Below, piece after piece: positions 1-64,000 of a stretch of 64,000 nt of DNA; positions within the stretch are counted from its first letter, which is position 1; the number at the start of each line of letters is the position of its first letter. The DNA is from Candidatus Xianfuyuplasma coldseepsis (GTDB lineage: Bacteria; Bacillota_I; Bacilli_A; Izemoplasmatales; Izemoplasmataceae): assembly GCF_014023125.1 (NCBI RefSeq), contig NZ_CP048914.1, forward strand, positions 558,001 through 622,000, in the 5' to 3' direction. A program made the position numbers and the translations under genes. The notes below the pieces were generated by a model. The model ran no database searches. It was given only the letters and a program-made list of their open reading frames with translations, and was not told where the DNA came from.

Positions 1-4
1 CAAA

Positions 5-2191
5 ATGTATCAAGTCTCTGAATTTGGAAATGTACGTGATAAAGGACGGATTGTCTCGGAATTGTATGATGAAAGCATTGAACATGAAATTATGGCATTC
101 CGTAATCTTCGCGACAATAAAACCGACTATTTCGCAGCGCGAACTCCCGTAGTAACAAAGGACGATAAAATTGTATGGGTTGAAGCATATGGGAAATGCT
201 TATTACGATATCCCGATGGCACTCCTCGCTTTGTCATTGCAATCGATATTTACCTCACCGATATTTATGAAGAAAAAATTCAACTCGAACTGATTACTAG
301 TTTAATTGATAAAGGTTTAATCAATTCAAACGTTGGTATTTGGTATCATCAGCGTCACTATTTGGAAGGAAAATATTACTTCACAAAATCCTATCAAACA
401 CTCATGTCTAGTGAACGAACGTATAAAGATGAAACGATAACTGATATCTTAGATGATCAAATCAAACGAATGAAGGCTGATGGTCGAGGATATGAGAAAT
501 ATCTCCATGAGTTCCGATCTCTTCATAACAGCATCTATATGGACGGAATTGACAAATATAAAATTGTTATTCCAAACTATAAGGATGCCAACACATTTAA
601 CTGGATTGAAATCCGTGGTACGGTCATTGAACGGGATGACGAGGGACATGTATTATTATTTGTTGGTGTCAATGTTGATGTCACAGAGTCCTTTCTTCGC
701 AATCGCGAACTAGAACGACTGCGAATCATGAATGAACGGTTAACACTAGCAGAGAATTTAGCCGTGCAAACTCGAGGATTAATGGTATGGTATCATGAAA
801 TTGAGCCGAGTCAATTTAACCAAAGGATTTATGGAAACGAAATGTTTCAACGACAACTGGGCGTGAAACGAACGGATGATGGCAACATCGACTTACATCA
901 GCTTTGGCATACGCTTCTGAATGATAGTCCAGAAGCGATTCAAATGAATCAAGAACTCAAACAACGTTTTAATGACATCTATCGCAATAAGATTTCATCA
1001 TTTCAAAATATTGTTGCCAAACATAAAAACATGGATACAGGTGAAATCAAATATATTGAACACTCTTGTGAAATTGCAGAATATCATACCGATGGCAGTA
1101 TAAAACTCCTCGGTGGAATTCTTCTTGATGTCACAAAACAAGTACTAAATCAGCAGCGGATTCAATATCTTGCCGATTACGATACGCTAAGTGATTTATA
1201 CAATCGTAATTACTTTGAGCGATACATTGATGAACGTTTACCCGATACGTACTCCATCTTGATTTTTGACTTGGATGGGTTGAAATTAATCAATGATGCG
1301 TTTGGTCACATCGAAGGTGATCGAATCATCAAACAACTAGCACAATTCTTAAAAAACACATTCTCTGATGCGTTGTTTATTGCACGTATCGGCGGAGACG
1401 AATTTGCCGTACTTACGGAGGATGTCGATTTTGATCGTGTTACCGATAAAGCCAATCAACTAGAAGCGGCGATTGATGCGTTTAATAATGAGTCCGATAT
1501 TGAAATGAATGTCAGTAAGGGTGGAAAACAAGTCATCAACAATGACCTGACTTTCGAAAGAGCTTTTATTCAAGCTGAGAATATTATGTATCGGCGCAAA
1601 TTAAACAATCGATCATCCCGCAAATCCAAAGTATTGGAATCCTTGATGGAAACCTTAAATGGTATCACCGGTGAAACCAAGGAGCACTGTGAACGAGTCA
1701 GCACCTTAGCGGAACAAACAATGCGTGGATTACATCGTATACGTTCGAGTGAGATTGAAGATATTAATTTACTGGGTATGGTACACGATATCGGTAAAAT
1801 CACAATCCCTGATGGATTATTAAATAAACCAGGCAAATTAACAGACAGTGAATTTGAAATCGTGAAAAAGCACTCGGAAGCGGGGTACAAAATCATACGT
1901 AATATAACGTCAAGTGATGACGTTTGTGATGGCGTATTGTTCCATCATGAACGATTTGATGGTGGTGGCTATCCCCAAGGTTTAAAGGGCGAAGATATTC
2001 CCATATTCGCTCGTGTGATTGCCGTTGTTGATGCATACGATGCAATGACTCATGACCGGATATATCATCAGAAAATGTCTCAGGAAAAGGCAGTGCAAGA
2101 ACTACTAAAAAATTCTGGTACACAATTTGATCCACAAGTTGTACATGCATTTCTAAAACATTGTCTTAATATTGAGCCTAAAAGTGATTAA
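5..2191 (+). CDS. PAS-GGDEF-HD-GYP cyclic-di-GMP protein, probably 5'-truncated
   Basis: Cytoplasmic c-di-GMP turnover protein. The frame is open to the window edge and no ribosome binding site fits in the four bases before the first ATG, so the true start probably lies outside. About 390 N-terminal residues look like successive PAS-type sensor segments, two of them ending in a 'DVT' signature (VNVDVTES, GILLDVTKQ). The GGDEF domain follows with its motif intact at residues 463-467; no RxxD inhibitory site stands five residues before it. The C-terminal HD-GYP phosphodiesterase domain has HD at 594-595 and GYP at 655-657. Carrying both synthase and hydrolase domains, it could work in either direction; the sequence does not decide. 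It converges on the GGDEF-EAL gene next to it. Confidence 0.9.
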   Translation: MYQVSEFGNVRDKGRIVSELYDESIEHEIMAFRNLRDNKTDYFAARTPVVTKDDKIVWVEAYGKCLLRYPDGTPRFVIAIDIYLTDIYEEKIQLELITSLIDKGLINSNVGIWYHQRHYLEGKYYFTKSYQTLMSSERTYKDETITDILDDQIKRMKADGRGYEKYLHEFRSLHNSIYMDGIDKYKIVIPNYKDANTFNWIEIRGTVIERDDEGHVLLFVGVNVDVTESFLRNRELERLRIMNERLTLAENLAVQTRGLMVWYHEIEPSQFNQRIYGNEMFQRQLGVKRTDDGNIDLHQLWHTLLNDSPEAIQMNQELKQRFNDIYRNKISSFQNIVAKHKNMDTGEIKYIEHSCEIAEYHTDGSIKLLGGILLDVTKQVLNQQRIQYLADYDTLSDLYNRNYFERYIDERLPDTYSILIFDLDGLKLINDAFGHIEGDRIIKQLAQFLKNTFSDALFIARIGGDEFAVLTEDVDFDRVTDKANQLEAAIDAFNNESDIEMNVSKGGKQVINNDLTFERAFIQAENIMYRRKLNNRSSRKSKVLESLMETLNGITGETKEHCERVSTLAEQTMRGLHRIRSSEIEDINLLGMVHDIGKITIPDGLLNKPGKLTDSEFEIVKKHSEAGYKIIRNITSSDDVCDGVLFHHERFDGGGYPQGLKGEDIPIFARVIAVVDAYDAMTHDRIYHQKMSQEKAVQELLKNSGTQFDPQVVHAFLKHCLNIEPKSD

Positions 2192-2205
2192 GTTATACAA
2201 TATAC

Positions 2206-2245
2206 AAAAAGCCAAATAGTTTTAATTAACTATTTTTGCTTTTTT
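2206..2245. terminator. bidirectional terminator between convergent c-di-GMP genes
   Basis: Two nested stems, AAAAAGC/GCTTTTT and AAATAGTT/AACTATTT, separated by 2-nt interior mismatches. A-rich and T-rich flanks allow termination from both sides. The stop codon of the minus-strand gene lies inside it. Confidence 0.75.
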
Positions 2246-4112
2246 GTTGTTTAATATAAGAAATTGCATCATTGAGTGTCAATGGCTTTGAAAAATAATA
2301 TCCTTGAATAATATCAACACCCATGTCGACTAATATGTCCAACTCATCTTTTGTTTCAACACCTTCCACTATGACTTTCTTATGTGATGTGTGGATCATA
2401 TGAACGAGATCGGCAAGAATGTGTTGATAATCATCCTTTATAGAGATTTTCTCTAGTACTTGTTTATCAATTTTTACAAAATCTACTTCCTCATACTTGA
2501 GGTACTCAAAGGATGTCGCGCCGGTAGTAAAATCATCTAATGCAATATGGAAGCCATGCTGTTTTAATATGCGTAATTTTTGTCTTGTTTTATCATTAAT
2601 GACAACATCTTCAAGAATTTCAAAGATAATGTGGTTTCCTTGAATACCTTGCGTTGTTAAAATTTCAATCAATCGTTCAATTTGAATATTTATTAAGGTA
2701 TCAATTGCAAGATTAATCGAAACATGCAGTTCTAAATCTTCTCTTGCACCAAAAATCTTGCTCAAGGATTCTGCGACCATTTCGACCATATTAATATCTA
2801 GTTCGTACCCCATTCCATTACGATTAACCAGCGGTAGAAATGTCCCAGGATTAATGATGCTGTCCCCAAGATTCCATCGAGCGAGCGATTCAAATCCTTT
2901 AATCGTACCATTTGACCAATGTAACGGTTGAAAGAACGGTTGAATTTGTCGGCGCTCGATGGCCGTAATAATCGAATTTTTCAAAAGAATCCTGTTTGCC
3001 GTTACTTCTTTCGTATCACAAACCATCGGTCTTTGTCGATATCCAGAACTATCGGCACACAAATCGATGGCTAAATTAATCTTTTGTTCAAAGTCGAGAA
3101 TTCCAACATCGGTTTCAACGATTCCCATGGATAGGATTAGATGATGCTGACGACTCCGATTGTCGATGAACGGTTCGAGTAGCTGCTGACGAAAGATTTC
3201 CAAATCCTCTAATGCAAACATGTTGCGTTGATGCAGAAGGATGGTAAATTCATCTCCACCAAACCGATACATACGTTTCTTACCACATATCGATTTTATC
3301 CGATTAGCTAGTTGAATTAATAAATCATCACCTACATTATTCCCATATACTTCGTTTATAGATTTAAAGTTCTTTATATCCAAATATACAACTCGAAACT
3401 CCTCGGGGTTGAGCTGTGCGATGTCTGTAAACAACGATGCACGTGAACGTAGTTTAGTAAGATTATCGTAATTGGCATAAAACTCATTTTTACGAAGTAC
3501 TCGTAAGAGAAATAATGATAATCCCAAAAACAGTATTGTAACAATGATAATCATGACGTTAAAAGCGGATAGTGATTGATATCCGGAAAGATATGTCTTT
3601 TCATATGTCACCATCAATTGGTATAGTTCATGATCAATTTCATATGTTTGATTTAATAGCTGGTCCAACGCATCATCATCCGTAGGATCGGCTATTACGC
3701 TATTCGCGTCAGCGATATAACTATCTATCATGGGATTAATGGTATCTAGATGAGTTATGATGACGGAACTATCAGCGGCGTACAGACCGGAGGTGTCATC
3801 ACCATCTGTCAGCATTGTCATGGTTGCATCATACTTGTCGAGTTCTTCATTCATCATTTCTTGAACTTGAGTCACAGCAAACAAATCATTGTCAGCGTGC
3901 TTATCATATAGGCGTTGTGAAAGGTCTGCGATCAAAATGGTTCGCATTCGTTGTGTTTGTACAAGATTATAGCTAAGTCCATAATAATCCATATCATCAT
4001 TTTGATTGGCTGTGTAGATCGCACCAATAATAATTGGAATAATGATGAGGGTAATGGTGATGATGTACTTAATGGTAATTGTTAATGATCCAAACCACTT
4101 CCACAATCGCAT
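2226..4112 (-). CDS. membrane GGDEF-EAL protein (c-di-GMP phosphodiesterase/cyclase)
   Basis: 628-residue membrane sensor for c-di-GMP. One transmembrane segment near residues 12-32, an extracytoplasmic sensor of about 150 residues rich in Asp and Tyr, a second membrane segment near 182-203, then GGDEF and EAL domains. GGDEF is intact at 285-289 but has no RxxD site before it. The EAL signature reads ESL at 408-410. Other EAL-family catalytic stretches are present: FEILED, ALDDFTTG, VKIDKQ, EGVET and QGYYFSKP. Phosphodiesterase activity is therefore likely, and the GGDEF part may be regulatory or active. The next gene downstream in its direction is the convergent HD-GYP protein, so two hydrolase-type proteins adjoin. 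ATG start with an upstream GGAG-type site 7-10 nt away. Confidence 0.92.
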   Translation of the reverse strand: MRLWKWFGSLTITIKYIITITLIIIPIIIGAIYTANQNDDMDYYGLSYNLVQTQRMRTILIADLSQRLYDKHADNDLFAVTQVQEMMNEELDKYDATMTMLTDGDDTSGLYAADSSVIITHLDTINPMIDSYIADANSVIADPTDDDALDQLLNQTYEIDHELYQLMVTYEKTYLSGYQSLSAFNVMIIIVTILFLGLSLFLLRVLRKNEFYANYDNLTKLRSRASLFTDIAQLNPEEFRVVYLDIKNFKSINEVYGNNVGDDLLIQLANRIKSICGKKRMYRFGGDEFTILLHQRNMFALEDLEIFRQQLLEPFIDNRSRQHHLILSMGIVETDVGILDFEQKINLAIDLCADSSGYRQRPMVCDTKEVTANRILLKNSIITAIERRQIQPFFQPLHWSNGTIKGFESLARWNLGDSIINPGTFLPLVNRNGMGYELDINMVEMVAESLSKIFGAREDLELHVSINLAIDTLINIQIERLIEILTTQGIQGNHIIFEILEDVVINDKTRQKLRILKQHGFHIALDDFTTGATSFEYLKYEEVDFVKIDKQVLEKISIKDDYQHILADLVHMIHTSHKKVIVEGVETKDELDILVDMGVDIIQGYYFSKPLTLNDAISYIKQQKSKNS

Positions 4113-4134
4113 TGTTTATTCTCCTTCTAATTGA

Positions 4135-5058
4135 TTATTCAGAATCGTTTGATTTTTTATCTTGTCCAGGAGGAGTTTTTTCTACCGTGCTTGTAACATC
4201 GCCTTCTGTAATTTTATACGAGTAGATAAAGTTTCCATCTTCATCCACGGTCTCATCGATTTTGGCCGTTCCTTCAATATCATCAACAATGTAATCCAGC
4301 TTATAATGCGTACCTTCATCGGTTGTTTCAGCTTTGAAATTATAGTAATTTTCACCGTCTTGAATTTCGACCTTAAAGGACCCTTCTTCTTGTTTCATTT
4401 CTACCATAACTTGTGCCTGTACACCATCGATATCTTTGTCCACAGTAAGTAAGGATTTGCTTTCACCGTCTTCTTCTTTCTCCTCATAATCTATGGTAAT
4501 AGAATTTCCTTCATTGGTAGCTGTCAAAACAAGATTACGCTTTGTTTCGCCCTCTTCTTCTTTTAAATGATCTTCAATAACGAGTTCATAGGTGGTTTCC
4601 CCATGGATCAACACACCCTCATATGAGTCGTTTTCTTCGTCATAATTATAGTAGACTGTATAACTCTCCCCTTCAACATCATAGGTAAACATGATCTCAT
4701 AATCCGGGTTATCTGAAGTTTCTTGGACATCAACGTCAATTGAGTTAATTCCGTCTTCTAAGAAGACTTTAAACTTATCTAAGTAAATATTAACATAGCC
4801 AATTTCACCCTCCACTTTTGTCGTCGTCGTATCCGGTTTCACAAGGTTAATAGTCGATAGAAACATTGGTTCATAGGAGGTTTCGTCCTCCTCATTAAGT
4901 GCTACTTCCGCATCGATAAAACCACTTGACACATAACTAAGTGAGGCCACACTCGTATTGGTAGCCATTGGTGTTTCACTGACTGCGGTAGTACCACAAG
5001 CTACAATTATCAAAACAATTAGGGTTGTAAAGCCTATTAATGAAATTCGTTTTATCAT
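4135..5058 (-). CDS. uncharacterised acidic lipoprotein
   Basis: About 307 residues with a type II signal peptide (MIKRIS..LIVLIIVAC, lipobox IVAC) and a mature part very rich in Glu, Asp, Thr and Tyr, made of alternating short beta-type strands. No known domain recognised. The ATG at 5058 is chosen over the GTG at 5067 because GAAGGAGAG lies 10 nt before the ATG but abuts the GTG. It is encoded 22 nt upstream of the GGDEF-EAL gene on the same strand, so the two are probably one transcript; a role as an extracytoplasmic partner of that sensor is inference only. Confidence 0.75.
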   Translation of the reverse strand: MIKRISLIGFTTLIVLIIVACGTTAVSETPMATNTSVASLSYVSSGFIDAEVALNEEDETSYEPMFLSTINLVKPDTTTTKVEGEIGYVNIYLDKFKVFLEDGINSIDVDVQETSDNPDYEIMFTYDVEGESYTVYYNYDEENDSYEGVLIHGETTYELVIEDHLKEEEGETKRNLVLTATNEGNSITIDYEEKEEDGESKSLLTVDKDIDGVQAQVMVEMKQEEGSFKVEIQDGENYYNFKAETTDEGTHYKLDYIVDDIEGTAKIDETVDEDGNFIYSYKITEGDVTSTVEKTPPGQDKKSNDSE

Positions 5059-5186
5059 AATCGACACTCTCCTTCAATAATGATTCATCCTTCTACATTA
5101 CACACTCGTAAAATGGTATATCTGCCTCTATAATTTCATTATACTCCGATACAACTTAAGATACCATTGTTTCTATAAACCATTTA

Positions 5187-5215
5187 TTGTAATCTAGTTT
5201 ATCACGTTTTATAAT
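5187..5215 (+). promoter_or_regulatory. sigma-A-type promoter for the membrane GGDEF gene
   Basis: TTGTAA (5187-5192), a 17-bp spacer and a perfect TATAAT (5210-5215), 26 bp before the ATG at 5242. Confidence 0.7.
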
Positions 5216-5241
5216 TAAGGTGTGAGATTCGAGGTGATTGT

Positions 5242-6807
5242 ATGAGAATATGGTTCCGTAATACCAAACGTGGATTATTATATACAGGTGCATTAGTACT
5301 TCTTTTTGTGATAATCATTTTCACCAATGCGTATATACAATATAATATCTTTACTGACTCTATGAAAACCAGAGCAACGTACAATATGCAGCAAGATGTA
5401 GAACTGTTTAATGAGCGTTCAGAAGGCTTAACCAAAGACTTCTTCTTACTAAAAGAACTAATCTTAAATAATGAGGCATTTGCTGTCAGTGGAGATACTA
5501 TTGGTTTTGTCTCTGAGGACCACAAAACGGATTTACAACAAGACTTTGTCGATTGGGTTGAACAAAATCCCCGTTATGATCAAATACGGATTATTGATGT
5601 TACCGGGATGGAAATTTTACGTGTCAATTGCAACTGTGGTGATACTATGATTGTCGATGACAGTGAACTGCAAAACAAAGCTGATCGGTACTATTTTCAA
5701 GATGCAGTAAACCTTGAAGACACCGCATTATATTTCAGTTCTATTGATTTAAATATTGAGAATGGTGAGTTGCAATTAATCGATGGTGAACCAGTACCAA
5801 TGATACGGTTGGCATCGCCATTATACAACTCTCCTACAGAACAAGTGGGAATCGTCATCATTAATTACAAAGCACAGGATTTATTTCATTTGACGTCAAC
5901 ATTGACAAATAGCCTAACGGAATATGAAGTATTAAACGAAGATGGATACTTTTTATACTCCAGTGATAAAGATCGCGAGTTTGGCTTTATGTATGAGGAT
6001 GGTACTACAAAAACCTTTGATACCTACTATGATATCGATCTTGTTCAAACAAATAATCAACTTTACCAAGAGATTCAGAAGGGAACACTGTATACCTATA
6101 TCACAATCACATCAACAACGATGATGGACGCATTGAGTGAAACGTTGGAAAGAGATATTCCTATTACAATGAAAAATGACTATATTACTCTATTTACAGC
6201 GACTTCGATACGACAACAAAAGCAATATCAATCGTTAACTGAAACATTCACCTGGGTTTCAATTTTTGGCATCTTAGGAATGATTATTATTGCACGACTC
6301 GCAGATGAAATCTACTATGTTCGAGAGAAAAATATAGCCATGCTTCGTTTCACAGCAAACCACGATGCTTTAACAACACTACCCAATCGAGAGTTCATAA
6401 TGAAACGGATTCAATACTTAACAAGTCGCCAAGAGGCTTTTACCGTATTGTTTGCGGACTTAAATAAATTTAAAGCAATCAATGATACATTTGGTCACGA
6501 TGTGGGAGACAGAGTCCTAATTGAATGTGCCAAACGATTTACCGAATCGGTTCGTGAGGATGATATTGTCTCACGTCTTGGTGGAGATGAGTTTATCATC
6601 GTCCTTCTTCATGTTGTTGATATTCACGTAATTGAACGGATTATCCAAACCATTAAAAACAATATTAAAAAGCCCATGTCATTTAACGATTGCCATTGTG
6701 ACGTTGGGGTCTCCATCGGATACTCCATCCAAGATGGTTCGAAAGAAGGCAAAGATTTGGTTCACGATGCCGATGAAGAAATGTATCACGACAAACAAAA
6801 CAGATAG
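5242..6807 (+). CDS. membrane-anchored diguanylate cyclase with extracytoplasmic sensor
   Basis: 521 residues. A membrane segment (residues 12-33) is followed by about 300 residues outside the membrane resembling a double-Cache-type sensor, with a pair of cysteines in NCNCGD. A second membrane segment lies near 333-352, then a C-terminal GGDEF domain. The GGDEF motif is intact at 447-451, and an RxxD inhibitory site (REDD, 438-441) stands exactly five residues before it, as in product-inhibited cyclases. This makes it the most convincing active diguanylate cyclase of the window. The start is set by AGGTGAT nine bases before the ATG. Confidence 0.9.
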   Translation: MRIWFRNTKRGLLYTGALVLLFVIIIFTNAYIQYNIFTDSMKTRATYNMQQDVELFNERSEGLTKDFFLLKELILNNEAFAVSGDTIGFVSEDHKTDLQQDFVDWVEQNPRYDQIRIIDVTGMEILRVNCNCGDTMIVDDSELQNKADRYYFQDAVNLEDTALYFSSIDLNIENGELQLIDGEPVPMIRLASPLYNSPTEQVGIVIINYKAQDLFHLTSTLTNSLTEYEVLNEDGYFLYSSDKDREFGFMYEDGTTKTFDTYYDIDLVQTNNQLYQEIQKGTLYTYITITSTTMMDALSETLERDIPITMKNDYITLFTATSIRQQKQYQSLTETFTWVSIFGILGMIIIARLADEIYYVREKNIAMLRFTANHDALTTLPNREFIMKRIQYLTSRQEAFTVLFADLNKFKAINDTFGHDVGDRVLIECAKRFTESVREDDIVSRLGGDEFIIVLLHVVDIHVIERIIQTIKNNIKKPMSFNDCHCDVGVSIGYSIQDGSKEGKDLVHDADEEMYHDKQNR

Positions 6808-6808
6808 A

Positions 6809-6842
6809 AAAAAGCACACCCAACATTTGTGGTGTGCTTTTA
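6809..6842. terminator. bidirectional terminator
   Basis: Stem AAAAGCACACC/GGTGTGCTTTT with a loop of about ten bases, lying between the ends of two convergent genes. Confidence 0.85.
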
Positions 6843-6849
6843 ATATGTG

Positions 6850-8370
6850 TTATTGTCGATATGTCAAGGCGATAATTAAGGTTGTCGCAATGCTCTCTAA
6901 GAGTTGCTGTTCCTCGGTTTCAAATGGTCCAATATCCTCATCTGGTTTCTCATTGATATAGTACACTGAAATACAGCCGACAATCCCGTTTTGTGATTCC
7001 AAATCAACCGATAACTTCCAAGGGGTTGTCTCAAATACTTGAGAATAGAAATCTTTGTCCTTGTAACGAATGTGAACCCGTGCATCCTCTGGATATTTCA
7101 TCGCTTGAACAATCGCTTTAGCCGTGCCATCCAAGATGGCATCAATTTTATTTTCTTTATAGGCAAGATACGTCACCTGATAGAGACAGTTCATCTCATT
7201 AATTCGCTCCGTCATCGTATCCATGTTTTGATTAATGGTATCCACCATCTCATTCAAGACACCAGATATCTGCACAAACTCTTTTGATCCTTCCTCTAAG
7301 AAGCGAAAGTGACTGGTGATGTTGGATTGTTTGTAGTCTTTAATTTCTTGTTGGATTTCTCCAAGCGGTTTTAAGACGATAAACTCTTGTACGACCAACA
7401 TTGCTAAAATAAGGAGTAACGTTATTCCGATAAACAGGGTTCGAATATTGGTTACTTTCGCCATGATAATATTACGAATTCCCGCATCAGTAATCAAATG
7501 CACCAATCGAATCGATGTTCCCTCAACAGGTGATACAATGGCTACATAATTCGTTCCTTCAAGTTCCACTTCTTTGGTATCAAATACATTGATTTCTTCC
7601 ACAAAATCAAGTCCTTCATAGACATCATTTAGAGGTAAGATTTCAATCGAATCATCCTCGTTGATTAGGACTGCCTTGTTACCTTGTGTATAGATAAATT
7701 GTCCTCGAGACAAGTTATCAACCTGTGTGAAGTTTTCCATGTACGAATCGAGATTAATATCAATGCCAACGACACCAACAAAATTGTTCCCAAAGTCATA
7801 TAATGTCGTCGACAAGGTGGAAAAATACGTTTCATTGGTTGGATGTTGTTCGATGTCATTAAACACAACATCGCCATCGTTTGCTACTGCACTGGTATAC
7901 CACAAACGATCACGGGGATCATAATTAAAACCTTCTCCGGCAGGATGCGTATCCTGAATCGGGGCGGTTCGTACAAACGCACCTGTATCTTCATATCCGA
8001 TGTAGATACTCTCGACGTTGCGATTGATTAACGCATAATCATACATCGATACAATGATATCTTCTTCACTTGGTGGTGGATCAAACGTAAATCCGTCATC
8101 AAATGCGGTAAGATAATTTGTAAAATCAGAAGAATCCGTATAGATCTCATTGGTTTGTTGGAATAAAAGGATGGAATACGCTAAATCGGTACGAAAATGT
8201 TCAATATTATTTTGATAAATGTCGTATTGTCCTCGCACTTCATCAATGTATTGATTGGTTTCAATGTTTATTAATAGAGGCGTAACAACAAGATATCCAA
8301 TCAGTAAACTGAATAGGATTGTTATTACACCAAATATGGTTAGTTTTAGTCGTAAAGATAATGATAACAT
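6850..8370 (-). CDS. dCache sensor with GAF-like C-terminus, no output domain
   Basis: 506 residues. Membrane segment near residues 8-32, a large extracytoplasmic double-Cache domain (ETYFSTLSTTLYDFGNNF followed by VGVVGIDINLD is typical of Cache-family sensors), a second membrane segment near 305-325, a HAMP-like helix pair and a coiled-coil. The last ~125 residues resemble a GAF-like sensor module (PEDARVHIRYKDKDFYS and a VGCISVYYINEKPDED stretch). No kinase, GGDEF, methyl-accepting or guanylate-cyclase output is present and the gene ends at a good terminator, so it is not visibly truncated. It must signal through a partner or has lost its output. Neighbouring GGDEF proteins are possible partners, by inference. 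Confidence 0.8.
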   Translation of the reverse strand: MLSLSLRLKLTIFGVITILFSLLIGYLVVTPLLINIETNQYIDEVRGQYDIYQNNIEHFRTDLAYSILLFQQTNEIYTDSSDFTNYLTAFDDGFTFDPPPSEEDIIVSMYDYALINRNVESIYIGYEDTGAFVRTAPIQDTHPAGEGFNYDPRDRLWYTSAVANDGDVVFNDIEQHPTNETYFSTLSTTLYDFGNNFVGVVGIDINLDSYMENFTQVDNLSRGQFIYTQGNKAVLINEDDSIEILPLNDVYEGLDFVEEINVFDTKEVELEGTNYVAIVSPVEGTSIRLVHLITDAGIRNIIMAKVTNIRTLFIGITLLLILAMLVVQEFIVLKPLGEIQQEIKDYKQSNITSHFRFLEEGSKEFVQISGVLNEMVDTINQNMDTMTERINEMNCLYQVTYLAYKENKIDAILDGTAKAIVQAMKYPEDARVHIRYKDKDFYSQVFETTPWKLSVDLESQNGIVGCISVYYINEKPDEDIGPFETEEQQLLESIATTLIIALTYRQ

Positions 8371-8412
8371 AACATGTCACTCCTACGTAATCGTTTGAAG
8401 AATATTCCCTTG

Positions 8413-8940
8413 CTACTCGGTTGTTATAAGTACAAAACTGACATCAAACTCGATGGATTTACCACAGATTGCCTCACAAGCTAACTCTGCGTCATCTACA
8501 TTGACAAGACTTAAATCCAGCCCTTCATCAATTGCTTCTTGTTCATCAATTGGTTCGAGTAACTCTACGGTAAGTTTTACGGTCATGACGTCATTAATAA
8601 TGGGAAGAAGCTTTACATTTAACTCATCCAAGATTGTAATTTGAACTAAGTTCGTATAGTCTTCTTTACCATCAATTAAGATATCAATTGCTTCAATCCG
8701 GATAAATCCGGTTGTTATGTCTTCTGAATAGGGTCTTAGTTGATATTCAAAGGTAACTTCTTCTACGTCATTTACAGCCATTGCTTGACCTTTCGGTACA
8801 AGAACACTATTGTCGCCACTGTTCCCAATGTAGACATACTCAATGTAAGGCGTGTCGGAAACCGGTATGATTTCTTCTGTCTCCGTTGGTTCACACGCCA
8901 CTAGAAGTAGAAATAAAAACACTGTTACAAATCGCCACAT
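8413..8940 (-). CDS. uncharacterised small lipoprotein
   Basis: 175 residues with a lipoprotein signal (MWRFVTVFLFLLLVAC; lipobox LVAC). The mature part is a predicted beta-rich domain with many acidic residues and two cysteines near the C-terminus (ACEAICG). GAGGTGG eight bases before the ATG supports the start. It lies 42 nt upstream of the dCache sensor gene on the same strand and is probably co-transcribed, repeating the lipoprotein-then-sensor layout seen at 4135-5058. Function unknown. Confidence 0.75.
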   Translation of the reverse strand: MWRFVTVFLFLLLVACEPTETEEIIPVSDTPYIEYVYIGNSGDNSVLVPKGQAMAVNDVEEVTFEYQLRPYSEDITTGFIRIEAIDILIDGKEDYTNLVQITILDELNVKLLPIINDVMTVKLTVELLEPIDEQEAIDEGLDLSLVNVDDAELACEAICGKSIEFDVSFVLITTE

Positions 8941-9351
8941 GTGGTTCCACCTCAGTTTCTCTAACTCATAAGTACAATATAGTATTTATATTATAACATG
9001 ATTCCTGTAAGTATACATATGATATTATAATCGACTACATTCTAAAAAAGAAGTTTTGACGCCTCTTTTTAATAATTTTTTAATAATTTAGTCACAGCAG
9101 TAATTGTTCTTAATCCTATATGGGGGGGATAACCTTTGTGATACTCCTAATCCAGATTCTGTCGTATGTTTATTCAGATGAAATGAATAATTACCAGACA
9201 TTGTATAACTATACTTCCAAAGTAGAATTATTTCTTCTACTTCATTTGTGCAAGAGGATTTTCTTTGCAAAAAGCATCGGTTAATTGTAAAGAAATGTAC
9301 ATCGATATTTTCATCTAAATATCCACGCTATACTATACTTGAGGTGATGAC
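8941..9351. other. 410-base intergenic region with no supported gene
   Basis: Divergent spacer between a minus-strand lipoprotein gene and the plus-strand MATE gene. It contains a run of seven G residues (about 9122-9128) and A/T-rich promoter-like sequence near 9325-9345 (TATACT repeats) just before the MATE ribosome binding site. A 60-codon minus-strand frame starts with TTG and lacks a binding site, so it is not called. Confidence 0.5.
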
Positions 9352-10701
9352 ATGGATATCGATTTAACAAAAGGCTCGTTGAGCAACCATTTTCGACGAA
9401 TCAGTATACCCGCATCAATCGGGTTTTTGTTCAATACCTTTTACAATGTTGTCGATAGTATTTATGCTGGACAACTAGGTACCGATTCCTTAGCAGGAAT
9501 GGCGATTAGCTTTCCGATTTTCTTTTTAATAATATCTATTAGTAGTGGGATAGGAAATGGAACTTCAGCCTTAAGTGCGATTGCAATTGGTGAAAAAGCG
9601 AAGGTAAGATTCCACAATATTGCGAAAAACGCGATTTTCTTAGCGATTGTATTTGGTGTTGTGTTACCGTTGTTATCTCCCCTATATTTATCCTTCTTAT
9701 TTGAAATAACAGGTGCAACAGGACAAGTACTAGAGATTGGTTTGGAGTATACATCGACTATTCTAATAGGGACAGTGTTTTTTATTATCAACAATGTTCT
9801 AAATGGACTATTAAATGCACAAGGCTTATCAAAACCGTTCCGGAATTACTTAATTGCTGGATTCGTACTAAATATCTTGTTGGATCCGATGTTTATGTAT
9901 GGTTGGTTTGGTTTACCAGCAATGGGTGTGCGTGGTGTTGCACTAGCGACCGTCATCATTCAAGGGTTTGGTAATATCTATTTAATGGTCCATGTAATCA
10001 AATCACGATTTTTTGAAGGGGAGATGTTCAAAGAGGCAAAAATCTCATTAGAGCCTATTAAAGACATTCTCGATCAAGGGATTCCTGCATCCTTAAACAT
10101 GGCTACCATTGCTCTTGGTGTATACATCATCAATTACTTTGTGCTCCGCTATGGAGGACCAAGTTCTGTTGCAGCGTATGGCGTATCAATGCGGATTGAA
10201 CAAGTGGCTTTAATTCCAACCATTGGGTTAAATGTTGCGGTGTTGTCAATCATTGGCCAAAATTATGGAGCGAAACAGATTGAACGAATCAAAGAAGCAC
10301 GGTATCGAGGGATGAAATATGGGGTCATTATCATGTTAATTGGGACGGTTGTGATTGTACCGCTTGCTCCGTATCTCATTCGCCTATTTGATACCAATCC
10401 CGATGTCGTAGAAGCCGGTACAATCTACCTTCGTATCGAAGCGATAGCTTTTACAACTTATGTCTTTTTAAACATTAATGTATCGACGTTACAAGGAATT
10501 AAGAAACCTCGCTTTGCGATTGTCCTAGGGGTCTATCGTCAAATTCTCCCAATTGCGATATTTTATCTCCTCGGTACTACACTTGGATGGGGGATTTTTG
10601 GTGTCTGGTGGGGTATTGTCTTCATCAATTGGACTGCCGTTTTCATCTCCTTCTTATGGACCAATCGTCAACTCCATACTCTGTCGCTTCAACTCGAGTA
10701 A
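9352..10701 (+). CDS. MATE-family multidrug/Na+ antiporter
   Basis: 449-residue polytopic membrane protein of the MATE/DinF superfamily, exporting cationic compounds in exchange for Na+ or H+. The N-terminus shows the family pattern: LSNHFRRISIPASIGFLF, then FYNVVDSIYAGQLG and SLAGMAISFP, and IGNGTSALSAIAIG. A matching second half follows after residue ~230, with about twelve membrane segments in all. Length is normal for the family. GAGGTGATGAC precedes the ATG. The lipB gene follows 38 nt later, possibly on the same transcript. The substrate cannot be told from sequence. Confidence 0.92.
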   Translation: MDIDLTKGSLSNHFRRISIPASIGFLFNTFYNVVDSIYAGQLGTDSLAGMAISFPIFFLIISISSGIGNGTSALSAIAIGEKAKVRFHNIAKNAIFLAIVFGVVLPLLSPLYLSFLFEITGATGQVLEIGLEYTSTILIGTVFFIINNVLNGLLNAQGLSKPFRNYLIAGFVLNILLDPMFMYGWFGLPAMGVRGVALATVIIQGFGNIYLMVHVIKSRFFEGEMFKEAKISLEPIKDILDQGIPASLNMATIALGVYIINYFVLRYGGPSSVAAYGVSMRIEQVALIPTIGLNVAVLSIIGQNYGAKQIERIKEARYRGMKYGVIIMLIGTVVIVPLAPYLIRLFDTNPDVVEAGTIYLRIEAIAFTTYVFLNINVSTLQGIKKPRFAIVLGVYRQILPIAIFYLLGTTLGWGIFGVWWGIVFINWTAVFISFLWTNRQLHTLSLQLE

Positions 10702-10739
10702 GATCAACGATTGTGTGATATACTAAAAGGGGTGATTGT

Positions 10740-11402
10740 ATGGCATATAAAGTAATTCAAATCAAAGAACCAATTGGCTACCAAGAAGCCTTAGACATTC
10801 AAATGAGATGTTTTGATATGGTGGATCAACGTCAATATGACGGCATTTTATTGATTTTGGAACACAAACCGGTATTAACAATGGGAATCCGCACTGATCC
10901 GAATAACCTTTTGGTTTCCAAAGAATACCTAGAAACACACGGTGTCGAGTTGTATAGAAGCGATCGTGGTGGGGATATTACCTTCCATGGACCGGGACAG
11001 ATTGTTGCCTATCCAATTCTCCGTTTTCGTGATTTTGGTTTGCGTTTGAGTGATTATATGCATCAACTTGAAGCTGTCATCATTGATACACTTGCCACTT
11101 ATAACATAACCGGTTACCGGAAAGATGCTTTCCCTGGTGTATGGGTCGATGATACCAAGATTTGCGCCATCGGTGTTCATGCGAAACGATTTATCACCTA
11201 TCATGGTCTAGCGTTTAACGTCACAACAAATAAATCTTATTTCGATTTGATTAACCCTTGTGGAATTACCGATTACACGATTAGTTCGATGAGTGATTTT
11301 TATTCAAATCCAAATATGAATGCCGTCAAGCAACAAGTAATCGACAGCTTTTCATCCATCTTTGATGTCACATTTGAACCAACTACATTTGATCAATTGT
11401 AA
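10740..11402 (+). CDS. lipB: octanoyl-[acyl-carrier-protein]:protein N-octanoyltransferase (LipB)
   Basis: 220 residues. Transfers octanoyl from acyl-carrier protein to lipoyl domains, the first step of lipoate synthesis. The family signature RGGDITFHGPGQ is present. The acyl-thioester cysteine is C174 in NPCGI and the catalytic lysine is K140 in KICAIG, both as in known LipB enzymes. Most Bacilli use the unrelated LipM/LipL pair instead, so a LipB here is somewhat unusual. No lipA or lipoyl-dependent dehydrogenase genes are nearby. It sits 38 nt after the MATE gene with AGGGGTGATTGT before the ATG. Confidence 0.93.
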   Translation: MAYKVIQIKEPIGYQEALDIQMRCFDMVDQRQYDGILLILEHKPVLTMGIRTDPNNLLVSKEYLETHGVELYRSDRGGDITFHGPGQIVAYPILRFRDFGLRLSDYMHQLEAVIIDTLATYNITGYRKDAFPGVWVDDTKICAIGVHAKRFITYHGLAFNVTTNKSYFDLINPCGITDYTISSMSDFYSNPNMNAVKQQVIDSFSSIFDVTFEPTTFDQL

Positions 11403-11429
11403 ATAAGAGGACAAAGTCCTCTTTTATTT
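11403..11429 (+). terminator. intrinsic terminator after lipB
   Basis: Stem AAGAGGAC/GTCCTCTT with an AAA loop and a T-rich tail. Confidence 0.85.
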
Positions 11430-11451
11430 GGAATTTATCACTCGTAAAATA

Positions 11452-11480
11452 TTTACTTGTCTTCAATATTTTGGTATAAT
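11452..11480 (+). promoter_or_regulatory. sigma-A-type promoter
   Basis: TTTACT (11452-11457), 17-bp spacer, perfect TATAAT (11475-11480). It would start transcription near 11487, about 30 nt before the hairpin at 11518. Confidence 0.75.
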
Positions 11481-11517
11481 ATGTATCGAAATTAAACCAT
11501 AAGCGGATAAGGCAGAG

Positions 11518-11550
11518 ACACTATCTAGCGTGGGTAGTGTTTATTTTTTA
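11518..11550 (+). terminator. attenuator-like hairpin in the leader of a large lipoprotein gene
   Basis: ACACTATC pairs with GGTAGTGT (one T-G wobble) around a 7-nt loop, followed by TTTATTTTTT, giving an intrinsic-terminator shape. It lies between the promoter and the ribosome binding site of the gene starting at 11566, so it could terminate transcripts before the coding region. No known riboswitch aptamer was recognised in the short leader. Confidence 0.5.
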
Positions 11551-11565
11551 AAGGGGGCTACAACA

Positions 11566-14526
11566 ATGAATAAACGACGAGTACTTGTATTGTTTCTTAG
11601 CGTAGTACTACTGGTGGGACTGAGTGCTTGTAAAGACAACAAGACACCGGAAGATAACGACAATGATAATCCAACGACGGGGACAAGGATTGGTGAACTG
11701 TATGAAGACCTAGAGCGTTACGAAGAACGTTTGAATACCCTCGTTGGTGATGGGGATGTGGAAATGCATATACCCGATCGATATCGCATGGCGTATGATA
11801 TTCAGTTTTTAAGTGAGACAACGTATGAGATTTATACAAGAGATCAGTTGATTGAACGACTAGAAACCTATACGCCTAATCAAATCGAAGGACAGTATCT
11901 AGAAAACTTGATTACGACACAACTGTTTGTGTCTACCGTGAAGGAACTGATTGCGGATGATTTGGATCAAGAAGTTGGTGTTGAATTTCATCCCGATGAG
12001 GACAATGAAGACTTAACCTATCGTTTCTTATTAAGCGATGAAGGCTATGTGATAATTGATGCGAAAAATCGCTTTATGAAAACCTTTATTAAAATCGGTA
12101 TGCAAGATGATTTGTTGGATTACACCGAACTGCACTACCGTTTTGATGAAGATGATATTGCCACATTAGGCGACAATCGTTTACTCTACAACTACTTTAA
12201 GTTTGAAGAGGGACAAGAAACGGTGTTTATCAATAATCTTGAGTTTTCATCGTCGATGTCCTATACATCCCTTGAAGACAATCTGTATTTTACCATCGAA
12301 CAAAGCAATAGCTTAGAAGGAGCGATTGGGGAGAGTGGCTATCACATTAGTTATTACAATGCTGAGGATTTACTCCAAGTCTATATGGATGTTGTGGATA
12401 ATGACGTTGTCGATGCGACCTACGATGTATTTACCGAACATGGACTACTCTATCGTTACGAAACCAACTATGACTATGTTGATATGCAACGAATAGCAAC
12501 AAATTTCATCCAAGCGACTGGATATGATTATGTCAAAATAGATTCCGCTCCTGGAACTCAGGAAGTGGAAGGCGTCTATCTCGATTCCGGTGAAGCACTT
12601 TATAACGGTTTCTTGAACTTTACCTACAATGACAACTACGCGTTTGCTTCTGTCAAACAACTGTTGGAACAAGGAGAACCGCTTACCGATGAAATTCTAA
12701 GTTTACAAAGTCTAGGAATGAACTTGGATCATCCAAAGGCTACGGCTTCCTATCTAAACTCGATATTGATTACCGATATGATGGATGTATCCCAAAACTT
12801 CACGATTGAGAATCTCGATTTCTTTACCGACACCCGTGAACAAGAATTATACAACTACTTGGATCCGGACATTCGTGCCAGTTTAGAAGGAACCAATGAT
12901 CCCACCGTACATGAAGAACCAGAGGGTGACATTGATGAGTTCGAATCGATGATGAACGCTTTTACTACTGCATTTGAGGAAGAGCGTCAACTTGTAATCG
13001 AAGACCAGTTTGGTTTAGGTGAAACCATTACCAATACGAATGGGTATGCAAAAACATCGATTAGTTTAGATGACAAATATCTCGGTATGTACACCTATGG
13101 TTCATCTGCAGGACAACATAACTATTATGTTCGTCCCTACTATGGAAAACTCATTGGTCTAACTAGATACAATGCCGGTAATATCTACAATGCTGAAATC
13201 TTATACGCCACAGACAGCTCGGAAAACTTCCTTGATTTTCTGACGCGAACAACAAATATATTTACACCGTTAATGGGTGTCGAGCAGGTAACGAAAGTAA
13301 GTGATACTGAGTTTACGGTTGAGGGTAATTTTGATTTCCTTGGCATCAGTAGTGAAAAAATATTCTCCAACTCGGATTTTGCAGGTTATATTGATAGTGA
13401 TGTGACCGCAACCTTTACCTTTGAAAGCGATCATTCCGGTTACGCAATTGATTTTGAAGTCGATGGAATCTACCACGAATACGGTGGTGTCGAATATCAA
13501 TATGAGGGCGTACGAACCTATACGCTCGAACCGATTATGATGTTTGATCCAATTGCTGAGGAGAACAACTATATCAATCTACCGACATCAAAAGACGACA
13601 TTATCTTAACTACTCCAATAGGAGTGGGTGGTTCGTATAGTATCGACCAACAACCACGCTATATGCGACTCGATCTTGAAGAGGGTATCTACAATATTCA
13701 CATATCGCAAAGGGACTTCCAATACATCCTACAAATTCAAGATGAGCTAGGAAATGTTATCACCAATGAAGAAACCTTCCGTGTGGACGTTCCTGGAATC
13801 TACTATCTTGTTATTGAATCCGTATACCATGATAGCATTGGTATTATGGTCGAACAATCGAGTGTGAATCTCGATGACGTTATCGTATTACCCGAAGAAC
13901 CAGGAAAACTGGCGATTGAGCTAGAAGCTGACGTATTAAAAATGATTCAAGTTCCAATAAGTAATCAAGATCGGATTCTGTATATCCACATTGATTTGGA
14001 TGATTTCAATTATATTGAAGAGATGCGTCCAGGATTCGGGATGACGTTTGATCCGGAAGACAAGTTTGGAGCTGCTTGGGTACCACTGTATGAAACCGAT
14101 GGAATGGTCTACTTGTACCTTAAAGCCAATGTTCCATATTTCTTTAACGTTGCGGCTGAAATAACCGATACCTACTATGTATATTTTGAGTTTATCGAAC
14201 AACCTACTTCTGAGACAGCTATTGCGGATATCAATCTAGATAATATACTAGATCATCCTGGATTGTTTTTTAACGCATTTCAAGATACGATTCGCGTACA
14301 CTTCACCATCACCGAAGAAACCACTTATGACTTCAATTATGAACGATTCTTCCTATATGGTGGTCTGGAATACAATCTGTATACAAGTGATGGGGGCTTT
14401 GTAAAAGATTTGAGTTTTGGATATACCGTCTTAACTCCAGGTGATTATTATATTGAATACGTAAACACTGAGCCTGATGACATTGCAGCGATTGTACCAC
14501 ACTTCATGGAGATGCCAACGGAATAA
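11566..14526 (+). CDS. large uncharacterised surface lipoprotein (986 codons)
   Basis: Lipoprotein signal peptide MNKRRVLVLFLSVVLLVGLSAC with lipobox LSAC, then about 960 residues dominated by Asp, Glu, Tyr and Thr. The middle has several long segments with a recurring (F/Y)xD/E beta-strand texture, and the last ~300 residues look like repeated beta-sandwich units (for example GIYNIHISQRDFQYIL and GIYYLVIES), reminiscent of pre-peptidase C-terminal domains. No enzyme motif was recognised. The ATG at 11566 is preferred over the GTG at 11530 because AAAGGGGG lies eight bases before it and the signal peptide starts there. The gene is monocistronic, with its own promoter, attenuator-like leader and strong terminator. 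Confidence 0.8.
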   Translation: MNKRRVLVLFLSVVLLVGLSACKDNKTPEDNDNDNPTTGTRIGELYEDLERYEERLNTLVGDGDVEMHIPDRYRMAYDIQFLSETTYEIYTRDQLIERLETYTPNQIEGQYLENLITTQLFVSTVKELIADDLDQEVGVEFHPDEDNEDLTYRFLLSDEGYVIIDAKNRFMKTFIKIGMQDDLLDYTELHYRFDEDDIATLGDNRLLYNYFKFEEGQETVFINNLEFSSSMSYTSLEDNLYFTIEQSNSLEGAIGESGYHISYYNAEDLLQVYMDVVDNDVVDATYDVFTEHGLLYRYETNYDYVDMQRIATNFIQATGYDYVKIDSAPGTQEVEGVYLDSGEALYNGFLNFTYNDNYAFASVKQLLEQGEPLTDEILSLQSLGMNLDHPKATASYLNSILITDMMDVSQNFTIENLDFFTDTREQELYNYLDPDIRASLEGTNDPTVHEEPEGDIDEFESMMNAFTTAFEEERQLVIEDQFGLGETITNTNGYAKTSISLDDKYLGMYTYGSSAGQHNYYVRPYYGKLIGLTRYNAGNIYNAEILYATDSSENFLDFLTRTTNIFTPLMGVEQVTKVSDTEFTVEGNFDFLGISSEKIFSNSDFAGYIDSDVTATFTFESDHSGYAIDFEVDGIYHEYGGVEYQYEGVRTYTLEPIMMFDPIAEENNYINLPTSKDDIILTTPIGVGGSYSIDQQPRYMRLDLEEGIYNIHISQRDFQYILQIQDELGNVITNEETFRVDVPGIYYLVIESVYHDSIGIMVEQSSVNLDDVIVLPEEPGKLAIELEADVLKMIQVPISNQDRILYIHIDLDDFNYIEEMRPGFGMTFDPEDKFGAAWVPLYETDGMVYLYLKANVPYFFNVAAEITDTYYVYFEFIEQPTSETAIADINLDNILDHPGLFFNAFQDTIRVHFTITEETTYDFNYERFFLYGGLEYNLYTSDGGFVKDLSFGYTVLTPGDYYIEYVNTEPDDIAAIVPHFMEMPTE

Positions 14527-14534
14527 CACTAATC

Positions 14535-14564
14535 AAAACCACAGAAAATTTTCTGTGGTTTTTT
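14535..14564 (+). terminator. strong intrinsic terminator
   Basis: ACCACAGAAAA/TTTTCTGTGGT stem followed by TTTTTT. Confidence 0.9.
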
Positions 14565-14624
14565 CATAAAATAATCACAACTATATGATATATTTTAATC
14601 AGAACACAGCGAAAGTGTGATTGA

Positions 14625-16361
14625 ATGAAAACACTAAAAATACTACTCAATGCATTGGTATTAGTCGTTGTCGTACTATTTGCGTATGAGTTTATCTTTA
14701 ATCAAGCGGTAGAAAATATTACCGTTTCTTGTGAGGATGCCTATAATGGTACATTGAATGAAATGACTGTGATTTGTGATGTACAGGACCCAGATTCATT
14801 AATCACAACGGATCATCCACTTGAACTGGTTCTATGGCATAACGATACATCAACTGAAATCATTTCATTACAGAACGGATCCAATACGTTCCTTTTTGAC
14901 AATCTTGATTATGCTACAACGTATGAAATCGTTGTATCTGGATATACCTACATCGATGATACGTATGAATCGTATGCTTTTTATACTAATACATTTTATA
15001 CCATTACCGAAGGATATAATGTTCCAGTTTTGTTGTACCAAGAAGAGACTATTGGCGATTTAGAATTTGGTTTTTCTGTTACGGTGAATGACCCCGATGA
15101 ATTGACAAATGCCATTTATTATGAACTATACGATGATAACCAACTAACTGATGAAGGATCCATTGATTCTCTTGGTGCAATTCAACAGATTGATGGACTG
15201 AATGAATTAACAGCTTATCGTTTACTCCTGTACGTTGAATACATCGTCGATATCGACAACCATACGACTACGTTTGACATGTTAGAAACATTTGTTACTC
15301 TAGCGACACCTGAAGCACCCATTGCAACCATCAGCAATGTAACCAATGATAATGCTGAAATATCATTCTTATTGGACACGCTGGATAATGATGCGACAGA
15401 TGTGTTCTATCGAGTTGAACTTCAAGATAGCGATCATAATGTGTTGGATTCTGTGGTTCCAGACACTTCAACAATCACGTTTGACGTATCGCTAATCACA
15501 GGTGACTTTACCATCAATGTAATTGCTAGTTACGATTATGATGGTGCTACATATACAGATAAAGTGTTGTATACGTATAGTGTCTACAACAACGAGTATG
15601 CAACATTTTTTAACATACCTACATTATCAAAAATTGATACATCAGCACCCTTAACAAACTACAATCAGTACAAAGATTACCTATATACCTATATTGATGA
15701 AGGAGTTACCTCGTTCACCATTACCTGTGAAGCTTCTTTGGACTGTACAACGCTGGTTGAACAAGACCCATTTAGTGATTTACCATTCTTGATCTCAGAT
15801 GTCGTTCATCCATATCATAGCCTTAGTCAAATCGGTTTTTCGTATACCGATGAAGAGATTGATATTACAACAACATTGTCCTATACACAAGCAGAACGAG
15901 ACGCGATTGATTCCCAAGTCAACACGATTCTGAACACAATCATTACAGAATCAATGACCCCTGAAGATCAAATACAAGCGGTTCATGATTACATCATCAA
16001 CAATGCAGAGTATGATCAAACATGTTATGAAAACTCACAAACATGTGATAACGATCACAGCGCATTAGGTATTCTCTTTGATGGGAATGCTGTATGTGAA
16101 GGATATGCCCACTTGACAGATATCATGCTTCGTGCCTTACGGATAAAATCGTTCCGCATTTCATCTGAAACGCATCAATGGAATGCCGTGTATATTGATG
16201 ATCAATGGTTGCATATGGATACGACCTGGGACGATCCAATTGTGGAACATGGCCCTGGTGTACTTCGCTATGATTATTACTTAATCACAACAATTGAGCT
16301 TCATGTACTGGATACAGAATCCCATACGTACGACACAACAATCATCAATTATATGAACTAA
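14625..16361 (+). CDS. membrane-anchored FN3-like protein with transglutaminase-like domain
   Basis: 578 residues. An N-terminal membrane anchor or signal (residues 5-25) precedes two or three fibronectin-III/Ig-like beta domains (for example LDYATTYEIVVSGYTY and LNELTAYRLLLYVEY, typical FN3 C-strand patterns) up to ~320. The C-terminal transglutaminase-like papain-fold domain carries the complete triad: C491 in AVCEGYA, H517 in HQWNAV and D532 in DTTWDDP. Such proteins act outside the cell as peptidases or cross-linking enzymes; substrate unknown. Several extra cysteines (CYENSQTCDND) lie just before the active-site Cys. Transcribed alone, with only a weak GTGATTGA-type site before the ATG. 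Confidence 0.85.
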   Translation: MKTLKILLNALVLVVVVLFAYEFIFNQAVENITVSCEDAYNGTLNEMTVICDVQDPDSLITTDHPLELVLWHNDTSTEIISLQNGSNTFLFDNLDYATTYEIVVSGYTYIDDTYESYAFYTNTFYTITEGYNVPVLLYQEETIGDLEFGFSVTVNDPDELTNAIYYELYDDNQLTDEGSIDSLGAIQQIDGLNELTAYRLLLYVEYIVDIDNHTTTFDMLETFVTLATPEAPIATISNVTNDNAEISFLLDTLDNDATDVFYRVELQDSDHNVLDSVVPDTSTITFDVSLITGDFTINVIASYDYDGATYTDKVLYTYSVYNNEYATFFNIPTLSKIDTSAPLTNYNQYKDYLYTYIDEGVTSFTITCEASLDCTTLVEQDPFSDLPFLISDVVHPYHSLSQIGFSYTDEEIDITTTLSYTQAERDAIDSQVNTILNTIITESMTPEDQIQAVHDYIINNAEYDQTCYENSQTCDNDHSALGILFDGNAVCEGYAHLTDIMLRALRIKSFRISSETHQWNAVYIDDQWLHMDTTWDDPIVEHGPGVLRYDYYLITTIELHVLDTESHTYDTTIINYMN

Positions 16362-16383
16362 AAAAAGCCCAATGGGCTTTTTG
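16362..16383 (+). terminator. intrinsic terminator
   Basis: AAAAAGCCC, AAT loop, GGGCTTTTT. Confidence 0.9.
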
Positions 16384-16391
16384 TTTAGCGG

Positions 16392-16454
16392 TTATAAGTT
16401 CATAGATACACAAGCAACAATCATCACGATAATGATGAGTATTGCTCGTGTCAT
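16392..16454 (-). CDS. candidate 20-residue hydrophobic peptide with lipobox-like cysteine
   Basis: A 20-codon frame beginning ATG-ACA-CGA seven bases after the popT stop codon and ending TAA. The peptide has a basic start (MTR), a hydrophobic stretch of Ile, Val and Met, then IVAC followed by VSMNL, which resembles a lipoprotein signal cut short. GAGTGAAA 6-9 bases before the ATG is a possible weak ribosome binding site overlapping the popT end. It could be a small membrane peptide or chance. Low certainty. Confidence 0.3.
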   Translation of the reverse strand: MTRAILIIIVMIVACVSMNL

Positions 16455-16461
16455 TTTTATT

Positions 16462-17388
16462 TCACTCTTTCTCTGGAATTAACCGAGTGAGATATCGTGA
16501 TAGGATAACCCCGCCAACAAATAGTACAATAGCACCAATGAAGGAAACGATATTATCTCCCAAAAATTCCAACAAATGGGTGTAGATTGGTTCTTGTACA
16601 TCATGCGTTGTCCCAGTTGCAGGATCATTAATTTCGAAGAACATCGCGATAACACTACCAGCGAGAAACCCGAAAATAGCAAAGTACGTTTGTTTGGGAT
16701 AGTGTTGTAAGACATACTCAATAACCTTACTAAATCCAATTATACCAATAGCAGCACCAATCGTAAACGGGACGATCACACTGAGATGATAGGTTAGTTC
16801 TGAAAAATCAAGGATATTCCCAATGACGTTTGTGACAATCGCTGTATAATACCCTAGAACAATCAAAAGAGCAGATCCAGATACACCAGGAACGATCATC
16901 GTCATCGAAGCAGCCATTCCAAGTAGTACTAAAAGAATTATGTTAAAAAATGTAATATCGATGGTGGCAATCCCGGTTGAATCGCTTAATTTACCAAAGA
17001 CAATTAGGACGATGATTAATGAGAAGGAAACCACACCAGATAAAATAGTGGTTGCTTCAATTGGGTGTTGTTTCGGAATCGCTTGACGATAGATATCCTT
17101 CATACCACCAACTAATAACCCGATAAAGAATAACAACACGACCAGTGAGTTGATATCAATGAGATACCCTAATAGATTTGCTAGACCAATAATTGCGATA
17201 GCCATCCCTACACCTAGTGGTATCAAAAACTGCAGACTTTGCTTCATTTCACTAAAGATGTGGCCAATGGCATGTAATAGTTTCTCATATATGCCTAAAT
17301 AGATGGCAAGTGTGCCACCACTTAAACCCGGAATAATCAATGCAATTCCGACAAAGAATCCTTTTACCATTAGAATTAGATACTCCAT
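16462..17388 (-). CDS. popT: DUF368/PopT-type polyprenyl-phosphate transporter
   Basis: 308-residue polytopic membrane protein of the DUF368 family. Members were shown to recycle undecaprenyl phosphate, the lipid carrier for wall polymers, across the membrane. Two inverted-repeat-like halves carry the family signatures: GIALIIPGLSGGTLAIYLG near residues 15-33 and MIVPGVSGSALLIVLGYY in the second half. Length and about eight to ten membrane segments fit. Divergent from the unknown gene at 17549, and followed by the tiny ORF at 16392-16454. Confidence 0.85.
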   Translation of the reverse strand: MEYLILMVKGFFVGIALIIPGLSGGTLAIYLGIYEKLLHAIGHIFSEMKQSLQFLIPLGVGMAIAIIGLANLLGYLIDINSLVVLLFFIGLLVGGMKDIYRQAIPKQHPIEATTILSGVVSFSLIIVLIVFGKLSDSTGIATIDITFFNIILLVLLGMAASMTMIVPGVSGSALLIVLGYYTAIVTNVIGNILDFSELTYHLSVIVPFTIGAAIGIIGFSKVIEYVLQHYPKQTYFAIFGFLAGSVIAMFFEINDPATGTTHDVQEPIYTHLLEFLGDNIVSFIGAIVLFVGGVILSRYLTRLIPEKE

Positions 17389-17548
17389 ACAATCACCTGC
17401 TTATTATCATTATACCAGTAACCACTTCGATTCCAACGTGTCAAATGAAATTATTACTTGCGATGTATCCATTCAAAAGTTAATTTCAGCTAGAAGAATG
17501 TATCCTTGTGCTATAATTAAAGTATAAGAACTAAAGGAGTTGTTGTAT

Positions 17549-18004
17549 ATGACGATAGATTATGAAATCATTGCAGTGTATGGAACAACCAAAAAAGCGA
17601 TAAATGAAGCTCGAAAAGACCTAGATGCTTTGGTGGATGAAGGATTTATTGAAGAACAAGAAGTCATGGAGATCGCGACTACTTATAATGTTGTGATTCT
17701 CTATGAATATGCCGAATCCAATGGCTTTTCAGAAGTGCTGCTAATCAACAATAAAGGCGAACATATCGATGGTTCGACATTCAGCATCGAAGCTGTACAA
17801 GAACTACAAGAAAAACTTCAGAAGGTTCTTTCTTTCTCCTCTTTTAGTAAAGCTGATCAAGAACAGATTTTACGCCATATCGAACGACATAATATCTCAA
17901 AAAAAGAGTTTATAAAAGAACATCTAGATGAGTTCTTATTGGATAAATTTGAAGATAAGAAAGATGCTTTAGTTGCACATATTAAAAAGTACTACAAAAA
18001 ATAA
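17549..18004 (+). CDS. uncharacterised protein
   Basis: 151 residues, soluble, without signal peptide or recognised family. The N-terminal half (residues 1-85) reads as a small alpha/beta domain (DYEIIAVYGTTKKAINEARKD and the strand NVVILYEYAE). The C-terminal half is charged and helical, ending with repeated Lys (HIKKYYKK). ATG at 17549 chosen because AAAGGAG stands nine bases before it; an upstream TTG sits too close to that site. TATAAT about 35 nt upstream suggests its own promoter. Single gene with a terminator, convergent with the ArsR-type regulator gene. Confidence 0.7.
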   Translation: MTIDYEIIAVYGTTKKAINEARKDLDALVDEGFIEEQEVMEIATTYNVVILYEYAESNGFSEVLLINNKGEHIDGSTFSIEAVQELQEKLQKVLSFSSFSKADQEQILRHIERHNISKKEFIKEHLDEFLLDKFEDKKDALVAHIKKYYKK

Positions 18005-18026
18005 AAAAGACCGTGAGGTCTTTTTT
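18003..18026. terminator. bidirectional terminator
   Basis: AAAAAAGACC, GTGA loop, GGTCTTTTTT between convergent genes. Confidence 0.85.
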
Positions 18027-18595
18027 TAGTCTTCTTTGTAGCTTATCCCCATCAAAAAGGAGTATTTACGTTTGGTCTCATCTTTTTTGTCGTGTTCCAT
18101 AATAAAATCAATCAGTAATTGTTGAAGTTCATCATACTCTTCTTCTGATAGATAGATTTTATTATTCGATAACCAGCCAACCTTATAGGGATTTTGTTCT
18201 TTCAGCTTGGTTGCTTTTTGTGTCATATCGATAAAATCCAATTTGAAGCTCTCCATTTGACTAATCGACAAATTCATTAAGTGTTTTACATTGGTCTTCA
18301 ATGTCTCTTCATCACTGGCTTTGATTTGAAGTGAAAATCGTACTTTTGGTAAATAGTAATATTTGGCGTTAATCCCATTTATAACTTCAATATGATCCAA
18401 CTCAAAGACATTGATCTTCAGTAATTTCTTCATGTGATAATGAACTTTCGCAGGAACCTCGTTCATTAAGTCGGCACATCCCTTAACTGTCAATGGTTCG
18501 CCATGTTCACGAAACGTATTGATAATACTTAATCGAAACGGATTGCTTAATATCTCTAGTTCTTCTGTGGTGGATATGATACGTACGTCATCCAT
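18026..18595 (-). CDS. ArsR-type winged-helix transcriptional regulator
   Basis: 189 residues. A winged helix-turn-helix at residues ~8-75 (LEILSNPFRLSIINTFRE, LTVKGCADLMNEVPAKVHYHMKKL) of the ArsR/HTH_20 type, with a long C-terminal helical part for dimerisation or ligand sensing. No obvious metal-binding cysteine pair, so it probably senses something other than metals. It is the second gene of an operon behind the MFS exporter (45-nt spacing). The operator array upstream of that exporter is the natural target, giving autoregulation (inference). Confidence 0.82.
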   Translation of the reverse strand: MDDVRIISTTEELEILSNPFRLSIINTFREHGEPLTVKGCADLMNEVPAKVHYHMKKLLKINVFELDHIEVINGINAKYYYLPKVRFSLQIKASDEETLKTNVKHLMNLSISQMESFKLDFIDMTQKATKLKEQNPYKVGWLSNNKIYLSEEEYDELQQLLIDFIMEHDKKDETKRKYSFLMGISYKED

Positions 18596-18639
18596 GCTAT
18601 CACCTCATCCAAATTATACCATATTATTGATAAAGTTGA

Positions 18640-19950
18640 TTATGCGTATTGTGGAACTTCTTGTTTTGCTTGATCTAAACTATCAAAATACTGTAGAACT
18701 TTAGGATTTTTAATAAATCCATACATCGGATACAATACCATGACGACACAGAACAGGCCAAGGAATGCAACATTGCTGAATTGAATTATAATTCCACCAA
18801 TGATGATTGCTAGCGGTGTTGCTCCTCCCGCTAGAGATTGAATGATACTGAGAACGCGTCCACGATAGGATGGTTCAATACCTTTTACAAGTGCTGTATT
18901 GAGAGGAATGTTTACACTGTTCAAGAATAACGCCATGGCTGTCATACAAACGACATATAAAGCGAAGAATATCATATAACTTATATATCCATAGGTTACC
19001 GCAAAGACAATGACAACAAATGCGGCATTGGTCAGAACGAGTCGGGGTAAATCACGAACAATCGTGTGCTTGACACTGGCGATATGTTTACTACCAATGT
19101 AGATTCCCGCAATCATCATTGCGACACTAAAGACGATCGATGAAGCCGCTAAATGGTATCCGTTTTTACCAAGTTCGGTACGGAATAAGAATGGTACTCC
19201 TACACCAAATAGTGGTACGAAGGCAAAGTTCATCAATAATGAATATTTCATCATATCAAGTAATCCTGTAGTTGATTTTATATATCGGAATCCGGTTTTG
19301 ATATCTTCCATGATATGTTTTTCTGTAGTAGATCGGGGATGAGCGTATTTCGTCTTGATAAACATTTCACTCAATCCACTCAAGATAAACGATACGGCAT
19401 TGGCTAAAATTGCCATTTCAATACCCAAAGTCTCATACAAAATAACCCCTGCTAATACACCAACAATTCCTTGGATACTACTTACAATGGATTGTGCACC
19501 ATTGGCTGCTTGTATTAGGTCTTCACCTACGATATCAGGAATACTACTTTGTACCGCAGGTCCGAAAAAGGCAGAGCTTATTCCCGCTAGACCACCAATA
19601 ACAATGAATAACAACACTTGATCATAAACCGACAAGTTAAACTGCACTAATATATATAAAGATATATAGAATAGTGCTCCATTAATAAAATCTGTCAAGT
19701 AGATGATTCGAATTCGGTTCCACTTATCAACCAGAGCACCTGCTAGAGGACTAATTAATAGTCGAATAATAATTGGGGTGGAACTGACTAATGCAAAATA
19801 GAATGCACCATCATTCCCATACACTTCAGTTGGAAATAATGTCAGCATATAAATCCCAGCCGCAAATCCATATAACGTGGTACCTATTGATGACACGAGT
19901 GATCCTTGAAACAACAATACAAAGCTTTTGTTTTTAAAAAGTGCTTTCAT
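18640..19950 (-). CDS. MFS exporter (MFS_3/enterobactin-exporter-like)
   Basis: 436 residues, about twelve membrane segments, major facilitator superfamily of the MFS_3 type (start FVLLFQGSLVSSIGTTLYGFA; loop 2-3 LAGALVDKWNRIRIIYLTD with the family motif-A pattern). Members export drugs, macrolides or siderophores. AAGGAG precedes the ATG. Co-transcribed with the ArsR-type regulator from a near-consensus promoter flanked by operator dyads, so expression is probably induced by the exported compound. Substrate unknown. Confidence 0.88.
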   Translation of the reverse strand: MKALFKNKSFVLLFQGSLVSSIGTTLYGFAAGIYMLTLFPTEVYGNDGAFYFALVSSTPIIIRLLISPLAGALVDKWNRIRIIYLTDFINGALFYISLYILVQFNLSVYDQVLLFIVIGGLAGISSAFFGPAVQSSIPDIVGEDLIQAANGAQSIVSSIQGIVGVLAGVILYETLGIEMAILANAVSFILSGLSEMFIKTKYAHPRSTTEKHIMEDIKTGFRYIKSTTGLLDMMKYSLLMNFAFVPLFGVGVPFLFRTELGKNGYHLAASSIVFSVAMMIAGIYIGSKHIASVKHTIVRDLPRLVLTNAAFVVIVFAVTYGYISYMIFFALYVVCMTAMALFLNSVNIPLNTALVKGIEPSYRGRVLSIIQSLAGGATPLAIIIGGIIIQFSNVAFLGLFCVVMVLYPMYGFIKNPKVLQYFDSLDQAKQEVPQYA

Positions 19951-20003
19951 ACATAATCTCCTTTTTCTGTTGGATGGATTGTCAATCTAACTTCAAATGA
20001 TCC

Positions 20004-20086
20004 AACGTTAAATTATTTTATCGTTATCTTATTTTATCGTTGTTTTTCAGAAATGTCAATAGTAATCGTTAAATTTTTTTAACGTT
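20004..20086. promoter_or_regulatory. operator array of five AACGWTAAA half-sites around the MFS promoter
   Basis: Half-sites at 20004-20012, 20017-20025 (inverted), 20033-20041 (inverted), 20065-20073 (inverse orientation partner, one mismatch) and 20078-20086. Two of them form dyads with identical 13-bp half-site spacing: 20004-20025, and the perfect core palindrome CGTTAAA-TTTT-TTTAACG at 20067-20084. One dyad lies just upstream of the -35, one downstream of the -10, and the single site overlaps the -10. Confidence 0.75.
20031..20059 (-). promoter_or_regulatory. promoter of the MFS-regulator operon
   Basis: On the minus strand TTGACA (20054-20059), 17-bp spacer, TAAAAT (20031-20036). It sits inside the half-site array. 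Confidence 0.8.
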
Positions 20087-20114
20087 AGACCATTTTCTCT
20101 TACAAGAACTAATT

Positions 20115-20137
20115 AAAAAGCCCTTTAAGGGCTTTTT
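20115..20137. terminator. orphan terminator-like hairpin
   Basis: AAAAAGCCCTT/AAGGGCTTTTT perfect stem in a divergent intergenic region. No gene ends here on either strand, so it may insulate the two operons or be left from a lost gene. Confidence 0.6.
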
Positions 20138-20265
20138 GTATCCAACACCTTTTTGGATGATTGGTCAAAAAAAACCAGTATAGGACACTATTTATCACTT
20201 GTTTTATTGTGTGGTAGTTGGATAATATGCTATTTAATAATGAATAATTTATGACACCTGGTGTT

Positions 20266-20298
20266 CCACTTAGACATGAATTTCTACCACTTAGACAT
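20266..20298 (+). promoter_or_regulatory. LytTR-type direct-repeat binding site upstream of the ABC/LytTR operon
   Basis: Two identical 12-mers CCACTTAGACAT at 20266-20277 and 20287-20298, start-to-start distance exactly 21 bp (two helical turns). This is the geometry of LytTR-domain binding sites (9-bp repeats 12 bp apart). A -35-like TTGACG begins on the last base of the second copy; no good -10 follows, fitting an activated promoter. An 11-bp dyad ACACC-T-GGTGT (20254-20264) lies directly upstream. Confidence 0.7.
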
Positions 20299-20352
20299 TG
20301 ACGTAAGACAAATCAACATATCAGTGATATTCTACTGGCGGAGGTGAGCCAA

Positions 20353-21249
20353 ATGAATGTAATCGAAGTACATGGCTTAAAGAAATCATATAAGGACATT
20401 GAGGCCGTACAAGGAATTGACTTCTCAATACAAAAAGGTGAGTTTGTTGCATTATTAGGACCAAATGGAGCCGGTAAAACAACGACAATCAATATTCTTT
20501 GTACCCTATTAAAACAAACCGATGGAACCGTACACTATCAAGAAGATGTGATTGGTACCAACGATGATGAAATCAGAAAGAAAATTGGAATCGTATTTCA
20601 AGACAGTGTGTTGGATGATAAGTTATCGGTGTATGAAAACCTAGAAACCAGGGGTATTCTATATCAACCAAACACGACAAAGTTGAAACAACTCGTGATG
20701 GAGATCATTACCACGTTGGACCTTGAGTCCATTCAACATCAATTGTATGGCGAGTTATCTGGAGGTCAACGTCGTCGTGTTGATATCGCACGAGCACTAC
20801 TTCATTCACCCGATATCTTATTCTTAGATGAACCAACAACAGGACTAGATCCTAGTACGAGAATCCTTGTGTGGGAGACACTACAAAAACTACGAGATGA
20901 TGGGTTAACGATCGTATTAACTACCCACTATATGGAAGAAACAAGCGATTGTGATCGAATCATCGTCATGGATCACGGAACCATCATCGCAAATGACACA
21001 CCCGAGCAATTACGGTTGAAACATTCGAATGACACGATAAAGCTCATTGGAAACACAACTGAAATGAAAAAACACTTAAGCAATTATGATATCGAAGAAC
21101 ATGTCGACTTTATTCAAATTACATTACATAATACTGTGGAGGCGATTTCTATATTATCTACTCTACAAGAATTCATCCAAGCGTTTGAAGTCATACGAGG
21201 GAATATGGACGATGTATTCTTACAATTAACAGGTAGGAGGTTACACTAA
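20353..21249 (+). CDS. ABC exporter ATP-binding protein
   Basis: 298-residue nucleotide-binding subunit of the DrrA/CcmA type. Walker A GPNGAGKTT, signature LSGGQRRRVDIARALL, Walker B ILFLDEPTTGLDP and the H-loop TTHYMEE are intact. A C-terminal extension of about 90 residues is typical for drug or antibiotic-peptide exporters. ATG at 20353 chosen over the GTG at 20344 because GGAGGTGA overlaps the latter. The stop overlaps the permease start by one base (TAATG), indicating translational coupling. First gene of a four-gene operon with a LytTR regulator. Confidence 0.93.
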   Translation: MNVIEVHGLKKSYKDIEAVQGIDFSIQKGEFVALLGPNGAGKTTTINILCTLLKQTDGTVHYQEDVIGTNDDEIRKKIGIVFQDSVLDDKLSVYENLETRGILYQPNTTKLKQLVMEIITTLDLESIQHQLYGELSGGQRRRVDIARALLHSPDILFLDEPTTGLDPSTRILVWETLQKLRDDGLTIVLTTHYMEETSDCDRIIVMDHGTIIANDTPEQLRLKHSNDTIKLIGNTTEMKKHLSNYDIEEHVDFIQITLHNTVEAISILSTLQEFIQAFEVIRGNMDDVFLQLTGRRLH

Positions 21250-22139
21250 TGTCAACTATTATATATTTAACAAAACGAAATATGAAACTATATTGGCGCG
21301 ATAAGTCCACAGTTATTACATCGTTAACCAGTTCCATCATTATTATTGCATTATTTATTTTATTCTTAGGACGATTATACATTAACAGCTTAGAAGATCT
21401 TGTATCGGAGTTTAACAATACATCAACAGAAACAATCCAGGCACTAATCTTCAGTTGGATCCTTGCAGGTATTATCGTATTAAACTCCATCAACATTCCA
21501 CAAACATTACTAAGTCGAATCATTCTGGATAAAGAAAGCAAAGCAACCAATGATTTCTATGTAATCCCATTTAAACGACGTGATTTAGGTCTTAGTTATA
21601 TCCTCAGTGCGCTTATCGTCGGGACGACAATTACCTATGTAAGCTTTCTTGTTGGGGAACTGTACATCTTCATGATATCAGGTTCCTTCTTCTCGCTACA
21701 AACCAACCTTATTGTTTTGGCAGTGACAATTCTATCAACTGCAAGTTTCTCGTCATTATTATTTGTAATTTATCTGTTCGTAAAATCCTCTTCAGCAGTA
21801 GGTGGCATCACAGCCATAACATCTTCAGTCGGTGGATTCTTAGCTGGTATATACATTACCATTGGTAGTTTAAGTGGAGTCATTAAAGACATTGTCAGTG
21901 CCAACCCCTTGGCACATGCAACAACCATGTTGCGGAATATCTTAATGCAAGATCAAATGGCAACCGTATTTATCAATGTTCCTAATGACATAGTTCAAGA
22001 ATTTTCAGACTCATTAGCAATCAATCTCTATATCGGTAATCTCGAATTATCATCGATTCATTACATAATCTCATTACTTGTTGTAGCTGTTGTATCAATA
22101 ATCATTTCGTATTTCAAACTCCTATATGATAGAATATAA
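21249..22139 (+). CDS. ABC-2 type permease
   Basis: 296 residues with six predicted membrane segments, the membrane partner of the preceding ATPase (ABC-2 exporter type; start IIYLTKRNMKLYWRDKSTVI is typical). GGAGG lies within the end of the ATPase gene. Probably exports a drug, peptide or lipid-linked compound; the substrate cannot be inferred. A small hairpin TCCCAA/TTGGGA (22151-22167) without a T-tract follows before the regulator gene and may stabilise or partition the transcript. Confidence 0.9.
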   Translation: MSTIIYLTKRNMKLYWRDKSTVITSLTSSIIIIALFILFLGRLYINSLEDLVSEFNNTSTETIQALIFSWILAGIIVLNSINIPQTLLSRIILDKESKATNDFYVIPFKRRDLGLSYILSALIVGTTITYVSFLVGELYIFMISGSFFSLQTNLIVLAVTILSTASFSSLLFVIYLFVKSSSAVGGITAITSSVGGFLAGIYITIGSLSGVIKDIVSANPLAHATTMLRNILMQDQMATVFINVPNDIVQEFSDSLAINLYIGNLELSSIHYIISLLVVAVVSIIISYFKLLYDRI

Positions 22140-22183
22140 TTAGTATATTCTCCCAATCCATTTGGGATATAAGGAGGGCGTTC

Positions 22184-22627
22184 ATGAAGATCAAATATGA
22201 AATCGACTCTTCATTAGCCGATAATGAAGTAATCATTACATGCAAAGAATTGACGAAAAACATTATTGAATTAGAACGAATTCTCAAGGCCAATACCATC
22301 GAGTCGGTATTCGGTCTTAAAGATGGTAAAATATTCCCTATCAAACCAGCAATGATTGAGCGGATTTATATCGATAATCGCAAAACATTTGTCTTTGTAC
22401 AAGGAGAGACCTATGAAGTACGCAACACACTATCAGAACTAGAATCAACTCTAGGTAAACCTTTTGTTCGCATTTCCAAAAGCGTCATCGCAAACACCAA
22501 GCACATTCGTTCTATCGAGTCAGAGTTTAGCGGTAATTTCACATTAAAATTCATTAGTGGTACTAAGGAAATACTGTCAAGATCGTATGTGAAGAACCTA
22601 AAAACCACCATCGGATTGGAGGGCTAA
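22184..22627 (+). CDS. LytTR-domain transcriptional regulator
   Basis: 147 residues, without a receiver domain. The N-terminal ~50 residues are a small alpha/beta arm and residues ~50-147 form a LytTR DNA-binding domain (MIERIYIDNRKTFVFVQGETYEVRNTL, then FVRISKSVIANTKHIRSIE and LKFISGTKEILSRSYVKNLK). Stand-alone LytTR proteins paired with DUF3021 membrane proteins are known from Firmicutes (LytTR regulatory systems such as HdrRM/BrsRM of streptococci), in which the membrane partner restrains the regulator. AAGGAGGG precedes the ATG, and the next gene starts two bases after the stop. Likely target: the repeats at 20266-20298. Confidence 0.9.
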   Translation: MKIKYEIDSSLADNEVIITCKELTKNIIELERILKANTIESVFGLKDGKIFPIKPAMIERIYIDNRKTFVFVQGETYEVRNTLSELESTLGKPFVRISKSVIANTKHIRSIESEFSGNFTLKFISGTKEILSRSYVKNLKTTIGLEG

Positions 22628-22628
22628 T

Positions 22629-23075
22629 ATGAACCCTTTTATAAAAGAGTATATCAATAAACTATTCAGTTATATACCTGTTGCAGTATTTATTTTCGTC
22701 ATCGTCTTCTCCTTAAATATGCAGTTCGCTATTGAGGATATAAAAGCTGAACATGGTACAGATGCACTAGATATTGTCATTGAGTACTATCGTTTCTTCT
22801 TCTTTAGAACTCTATTATTCTCGCTGTTAATACCACTTTTTGATCCCATTTTAAAAATCGCCAAGTTGTCTTACAAAGTGCGAGGTATTCTACATGGGTT
22901 AGCGATTAACATTGCTGTAGGTATTATTTTCTATAGACCTGGGAACAATGTCATCTCAATGCTAATTATTGTCGCTATGTGTACAACCATCTACATCACC
23001 GTATGGCTCGTACTACAGTTGCGAGAAAAACAATTTATAACGAATGCAAATAAGATATTTGAACGAAATGAATAA
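22629..23075 (+). CDS. DUF3021-family four-helix membrane protein, LytTR partner
   Basis: 148 residues with four predicted membrane helices (YIPVAVFIFVIVFSLNMQ, FFRTLLFSLLIPL, GILHGLAINIAVGIIFY, MLIIVAMCTTIYITVWLVLQL) and a short basic tail, matching DUF3021 proteins encoded next to LytTR regulators. Expected role: membrane-bound antagonist or signal input for the LytTR protein. Coupled to it by only one intergenic base. Last gene of the operon. Confidence 0.82.
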   Translation: MNPFIKEYINKLFSYIPVAVFIFVIVFSLNMQFAIEDIKAEHGTDALDIVIEYYRFFFFRTLLFSLLIPLFDPILKIAKLSYKVRGILHGLAINIAVGIIFYRPGNNVISMLIIVAMCTTIYITVWLVLQLREKQFITNANKIFERNE

Positions 23076-23076
23076 T

Positions 23077-23113
23077 GAAAAAAGCGTACATTTGAATGAT
23101 GTACGCTTTTCAT
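23077..23113. terminator. bidirectional terminator
   Basis: Long stem AAAAGCGTACAT/ATGTACGCTTTT between convergent genes. Confidence 0.9.
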
Positions 23114-23133
23114 TATATTTTTATCGATAATTT

Positions 23134-24018
23134 CTATGCTATTGTTGAAGGATTAACGTGAACATGAATGTGTTTCACCTTAGGAAAGGTGTCCTCTATA
23201 CGTAGATGCACCATTTCTGCTATAGTATGTGATTCAATCAATGTTAACGTTGATTTACACCCAATTTCCACATCAAGATATACTTTATTACCAAAAATTC
23301 TAGAACGTAAAGAATCAATTGATAGTACGCCGTCCACGTTCATAATTACTTCAGATATTTGTTGCATGGTCTTCTCATCACAGCCTTTATCCACCAACTG
23401 ATTGGTAGCCTCTTTCATAATTTTAAACGAAGCATTTAGAATAAATAAACAAATGACAAGACTCGCAATTGGATCCATAATGGCAAATCCCAACATCGCT
23501 CCACCGATACCAATTAAACTACCAACCGAAGATAATGCGTCACTGCGATGGTGCCATGCATCGGCCATGAGTGCGGTTGAAGATGCTTTCTTGGCGACGC
23601 TTTTGGTGTACCAAAACATTCCTTCTTTGATTCCAATCGAGATAATTGCTGCAATAAGAGCCAACAGACCCGGTGCCTCCAACGAACCATCGATCCCCAG
23701 CATTATTTTCTTGATTCCTGCATATCCAATTACTAATCCAGTTCCACCAAGGAATACACTAAGGATGATTCCCGCAATACTTTCCAAACGTTCATGGCCA
23801 TAAGGATGATCCTTATCAGCCTCCTTACCAGCCACTTTCACTCCAATCAACACCACGAATGTCGTTAAAACATCCGATGCAGAATGGACTGAATCAGAGA
23901 TCATAGCATTACTTCTTGCAACAATTCCGGCAATCAGCTTAAAAACAGATAAAAATAAGTTAACTGCAATACTTAGCCAAGAGACTTGTTTAACCATTGT
24001 ATAGTTGTTGTTTTTCAT
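23134..24018 (-). CDS. cation diffusion facilitator (CzcD/FieF-type metal exporter)
   Basis: 294 residues, six membrane helices and a C-terminal cytoplasmic metal-binding domain. CDF signatures include SDSVHSASDVLTTF (transport-site Asp/His in helix 2), HPYGHERLE and the helix-5 stretch ADAWHHRSDALSS. The C-terminal part ends with histidines (KHIHVHVNPS). Exports Zn2+, Co2+, Fe2+, Ni2+ or Mn2+. The ATG at 24018 is preferred to the in-frame codon at 24045 because GAAGGAGAAG stands just before it. The NiCo-type riboswitch in its leader points to cobalt/nickel as the inducing metals. Confidence 0.92.
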   Translation of the reverse strand: MKNNNYTMVKQVSWLSIAVNLFLSVFKLIAGIVARSNAMISDSVHSASDVLTTFVVLIGVKVAGKEADKDHPYGHERLESIAGIILSVFLGGTGLVIGYAGIKKIMLGIDGSLEAPGLLALIAAIISIGIKEGMFWYTKSVAKKASSTALMADAWHHRSDALSSVGSLIGIGGAMLGFAIMDPIASLVICLFILNASFKIMKEATNQLVDKGCDEKTMQQISEVIMNVDGVLSIDSLRSRIFGNKVYLDVEIGCKSTLTLIESHTIAEMVHLRIEDTFPKVKHIHVHVNPSTIA

Positions 24019-24045
24019 ATACTTCTCCTTCATACAAGAATACAA

Positions 24046-24165
24046 AAAAGGATTCCTGAGATTATGTTCTGTCCCACGGAATCCTTTTGGATTATACCGC
24101 TGCCAAATGGCCCGGCTACATGCCTATGGCATTGCCTGATCAGATGTTATATCGTACCTGTTTGT
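24046..24165 (-). promoter_or_regulatory. NiCo (czcD) riboswitch with overlapping terminator
   Basis: The leader of the CDF exporter shows conserved NiCo-motif features on the minus strand: CAGGCAATGCC...GGCATG, GGCAGCGG (about 24094-24106) and CCGTGGGACAGAA (complement of 24069-24075 is GGGACAG). The last helix, AAAAGGATTCC/GGAATCCTTTT (24047-24057 with 24078-24088), ends in a T-run and doubles as an intrinsic terminator, as in known members where Co2+ or Ni2+ binding prevents termination. Position directly before a CDF gene fits. Exact 5' limit uncertain. Confidence 0.78.
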
Positions 24166-24190
24166 ACTTGTAACGTAATGATGTAATTCT

Positions 24191-24219
24191 ATTGTATCAT
24201 TCTCTAATATTTTTTACAA
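24191..24219 (-). promoter_or_regulatory. promoter for the riboswitch-CDF transcript
   Basis: Minus strand TTGTAA (24214-24219), 17-bp spacer, TACAAT (24191-24196), placed just before the riboswitch. Confidence 0.7.
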
Positions 24220-24282
24220 ATAGAATTACAAATAAGATATGATTTTGATGTCTTCACCAAAATTTAAATGGCTCAACCTAAA

Positions 24283-25329
24283 CTACTTAGCAGGAAATAG
24301 ATATGCTGTCTTATTGGCTATACGAACCAGAATTAACATCACGGGAACTTCGACTAACACACCGACAATTGTCGCGAGTGCTACACCGGGACTGAGCGGG
24401 AACAAAGCAATCGCTACGGCAACTGCAAGTTCAAAGAAGTTACTAGCACCAATCATTCCCGCCGGTGCCGCAATATCATGTGGTAAACGCAGTATTTTCG
24501 CACCAAAATATCCAATGAAGAAAATAAAGAATGTCTGAATGATTAATGGAATACTAATTAATATAATATGCAAGGGATTATCGATAATCAACTCACTCTG
24601 TAACGAAAAGATTAATACAAGTGTCAGTAACAGTCCGACAATTGTAAGTAATCCAAATTTCGGAATGAACCGTGTATCATAATACTCTATTCCCTTTTTC
24701 CGAACAATAACATATCGTGTTAGTGAAGCTGATACGAGGGGAACAACAACGAATAATACAACGGACAAGAACAAGGTTCCCCACGGTACAGCGACTCCAC
24801 CAATTCCAAGTAATAATCCAACTATTGGTACAAATAGAATCAAGATGATGAGATCGTTTGTTGCTACTTGGACTAATGTATAGGCTGGATTACCCCTAGT
24901 TAAACTACTCCATACAAACACCATAGCAGTACAAGGTGCTGCACCCAATAAAACCGCCCCAGCCAAATAATTGTTGGCTAGTTCTAACGGAATAATTGAT
25001 TTGAATATCACCAAGAAAAACAAACTAGCGATTGCAAACATGGTAAATGGTTTAATCAACCAATTGACAACCCACGTAAGATACAATCCTTTGGGATTCT
25101 TGCCTACATTCTTCACAGATGTAAAATCTATTTTGAGCATCATTGGATAAATCATCACCCAAATTAAGATACCTATAGGGATGTTAATATTATAGACTTC
25201 AAATTGATTTAAAAAGGTCGGGATCTCATCAATATATCTACCGATCAACACTCCGATTGCCATACATATTAAAACGAATACGGTCAGATATGTTTCAAAA
25301 AAACTAATTGATTTCGATTGTGTTTTCAT
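24283..25329 (-). CDS. ACR3-family arsenite exporter
   Basis: 348 residues, about ten membrane segments, of the ACR3/BASS superfamily. Signatures include the conserved cysteine in LLGAAPCTAMVFVWS, YPMMLKIDF in helix 2 and NWLIKPFTM. Exports arsenite (and possibly antimonite) using the proton gradient. AGGAGAA precedes the ATG. No arsR or arsC gene adjoins; the ADP-ribosylglycohydrolase-like gene is divergent. The CDF riboswitch promoter begins about 60 nt after its stop without a clear terminator between. Confidence 0.9.
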   Translation of the reverse strand: MKTQSKSISFFETYLTVFVLICMAIGVLIGRYIDEIPTFLNQFEVYNINIPIGILIWVMIYPMMLKIDFTSVKNVGKNPKGLYLTWVVNWLIKPFTMFAIASLFFLVIFKSIIPLELANNYLAGAVLLGAAPCTAMVFVWSSLTRGNPAYTLVQVATNDLIILILFVPIVGLLLGIGGVAVPWGTLFLSVVLFVVVPLVSASLTRYVIVRKKGIEYYDTRFIPKFGLLTIVGLLLTLVLIFSLQSELIIDNPLHIILISIPLIIQTFFIFFIGYFGAKILRLPHDIAAPAGMIGASNFFELAVAVAIALFPLSPGVALATIVGVLVEVPVMLILVRIANKTAYLFPAK

Positions 25330-25470
25330 ACATACATTCTCCTACTTCTATAAATAGACTATACTTAATATTTAGTTATGGTTTACAGTAATAGTGTACC
25401 AATAACATATTCGATTTTCAAAACAATATGACTAAAAACATGTATCCAAAAAGCATATCATCAATCAAAC

Positions 25471-25487
25471 ATATCAATCATTGATAT
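25471..25487. promoter_or_regulatory. perfect dyad overlapping a -10-like element
   Basis: ATATCAA-TCA-TTGATAT, 7-bp arms. A TATACT (25484-25489) starting inside it could be the -10 of the gene at 25511. Probable operator for an unknown regulator; it lies in the divergent spacer shared with the arsenite exporter. Confidence 0.45.
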
Positions 25488-25510
25488 ACTTAAACTAAGA
25501 GGTGATATAT

Positions 25511-26407
25511 ATGAATAAAATAAGTATAATCAAGTCCGCCTTACTCGGTAGTGCCAGTGCGCTTGCCTACCACTGGATCTATGATCCGCAAAGTTTAATG
25601 GCACGAAAGAATAGTGGCTATCCGATGATCTTTGAAAACATTGATCACGATTTCTATAAAGAAGCCAAGAATACCTATGATGTATACCCACATCACTTAG
25701 CAGGAGATCTTGATTTTATGGGAGAAATGCTGTATCTAACTCACAAGTTCCTTGAAAAGAACACTGATTTAGAGGAATACCGTAAGTTATTATACAATAG
25801 TTTTAAAGAGGATTCTCCCTACAATGGATGGGTCGAAGCATACGTGAAGGATTTTCTGAAAGTATATAAGGACGAGATTGATGGAAAAAGACAACCACAA
25901 CTCGATACAGCTTATGTTGATAAACAACTCGTTGGATTAATTTATATCCTAGCTGTGTTTGAAAAAGAATACATTACCGATAAGGTAACAACTGCCGTTA
26001 ATTTCGCTAAAACGGTAACATCATATGAAAACATCGAACCCCTCACCACGTTCTTATTCAACTTGCTGAAAGAACTTGAACAGGGCATAACGATTCAACA
26101 AGCATTGCAAAACTGTTCCTCAATTATTCCTGAACTATACCGAGATGCAATCCTAAAATCATCCGAAGATATTGATATCATTACGTTTGCTAAAGAACAT
26201 GCTGGTATCGCTTGTGGTTTAGACCAAGCACTGCCATTAATCTTTTACATTTTGCAACATACATCTTCCTGGGAAGAAGCAATGGTTTTAAACGCAACCA
26301 TCGGTGGAGCCAGTGCCAATCGTGGAATATTCATCAGCGCGATTGCAAGTAGATACTTAGAGATTCCCAAAGAATATCAATCCAAACTCAACTACAATGT
26401 AAAATAA
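25511..26407 (+). CDS. ADP-ribosylglycohydrolase/J1-crystallin-like protein with altered active site
   Basis: 298 residues, all-alpha, matching the ADP-ribosylglycohydrolase family in its crystallin-J1 branch: N-terminal ALLGSASALAYHWIYDP, then NTYDVYPHHLAGDLDFMGE and C-terminal VLNATIGGASANRGIFIS. In active family members the last motif normally reads GGD with Asp binding Mg2+; here it is GGA, and the N-terminal acidic metal ligands are also not evident. So it is probably a binding or degenerate version, or acts on another substrate. AGGTGAT precedes the ATG at 25511, which is preferred to the GTG at 25502. Confidence 0.75.
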   Translation: MNKISIIKSALLGSASALAYHWIYDPQSLMARKNSGYPMIFENIDHDFYKEAKNTYDVYPHHLAGDLDFMGEMLYLTHKFLEKNTDLEEYRKLLYNSFKEDSPYNGWVEAYVKDFLKVYKDEIDGKRQPQLDTAYVDKQLVGLIYILAVFEKEYITDKVTTAVNFAKTVTSYENIEPLTTFLFNLLKELEQGITIQQALQNCSSIIPELYRDAILKSSEDIDIITFAKEHAGIACGLDQALPLIFYILQHTSSWEEAMVLNATIGGASANRGIFISAIASRYLEIPKEYQSKLNYNVK

Positions 26408-26412
26408 CAGTC

Positions 26413-26439
26413 AAAAAAAGCCCAGATTGGGCTTTTTTT
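26413..26439. terminator. bidirectional terminator
   Basis: AAAAAAGCCC, AGATT loop, GGGCTTTTTT between convergent genes. Confidence 0.9.
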
Positions 26440-26446
26440 ATGAATA

Positions 26447-28348
26447 TTACCAAATACTAACCATCTTGTCTTTATCTAGATACATTTCATCATCTTTGGT
26501 GATTTTATAGAAATCTTGAAATTCAGGCATATTGCTCAATTGTAGGTTTGCTCGTAAAATAGCCGGTCCGTGAACATCAATTTTTAACAGAAGCTGTTTG
26601 AACTCAAGGGATGCTTTCATCCGCCAACAACGAGCCCAGTTTTGGAAGAACTCATCATAGTTATGATCGCTATTTTTCTTACTTGCTTCAAGGGCACATC
26701 GAAGTCCACCACTGTCGGCAATGTTTTCGGAGACGGTTAGTTCTCCATTACAAGGACCATATCCTGTTTCAACCCCGTCAAAGAGGGCAATCATATCTTT
26801 GGCTCGATTGTTAAATGCTTCTAAGTCTTGATCGGTCCACCAATTAAATAACGATCCGGTTTCATCAAACTTCGCGCCGTTATTATCAAACGCATGGGAG
26901 ATTTCATGTGCCATGACTGCTCCTACACCACCATAGTTTTCAGATTTGGATTGATCAATACTATAATAAGGTTGTTGTAAGATGGCTGCTGGAAAAACAA
27001 TCTGATTATTGCTTGGATTATAATATGCATTTACCATACTAGCGGGCATAAACCACAGATTTTTATTGGGTTCCTTATGGTATTGATCAAATTGATATTG
27101 ATTGACGATTCGATCCATCGACAAGCGCTCTTGGACTAAGTCCGACCCTTGGTCGTACCCTTTGATATCGAACTGATCATAATATGGTGGTAGTTCATCT
27201 GGATAGCCAACATGAACCGATAATGTTGACAGTTTCCTAATTGCTTTTTCTTTTGTTTCTTTATTTAACCATGTATTATCGCTAATTCGCTCTTGATAAA
27301 TACCAATGATTTCATGAACCATGGTTTTGACATCCCCTTTAGCAACTGGTCCAAAGTAGGTTTCACCATAATATAAACCAACGACTTGATCAAACCGATT
27401 ATAGGCTTGATAGAAGGCAAACTTCTCCTTGCTTTGGGCTTCTTTTATACCAGATAAACCGCGTCTAAATGCTCCACCCGCAATACGAATCTCATCCGTA
27501 AGGTCATTGGCAAATTTGATTGCATTGGATACAATCATCCAAGATTTGATAATGTTGAAGTTGTCCTCACAAATGATGTCATCAAACGCATGGATAAAAT
27601 CAAGATTTGTGACGATTAATTGATCAACAGGTTGTTGGACCAACGCTTCTGCTTGTTTGATAAGATCAAAATGCGTTGATAGCTTTTGGATTTCCGCTTT
27701 GGAAACCGGATTATACATTTTCACATAATCTGCTTTCTCAACACTTGATTTTGTCACAGGTACCAGCAGTTCATCGAATGCTAGAGCTTCTGTCAGCAAT
27801 CGATCTACTTCATCTTGTTCAAAGCCGTATAGTGATAGCAATTGCGTTGTTGTTGCTGTGAATAAGCCTATTAATTGGGCTTTTTTTGCTTCATCTTGGT
27901 AATAACTGGTATCCGGTAAAAACAAGTTCGCTGCACTAAAATACAGGATTTGATTATTGCTGTTCAAAAAATCTTGATTGACATCGAAAGTAAAAGGCGT
28001 TGCTATGGATTCCAGAGAAAACTGTTTATACATATTATGTAAGTCATCTAAAGATGTTACGTTCTGAATCGACTGTAAGATTGGTTCAAAGGGTGTTGTA
28101 CCTAGTTCTTCTCGTTTCGTATACTCTTTTGTCATTCGATATAACGCTATGAATTTTTGGAGGTTTACAGGTAAATCCGATGGAACTTTTTCCCACTTCT
28201 TTGTCAAATTCATTAACGTTTTTTCAATTCCTAGATGCAGTTCTAGAAAAGTCGATACGGCGGGTTGATCGCCAGGTATAACTGCCTTCTCAATCCACTT
28301 TCCGTTTACCGCTTCATAAAAGTTTTTCTTCAATAATTCACTATTCAT
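26447..28348 (-). CDS. pepO: M13-family zinc metallopeptidase (PepO/neprilysin-like)
   Basis: 633 residues, the usual length for bacterial PepO. The zinc motif HEISH is at 481-485, the third ligand E541 lies in ENIADSGG, and the substrate-binding NAYYNP and RRGLSG stretches are present. No signal peptide, so it is a cytoplasmic endopeptidase for oligopeptides. The C-terminus ends in SIW in place of the usual CxxW/RVW ending. The ATG at 28348 follows GAGGTGATATAT; the frame remains open upstream but without a binding site. Confidence 0.93.
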   Translation of the reverse strand: MNSELLKKNFYEAVNGKWIEKAVIPGDQPAVSTFLELHLGIEKTLMNLTKKWEKVPSDLPVNLQKFIALYRMTKEYTKREELGTTPFEPILQSIQNVTSLDDLHNMYKQFSLESIATPFTFDVNQDFLNSNNQILYFSAANLFLPDTSYYQDEAKKAQLIGLFTATTTQLLSLYGFEQDEVDRLLTEALAFDELLVPVTKSSVEKADYVKMYNPVSKAEIQKLSTHFDLIKQAEALVQQPVDQLIVTNLDFIHAFDDIICEDNFNIIKSWMIVSNAIKFANDLTDEIRIAGGAFRRGLSGIKEAQSKEKFAFYQAYNRFDQVVGLYYGETYFGPVAKGDVKTMVHEIIGIYQERISDNTWLNKETKEKAIRKLSTLSVHVGYPDELPPYYDQFDIKGYDQGSDLVQERLSMDRIVNQYQFDQYHKEPNKNLWFMPASMVNAYYNPSNNQIVFPAAILQQPYYSIDQSKSENYGGVGAVMAHEISHAFDNNGAKFDETGSLFNWWTDQDLEAFNNRAKDMIALFDGVETGYGPCNGELTVSENIADSGGLRCALEASKKNSDHNYDEFFQNWARCWRMKASLEFKQLLLKIDVHGPAILRANLQLSNMPEFQDFYKITKDDEMYLDKDKMVSIW

Positions 28349-28461
28349 ATATATCACCTCTGTGAACATTATATCATTGTATGTGTGCGATGTATTAGTA
28401 AATTCACACCGATTTATCATTTTACTATTTATCCGATACCATCTCACAATCAGATAGACAA

Positions 28462-28489
28462 AACGTCTAAAATCAGTGTTTTAGACGTT
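28462..28489 (-). terminator. terminator after the phosphate permease
   Basis: AACGTCTAAAA, 6-nt loop, TTTTAGACGTT; the tail on the minus strand is only a short T-run. Confidence 0.6.
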
Positions 28490-28500
28490 CAATATGTGAT

Positions 28501-29556
28501 CTAATTAATAACATTTTGCAAAAAGACATTTTGTAAGACGTTTAGTGCAACCCATGTAATGACAATAGAAATCAATGGTGTTAATACCCAGCCAAAGGCG
28601 ATTCTTCCGAGTTTTTCTAAATGGATATTTCGTCCACCTTTGGCAATTCCAATCCCAATGATCGCCCCTACCACGGCTTGTGATTGGGACACAGGTACAA
28701 GGGGAAATGCTGGTAGATTTCTTGATGTAAGAAAGTTATACAATCCTTCTGAGGAGAACACGAATAAGACAAGAGATGTTGCTAATACAACGACAAAGGC
28801 ACTAATAGGCGATAATTTAAAGATGCTATCGCCCACAGTTAACATGACTTTCTTAGAAAACGTAATAACACCAACAGCAATGGCAATCCCTCCAAGGAGG
28901 AATAATTGTTGGACTCCAGTGAAAGTCATACTACCTATTTGGAGATCGTTAAATGGAGACACTTGTAAAAATACCCCCATGACATTGGCAATATTGTTTG
29001 CTCCTAAACTATACGCACCAAACGCTCCTGCTATTAAGAGTCCATATCGGGTATACTTGTCCATTTTAACAACATGAACACTAGTGTGTTCAATCAGGAA
29101 TTTTACAATCCAGTATAGTCCAAAAGCAAAAATAGCAGCAAGGATTGGCGTAAATACCCATGTTTGAACGATTTTGAATACTGCAGTCGTTTCAGTTTCT
29201 AGACTAGCAAAAATATTCCAACCAATAATCGCTCCAACAATTGCTTGTGAAGTAGATACCGGCAACCCTCGTTTGGTCATTACCATAACGGTAAATGCTG
29301 CGGATGCGGAAACAGCAAACGCACCAGCTATGGCGTTAATAGAACCCAGTTCTCCTAATGTATTCGATGTTCCTGTACCACCGACAACAGCTCCGATAAT
29401 GACAAAAATACTGCAAATAATGGCAGCGGTTCGAAATTTAATCATTCGAGTTCCAACGGCCGTTCCAAAGATATTGGCTGCATCATTTGCTCCAAGGGAC
29501 CAACCCATAAAGAGACCTGCAGAAAGAAAAATTGCAGTTGTTACAAACAATTCCAT
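28501..29556 (-). CDS. pit: Pit-family inorganic phosphate permease
   Basis: 351 residues, two homologous halves of membrane helices. Both family signatures are present: GANDAANIFGTAVG near residue 24 and GANNIANVMGVFLQ in the second half, with the repeated VSTSQAIVGAIIG/VSQSQAVVGAIIG pair. Imports metal-phosphate with protons. It is preceded 31 nt upstream by its usual DUF47/PhoU-like partner in the same operon. Confidence 0.94.
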   Translation of the reverse strand: MELFVTTAIFLSAGLFMGWSLGANDAANIFGTAVGTRMIKFRTAAIICSIFVIIGAVVGGTGTSNTLGELGSINAIAGAFAVSASAAFTVMVMTKRGLPVSTSQAIVGAIIGWNIFASLETETTAVFKIVQTWVFTPILAAIFAFGLYWIVKFLIEHTSVHVVKMDKYTRYGLLIAGAFGAYSLGANNIANVMGVFLQVSPFNDLQIGSMTFTGVQQLFLLGGIAIAVGVITFSKKVMLTVGDSIFKLSPISAFVVVLATSLVLFVFSSEGLYNFLTSRNLPAFPLVPVSQSQAVVGAIIGIGIAKGGRNIHLEKLGRIAFGWVLTPLISIVITWVALNVLQNVFLQNVIN

Positions 29557-29587
29557 AGGTTGAACACCTCCTTAACGTTTAAGATCA

Positions 29588-30238
29588 TTACATGTCACGT
29601 TTAAACTTAAATACCGATAATTTACTCGCTATTTGTTCGGCTAAATCGGAGAGTTTCGCCATCTCATCAACGAAACTGTTCAGCATCATTTTCTCACACA
29701 GATCATATGTGCTGTCCTCACTAAAAATCTTCAACTTCAAGTGATACTGCATCATATCCACTTCGGACTCAAATAATTTTACTTTTGTTACATAATCCTC
29801 AATGGTTTTAAATTCAGTGAAGTAAATGCGAACACCATTGATTAATGTCTCGGCAGCTTGTTTGGATTTTTTTGCTATATGACCAAAATCATCCACAAAT
29901 GCTTTGTCGATGTGTGGTTTCACAACTTCTAGGTTTAACAAAACTTCTTTGGAGATATCGTTGATATCATCCATCGAATCCATGAGTTCTAATATGTCTG
30001 CGCTTAAGTTAGGAATTAAATTATAGCGAAAGAGAACATACTTTAGGTTTACCAAGTGAACATCGGCATCACTTTCATGTTCTGTCATGATTTTAATGCG
30101 TTCGTAAAACTGCTCTGTTTCACCACGAAGATAAGCTTTGACACCTTCTAAAAAAGTATTTACCCCTTTTTGTAAGTGATTTAGATAGATATCCATTTCC
30201 ATTTCTAGTTCTTTGTTTCGATCTCGAAAAAGTTTCAT
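29588..30238 (-). CDS. DUF47 (PhoU-like) Pit accessory protein
   Basis: 216 residues, all helical, of the DUF47 family usually encoded next to Pit permeases and thought to modulate phosphate uptake. The PhoU-like EHESDADVHLVNLKYVLFRY and MDSMDDINDISKEVLLNLE stretches carry the acidic metal-binding motif. AAAGGTGATG precedes the ATG at 30238. Likely first gene of the operon; a Pho-box-like repeat and a TATAAT lie upstream. Confidence 0.92.
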   Translation of the reverse strand: MKLFRDRNKELEMEMDIYLNHLQKGVNTFLEGVKAYLRGETEQFYERIKIMTEHESDADVHLVNLKYVLFRYNLIPNLSADILELMDSMDDINDISKEVLLNLEVVKPHIDKAFVDDFGHIAKKSKQAAETLINGVRIYFTEFKTIEDYVTKVKLFESEVDMMQYHLKLKIFSEDSTYDLCEKMMLNSFVDEMAKLSDLAEQIASKLSVFKFKRDM

Positions 30239-30278
30239 ATGCATCACCTTTCTTTATATATAAACTTGTATTTACTTG

Positions 30279-30327
30279 ATTATACGTTCATATTGTATAT
30301 TGCTTTTCTCTTAACAATATCTTAACA
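30279..30327 (-). promoter_or_regulatory. candidate Pho-box promoter of the DUF47-pit operon
   Basis: A perfect TATAAT on the minus strand (30279-30284) lacks a -35. About 27 bp further upstream are two TTAACA repeats (30311-30316, 30322-30327) with 11-bp period, as in PhoP-binding boxes of Bacillus (TTAACA with 5-bp gaps). The arrangement suggests activation under phosphate limitation; no phoPR genes are in view. Confidence 0.5.
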
Positions 30328-30331
30328 ATTA

Positions 30332-30346
30332 CTATGGTAACCATAG
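30332..30346. promoter_or_regulatory. perfect dyad CTATGGT-A-ACCATAG
   Basis: 7-bp arms around one central base, lying 4 bp beyond the second TTAACA repeat upstream of the phosphate operon. Possible operator of a second regulator. Confidence 0.4.
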
Positions 30347-30395
30347 ATTATATCAAAAAATGTAAACCTTTTCAAATATTTATCCATTCTTTCGT

Positions 30396-30422
30396 AAAAA
30401 AAGACCAAACGAATTGGTCTTT
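30396..30422 (-). terminator. terminator after the aldo/keto reductase
   Basis: AAAGACCAA/TTGGTCTTT stem with a T-run on the minus strand. Confidence 0.85.
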
Positions 30423-30451
30423 ATGAGTTTTTAATCATCAACGCGATTGGA

Positions 30452-31261
30452 TTATAGATTGCGAATCGTCTTTGTATCATTTGCCGATAATTCAAAATCG
30501 AAAACATCGATATTTTCGGATTGATGTTGTTTACTATGTGATTTGGGAATCACAACTAAACCTTCATGGATTTGATAGTTCAAAATGATTTGACTCCATG
30601 TTTTATTGTATGATGTTGAAATTTCCTTCAATACACTTTTCGTTTCATCATCTAGTTTTGCAAAAGATTGATAGGCTTCAGGAATAATATCATTCGCCTT
30701 GCAAAAATCGATTAAGGATTGTTGGTGTTTGCCAGGATAGGATTGAAATTGGTTTAGTACTGGTTTAATTCTAGCGTGTTCTAACAAATAAGATAATTGT
30801 TCTTCGTTAAAATTAGACACACCAATGGATTTGAGTACTCCTTTATCAACATATGATTCTAAAACACGCCATATGCGTACATTTTCTTGATTGGATTCTA
30901 GAGGAAAATGAATTAAATATAGATCGATATAATCCATATCTAAGAGTTCAAGAGAATGTTCAACGTAGTGAGCAACTAGTTCATCCGTTTCTGTATACTC
31001 CTTTTCAGGTGGTATTTTTGATGTAATAAAGAACTCATTTCGAGCAATGCCAGATTCTTTCACTGCTTTTCCTATCACTGCTTCGTTGCGATAATAAATC
31101 GCGGTATCAATTAACCGATATCCCAGTTCAATCGCTGAGCGAAGTTCTGTTGTATCATACGTGATTCTACCATTAAAAGAGTTATTCTCTTTACCAAATG
31201 TATTGGTCCCCGTTCCCAAGACAGGAATTGAGAGTCCATTATTCATTGTTCGATATTTCAT
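30452..31261 (-). CDS. aldo/keto reductase
   Basis: 269 residues, (alpha/beta)8 NADPH-dependent oxidoreductase. The catalytic tetrad is visible: D and Y in LIDTAIYYRNE, K in FITSKIPPE and H in YLIHFPLE. The cofactor part IPKSHSKQHQSENIDVFDF is close to the family's IPKS-H-RI-EN pattern. It reduces aldehydes or ketones; the physiological substrate is unknown. Single gene with its own terminator. Confidence 0.92.
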   Translation of the reverse strand: MKYRTMNNGLSIPVLGTGTNTFGKENNSFNGRITYDTTELRSAIELGYRLIDTAIYYRNEAVIGKAVKESGIARNEFFITSKIPPEKEYTETDELVAHYVEHSLELLDMDYIDLYLIHFPLESNQENVRIWRVLESYVDKGVLKSIGVSNFNEEQLSYLLEHARIKPVLNQFQSYPGKHQQSLIDFCKANDIIPEAYQSFAKLDDETKSVLKEISTSYNKTWSQIILNYQIHEGLVVIPKSHSKQHQSENIDVFDFELSANDTKTIRNL

Positions 31262-31396
31262 CGTGTCACATCCTTTGTTTTAGTATATAGTAATTACCTA
31301 AAAAAGTGAATGTATACGCAACTATTTGAGTCATTACTTAACAGATGTTTTGTTGTATATAGTAAAGCTTAATGCGACCACAGAAACACGTGTACA

Positions 31397-32929
31397 CTAC
31401 CGAATGTATTTGCCAGACTTTTTCGCAAACTCGACAATCTTTTGTGAGTACAAAGCACTTGTTTGTTGTTTCATTCGATACATTTCTTGATCCGCTTGTT
31501 GAATCAAACTATAGATGCTGATTGATTCTTTGGAATACGCTGTACCAATGGATACGCTTATTGCTTTTTCAATGTCATCATCTTGACAAATACTAAGCAA
31601 TCTCGATTTGATATCATCCAGTACAGAAACGGTGGTTTTAGGTACAATAATTAGGAACTCGTCTCCACCAATACGACCCATATATCTAGGCGATACACTT
31701 GCCATAACTTCTCGCATTTTTGTCGCTAAGGATTTCAGGAGGTAATCGCCACGTTCATGACCGAGATAATCGTTATTTGCTTTCAGACCATTGAGATCTA
31801 AAGAGACAACTCCAAGGTGTGTATCTGTCCCAATCATTTCTAATTTTTGTTCGATGAAATTACGGTTGTTTAGTCCGGTCATATGATCATAATTACTAAG
31901 GCGATTGAGTTCGCGTAGGAGATGAAACACTTGGGTTTCATCATACAATAAGTACATATGCCCATATTCTTTAAATCCCTCTAATTTGAATCGTTTCTCA
32001 CGTAAATGATAATGATCTCTAGCACTGTATTCTATGTCTTCCATATCATAATCACGGTAGATACGAATCTCTTTTTTTAAAGCATCTTCCAACATACTAT
32101 ATGGTTTCCCCAAGAAGGCATCTTTATCAAGATGATATTTATCAGTCAGAAGAGGACTGATGTCAACCACATGATGTTGATCGTCTGTCAAAATATATAA
32201 CTCTCGCATATTCGCAAGAATCTCCCCACGTCCAGACACTTTGAGATTGTACACCATATCTTTGTTAAAAATGACTTGATATAGACTAAATGCAACAATA
32301 ATCAAAGACAAATACGTTAAATCCACCGTTATGTGAATAAATAGGAGTTGCGTCAAGTTGAAACCTAGTACAACAATAACACTGATTGCCATGGTTCTAG
32401 ATATGGAACGATAATGACGAATCTCACGATGATTATACAAAAAGTAAAACAGGTATCCTACTGCCCATAACAAAAGTCCATAAATGAACACTAAGTGATA
32501 GGTAAACAAGAATCCATTTTCAGCACCATAAAGATCTTCTAGATTGTTTACCATAGCGGGTACTTGCTGTAAGAATACTTGTGTTGATGCATTGGTAAAT
32601 GAAACAACAACTTCGACAATGAATAGCAGTACCAAAAAACCAATCAACCATTTTGGCATGTGTTTCTCAATGTAGTTAAAGATTGTGCAGACCATAAGCG
32701 CTGCCAATGCAAATTTGATCGGATATCCTGTCATATGTAAATAATAGGCTATTGTCATATTGGAAACCAGTCGTTGTAATAGAATCACAATCGTCCAAAC
32801 AAATGCGGTATTCACTAAATACTTCAAACATTGATATTTCTGCTCTTCTTTGACATGGTTCATCCGCAGTACTGGTATAAATGATAGAAATGCAACAATT
32901 AATAGAATACTCATAATGATAAAATCCAT
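31397..32929 (-). CDS. seven-helix membrane sensor with PAS and GGDEF domains
   Basis: 510 residues. Seven membrane helices in the first ~220 residues resemble the N-terminal 7TM sensor found in some histidine kinases. A PAS-like segment follows at ~245-345 (LYILTDDQHHVVDISPLL), then a GGDEF domain with its motif at 421-425. No RxxD site precedes it, so it would lack classic product inhibition. Likely a diguanylate cyclase. The ATG at 32929 follows GGAGTGGAG, and its promoter is at 32982-33010. In the ancestral order this gene would lie directly after rlmH, from which it is now separated by the island. Confidence 0.88.
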   Translation of the reverse strand: MDFIIMSILLIVAFLSFIPVLRMNHVKEEQKYQCLKYLVNTAFVWTIVILLQRLVSNMTIAYYLHMTGYPIKFALAALMVCTIFNYIEKHMPKWLIGFLVLLFIVEVVVSFTNASTQVFLQQVPAMVNNLEDLYGAENGFLFTYHLVFIYGLLLWAVGYLFYFLYNHREIRHYRSISRTMAISVIVVLGFNLTQLLFIHITVDLTYLSLIIVAFSLYQVIFNKDMVYNLKVSGRGEILANMRELYILTDDQHHVVDISPLLTDKYHLDKDAFLGKPYSMLEDALKKEIRIYRDYDMEDIEYSARDHYHLREKRFKLEGFKEYGHMYLLYDETQVFHLLRELNRLSNYDHMTGLNNRNFIEQKLEMIGTDTHLGVVSLDLNGLKANNDYLGHERGDYLLKSLATKMREVMASVSPRYMGRIGGDEFLIIVPKTTVSVLDDIKSRLLSICQDDDIEKAISVSIGTAYSKESISIYSLIQQADQEMYRMKQQTSALYSQKIVEFAKKSGKYIR

Positions 32930-32981
32930 TACTCCACTCCGTTCAAACTCAAATTGTGGTGGGATATGTAATCTGTTATTT

Positions 32982-33010
32982 AGTATATCACAGTATATTT
33001 TGAATACCAA
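32982..33010 (-). promoter_or_regulatory. promoter of the 7TM-GGDEF gene
   Basis: Minus strand TTGGTA (33005-33010), 17-bp spacer, TATACT (32982-32987). Confidence 0.65.
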
Positions 33011-33072
33011 AATAATTTATTCAAATTGGTTCAAATGAACTTTCAATAGCTATCTGTAGTATAAGGTGTACT

Positions 33073-33096
33073 AAAAAAAGCCCAAAAGGGCTTTAT
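33073..33096 (-). terminator. duplicated rlmH-type terminator at the island's far end
   Basis: On the minus strand AAAGCCC, TTTT loop, GGGCTTTTTTT. Nearly identical in sequence and setting to the rlmH terminator at 37838-37859; it now serves the hepT remnant. Confidence 0.85.
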
Positions 33097-33122
33097 TATG
33101 ATATGTATGTCTATAGTAGCAA

Positions 33123-33143
33123 TTACTTGTGTTACGGCTCGTT
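33123..33143 (-). repeat. rlmH 3'-end repeat, copy B (candidate distal att)
   Basis: Minus strand reads AACGAGCCGTAACACAAGTAA, matching the rlmH end with three changes; the Tyr codon has become a stop. The similarity extends past the stop through the terminator: about 63 of 73 positions agree with copy A by eye. Confidence 0.8.
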
Positions 33144-33171
33144 GTATCGATAATCGTTGACAAAATTGATC

Positions 33172-33513
33172 TTAATTCTGTAAAACTTTACTAATGAGTT
33201 TTGTTAGTATTGGTAGATCCTCAGTGATTGCTTCATATACAATAGTAAGAATGATATTTTCATAGTCATGTACTAGTCGATTTCTAAACCCATAAATGTC
33301 ACTCCAAGGAATATCACTATGAGTTTACTTAAAAGTATCACTTAACTTACTTTTTGCGAGTTCTCCTATCTGTAATAGATTGAAGACAACAGCATCTTGA
33401 ACTAAAGAATTATCTGAGAATTCATCTAATGTACTTATTCCTGTCATATACTGAAGTATCACAGTCATATGTTTATCTATATTTATCAGAGTCTTTCTAT
33501 CTCTATCGTTCAT
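33172..33513 (-). pseudogene. hepT: HepT-like HEPN toxin interrupted by an in-frame stop
   Basis: The frame opens MNDRDRKTLINIDKHM, continues through DAVVFNLLQIGELAKSKLSDTFK and meets a TAA at 33325-33327. The same frame then continues with the rest of the family: THSDIPWSDIYGFRNRLVHDY, including the RNxxxHxY catalytic and modification motif, and ends after ILTKLISKVLQN at a second TAA. Without the internal stop it would be 113 residues, the normal HepT (DUF86) length. HepT is an RNase toxin kept silent by MNT-mediated AMPylation of the motif's Tyr. The stop removes the catalytic motif from the first product, so the toxin is probably inactive. Its start overlaps the antitoxin gene end by 11 bases. 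Confidence 0.88.
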
Positions 33514-33994
33514 ATAAAACTATCCCTTTCATAACCTCGTTGTACGTATGAGAATCTTGCTGGATTTGAGATAGATGAATCAAATCTACACTTTTTACAA
33601 ACAAGTTATTCACATCTTCTAGTAATCCGAAGAAGCGTAGTCCTTTGATTTTACCGTCTACAACTAAATCAATATCGCTACCTTCATCTTGTGTTCCTTT
33701 TGAGTAAGAACCAAACAACATAATTTTTGATATATCATATTTGAATGTTAAAGGTAAAAGTAACTCTTTTATCTGTTCGATAGTATAATATCCTTTTTTC
33801 TCTGTGATGATTCCATGTTCATTATGAGGTTGGTGTTTCAAATGATCAACAATCAGTTTTTCAACCCATGGACTTGGTTTTCTTTTACCACTTTCCCAGT
33901 TCTCAATAGTACGTAATGGTATTTCTGTTATTTCACTTAATTCTTTTTGTGTGATGTTGTACTCTGCTCTTGTTTCTTTGATTTTGAAGTCCAT
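33503..33994 (-). CDS. mntA: MNT-type antitoxin nucleotidyltransferase with N-terminal XRE HTH
   Basis: 163 residues. Residues ~1-50 form a Cro/CI-type helix-turn-helix (YNITQKELSEITEIPLRTIENWESGKRKPSP). Residues ~65-163 form a minimal nucleotidyltransferase with the active-site motif GSYSKGTQDEGSDIDLVV (GSx10DxD pattern). MNT proteins AMPylate and so silence HepT toxins; the added DNA-binding domain suggests the antitoxin also represses its own promoter, whose spacer holds a dyad. The ATG at 33994 follows GGAGGTGATAGTT. The partner toxin gene is broken, so this may survive as a solitary antitoxin/repressor. Confidence 0.88.
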   Translation of the reverse strand: MDFKIKETRAEYNITQKELSEITEIPLRTIENWESGKRKPSPWVEKLIVDHLKHQPHNEHGIITEKKGYYTIEQIKELLLPLTFKYDISKIMLFGSYSKGTQDEGSDIDLVVDGKIKGLRFFGLLEDVNNLFVKSVDLIHLSQIQQDSHTYNEVMKGIVLYER

Positions 33995-34013
33995 AACTAT
34001 CACCTCCAACTTC

Positions 34014-34042
34014 ATTATACCACCCATTGAGTGGTTATTCAA
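34014..34042 (-). promoter_or_regulatory. MNT-HepT promoter with operator dyad filling the spacer
   Basis: Minus strand TTGAAT (34037-34042), 17-bp spacer, perfect TATAAT (34014-34019). The spacer is occupied by the near-perfect dyad ACCACTCAATGGGTGGT (34019-34035, one mismatch), a likely target of the XRE domain encoded by the gene itself. Confidence 0.75.
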
Positions 34043-34052
34043 TATAGCAAAG

Positions 34053-34082
34053 TGAAAAGACCTCGTAAAAGGTCTTTTCATT
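34053..34082. terminator. terminator-like hairpin upstream of the antitoxin promoter
   Basis: TGAAAAGACC, 8-nt loop, GGTCTTTTCA. It may shield the toxin-antitoxin unit from transcription coming from the neighbouring island unit. Confidence 0.55.
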
Positions 34083-34172
34083 TTAATCAATTATCTAAAA
34101 ATAATTGTTAAACTCTAGTAGAAACAAACTGTATTCAATTATCATTAGTTCTTTAACTGTCATTTTTGTCAT

Positions 34173-34193
34173 TTATTTGTGATACGGTTCGTT
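34173..34193 (-). repeat. rlmH 3'-end repeat, copy C (internal att)
   Basis: Minus strand AACGAACCGTATCACAAATAA, which reads N-E-P-Y-H-K-stop exactly like the rlmH C-terminus although no rlmH gene precedes it. Five third-position or neutral changes separate it from copy A, so it is conserved at the encoded level. Confidence 0.8.
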
Positions 34194-34252
34194 GTAACAA
34201 TTTTAATTGCAAATTATTATTGAAAAAGTAATATTACTTGAAAAACTAATTG

Positions 34253-35380
34253 CTATTCTTCACCGTAATATTCAATCATAAAGTTTCTATAACTCTCAAT
34301 ATCATTGTCCGAAAACTTCTCACCGTAGATTTCTTTAATATGATTTAGTCTCTCAAATAATCTAGAGTCCTCTTCTCTTGTCATGAAGTAATCAACCAAC
34401 TGTATATTTTTGGCAAACTCCCGCATTTCAAGAAAAGAGAAGTTAATTCTTTCTGAAACATACCTGTTCGGCATCATTATGACCTTGTTATCTTTAGAAC
34501 CAAAATCAACAGGTTTTAAATTTCTTAGATAGTTTTTTCTTAAGTGTACATTTTTAGCGTTTATGTAACTGAGTTTACTTTTATTATTACGTAGGTCAAA
34601 AAAAACTTTACTCTCTCTAACTACAATTTCCCTGAGATTTATTTTCGCTACATCACTTTCACTATCTGATGTAATATGATTATCATCTAAATGATTATCA
34701 TATAATCTCTTATCATACATTAAAAATGCCGTACTAGGGGATAGGGGTAATATAATAATTAAACCAACAAGTCCTAGTCCACCACTACCAACAAAAAAGT
34801 CATTTTGTTGAATCACTGGGTTATCACTAAAAACTAATCGATTGCTTGTTGTGAAATCAACAATCAAATAGTCTAAATCCTTTATAACATCCGTATTTTT
34901 TTCCGCAATACTTAATATGCTGTCAATTGTTTCTCTCTTCTTTTCTTTTATTATAAAATCTAAAACATTACTAAAAGAAATTTCAGGGATATTTTCTTTA
35001 TGTCTTTTTTCTATAGATACTGCTGTAAACAAGGTATGTGCTTGATTATAAAGAAATTTGTTTACTTGCGAAGGTACTCTAGCGATTTGATATGAAATAA
35101 ATCTTCTCATAGTTTGTAGGTCTTTCTCACTAAGGGAATAGTCCCCTTCTATTATTTTATCAATTATGGGTTCAACATCAGTTTCAACTTCTCCCAGCTT
35201 TTTTTCCCAAATTAGATCTTTACCGTAATAGAAATTTTCATAATTTTGATTCTTATAAGGTATATTTTCTATGAACTCAATATTATCGTTTTCACCTAAC
35301 ATTATTGACATCTTTCCTTTCTCAGAAAAATGTTTCATATATGTTTTGGGAATTTGATGTTGTTTTTTGTGTTCTGACAT
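34253..35380 (-). CDS. DUF4238-family protein
   Basis: 375 residues. The N-terminus (KKQHQIPKTYMKHFSEKGK) is the hallmark of DUF4238, a widespread family of unknown function often found in accessory regions, followed by the conserved FYYGKDLIWEKKLGEVETDVEPIIDKI part and a predicted nuclease-like alpha/beta middle (DYLIVDFTTSNRLVFSDNPVI). No signal peptide or membrane segment. AGGAGGAATAT precedes the ATG. Last gene of the larger island unit. A defence role is plausible from context only. Confidence 0.72.
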   Translation of the reverse strand: MSEHKKQHQIPKTYMKHFSEKGKMSIMLGENDNIEFIENIPYKNQNYENFYYGKDLIWEKKLGEVETDVEPIIDKIIEGDYSLSEKDLQTMRRFISYQIARVPSQVNKFLYNQAHTLFTAVSIEKRHKENIPEISFSNVLDFIIKEKKRETIDSILSIAEKNTDVIKDLDYLIVDFTTSNRLVFSDNPVIQQNDFFVGSGGLGLVGLIIILPLSPSTAFLMYDKRLYDNHLDDNHITSDSESDVAKINLREIVVRESKVFFDLRNNKSKLSYINAKNVHLRKNYLRNLKPVDFGSKDNKVIMMPNRYVSERINFSFLEMREFAKNIQLVDYFMTREEDSRLFERLNHIKEIYGEKFSDNDIESYRNFMIEYYGEE

Positions 35381-35535
35381 ATATTCCTCCTATATGCAAA
35401 ATTACTTATTCGTTTCTTTGATAATCACTACAAGTTATAACAATAGGTTAAGTAAAGGTAAATATAATATATTAGTACAGATTTTCTTTTTTTTGCAACA
35501 ATAAGAAACACTTCTTTTTATTATAACTCAACACT

Positions 35536-36705
35536 TTAAGTTTTGGGAATTGCAACTTTCTCTTGTAAACTAATCAGAAATAGCCTATACAGAAAATCTC
35601 CCTTAGTATAACTTGGATGCTCTCCTATCATTGTTGCAATCACGTTACAAACCTTTGAGTACATATCAAAATATCTATCGTCTCCATTGAGGTACATTGC
35701 ACATTTCTCTCTCCAATAATTATGACCTATTGCATCATATATCTTGGTTGAGAAGTTAGAATTAAAAGGCAACTCGTCGTCACTGCATTTCTCGATTATA
35801 GGTATAATCTCGTCAATACATTTTCTTATTCCTTCAACGTAACTATCCTCTTCAATTTTGAAATTCTTCAGTGAGGAAAATCCTAACATAGTATTTAAAG
35901 TTTCAAGTGTGCTATCAATATAATGATAATCCTCGTACCCAAACCTTTTCGGCATCTCTTTCCTAAGTACACTGACTCTATCTATTAAAGACAATGAATC
36001 TAATCCTTCAATCTTTCCCACGCAGTTTTTCTCAATAAACTCATCTATCTCTTTGATAATATGATTAATCTGACTCTCAATCTGATTTATTCTATTGTTA
36101 GTAAACTCTTTAATTTCGTCATAAAATAAATGGAATTTTATTCCCCACCCTTTTTCACTCAAGTCATAATATATGTTTGTAAATATGTCACTCGTATCAT
36201 TAGTTAAACCCGTATTATTATTGAAAGTCCAAGAACTAAATCCTCGAATTGGCTTATCCTTACGTTTATAGTCCAAATTAGACGGATGCTGTCCAAACAC
36301 TGCCCTTACATGTTTAAAATACTTTTGTGAATCATATTCGCTTATTCCAAAGAAAATATCGTGTTCTTCATTGTGTTCTCTCATATTTTTGAACTCATTA
36401 AAATGTATACTCTCATATCCCTTGAAGATCTTCTCAGTAATCATATTAAGCCCAATCGATACATCCAATATTCCATTACAAATTGAGAGGTAATTGATGA
36501 GTTCAATGGTTTCCTTGTTTATTTCTAATTGACGAAGAGCTTCTAGGTCATATGAACAGAAACTCTCATAGAATATTTCGAACCACATTCTCAAAGATAC
36601 CAGTTTCTCTGAAAGCACATAATAGTTGTGCCCCTTCTTTTCAATTACTAATCTTAGCTTACCCATATCATCTTGCACTAATTTTCCTAGCATATCGGAA
36701 ATCAT
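35536..36705 (-). CDS. uncharacterised island protein with an RxxxxxH motif
   Basis: 389 residues, mostly helical, family not recognised. A central stretch MREHNEEHDIFFGI...YFKHVRAVFGQHPSNL contains R-AVFGQ-H, which fits the Rx4-6H pattern of HEPN ribonucleases, but this alone is weak. A predicted coiled-coil follows (INQIESQINHIIKEIDEFIE). AAGGGGGAAACAT precedes the ATG. It starts 47 bases after the stop of the membrane-protein gene 36753-37613, so the two are probably one operon. Effector of an abortive-infection-type pair is one hypothesis. Confidence 0.55.
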   Translation of the reverse strand: MISDMLGKLVQDDMGKLRLVIEKKGHNYYVLSEKLVSLRMWFEIFYESFCSYDLEALRQLEINKETIELINYLSICNGILDVSIGLNMITEKIFKGYESIHFNEFKNMREHNEEHDIFFGISEYDSQKYFKHVRAVFGQHPSNLDYKRKDKPIRGFSSWTFNNNTGLTNDTSDIFTNIYYDLSEKGWGIKFHLFYDEIKEFTNNRINQIESQINHIIKEIDEFIEKNCVGKIEGLDSLSLIDRVSVLRKEMPKRFGYEDYHYIDSTLETLNTMLGFSSLKNFKIEEDSYVEGIRKCIDEIIPIIEKCSDDELPFNSNFSTKIYDAIGHNYWREKCAMYLNGDDRYFDMYSKVCNVIATMIGEHPSYTKGDFLYRLFLISLQEKVAIPKT

Positions 36706-36752
36706 ATGTTTCCCCCTTAATAAATCACACTCATGTAATTTTGAGTTCTCTA

Positions 36753-37613
36753 TCAGTTCTTTTTAAACCAATGACGTCTCTTTTCAACTATTTCCTCTAA
36801 TCTCTCAACTTGAAGAAATTCTTGAATCTGATTTGTATTGTTGTATTTAACATAAAATCTGTCTTTATCCTCGTTAGATCTGTATAATGTTAAATCCTTT
36901 GTAATTTTCTTAACTTTAACTCCTTCTTGAAAATCCTTGCTTGAAGTGAATGAATCACCAATCTCTTTTACTTCTTTATTAAACACAACTCTTCCAAACA
37001 GAATCATTGGTACTGAAATTATAAAGGCTACAATTAGGTGTAAGGTACTTACTTCAAAAATCCTAAGTACAACTATAGATACAATTGTTGCAAGTAACTC
37101 ATTTATGTTTAAAAAGAAAAACAATCCAATTAGAGCAAAGATGGGAACAACCAATATGTATGCAACAAACACTAATCCATACAAGAGAAGATTTGCTATA
37201 GGCATTATTAACCAGAATAAGACTTTATTCCAGAATCCACTGTACTTTTTGTATATGGTTAAAGACTCTAAATAAAGCTTCACAATTTGATCCCAAAACA
37301 ATTTTGAAGTTTTTAATATGTAATCCTTAAGACTATCCTTAATTCTACAAACATACATCCTATAATATCTATGACTTAATACAACTACTAAGAGGTATAT
37401 AAAGAACACCATTCCAAAAACTATTGGCTTAATCTTCTCCAAAAGATACAAATATGCCATACCAACTGCTCCAGCAGATAAAACCAATGACAACCAATTA
37501 TCCACTACCCACGAGAATCCATCCTTATCAACTCCCATTATCATTCTTTCAACTTTAGACATCCGAAAGTATGATACTATTTTACTTACAAAGTTGATTT
37601 CTTCAATTTTCAT
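36753..37613 (-). CDS. uncharacterised multi-helix membrane protein
   Basis: 286 residues with about five or six membrane helices, including WLSLVLSAGAVGMAYLYLL, PIVFGMVFFIYLLVVVLS and two long hydrophobic stretches between residues ~140 and 215. A cytoplasmic C-terminal tail of about 70 residues is rich in Lys, Glu and Arg (EEIVEKRRHWFKKN). No family recognised. GGAGGGG precedes the ATG. First gene of the larger island unit, immediately inside the rlmH junction, and likely co-transcribed with the next gene. Confidence 0.6.
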   Translation of the reverse strand: MKIEEINFVSKIVSYFRMSKVERMIMGVDKDGFSWVVDNWLSLVLSAGAVGMAYLYLLEKIKPIVFGMVFFIYLLVVVLSHRYYRMYVCRIKDSLKDYILKTSKLFWDQIVKLYLESLTIYKKYSGFWNKVLFWLIMPIANLLLYGLVFVAYILVVPIFALIGLFFFLNINELLATIVSIVVLRIFEVSTLHLIVAFIISVPMILFGRVVFNKEVKEIGDSFTSSKDFQEGVKVKKITKDLTLYRSNEDKDRFYVKYNNTNQIQEFLQVERLEEIVEKRRHWFKKN

Positions 37614-37776
37614 ATTACCCCTCCAATCTACTACTTTGAAACTTATTTTTCATAACTATTTTACCATATCTGTTTTACATTCTATATACGTTAATTATAC
37701 TATAGAAAATTCGTTCCTACTATTCACGAAAGTAAATTGTATACTGAGACTCAAATGATAGTCTTAATCGGGATTC

Positions 37777-37831
37777 GGCTTCAAAATTATAGTTTACGAA
37801 CCTAGACATAAATAACAGGTCATATGAAGCC
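37777..37831. repeat. inverted repeat GGCTTCA/TGAAGCC near the rlmH junction
   Basis: 7-bp arms at 37777-37783 and 37825-37831, about 55 bp inside the copy A junction, next to the rlmH terminator. SCC ends also carry nearby inverted repeats; significance here is uncertain. Confidence 0.35.
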
Positions 37832-37837
37832 CCAAAA

Positions 37838-37859
37838 TAAAAAGCCCGAAAGGGCTTTG
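37838..37859 (-). terminator. rlmH terminator
   Basis: Minus strand AAAGCCC, TTTC loop, GGGCTTTTTATT, 28 nt after the rlmH stop. Confidence 0.85.
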
Positions 37860-37886
37860 TTATGATGTGCATGTCATTAGTTGCAA

Positions 37887-37907
37887 TTACTTATGGTACG
37901 GCTCGTT
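37887..37907 (-). repeat. rlmH 3'-end repeat, copy A (proximal att, inside intact rlmH)
   Basis: Minus strand AACGAGCCGTACCATAAGTAA, the last six codons and stop of rlmH. Reference copy for the repeats at 34173-34193 and 33123-33143. Confidence 0.8.
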
Positions 37908-38366
37908 GTTGTTAATTCTAAAGGAACGATATAGTTGTTCTAGTAGGATCAAACGCATTAGTTGATGAGGGAATGTAAAAGAGGAGAAAGATAGCTCTAA
38001 GTCTGTTTTTCGTAATACAGAGTTGGATAGTCCTAAAGAACCTCCAATAATGAATGTAATATGAGAAGAGTTGTAGGTTTTGATGTCTTCAATCTTATTG
38101 GCGAGTTCTTCTGATGAAAAGGCATGGCCTTTTATGGTTAAGGCAATTACATAGGAATCGGATGGGATTTTTGCGAGGATCTTATCTCCCTCTTTATCTT
38201 TCACCTGGTCTTGTTCCTTGGTGGAAAGAGACTCTGGGGCTTTTTCATCTTTTACTTCAATGATATTTAATTTGGCATAAGAGGATAGACGTTTTGTATA
38301 TTCCTCTATTCCTTGATTTAGATAATTCTCTTTTATTTTACCAACTGCAATGATTGTGATATTCAT
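37887..38366 (-). CDS. rlmH: 23S rRNA (pseudouridine-1915 N3)-methyltransferase RlmH
   Basis: 159 residues, full length. SPOUT-class methyltransferase acting on helix 69 of 23S rRNA. The SAM-binding knot [10 protein letters not shown] and the C-terminal [21 protein letters not shown] followed by NEPYHK are diagnostic. The ATG overlaps the stop of the upstream membrane-protein gene by four bases. Its 3' end is the insertion site of the island; integration has preserved the reading frame. Confidence 0.96.
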
Positions 38367-39241
38367 TCGTATTCACCTTCTAGAATTTGATGGGCAACTT
38401 CATCGGCAAAGCGAAGAAGTTCAAATAGTGGTTCACTGTACTCTTGTAAAGATTGATAATCCAGTTCTTTTGGTAGTTTAAATTTATGTTTTAATGAAAT
38501 GGCGACAGCCACTTCTTTCAAATCGGAAGCAACATAGTAACTGTGCGTTTCAAATGTACGAGGGATTGCTTGAAAGATGCTGTAAAGAATAGAATCTGGA
38601 TGAGTTGTAGGTTGATCTTCTGGGACAAATATCTTATCTTCATATTCCCCTAAACGAGTCATTTTGATACCCTTAATGTGTGGTTTTCCTTTACTACGGA
38701 GTTGTTGTCGTGGGATGTTATCGATTGGGATTCGAATATAGAATCCATCAAAATGAGTTGTTGTATTTTTCCCATCCGATGTGGTCATAGTACAACGGAA
38801 GATGTTGTATTTTGCATCGTTATTAAGTCCGGATGTGATTACGAATTTTGAGCTGATACTCGCATGTCTGGTAAATAGACCCATATCGATATTGAATTGT
38901 TTATCGACATTTGCTTTGTATTCATAAATGTAATCCATGTCGTGTTGGGAATTGTATAGGTTCATCAACTCTTGATTTAAATACTCGTTTTTTAGTTTAT
39001 TATTGCGCGTTGTAGCAGCGATAAAATAAATCAATACCATCAGAAAGATACTTGATCCCATTACACTAATGGGAACATACCATTCAAGTCCTGTGGAATA
39101 CAGAACAATACTGAGAATAATGACGACTAAAAAGATGATTGTATAGCTAAAAGTGAACTGCTTTTTCGCTTTTCGATTCATTTCCACACGCAGTTCGTTG
39201 ATTGTACTAATGACGCTGTCATAGGTTGTATATGAATTCAT
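38363..39241 (-). CDS. membrane protein with DUF3137-like domain
   Basis: 292 residues. Two adjacent membrane helices (residues ~30-72: [18 protein letters not shown] and [21 protein letters not shown]), then a soluble domain with [12 protein letters not shown] resembling DUF3137 proteins. Predicted cytoplasmic flanks are charged. The gene overlaps rlmH by four bases (ATGA), so the two are translationally coupled. Function unknown. Confidence 0.6.
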
Positions 39242-39306
39242 AAATCCACCTCCATCTCCTCTTTATTATATCATCTCGTTGTGGGATTCTAAAATGTATT
39301 TAATAG

Positions 39307-39334
39307 TTGTATTGTTTTGCCTTTGTGGTATGAT
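39307..39334 (+). promoter_or_regulatory. probable fabV promoter
   Basis: TTGTAT, 16-bp spacer, TATGAT, about 44 bp before the fabV start. Confidence 0.45.
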
Positions 39335-39377
39335 AATATAGAAGAGTTTGACATTCAAAGGATTAAGGAGTTTTAAT

Positions 39378-40586
39378 ATGATTATTAGACCATCCATACG
39401 TAATAATTTCTTTACCAATGCCCATCCGGAAGGATGTAAAATAACCTTAGAAAACCAGATTAACGAAGCGAAACAACAGGAGCCATTTGACGGTCCAAAG
39501 AATGTTTTAATTATCGGCGGATCCAGTGGTTATGGACTCGCGAGTCGAATTAGTTTAGCTTATGGATCAAACGCCAATACCGTTAACGTATCATTTGAAT
39601 CCGCTCCACGCGGAAAACGGACGGGAAGCGCAGGTTTTTGGAACAATGTGTTCTTCCAGCATTTCGCTAAAGAAACGGGAAATATCCATAAAGATTTCTT
39701 AGGGGATGCGTTTAGTCCCGAGACCAAGGAACTAGTTCTCAACTATGTTAAAGACACCTTTGATGGATTGGATCTGATTGTCTATAGTTTAGCCAGTGGA
39801 GTACGTAAAAACTTCAACACTGGAGAGACGGTTCGTTCAAGTATCAAATCCCTTGGTGAACCTGTTGTTGGAACCACAATTGATATCGCGAGTATGACAG
39901 CTTATGAACTAGAAGTCCTACCTGCGAGTGAACAAGAAGTGAAGGATACCGTCTATGTCATGGGTGGTAGTGATTGGGCTGATTGGGTTCATACATTTGG
40001 AGAAGCTGGGGTATTAAATCAAGGATTTAAAACCATTGCTTATACCTATATTGGTGGTCCAACCACAGAAAACATCTACCGTAGAGGTAGTTTGGGACAG
40101 GCCAAGGAAGATTTGGAAGCTCATGCCTATCAAATGAATCAAAAACTACAAGAACAATACAATGGCGAAGCGTTAATCTCATCGAGCAAGGCTGTGGTGA
40201 GTAAGGCCAGTGTATTTATCCCCCAACTTCCAATCTACTGTGCTTGCTTGTTTGACGTGATGAAGGAACGCAAGATTCATGAAACCATCTTAGAGCACAA
40301 GTATCGTTTGTTTAAAGATATGGTGTATGGCGAACAACGGATTATAGACAACAAAGGACGAATTCGTCTCGATCACTTGGAAATGGATCCATCGGTACAA
40401 GAGGACGTTACCAATCGAATGGAACATGTTACAAAAGAGAACCTCTTCTCTTTACAAGGTACCAAAGATTTCATTCATGAGTTCTTCCAAATCAATGGAT
40501 TTAATATTGATTCCATTGATTATGAGGCCGATGTTGATATCGATGAATATGTCACAAAATACGTTCCAAAAGACTTACAAATCTAA
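39378..40586 (+). CDS. fabV: trans-2-enoyl-ACP reductase, FabV type
   Basis: 402 residues, the length typical of FabV. Reduces enoyl-ACP or enoyl-CoA with NADH in the last step of fatty-acid elongation; FabV is triclosan-insensitive. The start MIIRPSIRNNFFTNAHPEG, the nucleotide-binding LIIGGSSGYGLASRI and the active-site region YTYIGGPTTENIYRRGSLGQ, which carries the Y-x8-K-type catalytic residues, all match. AAGGAG lies eight bases before the ATG at 39378. No other fab genes are near. FabV is best known from Proteobacteria and some Firmicutes, so transfer in the past is possible. Confidence 0.94.
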   Translation: MIIRPSIRNNFFTNAHPEGCKITLENQINEAKQQEPFDGPKNVLIIGGSSGYGLASRISLAYGSNANTVNVSFESAPRGKRTGSAGFWNNVFFQHFAKETGNIHKDFLGDAFSPETKELVLNYVKDTFDGLDLIVYSLASGVRKNFNTGETVRSSIKSLGEPVVGTTIDIASMTAYELEVLPASEQEVKDTVYVMGGSDWADWVHTFGEAGVLNQGFKTIAYTYIGGPTTENIYRRGSLGQAKEDLEAHAYQMNQKLQEQYNGEALISSSKAVVSKASVFIPQLPIYCACLFDVMKERKIHETILEHKYRLFKDMVYGEQRIIDNKGRIRLDHLEMDPSVQEDVTNRMEHVTKENLFSLQGTKDFIHEFFQINGFNIDSIDYEADVDIDEYVTKYVPKDLQI

Positions 40587-40613
40587 AAACACAACTGCGG
40601 TTGTGTTTTTTTT
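40585..40613 (+). terminator. intrinsic terminator
   Basis: AACACAAC, TGCG loop, GTTGTGTT followed by T8. Confidence 0.9.
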
Positions 40614-40748
40614 GTTCGAATACGAAACTTATTTAGAAGTTTCCTTTCTTAATTAGAATCATACGGACAATTCACTAGATATTCACAAATAGGTCTTATA
40701 ATAAAAGTATAGATATTTAGAATTTGTATAAATAAAGGAGAGACAAGA

Positions 40749-43700
40749 ATGAAACGAATAGTTTTACTGGGAATTGTATTATTGACAGGATTCACACTAT
40801 CTGGTTGTGATTTAATTCCACAAAGTGTAGTGGAACAAGTTAGTGAAGAATTATGTCGGGAAGACCCCACAAATGAATTATGTCTGATTGATGATTTAAG
40901 TGACATTACAGAGACGGTTGCCGAAGAACTCGTTATCGATGCCATCAATACATTAAATGCAGCAGATCCGGAGTTGTGTGACACGGTATTTTCCATCACC
41001 AATACGGATTTAATCGATGCTTGTAAAGCGGGAACCTTATTACCAGAAGGTGTCACCTCATTTACAGTACTAACATTTGAGCAAACCGGAGACACCTATA
41101 CCTTTAAAGGATCGACTGGGGAAACTTCATTTATGGAAGTACAGATGACGATTGGTGATGTCGATGGAAACATGCGTGTTACATCGTTTATGACGACCGT
41201 TATTGATGATCCGACACTACCCGCGGATGTGGGTGCGACGGAGTTTGAAAATTTCTTCAAACAATTTATTAGTGATTATTTGAATACAGCGATTACCACT
41301 GAAGCGCTCGTTGCAAGTTATTTCGAAACAGCGCCCGATTCAGATTTTGCTAAGGATCGTACCGAAACGCAAACCAGTGGCGTCGTCATCACTTATGTAT
41401 CCAGTGACCTAATTGAACCGAACTACTATAAAGTAACGCTAGAATTTGATGAGAACGGATCACAACGGACAGAAGAAGTCGCCGTTCGCGTTAACCGCAT
41501 TGAGATGGCACTTGTCTTAGAGTTTGATGATATTGATGATGACTGTGATGGCATTGATGATGAATGTGTCGTTGACGATCCGGTTACCACAAAAGAGTTT
41601 AATACGTTACTCGATGATTTCATTGCTGATTATTTAGATTTTACCATCAGTGATGTAGATCTAGAGATGATGTATTTTATGAATAACATGCTCAGTGACT
41701 TTGGTATGAGTCGCCAAGACGATTTAACCAATGGATTACAAATTACAGTTGTATCAACCATGATGAAAGAAAACAACAAATACGACGTCACTCTTGAATT
41801 TACAGAAGATGGAACAAAACGGACGGAAACGATTGAAGTTCGAGTGAATCGGATTGACATGGCACTCTATTTAGAGTTTGATGACACAGATGATGATTGT
41901 GATGGTATTGATGACGACTGTGATGCTCCAGTAACAACCGAAGAGTTCACATCGTTATTCAATCAATTCATTCTCGATTACTTTGATACTACAATGAGTG
42001 ATGCAGATCTTGAGATGAAATACTTTATGGAAGCCACACTATTCGATTTCGGTATGAGTCGTCAAGAAGATCAAACAAGTGGTGTGATAATTTCATTACT
42101 ATCTGCTACACCAATGGAAGACAACAAGTTTACGGTCGTTCTCGAATTTGATGAGAATGGAGTAAAACGTACAGAGACAATTGAAGTGCGTGTAAATCGA
42201 ATTGAAATGGCACTCTATCTAGAATTTGATGAAGGAATTGATGAGGATTGTGACAATATCGAAGATGTTTGTGAAAATGGTGATTCACTTGTTGGTGATG
42301 AAGCCAAACTACTCTTAGAAGCCTACTTCAATGATTATAGCAATCCAGACATCGATAATGAAACCTTTGCGATGTATTATTTCAACAATATGGTAGATGA
42401 TATGTTCGCTGACATGCGGACTCAAGATTTGGCCGAGGGTGCAGTATATGAATTATTGAATGTCAACTTCTTTGATGATGGTACGTTTGAGGCTGAATTT
42501 TCACGTACGGCCGGAACTGACTATTGGATCCGGAAACGACCTGGACGAATTCGTTATGAAACCAGTGCATTTGTTGTCGAATGGGGAAATCCCTATGACG
42601 AATTTGCGATGGGATTAGAAGCGATTGATTTCCTCAAAGCATACTTCAATGACTACGGTAATCCAACAATAAGCAATCAAGACTTTGCTGATATGTACTT
42701 AGGTGGTATGTTAACCGAAGATTTCGCAGTAAAACGGGATATGGATCTTGCAGATGGTGCAGTATTTGCATATCAAACGGTACACTTTAATGAAGATGGA
42801 TCATTTGAAGTCGAGTACACCCGCACGGTTGGTGAAGACATCATTTTACGTAAACGTCCTGGACGGATACGTAAACGTCCCGACCTACTCACCGCAGAAT
42901 GGGATGCTCTTATCGATGAGCATATAGAGACTGATATCAATGTTGTGACAGAAACCTTTACGGCCTTTGTATCAGATTACTTGAATCCTGAAATCAGTAA
43001 CGATGATTTACAGGCCATCTATTTTGGTGATATGGATATGACGTGGTTCTTCGAACAACGTCAAGACGACTTAACCAAAGGATTAATGATTACGGTTGTC
43101 ACGGTTGAACCATTGGATGAATATGGCCACTTCTTAGTCCACGTAGATGTGACTTCCGGTGAAGAGACCATGCGAGAAGTTGTTCCGGTTAAAGTCATGA
43201 AACGAATCGATCAAACAACACCACTTTTATACATCCTTGATGGTGGTGGAGAAGATAACGATTGTGATTTGATTGGTGATTTCTGTGAAATTGTTACAGA
43301 TCCAATGATGGCCGAAAGCTACATGGAATTATTCTTACAAGAATACAACAACCCCGACATCACAAATGATGTACTACAAATGTATTATCTCGATTACTTC
43401 TGGATGTTAGACATGCGTCAAGAAGACTTGGCGATGGGATTAATGTGGAGTATTGATACAGTAGAGCATCTTGATGACAATACGTTCCTATTCCGCTTAT
43501 CCTCCTTACACGCTGAAGGTGTTGTGCATCGTGATATTGCAGCTCGTGTCTATCACAATGGTTCAATTGCTTACTTCAGAGACAAAGGTGTTGATCCTGA
43601 TGGCTGTATCCTTACAACAAACGTATGTCACTTTATGACGGTTGTTGATGACGAACAACTCATACAAGATATATTCGTCAGTTTCCTTCAAGATTTCGTC

Positions 43701-44345
43701 AATCAGGATATGACCTTTGAAGAAATCAATCAACACTACTTCATGGGAAAAGCTCCGGAATTCTTACGTGATCACTTTGAAACCAATAACCCACGAGGGG
43801 CAACCGTTGAGTTTACCTCGATAATGCCCAATAGCGATCTTCCCGGTTTCTATGATATGGCATATAGTATGGTGACACCAACCTTTACCAAACAACATAA
43901 CGTTACCGTTATTTTATGGATGGTAGATGGCATGCCGATGTTTGAGTTCTACGATCCCAATAACGACTGTCACAACGATCCCTATGCATGTGTGACACCA
44001 ATGATGTTTGAACACAATTTAGATATTCTGAATCCGTTTGTCGAAGAGTTCTTCGTATTGTTAAATGATCCTACATTCAGTGATGATATGATCGCAGCAA
44101 TGTTTACTGATTGGATGGCTCCGGAGTCCTTATTGAGTTACCGAGCAAATGGAAATGGTGGAGCTGTATTTGTCTTTGAACGAATCGATGCACCCGATGA
44201 TATCACGGTTGATCCATTCTTCACCGTAACCTATACCGTTACACTACCAGATCAAGAGACCGTTACAGAGTCCTTCCGTGTTCAGTTTGTCTATACGGAA
44301 ATGGGACTGTTAATGGGTATCGAAAAAGCAGACGTTAAACGTTAA
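40749..44345 (+). CDS. 1198-residue surface lipoprotein of nine degenerate repeats
   Basis: Signal peptide MKRIVLLGIVLLTGFTLSGC (lipobox LSGC). After a ~110-residue N-terminal part come nine consecutive units of roughly 100-120 residues, each starting with a helix such as FxxFIxDYLxxxISDxDLxxxYF, then FxxxRQxDLTxG and strands ending VRVNRIxMALYLEFD. Units 1-3 are close copies; 4-5 form a second subtype (KRPGRIR); 6-9 are divergent. Links between units hold an acidic Cys motif such as DTDDDCDGIDDDCD, resembling calcium-binding thrombospondin-3/EF-hand loops. No enzyme motif seen. Probably a surface adhesin or binding protein. AAAGGAG precedes the ATG, and the gene is transcribed alone. Confidence 0.85.
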   Translation: MKRIVLLGIVLLTGFTLSGCDLIPQSVVEQVSEELCREDPTNELCLIDDLSDITETVAEELVIDAINTLNAADPELCDTVFSITNTDLIDACKAGTLLPEGVTSFTVLTFEQTGDTYTFKGSTGETSFMEVQMTIGDVDGNMRVTSFMTTVIDDPTLPADVGATEFENFFKQFISDYLNTAITTEALVASYFETAPDSDFAKDRTETQTSGVVITYVSSDLIEPNYYKVTLEFDENGSQRTEEVAVRVNRIEMALVLEFDDIDDDCDGIDDECVVDDPVTTKEFNTLLDDFIADYLDFTISDVDLEMMYFMNNMLSDFGMSRQDDLTNGLQITVVSTMMKENNKYDVTLEFTEDGTKRTETIEVRVNRIDMALYLEFDDTDDDCDGIDDDCDAPVTTEEFTSLFNQFILDYFDTTMSDADLEMKYFMEATLFDFGMSRQEDQTSGVIISLLSATPMEDNKFTVVLEFDENGVKRTETIEVRVNRIEMALYLEFDEGIDEDCDNIEDVCENGDSLVGDEAKLLLEAYFNDYSNPDIDNETFAMYYFNNMVDDMFADMRTQDLAEGAVYELLNVNFFDDGTFEAEFSRTAGTDYWIRKRPGRIRYETSAFVVEWGNPYDEFAMGLEAIDFLKAYFNDYGNPTISNQDFADMYLGGMLTEDFAVKRDMDLADGAVFAYQTVHFNEDGSFEVEYTRTVGEDIILRKRPGRIRKRPDLLTAEWDALIDEHIETDINVVTETFTAFVSDYLNPEISNDDLQAIYFGDMDMTWFFEQRQDDLTKGLMITVVTVEPLDEYGHFLVHVDVTSGEETMREVVPVKVMKRIDQTTPLLYILDGGGEDNDCDLIGDFCEIVTDPMMAESYMELFLQEYNNPDITNDVLQMYYLDYFWMLDMRQEDLAMGLMWSIDTVEHLDDNTFLFRLSSLHAEGVVHRDIAARVYHNGSIAYFRDKGVDPDGCILTTNVCHFMTVVDDEQLIQDIFVSFLQDFVNQDMTFEEINQHYFMGKAPEFLRDHFETNNPRGATVEFTSIMPNSDLPGFYDMAYSMVTPTFTKQHNVTVILWMVDGMPMFEFYDPNNDCHNDPYACVTPMMFEHNLDILNPFVEEFFVLLNDPTFSDDMIAAMFTDWMAPESLLSYRANGNGGAVFVFERIDAPDDITVDPFFTVTYTVTLPDQETVTESFRVQFVYTEMGLLMGIEKADVKR

Positions 44346-44349
44346 AAAA

Positions 44350-44378
44350 TAAAACACAACCTCGCGGTTGTGTTTTTT
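44350..44378. terminator. bidirectional terminator
   Basis: AAACACAACC, TCGC loop, GGTTGTGTTT with T-rich tail. Confidence 0.9.
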
Positions 44379-45036
44379 ATATCTTCCAAATTCTATAATT
44401 GCGAGATGTAGCGATTGTTTGTAGTTCCTTATCTGGATTTACGCACACGGGTTCTCCGACAAGTTCTAAGATGGGTAGATCATAATGACTATCCGCATAG
44501 GATTTGCTGTTGTTGTAATCAACATCTATAAAAGAGGATTCAATGAGTTCTCTTTTTTTATTATGAATGATGATGTCCACTTCTTTTGATGTTAGTCGTT
44601 TTCCATCTATAATCCATGAGGTACCAAGAACGGTATCAAAACCATCCGTTAGAAACGGTTGTAAGATATTTGTGAAGTTCCCAGATAAAAGTACGGTGTG
44701 ATACCCTTCCTGTTTATCTTGTTTCAGTTGGTTTTTAATATCACTCGATATAAACGGTTGTACTTGATCATGAAAACTCTGGAGAAATGCGTTTAATGTT
44801 TCTTCATCTACCGATGAAAATAAATCAGCAGTTAAAGCCATTGCATGACTACGAAATGTCGCCTTGTCAAAACCACATAAATGAAGTTTATGAAACAGAT
44901 ACGTTATTGTTATTTTTGACCAGATGCAACGATGAGTTTTTTGATTGATTTTCATTGATTTCCATAATTTATAGAGAAATGGGAGTGTTTGGATGTGAAC
45001 ATAGGTTCCATCAAAATCATAAATTGCAAGTTTCAT
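44377..45036 (-). CDS. HAD-superfamily phosphatase (subfamily IB, SerB-like)
   Basis: 219 residues. Motif I YDFDGT near the N-terminus carries the nucleophile and acid/base aspartates, motif II is LLSGNF, and motif III/IV is KSYADSHYDLPILELVGEPVCVNPD, typical of HAD-IB enzymes such as phosphoserine phosphatase relatives. Substrate unknown. The ATG at 45036 follows GGAGGGA; the frame extends upstream without a binding site. Confidence 0.87.
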   Translation of the reverse strand: MKLAIYDFDGTYVHIQTLPFLYKLWKSMKINQKTHRCIWSKITITYLFHKLHLCGFDKATFRSHAMALTADLFSSVDEETLNAFLQSFHDQVQPFISSDIKNQLKQDKQEGYHTVLLSGNFTNILQPFLTDGFDTVLGTSWIIDGKRLTSKEVDIIIHNKKRELIESSFIDVDYNNSKSYADSHYDLPILELVGEPVCVNPDKELQTIATSRNYRIWKI

Positions 45037-45129
45037 AGGAATCCCTCCGATAGCGTCATTATAACATAAAGTGTTCGTATTTATAATTATTTTGTATAAC
45101 AACTACAAGTTGTTGAAATTTAGTGTGTA

Positions 45130-45162
45130 TGAAAACATTTTCATTAAATGTAATCGTTTTCA
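45130..45162. promoter_or_regulatory. two cre-like boxes upstream of the liv promoter
   Basis: TGTAATCGTTTTCA (45149-45162) matches the catabolite-responsive consensus TGWAANCGNTNWCA at every defined position, and TGAAAACATTTTCA (45130-45143) matches with one change (CG to CA). Both lie just upstream of the -35, 19 bp apart centre to centre, a position more suited to activation than to roadblock. A LacI-family protein such as CcpA, or the one at 57297, would bind. Confidence 0.6.
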
Positions 45163-45175
45163 TATTTAAATGGGG

Positions 45176-45204
45176 TTGTTTACTTTAATTAGGTATAGTA
45201 TTAT
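45176..45204 (+). promoter_or_regulatory. promoter of the liv operon
   Basis: TTGTTT (45176-45181), 17-bp spacer, TATTAT (45199-45204), 38 bp before the livK start. Confidence 0.55.
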
Positions 45205-45241
45205 TTTTACAAAATTATTTTTTACGAAAGAGGAGAGATTT

Positions 45242-46366
45242 ATGAAGAAAGTACTTGTTTTACTCGCAACGTTTGTACTTGCATTTTCACTAAGTGCTTG
45301 TAAGAGTGAGGAAGACACAGTTAAGTTGGGGGTAATTGGACCACTTACTGGAGCCTATTCATTCTATGGAGAAGCTGTTGAAAATGGAGCAAAACTAGCC
45401 GCAGATGAAATCAACGCAGCTGGGGGAGTATTAGGAATGGACTTAGTAATATTTGCTGAAGATAGTGAGGGAGACGCCGAAACCGGTGTTAACGCGTATA
45501 GAAAATTAGTTGATAACGATGAAATTGATGCGTTAATTGGTGGGACTTTCAGTGGAGTAACCGATGGTTTAAAAGATTTAGCCATTGCTGATGGACTACC
45601 CGTATTATCACCTACTGCTACTCGTGATGACATTACACTCGAAGCAGACAATGTATTCCGTGTATGTTACAACGATAGTTTCCAAGGTAGTGTTGCTGCA
45701 GTATTTGCTGCAGAAGATTTAAGTGCTACAAAAGCAGCTGTTATGTTTAACAGTGATGATCCATACAGTGCCGGTCTAGCCGATGCATTCAAGGCTGAGT
45801 TCGATGCTCGTTCATTGGCATACGATGAATATGAGTTTAGTGCAACAGATGTTGATTTTAGTGCACAACTAACCAACATTGAAGCAGGAGACTACGATGT
45901 AGTATTCTTACCTGCCTATGTAGCTGAAATTGGACCAATCCTTCAAAAAGCAGATGAGTTAGGAATTGACATTCCATTTATCGGTGGAGATGGATGGGAT
46001 GGAATTGAAGCCGATTATGCGGATGAAGCAGAGGGCAACTATTTCACAAACCATTACTCAAAATCCGATACTGCTGATGCGGTTGTTGATTTTGTAGCAG
46101 CATATGAAGCAGCATATGGTTCAACACCAAATGCCTTGGCAGCTCTTGCATATGATGCTGTATATGTTATGGCACAAGCTATGGAAGATGCAGGATCTAC
46201 GGATTCCGCTGATGTTATCGCAGCATTGAGCGCAGTATCGTACGCTGGTGCAGTTACATCAGATCTACCAATTACCTTTAATGACGATGGTGACCCTGTT
46301 AAATCAATCACAATCCTACAAGTTACATCCGGTGACTTTACATTTATTAAAAAAGTTAACCCATAA
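45242..46366 (+). CDS. livK: branched-chain amino acid ABC transporter substrate-binding lipoprotein
   Basis: 374 residues with a lipoprotein signal (LATFVLAFSLSAC) and a type I periplasmic-binding fold (Peripla_BP_6): KLGVIGPLTGAYSFYGEAVENG, ALIGGTFSGVTDGLKDLA, LPVLSPTATRD. Captures Leu/Ile/Val or related amino acids and delivers them to the LivHM permease. AGGAGAG precedes the ATG at 45242. First gene of livKHMGF, followed by an 11-bp hairpin that may enrich its mRNA. Confidence 0.93.
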   Translation: MKKVLVLLATFVLAFSLSACKSEEDTVKLGVIGPLTGAYSFYGEAVENGAKLAADEINAAGGVLGMDLVIFAEDSEGDAETGVNAYRKLVDNDEIDALIGGTFSGVTDGLKDLAIADGLPVLSPTATRDDITLEADNVFRVCYNDSFQGSVAAVFAAEDLSATKAAVMFNSDDPYSAGLADAFKAEFDARSLAYDEYEFSATDVDFSAQLTNIEAGDYDVVFLPAYVAEIGPILQKADELGIDIPFIGGDGWDGIEADYADEAEGNYFTNHYSKSDTADAVVDFVAAYEAAYGSTPNALAALAYDAVYVMAQAMEDAGSTDSADVIAALSAVSYAGAVTSDLPITFNDDGDPVKSITILQVTSGDFTFIKKVNP

Positions 46367-46378
46367 GAGATAATTATT

Positions 46379-46404
46379 GATAGGGAAGAGAGATCTTCCC
46401 TATC
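46379..46404 (+). terminator. intercistronic hairpin between livK and livH
   Basis: GATAGGGAAGA, GAGA loop, TCTTCCCTATC: perfect 11-bp stem with only a weak T-tail. Probably a partial terminator or mRNA stabiliser that raises binding-protein expression over the permease genes. Confidence 0.6.
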
Positions 46405-46428
46405 TTACACTTGATTAGAGGTGACATC

Positions 46429-47316
46429 ATGGAACTATTTATTCGGCAAATCATAAACGGATTAAGTACAGGTAGTATTTATGCTTTAATCGCTGTTGGT
46501 TATACAATGGTGTATGGTATCATCAAATTAATTAACTTTGCACATGGTGAAGTAATGATGTTTGGTGCTTATTTTGCGTTTTTATTTGCCTATTCATTTA
46601 ACATATTGGAACTACCATTTTTTGTAATTATTCTTCTATCGATGTCGTTCGCAGCGTTAATGGGAATTGTCATTGAGCGTCTAGCGTATAAAAAATTACG
46701 CAAAGCGCCACGAATATCCGCATTAATTACGGCGATTGGTATGAGTTTGTTTCTCCAAAATCTTGCATTGTTGATATGGGGATCAGAAAAACGAAAAATG
46801 GAACCTCTTGTATCTATAGAACCCGTTAGTATCTTTGGATTCGAGGTTTCACGATTAACCTTGGTAACAATTGGACTTTCGATCACATTCATGATTATAT
46901 TACGGATTTTTATTCACACAACAAAACCCGGTAAAGCCATGCGTGCCGTATCGCAAGATAAAGAAGCGGCATTGCTAATGGGAATTAATGTGAATACGAT
47001 TATATCTTTAACATTTGCAATCGGGAGTGCCCTAGGGGCATTAGGTGGTATTTTCTATGCCATGACATACGGACAAGTGTATCCAACTATGGGAGTAATG
47101 CCTGGTCTAAAAGCCTTTATTGCTGCTGTTTTTGGTGGTATTGGAAATATTACAGGTGCGATGATTGGTGGCTATGTAATTGGTATTATTGAAAACTTAA
47201 CCAAAGCATACACAACTGGTGAATGGACCGATGCAATTGCGTTTGCCTTATTAATCATTATCTTATTGTTTAAGCCAACTGGATTGCTTGGTAAAAACAA
47301 AAAAGAGAAGGTGTAA
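46429..47316 (+). CDS. livH: branched-chain amino acid ABC permease LivH
   Basis: 295 residues, about eight membrane helices. LivH signature GLSTGSIYALIAVGYTMVYGIIKLINFAHGE at the start and GLKAFIAAVFGGIGNITGAMIGG near the end. Forms the channel with LivM. AGAGGTGACATC precedes the ATG at 46429. Stop is two bases before the livM start. Confidence 0.95.
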   Translation: MELFIRQIINGLSTGSIYALIAVGYTMVYGIIKLINFAHGEVMMFGAYFAFLFAYSFNILELPFFVIILLSMSFAALMGIVIERLAYKKLRKAPRISALITAIGMSLFLQNLALLIWGSEKRKMEPLVSIEPVSIFGFEVSRLTLVTIGLSITFMIILRIFIHTTKPGKAMRAVSQDKEAALLMGINVNTIISLTFAIGSALGALGGIFYAMTYGQVYPTMGVMPGLKAFIAAVFGGIGNITGAMIGGYVIGIIENLTKAYTTGEWTDAIAFALLIIILLFKPTGLLGKNKKEKV

Positions 47317-47318
47317 AA

Positions 47319-48335
47319 ATGAATGCCATTAAACAAGCATTATTAAATGCCTTCACAGAAACCAAAAAAGTTGTCGTTGAACGGTGGATGATTTTTGCGA
47401 TTGTCTTTGGATTCTACGCTGTTGTATCGATTTTGATCGCAACTGGAACATTAAACCGTTATTATACGTTTTTATTAATCAGTGTTATGATTATGATTGT
47501 CCTAGCAGCAAGTCTAAATATTGCCACAGGATTCTTAGGACAGTTGGTACTAGGTCACGCAGGATTTATGGCAATAGGTGCCTATACGGCTGGATTAATA
47601 GCAATACAAATTAAGGATCATATTGGTAGCGATTATTTAATCTTTTTCATTAGCTCAATCGGAGCCATGATTACCGCAGGTATCGCAGGATTACTCGTGG
47701 GGACTCCTGCACTACGATTACGTGGGGATTATTTAGGAATCATGACCTTAGGGTTCGGTGAAATCGTTCGTTTAATTATCCGTAACGTAGAATTCACTGG
47801 AGGGACCTTTGGTTTGAAAGGAATTCCTCGATTGATGACATTTCCGATGGCATTGCTCACCACAGTGATTGTGGTAACCATTATCTATATGTTTATTAAT
47901 TCTCGTCATGGTCGCGCAATCATTTCCATCCGTGAAGATGAAATAGCTAGTGAAAACGTCGGAATTAATATTACCAGGTTCAAATTACTCGGCTTTATTG
48001 TTGCATCGATGTTTGCAGGTGTTGGAGGATCGATGTTTGCCTTTAAAGAAGCGATTCTATATCCGCAATCTTTTGACTTTATTCGTTCCGTTGAAATATT
48101 TGTTGTTGTAGTTCTCGGTGGAATGGGTAGTTTATCCGGTACAATGATTAGTGCCTTTATCTTAATATTTGTTCCTGAGTTATTACGTGATTTTGATCAG
48201 TATCGATATTTGACATATTCATCACTACTGATTATCATTATGTTATATCGTCCACAAGGATTAATGGGAAAACGAGAAATATTCTCATTTAAGAAACGAC
48301 GTAAGCTAATAGATTCATCGATGAATCTTGATTGA
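47319..48335 (+). CDS. livM: branched-chain amino acid ABC permease LivM
   Basis: 338 residues with about ten helices. LivM-type motifs: LNIATGFLGQLVLGHAGFMAIGAYTAG, RGDYLGIMTLGFGEIVRLI and ILYPQSFDFIRSVEIFVVVVLGGMGSLSGT. Partner of LivH. AAGGTG precedes the ATG. The basic C-terminal tail ends 14 bases before the livG start. Confidence 0.95.
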   Translation: MNAIKQALLNAFTETKKVVVERWMIFAIVFGFYAVVSILIATGTLNRYYTFLLISVMIMIVLAASLNIATGFLGQLVLGHAGFMAIGAYTAGLIAIQIKDHIGSDYLIFFISSIGAMITAGIAGLLVGTPALRLRGDYLGIMTLGFGEIVRLIIRNVEFTGGTFGLKGIPRLMTFPMALLTTVIVVTIIYMFINSRHGRAIISIREDEIASENVGINITRFKLLGFIVASMFAGVGGSMFAFKEAILYPQSFDFIRSVEIFVVVVLGGMGSLSGTMISAFILIFVPELLRDFDQYRYLTYSSLLIIIMLYRPQGLMGKREIFSFKKRRKLIDSSMNLD

Positions 48336-48349
48336 AAGGAGGATATCAT

Positions 48350-49108
48350 ATGCCTGTATTGGAAGTAAAAGATTTAAGTATCCACTTCGGTGGACTTAAA
48401 GCCGTTGATGCGTTTGACATCACCATTCATGATAATGAGTTAGTAGGATTAATTGGTCCAAATGGTGCTGGTAAAACGACTGTTTTCAACATGTTGACAG
48501 GTGTTTATATCCCTACCGAAGGAACAATCCATTTAAACAGCCAATTAACCAATGGGAAAAAACCAAATGAGATTGTCATGCTCGGTAGCAGTCGAACTTT
48601 TCAAAACATTCGTCTGTTTAAAAATATGACAGTGTTAGAGAATATAAAAGTCGCCTATCATAATCACATGAACTACAACATATTTGATAGCATCTTTAAG
48701 ACAAAACGATATCGTAGCGAAGAAGAAAAAGCTGATCAAGTGTCTTTTGATTTATTAAAAGTGTTTGAACTAGAAGGATATGCCGATGAACTTGCGATGA
48801 ATTTACCCTATGGTAAGCAACGCAAGTTAGAAATCGCACGTGCACTTGCAACGCAGCCGAAAATCTTATTACTGGATGAACCAGCTGCTGGTATGAATCC
48901 CCAGGAAACAGATGAACTAATGGAAACAATTAAGCTAATCAAAGATCGCTTTGAGATTTCAGTACTACTCATTGAACATGATATGAAACTTGTAATGGGA
49001 ATTTGTGAACGCATTGTGGTCATCGACTATGGTAAGATTATTGCCAAGGGTACACCTACTGAAATTCGTAAAAATCCAGATGTCATCAAGGCATATTTAG
49101 GAGAATAA
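48350..49108 (+). CDS. livG: branched-chain amino acid ABC ATPase LivG
   Basis: 252 residues. Walker A GPNGAGKTT, a signature reading NLPYGKQRKLEIARALA (LivG-type variant of LSGGQ), Walker B ILLLDEPAAGMNP, and the LivG-specific MLTGVYIPTEG and SRTFQNIRLF stretches. The ATG at 48350 follows GAAAGGAGG, so it does not overlap livM. Energises amino-acid import with LivF. Confidence 0.95.
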   Translation: MPVLEVKDLSIHFGGLKAVDAFDITIHDNELVGLIGPNGAGKTTVFNMLTGVYIPTEGTIHLNSQLTNGKKPNEIVMLGSSRTFQNIRLFKNMTVLENIKVAYHNHMNYNIFDSIFKTKRYRSEEEKADQVSFDLLKVFELEGYADELAMNLPYGKQRKLEIARALATQPKILLLDEPAAGMNPQETDELMETIKLIKDRFEISVLLIEHDMKLVMGICERIVVIDYGKIIAKGTPTEIRKNPDVIKAYLGE

Positions 49109-49110
49109 GT

Positions 49111-49818
49111 ATGTTATTAGAAGTTAAAAACCTTCATGTTCATTATGGCGTGATACATGCCATTAAAGGTGTTAGTTTCAATGTTGAAGAAGGAAAAATT
49201 GTCACCTTAATTGGTTCTAATGGAGCCGGTAAGACAACCATATTAAAAACGATATCACAAATTCTAAATCAAACCGAGGGTGAGATTCTGTTTCTCGGTA
49301 ACTCAATGAGTGATTATCAACCTCATCAAATTGTCAAAATGGGAATTTCTCAAGTCCCTGAAGGTCGACGGGTCTTTCCTGACTTAACTGTCTTAGAGAA
49401 CCTTCAAATGGGCGCATATTATCGCAAAGATAAAGAAGCAATTGCGAAGGATTTAGAGACTGTCTATATGCGCTTTCCTAGATTAAAAGAGCGTACCAAT
49501 CAAACGGCTGGTACACTAAGTGGTGGTGAGCAACAAATGCTTGCCATGGGAAGAGCCTTAATGAGTCATCCAAAAATATTACTTCTGGATGAACCATCAA
49601 TGGGTCTGGCTCCAATTCTGGTTGATGAGATATTTAGTATCATCGATGATATTCATAGAGCAGGTACAACGATTTTACTTGTTGAACAAAATGCCAATCG
49701 CGCACTGCATGTATCCGATTATGGATATGTGTTGGAAACTGGTAAAATCATTGCCCAAGGAAAAGCCACAGATTTACTGAATGATGAAAAAGTAAAAGAA
49801 GCTTATTTAAGCGCTTAA
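49111..49818 (+). CDS. livF: branched-chain amino acid ABC ATPase LivF
   Basis: 235 residues. Walker A GSNGAGKTT, ISQVPEGRRVFPDLTVLENL (LivF hallmark), signature TLSGGEQQMLAMGRAL, Walker B ILLLDEPSMGLAP. Starts two bases after livG. Last gene of the operon; no terminator is visible between its stop and the T-box, so some transcripts may run into the asnB leader. Confidence 0.95.
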   Translation: MLLEVKNLHVHYGVIHAIKGVSFNVEEGKIVTLIGSNGAGKTTILKTISQILNQTEGEILFLGNSMSDYQPHQIVKMGISQVPEGRRVFPDLTVLENLQMGAYYRKDKEAIAKDLETVYMRFPRLKERTNQTAGTLSGGEQQMLAMGRALMSHPKILLLDEPSMGLAPILVDEIFSIIDDIHRAGTTILLVEQNANRALHVSDYGYVLETGKIIAQGKATDLLNDEKVKEAYLSA

Positions 49819-49821
49819 TAA

Positions 49822-50078
49822 CGAAGAATAGGATAGGTACATTGCGCCCCTGTTTCAAGCGAATTCGGGATGGTGGAAGCCGGACAAAAAGACGTGATTG
49901 TATAACCCCTAGGAGTTGCCATTTGAAATAATAGTAGAATCGGCCGGATTGTAGACCGTTATCACACTACATTCTTTTGATTGAAAGAAACAAAGTGGCC
50001 AATATGGCAAACTGGGTGGCACCGCGGAAACTGTAAAGCAGTATTCGTCCCTGCAAGGGGACAATACTGCTTTTTTTA
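49822..50078 (+). promoter_or_regulatory. T-box riboswitch for tRNA-Asn
   Basis: Leader of asnB. The antiterminator T-box reads GTGGCACCGCGG (50016-50027) and its tRNA-acceptor bulge is TGGC, which pairs with a G73 discriminator, as in tRNA-Asn. The stem I distal part GGGATGGTGGAAGCC and the run-up CCCTAGGAGTTGCC are recognisable. Aligning the latter with known T-boxes puts AAC (49904-49906), an Asn codon, in the specifier position. The terminator AGCAGTATT/AATACTGCT plus T7 (50037-50077) completes it. Uncharged tRNA-Asn would turn on asnB. Confidence 0.9.
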
Positions 50079-50103
50079 TACTTATTTAAAGGAGATGAAT
50101 AAC

Positions 50104-51669
50104 ATGTGTGGAATTATTGTTTCAACTTCACCAAAAACAGACGCACTAACCAAACACATAACCTTACAAAAACGAGGTCCAGATCAAGTAGAAATACACC
50201 ACGTTGATACAATCCAATTCGGGTTTCATCGTCTAGCGATTATGGATTTGGACCCTACTGGGATGCAACCTTTTACCAAAGATGGTATTACACTAGTTGC
50301 AAATGCCGAAATCTACAACTACAAAAGCATCAGATCCCAATACCCATCGTATCCCTATCAAAGCGAAAGCGATTGTGAAGTTCTTCTTCCGCTATATCAA
50401 GAATTTGGGGTAGAGATGTTTGCGATGCTTGATGCTGAATTTGCCGTCGTGCTGTATGATCAACAACACAGTCTCATCATTGCTGGACGAGATCCAATTG
50501 GTATCCGTCCGCTCTTCTACGGGTATCATAAAGACGATAATAAGATTATCTTTGCCAGTGAGGCCAAAGCATTAATCGACATCGTTGATAAGGTCCATCC
50601 GTTCCCTCCCGGACACTATTATATTGATGGTGCATTTGTCAAATACCACACAATTGATGAGGTGACAGATTTCCACGAAGAACCATTTGAAGACATCATC
50701 AAACATATCCGTGAAAAACTGATTACTGGTGTGACAAAGCGTTTGGATAGTGATGCGCCGATGGGATTCTTATTAAGTGGAGGGCTGGATTCAAGTATTG
50801 TTTGTGCAATCGCTCAAAAATACGTCAAACAACCAATTAGAACCTTTGCCATCGGTATGGATACCGATCCGATTGATTTGAAATACGCAGCGCAAGTTGC
50901 ACAGTATATTGGTAGTGATCATACTGAAGTACGAATCACAAAAGAGGATGTTCTATCTTCTTTAAAAGAGGTTATCTATGCTCTTGAGACGTATGATATC
51001 ACGACAATACGGGCCAGTATGGGGATGTATTTACTCAGTTCCTACATCCATAAACATACAGATATAAAAGTCCTTCAAACGGGCGAAGTAAGTGATGAGT
51101 TATTCGGGTACAAATACACCGACTTTGCTCCTACGCCTAAAGCGTTTCAAGACGAGAGCTTAAAACGTATTAGAGAACTCTATCAATACGATGTCCTTCG
51201 GGCAGATCGATGTCTTGCTGCAAATAGTTTAGAAGCTCGAGTACCATTTGCTGATCTTGCTTTTGTTCAGTATGTTTTACGGATATCACCTCTATATAAA
51301 ATGAACAAATACAAAATGGGAAAATACCTTTTACGTAAAGCCTTTGAAGTATCGTGGCTACCACGTGATATTGTATATCGTGAAAAAGCCGCATTTAGTG
51401 ATGCGGTTGGACATAGTTTGGTTGATGAACTGAAAGCGTTCGCTGAACAGTCGTACAGTGATAAAGACTTTAATATCAAAAAGAAACACTTTACTCCAGA
51501 ACTTATTAGTAAAGAGGCCTTACTCTATCGGGAAATTTTTGAAATGTACTATCCTAGTCATGGTCATTTGATTCCCGGTTACTGGATGCCAAATAAAGAG
51601 TGGGATGGTTGTGACGTGAACGATCCGAGTGCTCGGGTACTCGCCAACTATGGGGATAGCGGTAAGTAA
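50104..51669 (+). CDS. asnB: asparagine synthetase (glutamine-hydrolysing)
   Basis: 521 residues. The N-terminal glutaminase domain begins MCGIIV with the catalytic Cys2 after Met removal, and QFGFHRLAIMDLDPTGMQPF and NAEIYNYKSI match the class II amidotransferase fold. The synthetase domain has the pyrophosphate loop FLLSGGLDSSIVCAIA. Converts aspartate, glutamine and ATP into asparagine. AAAGGAG precedes the ATG at 50104; the frame runs upstream through the T-box but that part is leader RNA. Confidence 0.95.
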   Translation: MCGIIVSTSPKTDALTKHITLQKRGPDQVEIHHVDTIQFGFHRLAIMDLDPTGMQPFTKDGITLVANAEIYNYKSIRSQYPSYPYQSESDCEVLLPLYQEFGVEMFAMLDAEFAVVLYDQQHSLIIAGRDPIGIRPLFYGYHKDDNKIIFASEAKALIDIVDKVHPFPPGHYYIDGAFVKYHTIDEVTDFHEEPFEDIIKHIREKLITGVTKRLDSDAPMGFLLSGGLDSSIVCAIAQKYVKQPIRTFAIGMDTDPIDLKYAAQVAQYIGSDHTEVRITKEDVLSSLKEVIYALETYDITTIRASMGMYLLSSYIHKHTDIKVLQTGEVSDELFGYKYTDFAPTPKAFQDESLKRIRELYQYDVLRADRCLAANSLEARVPFADLAFVQYVLRISPLYKMNKYKMGKYLLRKAFEVSWLPRDIVYREKAAFSDAVGHSLVDELKAFAEQSYSDKDFNIKKKHFTPELISKEALLYREIFEMYYPSHGHLIPGYWMPNKEWDGCDVNDPSARVLANYGDSGK

Positions 51670-51702
51670 AAAAAGAAATGAGATCATCTCATTTCTTTTT
51701 TA
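51669..51702. terminator. bidirectional terminator
   Basis: Long palindrome AAAAAGAAATGAGAT/ATCTCATTTCTTTTT; the stop of the convergent acetyltransferase gene lies inside. Confidence 0.9.
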
Positions 51703-52208
51703 TATTCGTCGGATAATATGGCATAGAATAACTCATCCCACCACTCATTGTCTTTGACATAGATACATTGTCTAAAGGTTCCTTCAAGACGCATCCCTAA
51801 TTTCTCACATAAGCGCTTAGATGGGATGTTTTCCGGTTGACATGTGGCGATGATTCGATGCAGTTTAAGGGTATCAAAACCGTATTTCAGCACGGCTTTT
51901 GTTGCTTCAGACATGTAACCTTGATTGGTGAAGTCTTTGTTCATGATCCAACCCATTTCATATGTTCGTTTCATGAACCACGGATGGAAACTAATCTTCC
52001 CAATAACTTTATTGGTCTCTTTTAAGACAATGGAATAATGTTCTACTTTTTGTTCGTTCTTCATCAAAATTCCTTCAACTTGTTCTTGAACATAGGTTCC
52101 TTCGACGAAGAACTTCATCGTCTCTTCATCGGATAAGATTTTAAGGATATCAGCGGTATCCTTCATGGTTGACGGCACAATGTATAATCGTTTGGTTTCA
52201 ATTGTCAT
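51684..52208 (-). CDS. GNAT acetyltransferase, RimJ/RimL type
   Basis: 174 residues. Starts with ETKRLYIVPSTMKDTADIL and carries the acetyl-CoA-binding stretch NQGYMSEATKAVLKYGFDTLKLHRIIATCQPENIPSKRLCEKLGM, characteristic of RimJ/RimL-like protein N-acetyltransferases. Substrate unknown. The ATG overlaps the xerC stop by four bases, indicating coupling. Confidence 0.9.
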   Translation of the reverse strand: MTIETKRLYIVPSTMKDTADILKILSDEETMKFFVEGTYVQEQVEGILMKNEQKVEHYSIVLKETNKVIGKISFHPWFMKRTYEMGWIMNKDFTNQGYMSEATKAVLKYGFDTLKLHRIIATCQPENIPSKRLCEKLGMRLEGTFRQCIYVKDNEWWDELFYAILSDEYKKEMR

Positions 52209-53104
52209 TTTCGTTTTGCTCGAGGATGGGCCTTCATATACGATTCTTTTAAGGTCTCCTTGGACACTTTCGTATAGATTTGGGTACTGGATAAATGCTC
52301 ATGACCGAGTAATTCCTGGACACTGCGGAGATCCGCCCCATTGTTTAATAAATGAGTTGCGAAGGTATGGCGTAAGGTGTGTGGCGAAAGATTAAGGTTC
52401 TCACCGGATTCTAGTAATATCTTGTGAATAATCATCCGAACCCCTCTAGGGGTAATTGGTTTACCACGATGATTGAGAATCAGATACGGATTATGTTCTT
52501 TCTTAAGTAGGTCTTTACGCGTAGTTAATACATAGTCAGTGAGTTGATCAATCAAACGTTTGTGCAGTGGTACAAGACGATCTTTTGATCCTTTTCCATG
52601 GAGTAACACTACATCTTGGAAGTAATCAATGTCACTTAATTTGACATCACACAACTCCTGAACTCGACATCCGGTACCATATAGAAACTCTAAGATGAGG
52701 TAGTTACGTCTTCCTAAAACAGTGGATGTATCAATGGATTGGAACAGTGCTTCGATTTCGTCGGGATAGATAAATCGTGGTAGTTTTTTGCCTGCTTTGG
52801 GTAACTCAATATCCATAAATGGGTTTTCATTTATCCATTCTTCACCTTGTAGAAATTGATACAGCGTTCGTAAACTCGATATTTTTCGAGCGATGGATTT
52901 GGGTTGATAGTGTTCGTGGAGAGTTGCCGTGTAAAAACGAGCAATTCGGGGCGAGACATGCTCCAAATCACCAAAGTTCTCATTTTTTAGAAACTGCAGT
53001 AAGTGATCAATATCCGTGAGATAGGATGTTAACGTATGCGTACTGTAGTTTCGTTCTCCTTCTAAATAATCAGTGAAGGATTCAATAATGGTTTGATTGT
53101 CCAC
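52205..53104 (-). CDS. xerC: site-specific tyrosine recombinase XerC
   Basis: 299 residues. The N-terminal SAM-like domain (ESFTDYLEGERNYSTHTLTSY) and catalytic domain contain R (GTGCRVQEL), K (GKGSKDRLVPL), H-x-x-R (LSPHTLRHTFATHLL), H (LGHEHLSSTQ) and the Tyr nucleophile (IYTKVS). Resolves chromosome dimers at dif with a partner. Located after trmFO, as in Bacilli. GTG at 53104 chosen: TAGGTGA stands four bases before it, while the TTG at 53140 has none and would overlap the upstream gene. Confidence 0.93.
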   Translation of the reverse strand: MDNQTIIESFTDYLEGERNYSTHTLTSYLTDIDHLLQFLKNENFGDLEHVSPRIARFYTATLHEHYQPKSIARKISSLRTLYQFLQGEEWINENPFMDIELPKAGKKLPRFIYPDEIEALFQSIDTSTVLGRRNYLILEFLYGTGCRVQELCDVKLSDIDYFQDVVLLHGKGSKDRLVPLHKRLIDQLTDYVLTTRKDLLKKEHNPYLILNHRGKPITPRGVRMIIHKILLESGENLNLSPHTLRHTFATHLLNNGADLRSVQELLGHEHLSSTQIYTKVSKETLKESYMKAHPRAKRK

Positions 53105-53112
53105 AAAATCAC

Positions 53113-53457
53113 CTACAGATTCACCATGAAGGTGAAACAACTATATGTATCATCTAACCGACAAAGCATGGGTGCTTTACGTTTTAAAAATGGTGCACGT
53201 CTAGCAAATGCGGCAATGTGGTCTCGATGAAACGATTTTTGTCCACGTCTATAAATATAGAAAATTCGATTATCTTTATGTGTTTGATTATTGCGTATCA
53301 TATTGGTGTATCGATTGAGTTCTTCAAACGAATGAAGAAAGACAAAGAAGACTTGGGGATTGTCCGATTGCGTTAATGGCACATGAAAATCTTCTGGCAT
53401 ATTGTAGCCATTATATGTCGTAAATTTGTCTAATTTCAACTTTTGAAGTTCCATCAT
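53113..53457 (-). CDS. uncharacterised 114-residue protein between trmFO and xerC
   Basis: Soluble protein rich in Phe, Arg, His and Asn, without a recognised domain. The ATG overlaps the trmFO stop by one base and GGAGG lies four bases before it, so it is almost surely translated as part of the trmFO-xerC operon. The C-terminal half (RDHIAAFARRAPFLKRKAPMLC) is basic and may bind nucleic acid, a guess. Confidence 0.7.
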   Translation of the reverse strand: MMELQKLKLDKFTTYNGYNMPEDFHVPLTQSDNPQVFFVFLHSFEELNRYTNMIRNNQTHKDNRIFYIYRRGQKSFHRDHIAAFARRAPFLKRKAPMLCRLDDTYSCFTFMVNL

Positions 53458-54758
53458 TATTCCTCCAATTGTCGGATCAGGTTGTTCATGATTTCTAATG
53501 AGCGCTCTTTATATAGGGTTTTTCGTTCTTTCTTCTTGTGTTTAAAGTCGAGTGGGGCTAAGATCCCAAAATTGGCATTCATCGGTTGGAAACTGGATAT
53601 ACTTGCATGGGATATATAGTAGGATTCACTACCGATAATCGTTTGTTCAGGAAAGATTATCTCAGGCTTTCCATCCAATTGGCGTGCCAATGCGATTCCA
53701 GCAAGCAGTCCGCTTCCCGCGCTCTCAACATATCCTTCAACTCCAGTTATCTGTCCAGCGAAGTACATATTTGGATTATCCCGTAATTGATAGTTTCTCG
53801 TTAATAGTTTTGGACTATTAATGAAGGTATTACGATGCATTACTCCATAGCGTACAATCGATGCGTTTTCTAATCCGGGAATCATCCGGATTATACGTTT
53901 TTGTTCACCAAAGGTAAGGTGGGTTTGAAAGCCAACAATATTGTACAATGTACCAGCCATATTATCCTGACGAAGTTGGACAACGGCGTAGGGTCTTGTT
54001 CCATCGGGTTGTTCCAAACCAACGGGTTTCATTGGACCAAATAGTAGTGTTTGACGTCCTCTTCTTGCCATTTCTTCAAAAGGCATGCACCCTTCAAATA
54101 CTTTGAGTTCAAAGTCTTTTAAGGTTACGGCATTGGCTGTAATTAATTCATCATACCATGCATCAAACTCGTCTTTTGTCATCGGACAATTAATGTAAGC
54201 CGCCTCACCTTTATCATAACGGCTCTTTTTATACGCCTTGGACATATCAATCGATTCGAACTCAATAATTGGTGCAGCGGCATCGAAGAAGTATAGATAG
54301 TCTTCATGAATTAACGCTTTAATTGCGCGACTTAATGCGTCACTGGTTAAGGGACCCGTTGCGATAATAACAGGACCATCTGGTATCGTCTTGAGTTCTT
54401 CTTCAATGACGGTAATATTGGGATGTTGTCGTATTTGATTAGTGATCTTTTGACTAAAGATATCACGGTCTACTGCGAGAGCACCTCCAGCAGGTACTTG
54501 AGATTCATCTGCTGTACGAATGATAATCGAATCCAACATCCGCATTTCTTCTTTTAATAATCCCACAGCGTTTTCCAAACTATTGGAACGCATACTGTTG
54601 GAACAAACCAACTCCGCAAAATCGCCGGTTTTATGAGCAGGGGTTAAGGTTGTTGGTCGCATTTCATATAAATGTACATTAAAACCGCGTTTTGCAAGTT
54701 GATAACTTGCTTCTGAGCCAGCTAGTCCAGCTCCAATTACGGTTACTGTTTGTTTCAT
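53457..54758 (-). CDS. trmFO: folate-dependent tRNA (m5U54) methyltransferase TrmFO
   Basis: 433 residues. FAD-binding GxGxxG at the start ([19 protein letters not shown]), the hallmark [25 protein letters not shown] and [22 protein letters not shown] near the C-terminus. Uses methylene-tetrahydrofolate to methylate U54 in tRNA. In Bacilli trmFO usually follows topA; here topA is absent and a lipoprotein gene precedes it. Confidence 0.96.
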
Positions 54759-54786
54759 AATATCACCACTTCTATTATAGCATATG

Positions 54787-54813
54787 AAAACAAAACCACA
54801 CTGTGGTTTTGTT
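54787..54813 (-). terminator. intrinsic terminator after the thioredoxin-like lipoprotein
   Basis: ACAAAACCACA/TGTGGTTTTGT stem with a T-rich tail on the minus strand. Confidence 0.85.
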
Positions 54814-55913
54814 CACTGATAGGTTGAAAAATCAATAATACCTTGACGATAATCATCAATGAAGTTGGGAACTTGTACAGAACCTATATAGGACTCTACG
54901 ACTTCTCCATTGTATATAACATATAAGCTTGGCGTCCCCATAAAGTCATCAATCTTGACGAGTCCAACCGCACTAGAGGTATTAATTAGATAGTACGGAA
55001 CCGTATCTAAATAGTATAAGAATGACAACATCTTTGTCTTAATCGAGTTGCAGTGAGAACAATAAGGACTGTAATAATATTCAAGATGTAGATCATCGGT
55101 AATCGTTAATGTATCACCAAAATTTGTCAGATGATGGTCGATGAAATCGTCATAATCAAGGGTGTTCAATGATGTATAGATATCGCCATCGCCAACAATA
55201 TTCATATACTGCGTGATCTCATCACTGCCTAAATAGTATTCTTCTGCATATACACCGTAGGACATGAGGAGAATCATTGGATTTCCCATGGAGATAGTAT
55301 CCAACTCATCAGGGATGGTCTCTATAGTTGTATGATCGATTAAATAGATATCTTCGATACTTTTGGTGAAGGCAAACTTTAAGAATGCTTCTTGCAAGGA
55401 CATAGCTTGCTCATCACTAGGATCATAAACATAAAGAAGATAATCACTATTATTAATAGTTAGTGCGTCATTTATGTTTGATAGATGCTGATTGTCAAAT
55501 GCATCATAGGTCCATTCCTTTGATGAGTACGATGAGATAAAGGTCGTAATCTCATCACTACCGGTATAGGTTTCAAGCGGTTCATGGTGTGATACAACAT
55601 ATACAATCGGTTCATCAACATAGGCACCAAAATCAGATGTCACATTCGGATTAGCAGACGCATCAACCATGTATAGTGGTAAGTCATTATACGATTCTAT
55701 AAATGTTAGGACGTCGTTTTTGATCGTATTTGATGCGTCATCGGTGGAGTCATAGTAATATAAAATATAGCGATTATTACTCAGGGTTTCGGCTTGAAAG
55801 TAGGTTGCAATGATGTTGTCCTCAAAGTCAGAATAATCAAGTTCTTCTTGTTTACATGAACTAAGTAGAACAATTGCTATGGCAGATGATACGAAAATCA
55901 ATAAACGTTTCAT
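54813..55913 (-). CDS. lipoprotein with three thioredoxin-like domains, only the last with CxxC
   Basis: 366 residues with a lipoprotein signal (MKRLLIFVSSAIAIVLLSSC). Three successive units of about 105-115 residues share the pattern YLLYxYDPSxExxxxx...IYLIDxxxxE...GNPxILLMSxGxxxxxYxGSDEITxYI. Only the third keeps a redox motif (YSPYCSHCNSIKTKM, CSHC); the first two have acidic or polar residues there (DSTDDASN, DPSDEQAM). Probably an extracytoplasmic thiol-disulfide protein, or one that binds partners through the inactive domains. The start overlaps the upstream GH13 stop by four bases. Confidence 0.82.
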   Translation of the reverse strand: MKRLLIFVSSAIAIVLLSSCKQEELDYSDFEDNIIATYFQAETLSNNRYILYYYDSTDDASNTIKNDVLTFIESYNDLPLYMVDASANPNVTSDFGAYVDEPIVYVVSHHEPLETYTGSDEITTFISSYSSKEWTYDAFDNQHLSNINDALTINNSDYLLYVYDPSDEQAMSLQEAFLKFAFTKSIEDIYLIDHTTIETIPDELDTISMGNPMILLMSYGVYAEEYYLGSDEITQYMNIVGDGDIYTSLNTLDYDDFIDHHLTNFGDTLTITDDLHLEYYYSPYCSHCNSIKTKMLSFLYYLDTVPYYLINTSSAVGLVKIDDFMGTPSLYVIYNGEVVESYIGSVQVPNFIDDYRQGIIDFSTYQ

Positions 55914-57202
55914 TTAATCTTAAAGATTCGTGGTTTCTTTGTGAGAGTAAGTTGTTTATTTGATACAATAATTGAATCATCTGCTAATAGATTTTGATAG
56001 GTACCATCGGCAATATTCAAAGAAATATCTCCTGTTTCATTTCCAACGTTAAAGATTCCTACAATGGTCTCTTGTTGATGTTTGTAAGACATAACAATAA
56101 CATCTTTGGATTGGGGATATATGCGCAACGCACCGTAAGCTACTGCATCCATTTTCTTAATGGGCACTAACGCTTTCACCAGATCACTAATATTGCGTCC
56201 ACTCCAATTGACATCTTCCTTTTCAAACAAAGAAGGCTTGTGATCGTCACTACATTCTTCTCCAGCGTACATCATGACACTTCCACGAGCAAAGAACACA
56301 AACGCTGTCCAGTTGTCTATTTTAACCGAGTCTTCTTTCACATACATGGCGAAACGACCGAAATCGTGGTTCTCTAGATTCCGCATTTTAATATAGTTTT
56401 GAGGGTAGATTTCATCTTGTCGTAATAATTCTTCTAGATAACGATTCAGTGTACCTTCACCATTTAAGTATGCTTCAAAGAATGGTTGGATGTCATAATC
56501 ATAAGCCATATCAAACGCTTGATAGATTTCAGATTCACTAAGTACTTGGAAGCCTCTACTTCGCATATGACGACAATATCCCCCATGAACACTTTCACTT
56601 AATAAAACAATGTTTGGATTTTTAGCTCGAACCTCTAGCTCCATTTGTTGTAAGAAATCCATTGGTAAGAAACTACCTACATCAAAGCGGAATCCATCAA
56701 CACCTTGATCGATCCAAAATAGAAGTGTATCAATCAATTCGCGCACTAGCGCTTCTCCCCCAGCTTGGTAATCAAAATCCTGGACATCGGACCATCCTGG
56801 TTCTTTACTGGTGAGTTGCCCTTTTTCATCATGCATAAACCACTCCGGGTGTTGTTCGAGTAACACGGAATCGTGTGATGTATGATTGTATACCACATCA
56901 ATCATAACCGTCATCCCACGCTGATGAATTTCATTAACTGTCGTTTTAAAATCTTCTAGGGTACCATATTCCGGATTAATTTTACGATAGTCTTGAATGC
57001 TATATGGACACCCTAATGGACCTTTTTTTCGTTTTTGTCCAATCGGATGAATCGGCATGAAATAAACCATATCCACACCTAAATCTTGAATGCGATCAAG
57101 GTCTTTGTTAAATGCTTTAAATGTTCCTTCTTGTGTGTGACTTCGCACATAAACTTGATAGATAAATAGTTTTCGGTTTTCTATGTTTGTATGTATGCTC
57201 AT
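55910..57202 (-). CDS. GH13 alpha-amylase-family glycosidase
   Basis: 430 residues, cytoplasmic (no signal). The four conserved GH13 regions are present: DVVYNH, GFRFDVGSFL with the Asp nucleophile, LLSESVHGG with the Glu acid/base and RNLENHDFGR with the transition-state Asp. The TIM barrel starts at YQVYVRSHTQEGTF. Hydrolyses or rearranges alpha-glucans or maltodextrins; the exact specificity is not evident. The ATG at 57202 follows GGAGGAGATAG. Divergent from a LacI-family regulator, its likely controller. Confidence 0.9.
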   Translation of the reverse strand: MSIHTNIENRKLFIYQVYVRSHTQEGTFKAFNKDLDRIQDLGVDMVYFMPIHPIGQKRKKGPLGCPYSIQDYRKINPEYGTLEDFKTTVNEIHQRGMTVMIDVVYNHTSHDSVLLEQHPEWFMHDEKGQLTSKEPGWSDVQDFDYQAGGEALVRELIDTLLFWIDQGVDGFRFDVGSFLPMDFLQQMELEVRAKNPNIVLLSESVHGGYCRHMRSRGFQVLSESEIYQAFDMAYDYDIQPFFEAYLNGEGTLNRYLEELLRQDEIYPQNYIKMRNLENHDFGRFAMYVKEDSVKIDNWTAFVFFARGSVMMYAGEECSDDHKPSLFEKEDVNWSGRNISDLVKALVPIKKMDAVAYGALRIYPQSKDVIVMSYKHQQETIVGIFNVGNETGDISLNIADGTYQNLLADDSIIVSNKQLTLTKKPRIFKIK

Positions 57203-57245
57203 AGCTATCTCCTCCAATCACTGGTATTATACCATCTCTAATTCA

Positions 57246-57274
57246 TTTACAAAAGACTTATAGTATAATATAAT
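57246..57274 (+). promoter_or_regulatory. promoter of the LacI-family gene
   Basis: TTTACA (57246-57251), 17-bp spacer, perfect TATAAT (57269-57274). On the other strand ATTATA inside the small dyad GGTAT-T-ATACC (about 57222-57232) is the -10 candidate for the GH13 gene, so the 95-bp spacer holds two divergent promoters. Confidence 0.65.
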
Positions 57275-57296
57275 GACTTTAGTTAGGAGTGATGTT

Positions 57297-58271
57297 ATGC
57301 CAACTATTAAAGACGTCGCCAAACGAGCAAATGTTAGTGTTGCAACGGTTTCTAGAGTTATCAATAATACTGGATATGTCAACATCGAAACCAGACATTT
57401 AGTCGAGAAAGCGATTGAAGAACTAGGTTATGTTCCCAATGAGCTGGCTCGTTCTTTATTTCGGAAAAAATCAAAGATTATCGGACTTATCGTCCCCCAT
57501 ATCTCGACCTATTTTTTCGGTGAGCTTATTGAAGCTATCGAAGATGCTGTCACCCAAGAGGGTTATAAACTAATGATCTTCAACTCCAAAGATGATGCGG
57601 AGTTGGAAAAAAAGTATCTTAATGTCTTGAATCAGTATAACATTGACGGATTGATCCTAACAGCAAACACTCGAAGTGCTAAATCCTATCTGAAACTAAA
57701 CATTCCAATTTTAACAATTGATCACATCATCGACAGTACCGTACCTTCCATCACAAGTGATAATGTTCGAGGTGGAGAACTTGCAGCAAGAAAGTTAATC
57801 GAGAATGGAGCGAAAAAAATCATACACTTCCGTGGACCAAGCGATCTGATTACAGTGGTAGACCGGGCAAGGGGGTTTTATCAAGTTGTTGATGAACACA
57901 ATATTGAAGCGTACAGTTTTGATTTAGACTTCAAAAATCCCGATATCAATGATATCGAAATGTTCATTAAAAAGCACCCAGACGTAGACGGAATTTTCTG
58001 TTCAAGTGATATCATCGCATTATACGCTATAAGTGCTCTTAAAAAACTCGGTTATAACATTCCAGAAGACGTACAAGTAATTGGATTTGATAATATTGAA
58101 CTCTCGGGAGTACTTGTACCAAAACTCACAACCATAGCACAACCAATTGATGATTTCGGAAAAGTATCTATGAAAATCATTAAAACACTCCTTCAAAAGA
58201 AAGAACTTGAGGAAGTACATCAAGTATTACCCGTAAATCTAATTGAACGTGATACAACTAAAAAGGCCTAA
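57297..58271 (+). CDS. LacI/GalR-family transcriptional regulator
   Basis: 324 residues. Begins MPTIKDVAKRANVSVATVSR, the canonical LacI helix-turn-helix, followed by the hinge ELGYVPNELARSLF and a periplasmic-binding-like sugar-sensing domain (IGLIVPHISTYFFGELIEAI; DGIFCSSDIIALYAI; VQVIGFDNIELS). AGGAGTGAT lies before the ATG at 57297. Divergent from the GH13 enzyme, so a maltodextrin-type sensor is plausible. Could also be the local CcpA-like protein; HPr-contact residues cannot be judged by eye. Confidence 0.92.
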   Translation: MPTIKDVAKRANVSVATVSRVINNTGYVNIETRHLVEKAIEELGYVPNELARSLFRKKSKIIGLIVPHISTYFFGELIEAIEDAVTQEGYKLMIFNSKDDAELEKKYLNVLNQYNIDGLILTANTRSAKSYLKLNIPILTIDHIIDSTVPSITSDNVRGGELAARKLIENGAKKIIHFRGPSDLITVVDRARGFYQVVDEHNIEAYSFDLDFKNPDINDIEMFIKKHPDVDGIFCSSDIIALYAISALKKLGYNIPEDVQVIGFDNIELSGVLVPKLTTIAQPIDDFGKVSMKIIKTLLQKKELEEVHQVLPVNLIERDTTKKA

Positions 58272-58287
58272 AATAGGCCTTTTTTAT
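58259..58287. terminator. bidirectional terminator
   Basis: AAAAAGGCCTA, short A loop, TAGGCCTTTTTT; overlaps both convergent gene ends. Confidence 0.88.
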
Positions 58288-58802
58288 TCGTTTAGAAAAC
58301 GATCGCGACTAAGTACCATATAGCAAGTTTTCAGACCTGACACTTTATCAATGGCAGTATTAACGATTTGAAATCCCACTTTGGAATACACATGTATAGC
58401 CCGTTCATTTCGAACTTCAGGATCGATACATGCATATTTAACAGATGGATCACTAAATATATATTCGTGTAAAAACTGAAGTAGTAACTTTTGTCCATAA
58501 CCGAATCCAATTTGATCAATTTCACCAACAAATAAATCAATACCTTTTGCCAAGTGGTCAATGTTGAACATGGATGTATCATCTAGGTAATATGATTGTA
58601 TCAAACCGATGGGTTTTTGATCAAAAAGGATCAATAATGTCAAAATTCTATCATTTTCTATACGTTTAGTATACTTTTCGTATAGTTCTTTATCACTTTT
58701 TTCCTTTGCTGAATACCAAAATTCACTCACATGTGGCTGTCTAATCCAAAAAATAATTTGATTTATATCTTTTTCTGAAATTTTACGAAAGGAGATATTC
58801 AT
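58284..58802 (-). CDS. GNAT acetyltransferase resembling AAC(6')
   Basis: 172 residues. RQPHVSEFWY near the N-terminus and the acetyl-CoA site GIDLFVGEIDQIGFGYGQKLLLQFLHEYIF plus PEVRNERAIHVYSKVGFQ match the Acetyltransf_8/aminoglycoside 6'-N-acetyltransferase branch. It could modify aminoglycosides or a siderophore or polyamine. The ATG overlaps the tetR stop by four bases, so it is in one operon with that regulator. Confidence 0.82.
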   Translation of the reverse strand: MNISFRKISEKDINQIIFWIRQPHVSEFWYSAKEKSDKELYEKYTKRIENDRILTLLILFDQKPIGLIQSYYLDDTSMFNIDHLAKGIDLFVGEIDQIGFGYGQKLLLQFLHEYIFSDPSVKYACIDPEVRNERAIHVYSKVGFQIVNTAIDKVSGLKTCYMVLSRDRFLNE

Positions 58803-59383
58803 GATTCTTCTCCAAATAACATTCTGTATAATTTTGTAATTCTACCACGTCGTTGTCGAATAATTGAATTCGCCTTTGTATAGACGTTTTTCTCTAATAG
58901 ATATTGCTTAATCTGTGAAATAAATGCGTCAATTAATGTAAAAGTATCAACAATGTTTAAATTCGTTGACCGATTGTGTTTAATATTGTCATAAAACTTA
59001 TTCTTTATCAATGTATCTAAGTCATCTAATTGTTTTTGCAAGGGATCATCTAGATAACTATAATCCTTGTATGCTCGTGATAAAATTCCTTCATATAGAC
59101 TAATTGCATCAAGGAAATTTCGCACAAAATTATCCGTTGATTGATTAGCGTTGCACTGCTCTATTAGGTCCTTTTCAAAGTTATCTACATTGCTATACAG
59201 TATCGTGTTAAGTAAATTGATTTTTGTTTTGAAGTGTAAGAATATAGTTCCTTGCGACACATCACTATTCTTAGAGATATCCTTAGTAGATATCCCAACA
59301 AAGCCATTTTCTTGCACTAACTGTGTTGTTTTGTCAATAATTCTTTCTCTTGTTTGCTCTTTTTGTTCTAATCTAACACCCAT
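58799..59383 (-). CDS. TetR/AcrR-family transcriptional regulator
   Basis: 194 residues. The N-terminal HTH (RERIIDKTTQLVQENGFVGISTKDISKNSDVSQGTIFLHFKTKINLL) is typical; the rest is a helical ligand domain. AGGTGG precedes the ATG at 59383; an upstream in-frame start at 59416 has no binding site and would include the promoter's -10. Likely autoregulated through the inverted repeat over its -35 and co-transcribed with the acetyltransferase. Confidence 0.9.
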   Translation of the reverse strand: MGVRLEQKEQTRERIIDKTTQLVQENGFVGISTKDISKNSDVSQGTIFLHFKTKINLLNTILYSNVDNFEKDLIEQCNANQSTDNFVRNFLDAISLYEGILSRAYKDYSYLDDPLQKQLDDLDTLIKNKFYDNIKHNRSTNLNIVDTFTLIDAFISQIKQYLLEKNVYTKANSIIRQRRGRITKLYRMLFGEES

Positions 59384-59414
59384 ATATGACCACCTACTCA
59401 CTGATTTCATACTC

Positions 59415-59457
59415 ATTATAATTCAGTTTTTTCCACATGTCAACGTCTGATATGGAA
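59415..59457 (-). promoter_or_regulatory. consensus promoter of tetR with overlapping inverted repeat
   Basis: Minus strand TTGACA (59438-59443), 17-bp spacer, TATAAT (59415-59420): a perfect sigma-A promoter. TTCCACAT...ATATGGAA (59431-59438 with 59450-59457, one mismatch) brackets the -35 and is a candidate TetR operator. Confidence 0.8.
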
Positions 59458-59536
59458 TATTCATACACGAGAGTGAATCGATACCTTAGGTAATGAATTC
59501 ATTTTATCCAAGGTTGTGGATAAGTTTTGTGGAAAA
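59429..59536. promoter_or_regulatory. cluster of four DnaA-box-like sequences
   Basis: TTTTCCACA (59429-59437), TTATCCAAG (59504-59512), TGTGGATAA (59515-59523, perfect complement of TTATCCACA) and TGTGGAAAA (59528-59536). Three lie within 33 bp with 11- and 13-bp start spacing. No dnaA or dnaN is near, so this is more likely a DnaA-binding cluster than oriC. Confidence 0.55.
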
Positions 59537-59583
59537 CTATTATTGAGATTTTAGAGTAGCCTTTTATGCGAATCAGGGTAAAT

Positions 59584-59614
59584 AAAAAAATCGACGAAAT
59601 TTCGTCGATTTTTT
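59584..59614 (-). terminator. intrinsic terminator after the APH-like gene
   Basis: Perfect palindrome AAAAATCGACGAAA/TTTCGTCGATTTTT. Confidence 0.9.
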
Positions 59615-60389
59615 AGAACAATTCATCGAGAATTATATAATACATAATTTTATCCCATTTTATTGGAATCTTAAATTCTTGTAAGAATTTCATAATGATT
59701 TGATCATTTAGTTTAACACTTAGATTATAAGATAAGCTTCGGGCACAAAGTGCAATATCTTGATATCGATCGGCAACTCCTGCACGTCCTAGATCAATAT
59801 AACCGACAAGTTGATTTTCAGTGAATAATACATTTGGTAAACAAAAATCTCCATGGGTGAATACAAGATCCTCTTCTGGTTGGTTTACTAATAACCATTC
59901 ATATAACTCTTCTACTGATTTAATATTATCATTTTTTAACCACGAGTAATCAATCTCTTCACGGTGTATCTGATTGGTATCGATTAGATGTTTGGCGTAT
60001 ATTAACTTATCCTGAATACGATTTTGTATTGGACAGGATTTTATATCAATAGTCCATAAACGTTTAATCGCTTCAGCAAGATGTTTAATTAGTGCATCAG
60101 GGTTCGATATATATGGTTTTTCAAACGCCATTTTTCCACGTAATTTGGACATTACGATGTAGCTTGTATTGTTCTCAACTAGATAATCAATGAGTGTAGG
60201 TACTGGTACTTTCTCTTGTAAAAATCGTAGGGTTTCGATTTCTCGTTTCGATTCATGGTGATATTGTTCAATTTTAATGATTATATCATCCGATTCAATA
60301 ATCCTAGCACCTGTCATACCAGTCGTATTTTCACTGATAGTCTTCTGGTTAATAAATGGCTGCAATGATATCGGAATGTGTAAATCCAT
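59613..60389 (-). CDS. APH(3')-like aminoglycoside phosphotransferase
   Basis: 258 residues. Kinase signatures: IIIKIEQ (nucleotide-binding Lys), catalytic loop VFTHGDFCLPNVLF (HGDxxxxN) and YIDLGRAGVADRYQDIALCARSL with the metal-binding Asp; the C-terminus IILDELF matches APH(3')-III-type enzymes. Would phosphorylate kanamycin-type aminoglycosides, but chromosomal relatives can have other small-molecule substrates. Its start overlaps the stop of the rRNA methyltransferase gene by one base (TAATG), so it is co-transcribed with a ribosome-modifying enzyme. Confidence 0.88.
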   Translation of the reverse strand: MDLHIPISLQPFINQKTISENTTGMTGARIIESDDIIIKIEQYHHESKREIETLRFLQEKVPVPTLIDYLVENNTSYIVMSKLRGKMAFEKPYISNPDALIKHLAEAIKRLWTIDIKSCPIQNRIQDKLIYAKHLIDTNQIHREEIDYSWLKNDNIKSVEELYEWLLVNQPEEDLVFTHGDFCLPNVLFTENQLVGYIDLGRAGVADRYQDIALCARSLSYNLSVKLNDQIIMKFLQEFKIPIKWDKIMYYIILDELF

Positions 60390-61753
60390 TACTTTTTAAC
60401 CAATAATGTCACAGATTCGATGTGAGATGTATGTGGGAACATGTCAAATGGCGTTACAGACAAGACTTTATACTTGCGAGTTAGTACTTTAAGATTTTTT
60501 CCTAATGTACTAGGATTACATGAGACATAGATGACTTTACTCACTGGTTTTCTTGTGAGAAGATCCAATGTCTTATTATCCAATCCACTGCGCGGTGGAT
60601 CAATAATAATCACATCTGGAGTAATACCTTTGTCATACAATTTGGGAAGTGCAGTTTTGACTTCACCATTGATAAAATCAACGTTATCAAATTTGTTAAT
60701 TTTTCGATTATGTAGAGCACTATATATCGACTCTTTACTGGAATCAATACCTATCACTCGTTTGGCATAAGGGGCAAGATACATACTGATGGCACCAGCT
60801 CCAGAATATGCGTCAATAATGGTTTGATCGGTGTCAAAATCTAGTAAGGATTTCACATAGGAATATAGTTGTATCGCTTGACTTGGATTCAACTGATAAA
60901 AGGCTTTAGGTTTAAGGTCATATTGGATATCTCCAATTCCTTCAGCTATGGTGTTTTTCCCTGCTAAAATCTCCACATCTTCGCCAAAAATCTCAATGTT
61001 TTTGACATCGTGATTTTTTGATATACCGACACTCACAACATTGGGTAATTGGAGGATATCTTGAGCTACCTGATGAAGGGCCTTATTAAATATCGTGATA
61101 ATTAAGGTTACTTGTATTTCTCCAGTATGATGCGATTCACGAGTAACAATATAACGTAATAATCCACGCATTGTTTTTGGATCAAATGCATAAATGGAGT
61201 GCGTATCGCATATTTCAAGAATGCGTTGATTTACAAGGTTGATATGCTCTGCTTGTACAGGACAGTCTATAATTGGTACAAGATCATTGGAGTTCACCTT
61301 GTATAACCCCGTAGTAATCCCATGCTTTGTATTCTCTACAGGCATTTGAGCTTTATGGCGATAATGACGAGGAGTATTCATGCCGACCATATCATTAAAC
61401 GTAATGGATGCTACATCCACATTGCTATAGCGTTCAATGGCTTGTTGAAGCATCTCTTCTTTTAATAAGAGTTGTTCATCATATGCAACATGTTGTAATT
61501 GACATCCACCACATTGATAGTAATGTTTGCAAAACGGTTTCACTCGCTTCGCCGCTTTGATATTAAACTTAACAATTTCTCCCTCGGCATACTTATCGGA
61601 CACTTTTGTAATCCGAACAATCACTTCTTCTGGGGGTATTGCACCTGGAACAAAAACGGCTTTGCGCTTATAATATCCAATTCCTTCACCATTAATTCCT
61701 AATCGCTTAATGGTGAGTAAAATGGTTTGCTGTTTTTCTAATAAAGGTTCCAT
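60389..61753 (-). CDS. RlmCD/RumA-type 23S rRNA m5U methyltransferase
   Basis: 454 residues. N-terminal TRAM domain (ILLTIKRLGINGEGIGYYK), an iron-sulfur cluster motif FCKHYYQCGGCQLQH, SAM site IIDAYSGAGAISMYLA, IIIDPPRSGLD and the catalytic Cys in VIYVSCNPSTLGKNL. Methylates uridines (747/1939 type) in 23S rRNA. AAAGGTG precedes the ATG at 61753. A paralogue is partly visible at 63282-63998. Confidence 0.93.
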   Translation of the reverse strand: MEPLLEKQQTILLTIKRLGINGEGIGYYKRKAVFVPGAIPPEEVIVRITKVSDKYAEGEIVKFNIKAAKRVKPFCKHYYQCGGCQLQHVAYDEQLLLKEEMLQQAIERYSNVDVASITFNDMVGMNTPRHYRHKAQMPVENTKHGITTGLYKVNSNDLVPIIDCPVQAEHINLVNQRILEICDTHSIYAFDPKTMRGLLRYIVTRESHHTGEIQVTLIITIFNKALHQVAQDILQLPNVVSVGISKNHDVKNIEIFGEDVEILAGKNTIAEGIGDIQYDLKPKAFYQLNPSQAIQLYSYVKSLLDFDTDQTIIDAYSGAGAISMYLAPYAKRVIGIDSSKESIYSALHNRKINKFDNVDFINGEVKTALPKLYDKGITPDVIIIDPPRSGLDNKTLDLLTRKPVSKVIYVSCNPSTLGKNLKVLTRKYKVLSVTPFDMFPHTSHIESVTLLVKK

Positions 61754-61783
61754 TGGAACACCTTCTTTCTTAAAACTCAAGTA

Positions 61784-62809
61784 TTAACTATACACGGAAT
61801 CATGGGGAAATGCAACCCCAAATGCTGTTCCGAGTGAAATTACTGCAGTATGTGGTTCGTGACGGAATAACAGGGCCATAGCCGATGTATCATGAAACAG
61901 GCGTACTGTCACTTGTTTGTTCAACATTTCAGCCAATTTCTGCTCCAAATGCTGTTGATAGTTTTCCCCTATATAAGCCAATTTCCCATACCCACCTCGT
62001 GCACTATATATGGCACCTTGTGATACATAGTTTGCAATAGACATATAGATCTTGTTTCCAGTAAAACCAGTTTCATGAATGGCATCGATAATGGTTTTAC
62101 AGATATACCCATCCAATTCAGATGCGGTTTCAACTAATGTCGCTTTGCTCGTGTTCTTATAATATAAATATTTCGCATCCACTGGATCAAGATAACTTTC
62201 AATTATCGTTGTATTACGATCTTTTAAAACTCGTGCTCGTTTGATTTTAGTTTGGCCAAAATCAAACAACATGTAATCACCATTCTTTGTTATGGATGCC
62301 AATCCCCTAGTTCCCATATTTTGCGACCCTTCGATAAAGGTCACAGTGACATCTTCAATGTCTTTTTGCTCAAATGCACGTTGAATACGCTGATAAAATC
62401 GCTGGGTAAGTAAGGGTGATGTCAAGCCACCAACTAGATAAATCTTGCGTATGGTCTTCCAATAATCCCAATGAACAGAACTCCAATTAGTTCGATTCTT
62501 AATCGATATTTCAGATGGTTGAAGTAGTGTTGTTAGGACACTAGCTAAGCGATCGCCAAACATATCCGCTAGTTCTTCAGCTCCTTGTTTGATATCCTTT
62601 GAATCATGAAGTAGTAATTGATCAAACAGATAAAGTACGGACGTTGACTCAATCATATCATATAACCCATACATATTCATGTATTCAATCAGTTTCTCAA
62701 GGATTAGTGAGGGACGGAATAAATCATAGGCCTTTTCATTCTCAACAAAAACACTATTGATGGATGCAACGGGTAACATTTCACCATTTTGAACAAAAGG
62801 ATTCTTCAT
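61784..62809 (-). CDS. uncharacterised protein with actin-like (ASKHA/ROK) fold signatures
   Basis: 341 residues. Glycine- and Asp-rich motifs such as MLFDFGQTKIKRARV, IYLVGGLTSPLL and VISLGTAFGVAFP resemble the phosphate- and adenosine-binding loops of sugar kinase/ROK-type ATPases, though order and spacing are unusual. Substrate unknown. GGTGA precedes the ATG at 62809, which overlaps the yjbQ stop region, so it is in one operon with yjbQ and, after 30 nt, the rRNA methyltransferase gene. Confidence 0.6.
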   Translation of the reverse strand: MKNPFVQNGEMLPVASINSVFVENEKAYDLFRPSLILEKLIEYMNMYGLYDMIESTSVLYLFDQLLLHDSKDIKQGAEELADMFGDRLASVLTTLLQPSEISIKNRTNWSSVHWDYWKTIRKIYLVGGLTSPLLTQRFYQRIQRAFEQKDIEDVTVTFIEGSQNMGTRGLASITKNGDYMLFDFGQTKIKRARVLKDRNTTIIESYLDPVDAKYLYYKNTSKATLVETASELDGYICKTIIDAIHETGFTGNKIYMSIANYVSQGAIYSARGGYGKLAYIGENYQQHLEQKLAEMLNKQVTVRLFHDTSAMALLFRHEPHTAVISLGTAFGVAFPHDSVYS

Positions 62810-62810
62810 G

Positions 62811-63227
62811 TTATTCACCGATTATTTTTACTAAGACCCGTTTTCGTCGTTTTCCATCAAACTCCCCATAGAAAATCTGCTCCCAGGGTCCAAAATCAAG
62901 TTGTCCATCCGTAATCGCGACAACGACTTCTCGTCCCATAATCGTTCGCTTGATGTGGGCGTCCGCATTATCTTCAAATCCATTGTGATCGTACTGGTTG
63001 TATGGTTTTTCGGGAGCCAACTTCTCTAAGAAACGCTCAAAATCGTTGTGTAGTCCTCGTTCATCATCATTGATGAATACACTAGCTGTTATATGCATAG
63101 CATTGACTAAAACGAGTCCCTCTTGAATACCACTTTCATCCAAACAACGCTCGACATCACGGGTAATATTGATTAACTCGCGTCGTTTTGACGTTTGAAA
63201 CCACAGTTCTTTGCGATAGGATTTCAT
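62811..63227 (-). CDS. yjbQ: YjbQ/UPF0047 family protein
   Basis: 138 residues, the family's normal size. [60 protein letters not shown] match the UPF0047 signature with its conserved His residues. Members have been linked to weak thiamin-phosphate-synthase activity but the real role is unsettled. GAGGTGATCTG precedes the ATG at 63227. Confidence 0.92.
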
Positions 63228-63267
63228 CAGATCACCTCGTATTCTATTATAGCATAGTCCATTTATC

Positions 63268-63297
63268 AAAAAACAGGATTTCTAATCCTGTTTTTTT
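63268..63297 (-). terminator. intrinsic terminator
   Basis: AAAAACAGGAT/ATCCTGTTTTT, containing the stop codon of the upstream methyltransferase gene. Confidence 0.85.
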
Positions 63298-63998
63298 AAT
63301 CGTAATTTACTTACCGTCTCAATATGAGAGGTTTGAGGAAACATGTCAAATGGCGTAACTTCAAGAACTTCATACCCTTGTGACTGCAGATAGTTTAAAT
63401 CCCTAGCAAGTGTTGAAACATTGCAAGATATATATACTACACGGGGAATTTTCATCTCAACTATGGTCTCTAGGAAATCCTTGTCACACCCTTTACGTGG
63501 TGGATCAATGAAGAGAACGTCGACGTCGTAGTTTTTCCAATGTTTAATCACTTTTTCTGCTTTACCAGCCACATATTTTGCGTTGGTTATGTTATTGTTT
63601 TTCGCATTTTCCATTGCATCTTCAATGGCAGATTTCACTACATCAACACCAAGGACTGTTTTCGCATATTTGGCTGCGGATAAACCGATTGTACCGATAC
63701 CACAGTATGCATCAATGATCACTTCATTTGCTGTTAAATCTGCATATTCAATCGCTTTTCTGTACATTTCTTCGGTTTGTGCTGGATTGATTTGATAGAA
63801 TGAACGATGAGAAATTTTGAATTCAACCCCATTGATTTCATCGCGAATGAAATCGTCTCCGAATAGGACTTTGCTTTTCTTACCAAGTACAACATTCGTA
63901 TTATCGGGATTAAAGTTATGGACAACAGATACGATATTTTTATATCGTGATACTAGTTTTTTAACAATGAGTTCTTTTTTAGGAAGTTTTGGTGTTAG
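63282..63998 (-). CDS. second RlmCD/TrmA-type m5U methyltransferase, 5' part outside the window
   Basis: The frame is open from the stop at 63282 to the window edge, about 238 residues. It shows FYQINPAQTEEMYRKAIEYA, the SAM site IIDAYCGIGTIGLSAA, VLFIDPPRKGCDKDF and the catalytic Cys in VVYISCNVSTLARDL, ending PFDMFPQTSHIETVSKL as in its neighbour at 60389. An internal ATG at 63767 is not the start because the conserved FYQxNP region lies before it. Presumably modifies a different uridine from its paralogue (RlmC/RlmD split). Confidence 0.92.
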   Translation of the reverse strand, partial: LTPKLPKKELIVKKLVSRYKNIVSVVHNFNPDNTNVVLGKKSKVLFGDDFIRDEINGVEFKISHRSFYQINPAQTEEMYRKAIEYADLTANEVIIDAYCGIGTIGLSAAKYAKTVLGVDVVKSAIEDAMENAKNNNITNAKYVAGKAEKVIKHWKNYDVDVLFIDPPRKGCDKDFLETIVEMKIPRVVYISCNVSTLARDLNYLQSQGYEVLEVTPFDMFPQTSHIETVSKLRLKKQD

Positions 63999-64000
63999 CG

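Follow-up and report, generated by a model that had tools for sequence, protein, structure and literature searches.

A lipoprotein of Xianfuyuplasma coldseepsis predicted to be a tandem chain of NTF2-like units joined by acidic, cysteine-paired linkers

What does a long, strongly acidic lipoprotein made almost entirely of repeated units do at the surface of a bacterium without a cell wall? The question is raised by a gene of Xianfuyuplasma coldseepsis zrk13, a deep-sea, cultured, wall-less and strictly anaerobic bacterium grown in medium that contains cysteine (PMC8397711). The window, that is, the whole stretch of 64,000 nucleotides that was analysed, lies in a genome consisting of a single contig of 1,958,905 bases. 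Its coordinates of interest are collected in Table 1.

The open reading frame is preceded by AAGGAG, which resembles a ribosome-binding site, and the gene appears to be monocistronic, because the upstream gene has an intrinsic terminator of its own. A trans-2-enoyl-CoA reductase is encoded upstream, and the 3′ side is occupied by a HAD phosphatase on the opposite strand and then by a branched-chain amino-acid type ABC transporter that includes a binding protein. Two predicted membrane proteins without a Pfam match are also encoded on the minus strand of the window (36753-37613 and 38363-39241). The signal peptide ends in a lipobox cysteine (MKRIVLLGIVLLTGFTLSGC), and five cysteines of the N-terminal module that the protein shares with its family (Cys20, Cys36, Cys45, Cys77 and Cys92) are invariant in 11 aligned members. 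The protein contains 17 cysteines, one carrying the lipid and 16 others, and its net charge is -177, with 20.5% acidic and 5.8% basic residues. This composition argues against a capture protein for extracellular DNA, which serves the host as food: although the host degrades such DNA (PMC8397711, PMC8289736) and a paralogue of about 19 units is encoded near a putative 5′-nucleotidase, as judged by eye, a basic patch is found only in units 4 and 5 (RKRPGRIRKRPD in unit 5), and this role seems very improbable.

Table 1. Coordinates of the repeat lipoprotein gene, its parts and its larger paralogue (positions in the window unless another locus is named).
Feature	Position	Strand	Residues	Basis and remarks
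Intrinsic terminator of upstream gene	40585..40610	+		terminator call
Whole gene, repeat lipoprotein	40749..44345	+	1198 aa	single open frame
Lipoprotein signal peptide and lipobox TLSGC, lipid-carrying Cys20	40749..40808	+		sequence; Cys20 invariant
N-terminal family signature C-R-E-D-P-x4-C (Cys36/Cys45)	40854..40883	+		both Cys and Pro invariant, 11 members
Unit 0, degenerate tenth unit	40911..41213	+	55-155	HMM, family alignment; Cys77/Cys92 family-invariant
Unit 1	41235..41543	+	163-265	HMM
Linker loop 1, DDDCDGIDDECV	41535..41570	+	263-274	motif analysis
Unit 2	41589..41897	+	281-383	HMM, model; modelled a-a-a-b-b-b-b, NTF2-like
Linker loop 2, DDDCDGIDDDCD	41889..41924	+	381-392	motif analysis
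Unit 3	41937..42248	+	397-500	HMM, model; fold as unit 2 in two-unit model
Linker loop 3, DEDCDNIEDVCE	42240..42275	+	498-509	motif analysis
Unit 4	42294..42602	+	516-618	HMM
Unit 5	42615..42926	+	623-726	HMM; holds conserved RKRPGRIRKRPD
Unit 6	42936..43253	+	730-835	HMM
Linker loop 6, DNDCDLIGDFCE	43254..43289	+	836-847	motif; aligned Cys pair kept in both orthologues
Unit 7	43302..43592	+	852-948	HMM
Linker 7, PDGCILTTNVCH	43596..43631	+	950-961	motif analysis; Cys pair retained, acidic ligands lost
Unit 8	43653..43967	+	969-1073	HMM
Linker 8, NNDCHNDPYACV	43959..43994	+	1071-1082	motif analysis; Cys pair retained, loop degenerate
Unit 9	44019..44333	+	1091-1195	HMM
Bidirectional intrinsic terminator 3′ of gene	44351..44376			terminator call
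Paralogue, 2101 aa, about 18-19 units, 12 in-unit Cys pairs	L030:5633-11935	+		profile search

An earlier note on this DNA had described the protein as nine consecutive units descended from one another, a failure of repeats 4-9 to show homology to repeats 1-3 having been named beforehand as its refutation. Profile analysis delimits nine homologous units of about 105 residues each. A profile trained on paralogous proteins only, from which the window protein and its orthologues had been removed, recovered all nine (E 2.6e-16 to 4.3e-6), the best of 294 shuffled or reversed controls reaching E 0.015 with the same profile and at the same search size. Therefore, units 8 and 9, which are weak in pairwise comparison, are true members of the array, and the claim of nine repeats in a lipoprotein is borne out. 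The count nevertheless requires an addition: residues 55-155, which match at E 0.76 in the window protein but at about 1e-9 in several paralogues, are, on the family comparison, a degenerate tenth unit. The early repeats had also been called close copies and the later ones diverged. This holds for units 1-3 (50-59% pairwise amino-acid identity), and a second close pair is formed by units 4 and 5 (47%), all other pairs falling at 11-35%. Closeness is relative, however, since units 1-3 share 57-69% of their nucleotides; their dS is near saturation, so that the duplications are old, and dN/dS is about 0.1-0.2 where dS is estimable, values with which the copies look to be under purifying selection. 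A search for tandem arrays at the DNA level with TRF returned only short runs, mainly of linker Asp codons.

These features invite comparison with the repeat surface lipoproteins of Mollicutes, with which the protein shares a wall-less host, a lipobox, tandem units and turnover of copy number between lineages. In contrast to those proteins, neither the unit fold nor its sequence has a match there in the libraries searched, and there is no sign of phase variation, because the closest units, at 57-69% nucleotide identity, do not form a recent DNA-level array. Relatives were found in 14 of 90 genomes of the order and in 9 of 395 genomes sampled from the class, all of the same family save one weak match, and none in viral contigs; the protein family is thus essentially confined to Izemoplasmataceae. 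Two further, weakly matching loci of the same genome (C1:1053199 and C1:1240038, E 0.004-0.009) were considered as members and set aside, as they lack a clear unit array; the latter lies inside a lipoprotein of a different type with other repeats. Sequence comparison thus places the window protein in a wider lineage-specific family, whose complete members carry about 4-19 recognised units per chain and which includes a larger paralogue in the same genome. By eye, the neighbours of this paralogue comprise a YczE-like membrane protein, a 5′-nucleotidase-like protein, a gamma-carbonic-anhydrase-like protein and an aminotransferase, a neighbourhood that recurs round the copy in genome G002 and partly round other relatives. 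In the unit tree, units 1-3 of the window protein group as a triplet peculiar to the species, with one G002 unit as sister; units 4 and 5 pair with moderate support (91/89) beside a single G002 unit; G002 has a triplet of its own, and G027 alternates two unit types. These groupings indicate that orthologous arrays differ by lineage-specific tandem duplication.

At the sequence level, the suggestion that no known family has this layout was upheld. The protein, its single units and its linkers gave no match above cut-off in Pfam or NCBIfam, SecDF_P1_head, Flo11 and MAG6450 appearing only as sub-threshold or scattered matches. A clear match to a known family, named beforehand as a refuting result, was found in neither library nor among natural PDB sequences: the best PDB sequence match (E 0.0017) is a de novo NTF2-type design and, not being natural, no relative. 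Structure prediction, on the other hand, points to a fold of a known kind. AlphaFold2, run on unit 2 with an alignment of 102 units, gave a model with mean pLDDT 87, a core mostly at 94-98 and pTM 0.78, in which helices pack on a curved antiparallel sheet to form a cone, in the order a-a-a-b-b-b-b. Its top PDB fold matches in Foldseek were nearly all NTF2-like, among them MTB12, the PBP2a N-terminal domain, de novo NTF2 designs, TraM and PARC6. Each single-unit match is modest on its own (best E 8.5e-3, TM 0.5-0.6, with a Foldseek probability of about 1.0), and the assignment rests on their agreement. The unit is therefore predicted from the model to have an NTF2-like alpha/beta fold. Membership of a named family is not claimed, because none of the Pfam NTF2-like families matched the 102 units above chance.

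MTB12, the PBP2a N-terminal domain, TraM and VirB8, as members of the NTF2-like superfamily, share this predicted order and four-stranded sheet; they carry one or two domains per chain, whereas the present family carries about 4-19 units and has no Pfam NTF2-like sequence match. The closest parallel in arrangement is offered by TcpC and OrfG, VirB8-like conjugation proteins (PF12642) with two tandem NTF2-like domains outside the membrane, as here. These have a transmembrane anchor and belong to the conjugation machine (PMC8012802), whereas the window protein is anchored by a lipid, has ten units and is encoded by a gene that stands alone; no match to the TcpC domain was found in it, and the flanking genes are not conjugation genes. 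A model of unit 2, linker and unit 3 consists of two copies of one domain whose relative orientation is undefined (pTM 0.56), and it matches the tandem pairs of OrfG/TcpC (8s7l, 7pkw, 3ub1) at E 5e-5 to 1e-3, the TM being low because domain orientation differs. The linker is disordered in this model (pLDDT about 48-64), which is no guide to an ion-bound state, as AlphaFold2 cannot show one.

The fold raises the possibility of a multivalent array, in which the pocket of each NTF2-like cone would bind a small molecule or peptide, the whole acting as a foraging or sensing receptor. Lipid-anchored NTF2-like DUFs exist, and an ABC transporter with a binding protein lies 3′ of the gene; the transporter, however, stands beyond a terminator and an opposite-strand gene, and the gene neighbours of two orthologues differ from those of the window gene. 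Additionally, the conserved residues (Arg 87%, Tyr 74%, Asp-Tyr) are located in helices, no strongly conserved polar residue was found on the sheet among the aligned units, and identity between units falls as low as 11-20%, which is not what a common binding site would lead one to expect. We consider such a receptor unlikely. Together with the net charge, the position of the conserved residues and the lack of a strongly conserved polar sheet residue also make an enzyme or a nucleic-acid binder unlikely.

The linkers had been likened to calcium loops carrying paired cysteines, a description that fits most of them: the two linkers on either side of unit 5 (u4-u5 and u5-u6) lack the Asp/Cys motif altogether. 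The remaining six of the eight contain C-x6-C, where 0.27 exact occurrences were expected and 200 shuffles gave at most 2, and all twelve of these cysteines are located in linkers. Linkers 1, 2, 3 and 6 form a 12-residue EF-hand/MopE-like acidic loop, D-x-D-C-D-[GNL]-I-x-D-x-C-[VDE], with cysteines at positions 4 and 11. Of the five Dx[DN]xDG-type ligand positions of an EF-hand (1, 3, 5, 9 and 12), linkers 2, 3 and 6 carry all five and linker 1 all but position 12, whereas the pattern is not seen in linkers 7 and 8. In two relatives, L038 (G001) and L035 (G008), the motif CxxWYDG(V/I)D(D/E)DCDG occurs within the unit itself, between helices 2 and 3; the sequence CxxWYDGVDDDCDGII places the acidic cysteine loop within as well as between units. 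Conversely, the orthologue L044 (G002C2) has Asp-Gly loops without cysteine, and this, with the reverse condition of linkers 7 and 8, marks the Asp loop and the cysteine pair as separable elements. From the ligand spacing, it is plausible, and on balance expected, that the acidic loops bind Ca2+.

The same D-x-D-C-D-G-I-x-D spacing is seen in the 'putative metal-binding motif' of MopE (PF11617) and in other Dx[DN]xDG loops (EF-hand, thrombospondin type 3), which suggests a competing interpretation: the linkers might be MopE-type transition-metal sites for Cu, Zn or Fe with cysteine ligands, the array scavenging or buffering metal. The cysteines do adjoin Asp clusters, thiols could stay reduced in an anoxic habitat, and PF11617 matches were obtained in relatives, although at 15.5, 19.1 and 18.4 bits (E 0.022, 0.0016 and 0.0026) they remain below the curated cut-off of 27, and the linkers of the window protein gave none. 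The present loops differ, moreover, in having a second cysteine at position 11 and in their location, which is either the a2-a3 loop or the junction of two NTF2-like units. The cysteine counts also weigh against metal sites. Within units, cysteine occupies positions 30 and 42 together in 56 cases and neither position in 43; in three units with a seemingly single cysteine, the partner is displaced by an alignment shift. Such pairing, equally strict in units without an Asp cluster, fits disulfides better. Linkers 7 and 8 retain the pair without acidic ligands, and the Asp-Gly linkers of L044 are acidic without cysteine, as in EF-type Ca2+ loops. Transition-metal sites are accordingly given a small chance, slightly below that of the receptor. 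The number of mature cysteines is even in 16 of 16 complete family proteins, with a range of 10 to 38; the lipoboxes of two of them were assigned by hand (L031, with a GTG start missed by the script, and L036, mis-assigned), and the nominal 2^-16 overstates independence because the proteins are related. Even counts throughout strongly imply that every mature cysteine is paired, and on this sequence evidence the mature cysteines of the family are very probably joined in disulfides.

Taken together, we favour, with reasonable though not high confidence, a membrane-anchored chain of NTF2-like beads with Ca2+- and disulfide-clasped joints that forms part of a surface coat or adhesive fibre. Behind the lipid anchor, ten tandem units would extend outward from the membrane like beads, with acidic joints between them, and a disulfide would close every joint that contains C-x6-C. 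In four joints, the 12-residue acidic loop would bind Ca2+ and stiffen the joint. Ca2+ is abundant in seawater and stiffens cadherin and thrombospondin type-3 regions. Such stiffening could not apply to every joint, because two linkers lack the motif and two lack acidic ligands. Most speculatively, the reach of a coat array may be tuned by gain and loss of units. Of these parts, the protein anatomy is well supported and can be held with high confidence, and the cellular role, that of an elongated structural or adhesive coat component, is a guess, somewhat short of even odds.

NTF2-like domains are mostly found one or two to a protein; a lipid-anchored string of ten to twenty would represent a new use of a common fold. 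The literature searched contained no description of this protein or of other tandem NTF2-like lipoproteins. Fold and loop type are of known kinds; what is novel is an NTF2-like lipoprotein of ten to twenty units whose acidic joints are clasped. The protein also provides, from a cultured strain, a putative surface-protein family of free-living wall-less bacteria, a group in which surface layers have received little attention. A bolder proposal, offered tentatively and held to be less probable than its opposite, is that chains of roughly 10-20 NTF2-like domains constitute a new class of surface fibre, with Ca2+ loops clasped by a Cys4-Cys11 disulfide; the fibres would be made in a strict anaerobe that lacks the usual Dsb partners, and would serve free-living wall-less hosts as part of the surface coat or adhesion layer.

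From the even cysteine counts, many disulfides are predicted in an anaerobe that lacks the usual oxidation partners. DsbB, VKOR and CcdA/DsbD were not found in the genome and, since the host is strictly anaerobic and was grown with cysteine, its disulfides would have to form by some other route. A DsbA protein (PF01323) was rejected as an exported oxidase, as it lacks a signal peptide and appears to be of the cytosolic FrnE type. The window also encodes, at 54813-55913 on the minus strand, a 366-residue lipoprotein that ends in a thioredoxin domain (PF00085, E 1.6e-7). It carries a CSHC site and is a candidate surface thiol-disulfide enzyme. Elsewhere in the zrk13 genome, two membrane-anchored thioredoxin-like proteins, L101 (G000:C1:1169200-1169481) and L102 (85632-85913), carry SCGAC and TCGAC sites, respectively, and could likewise handle surface disulfides.
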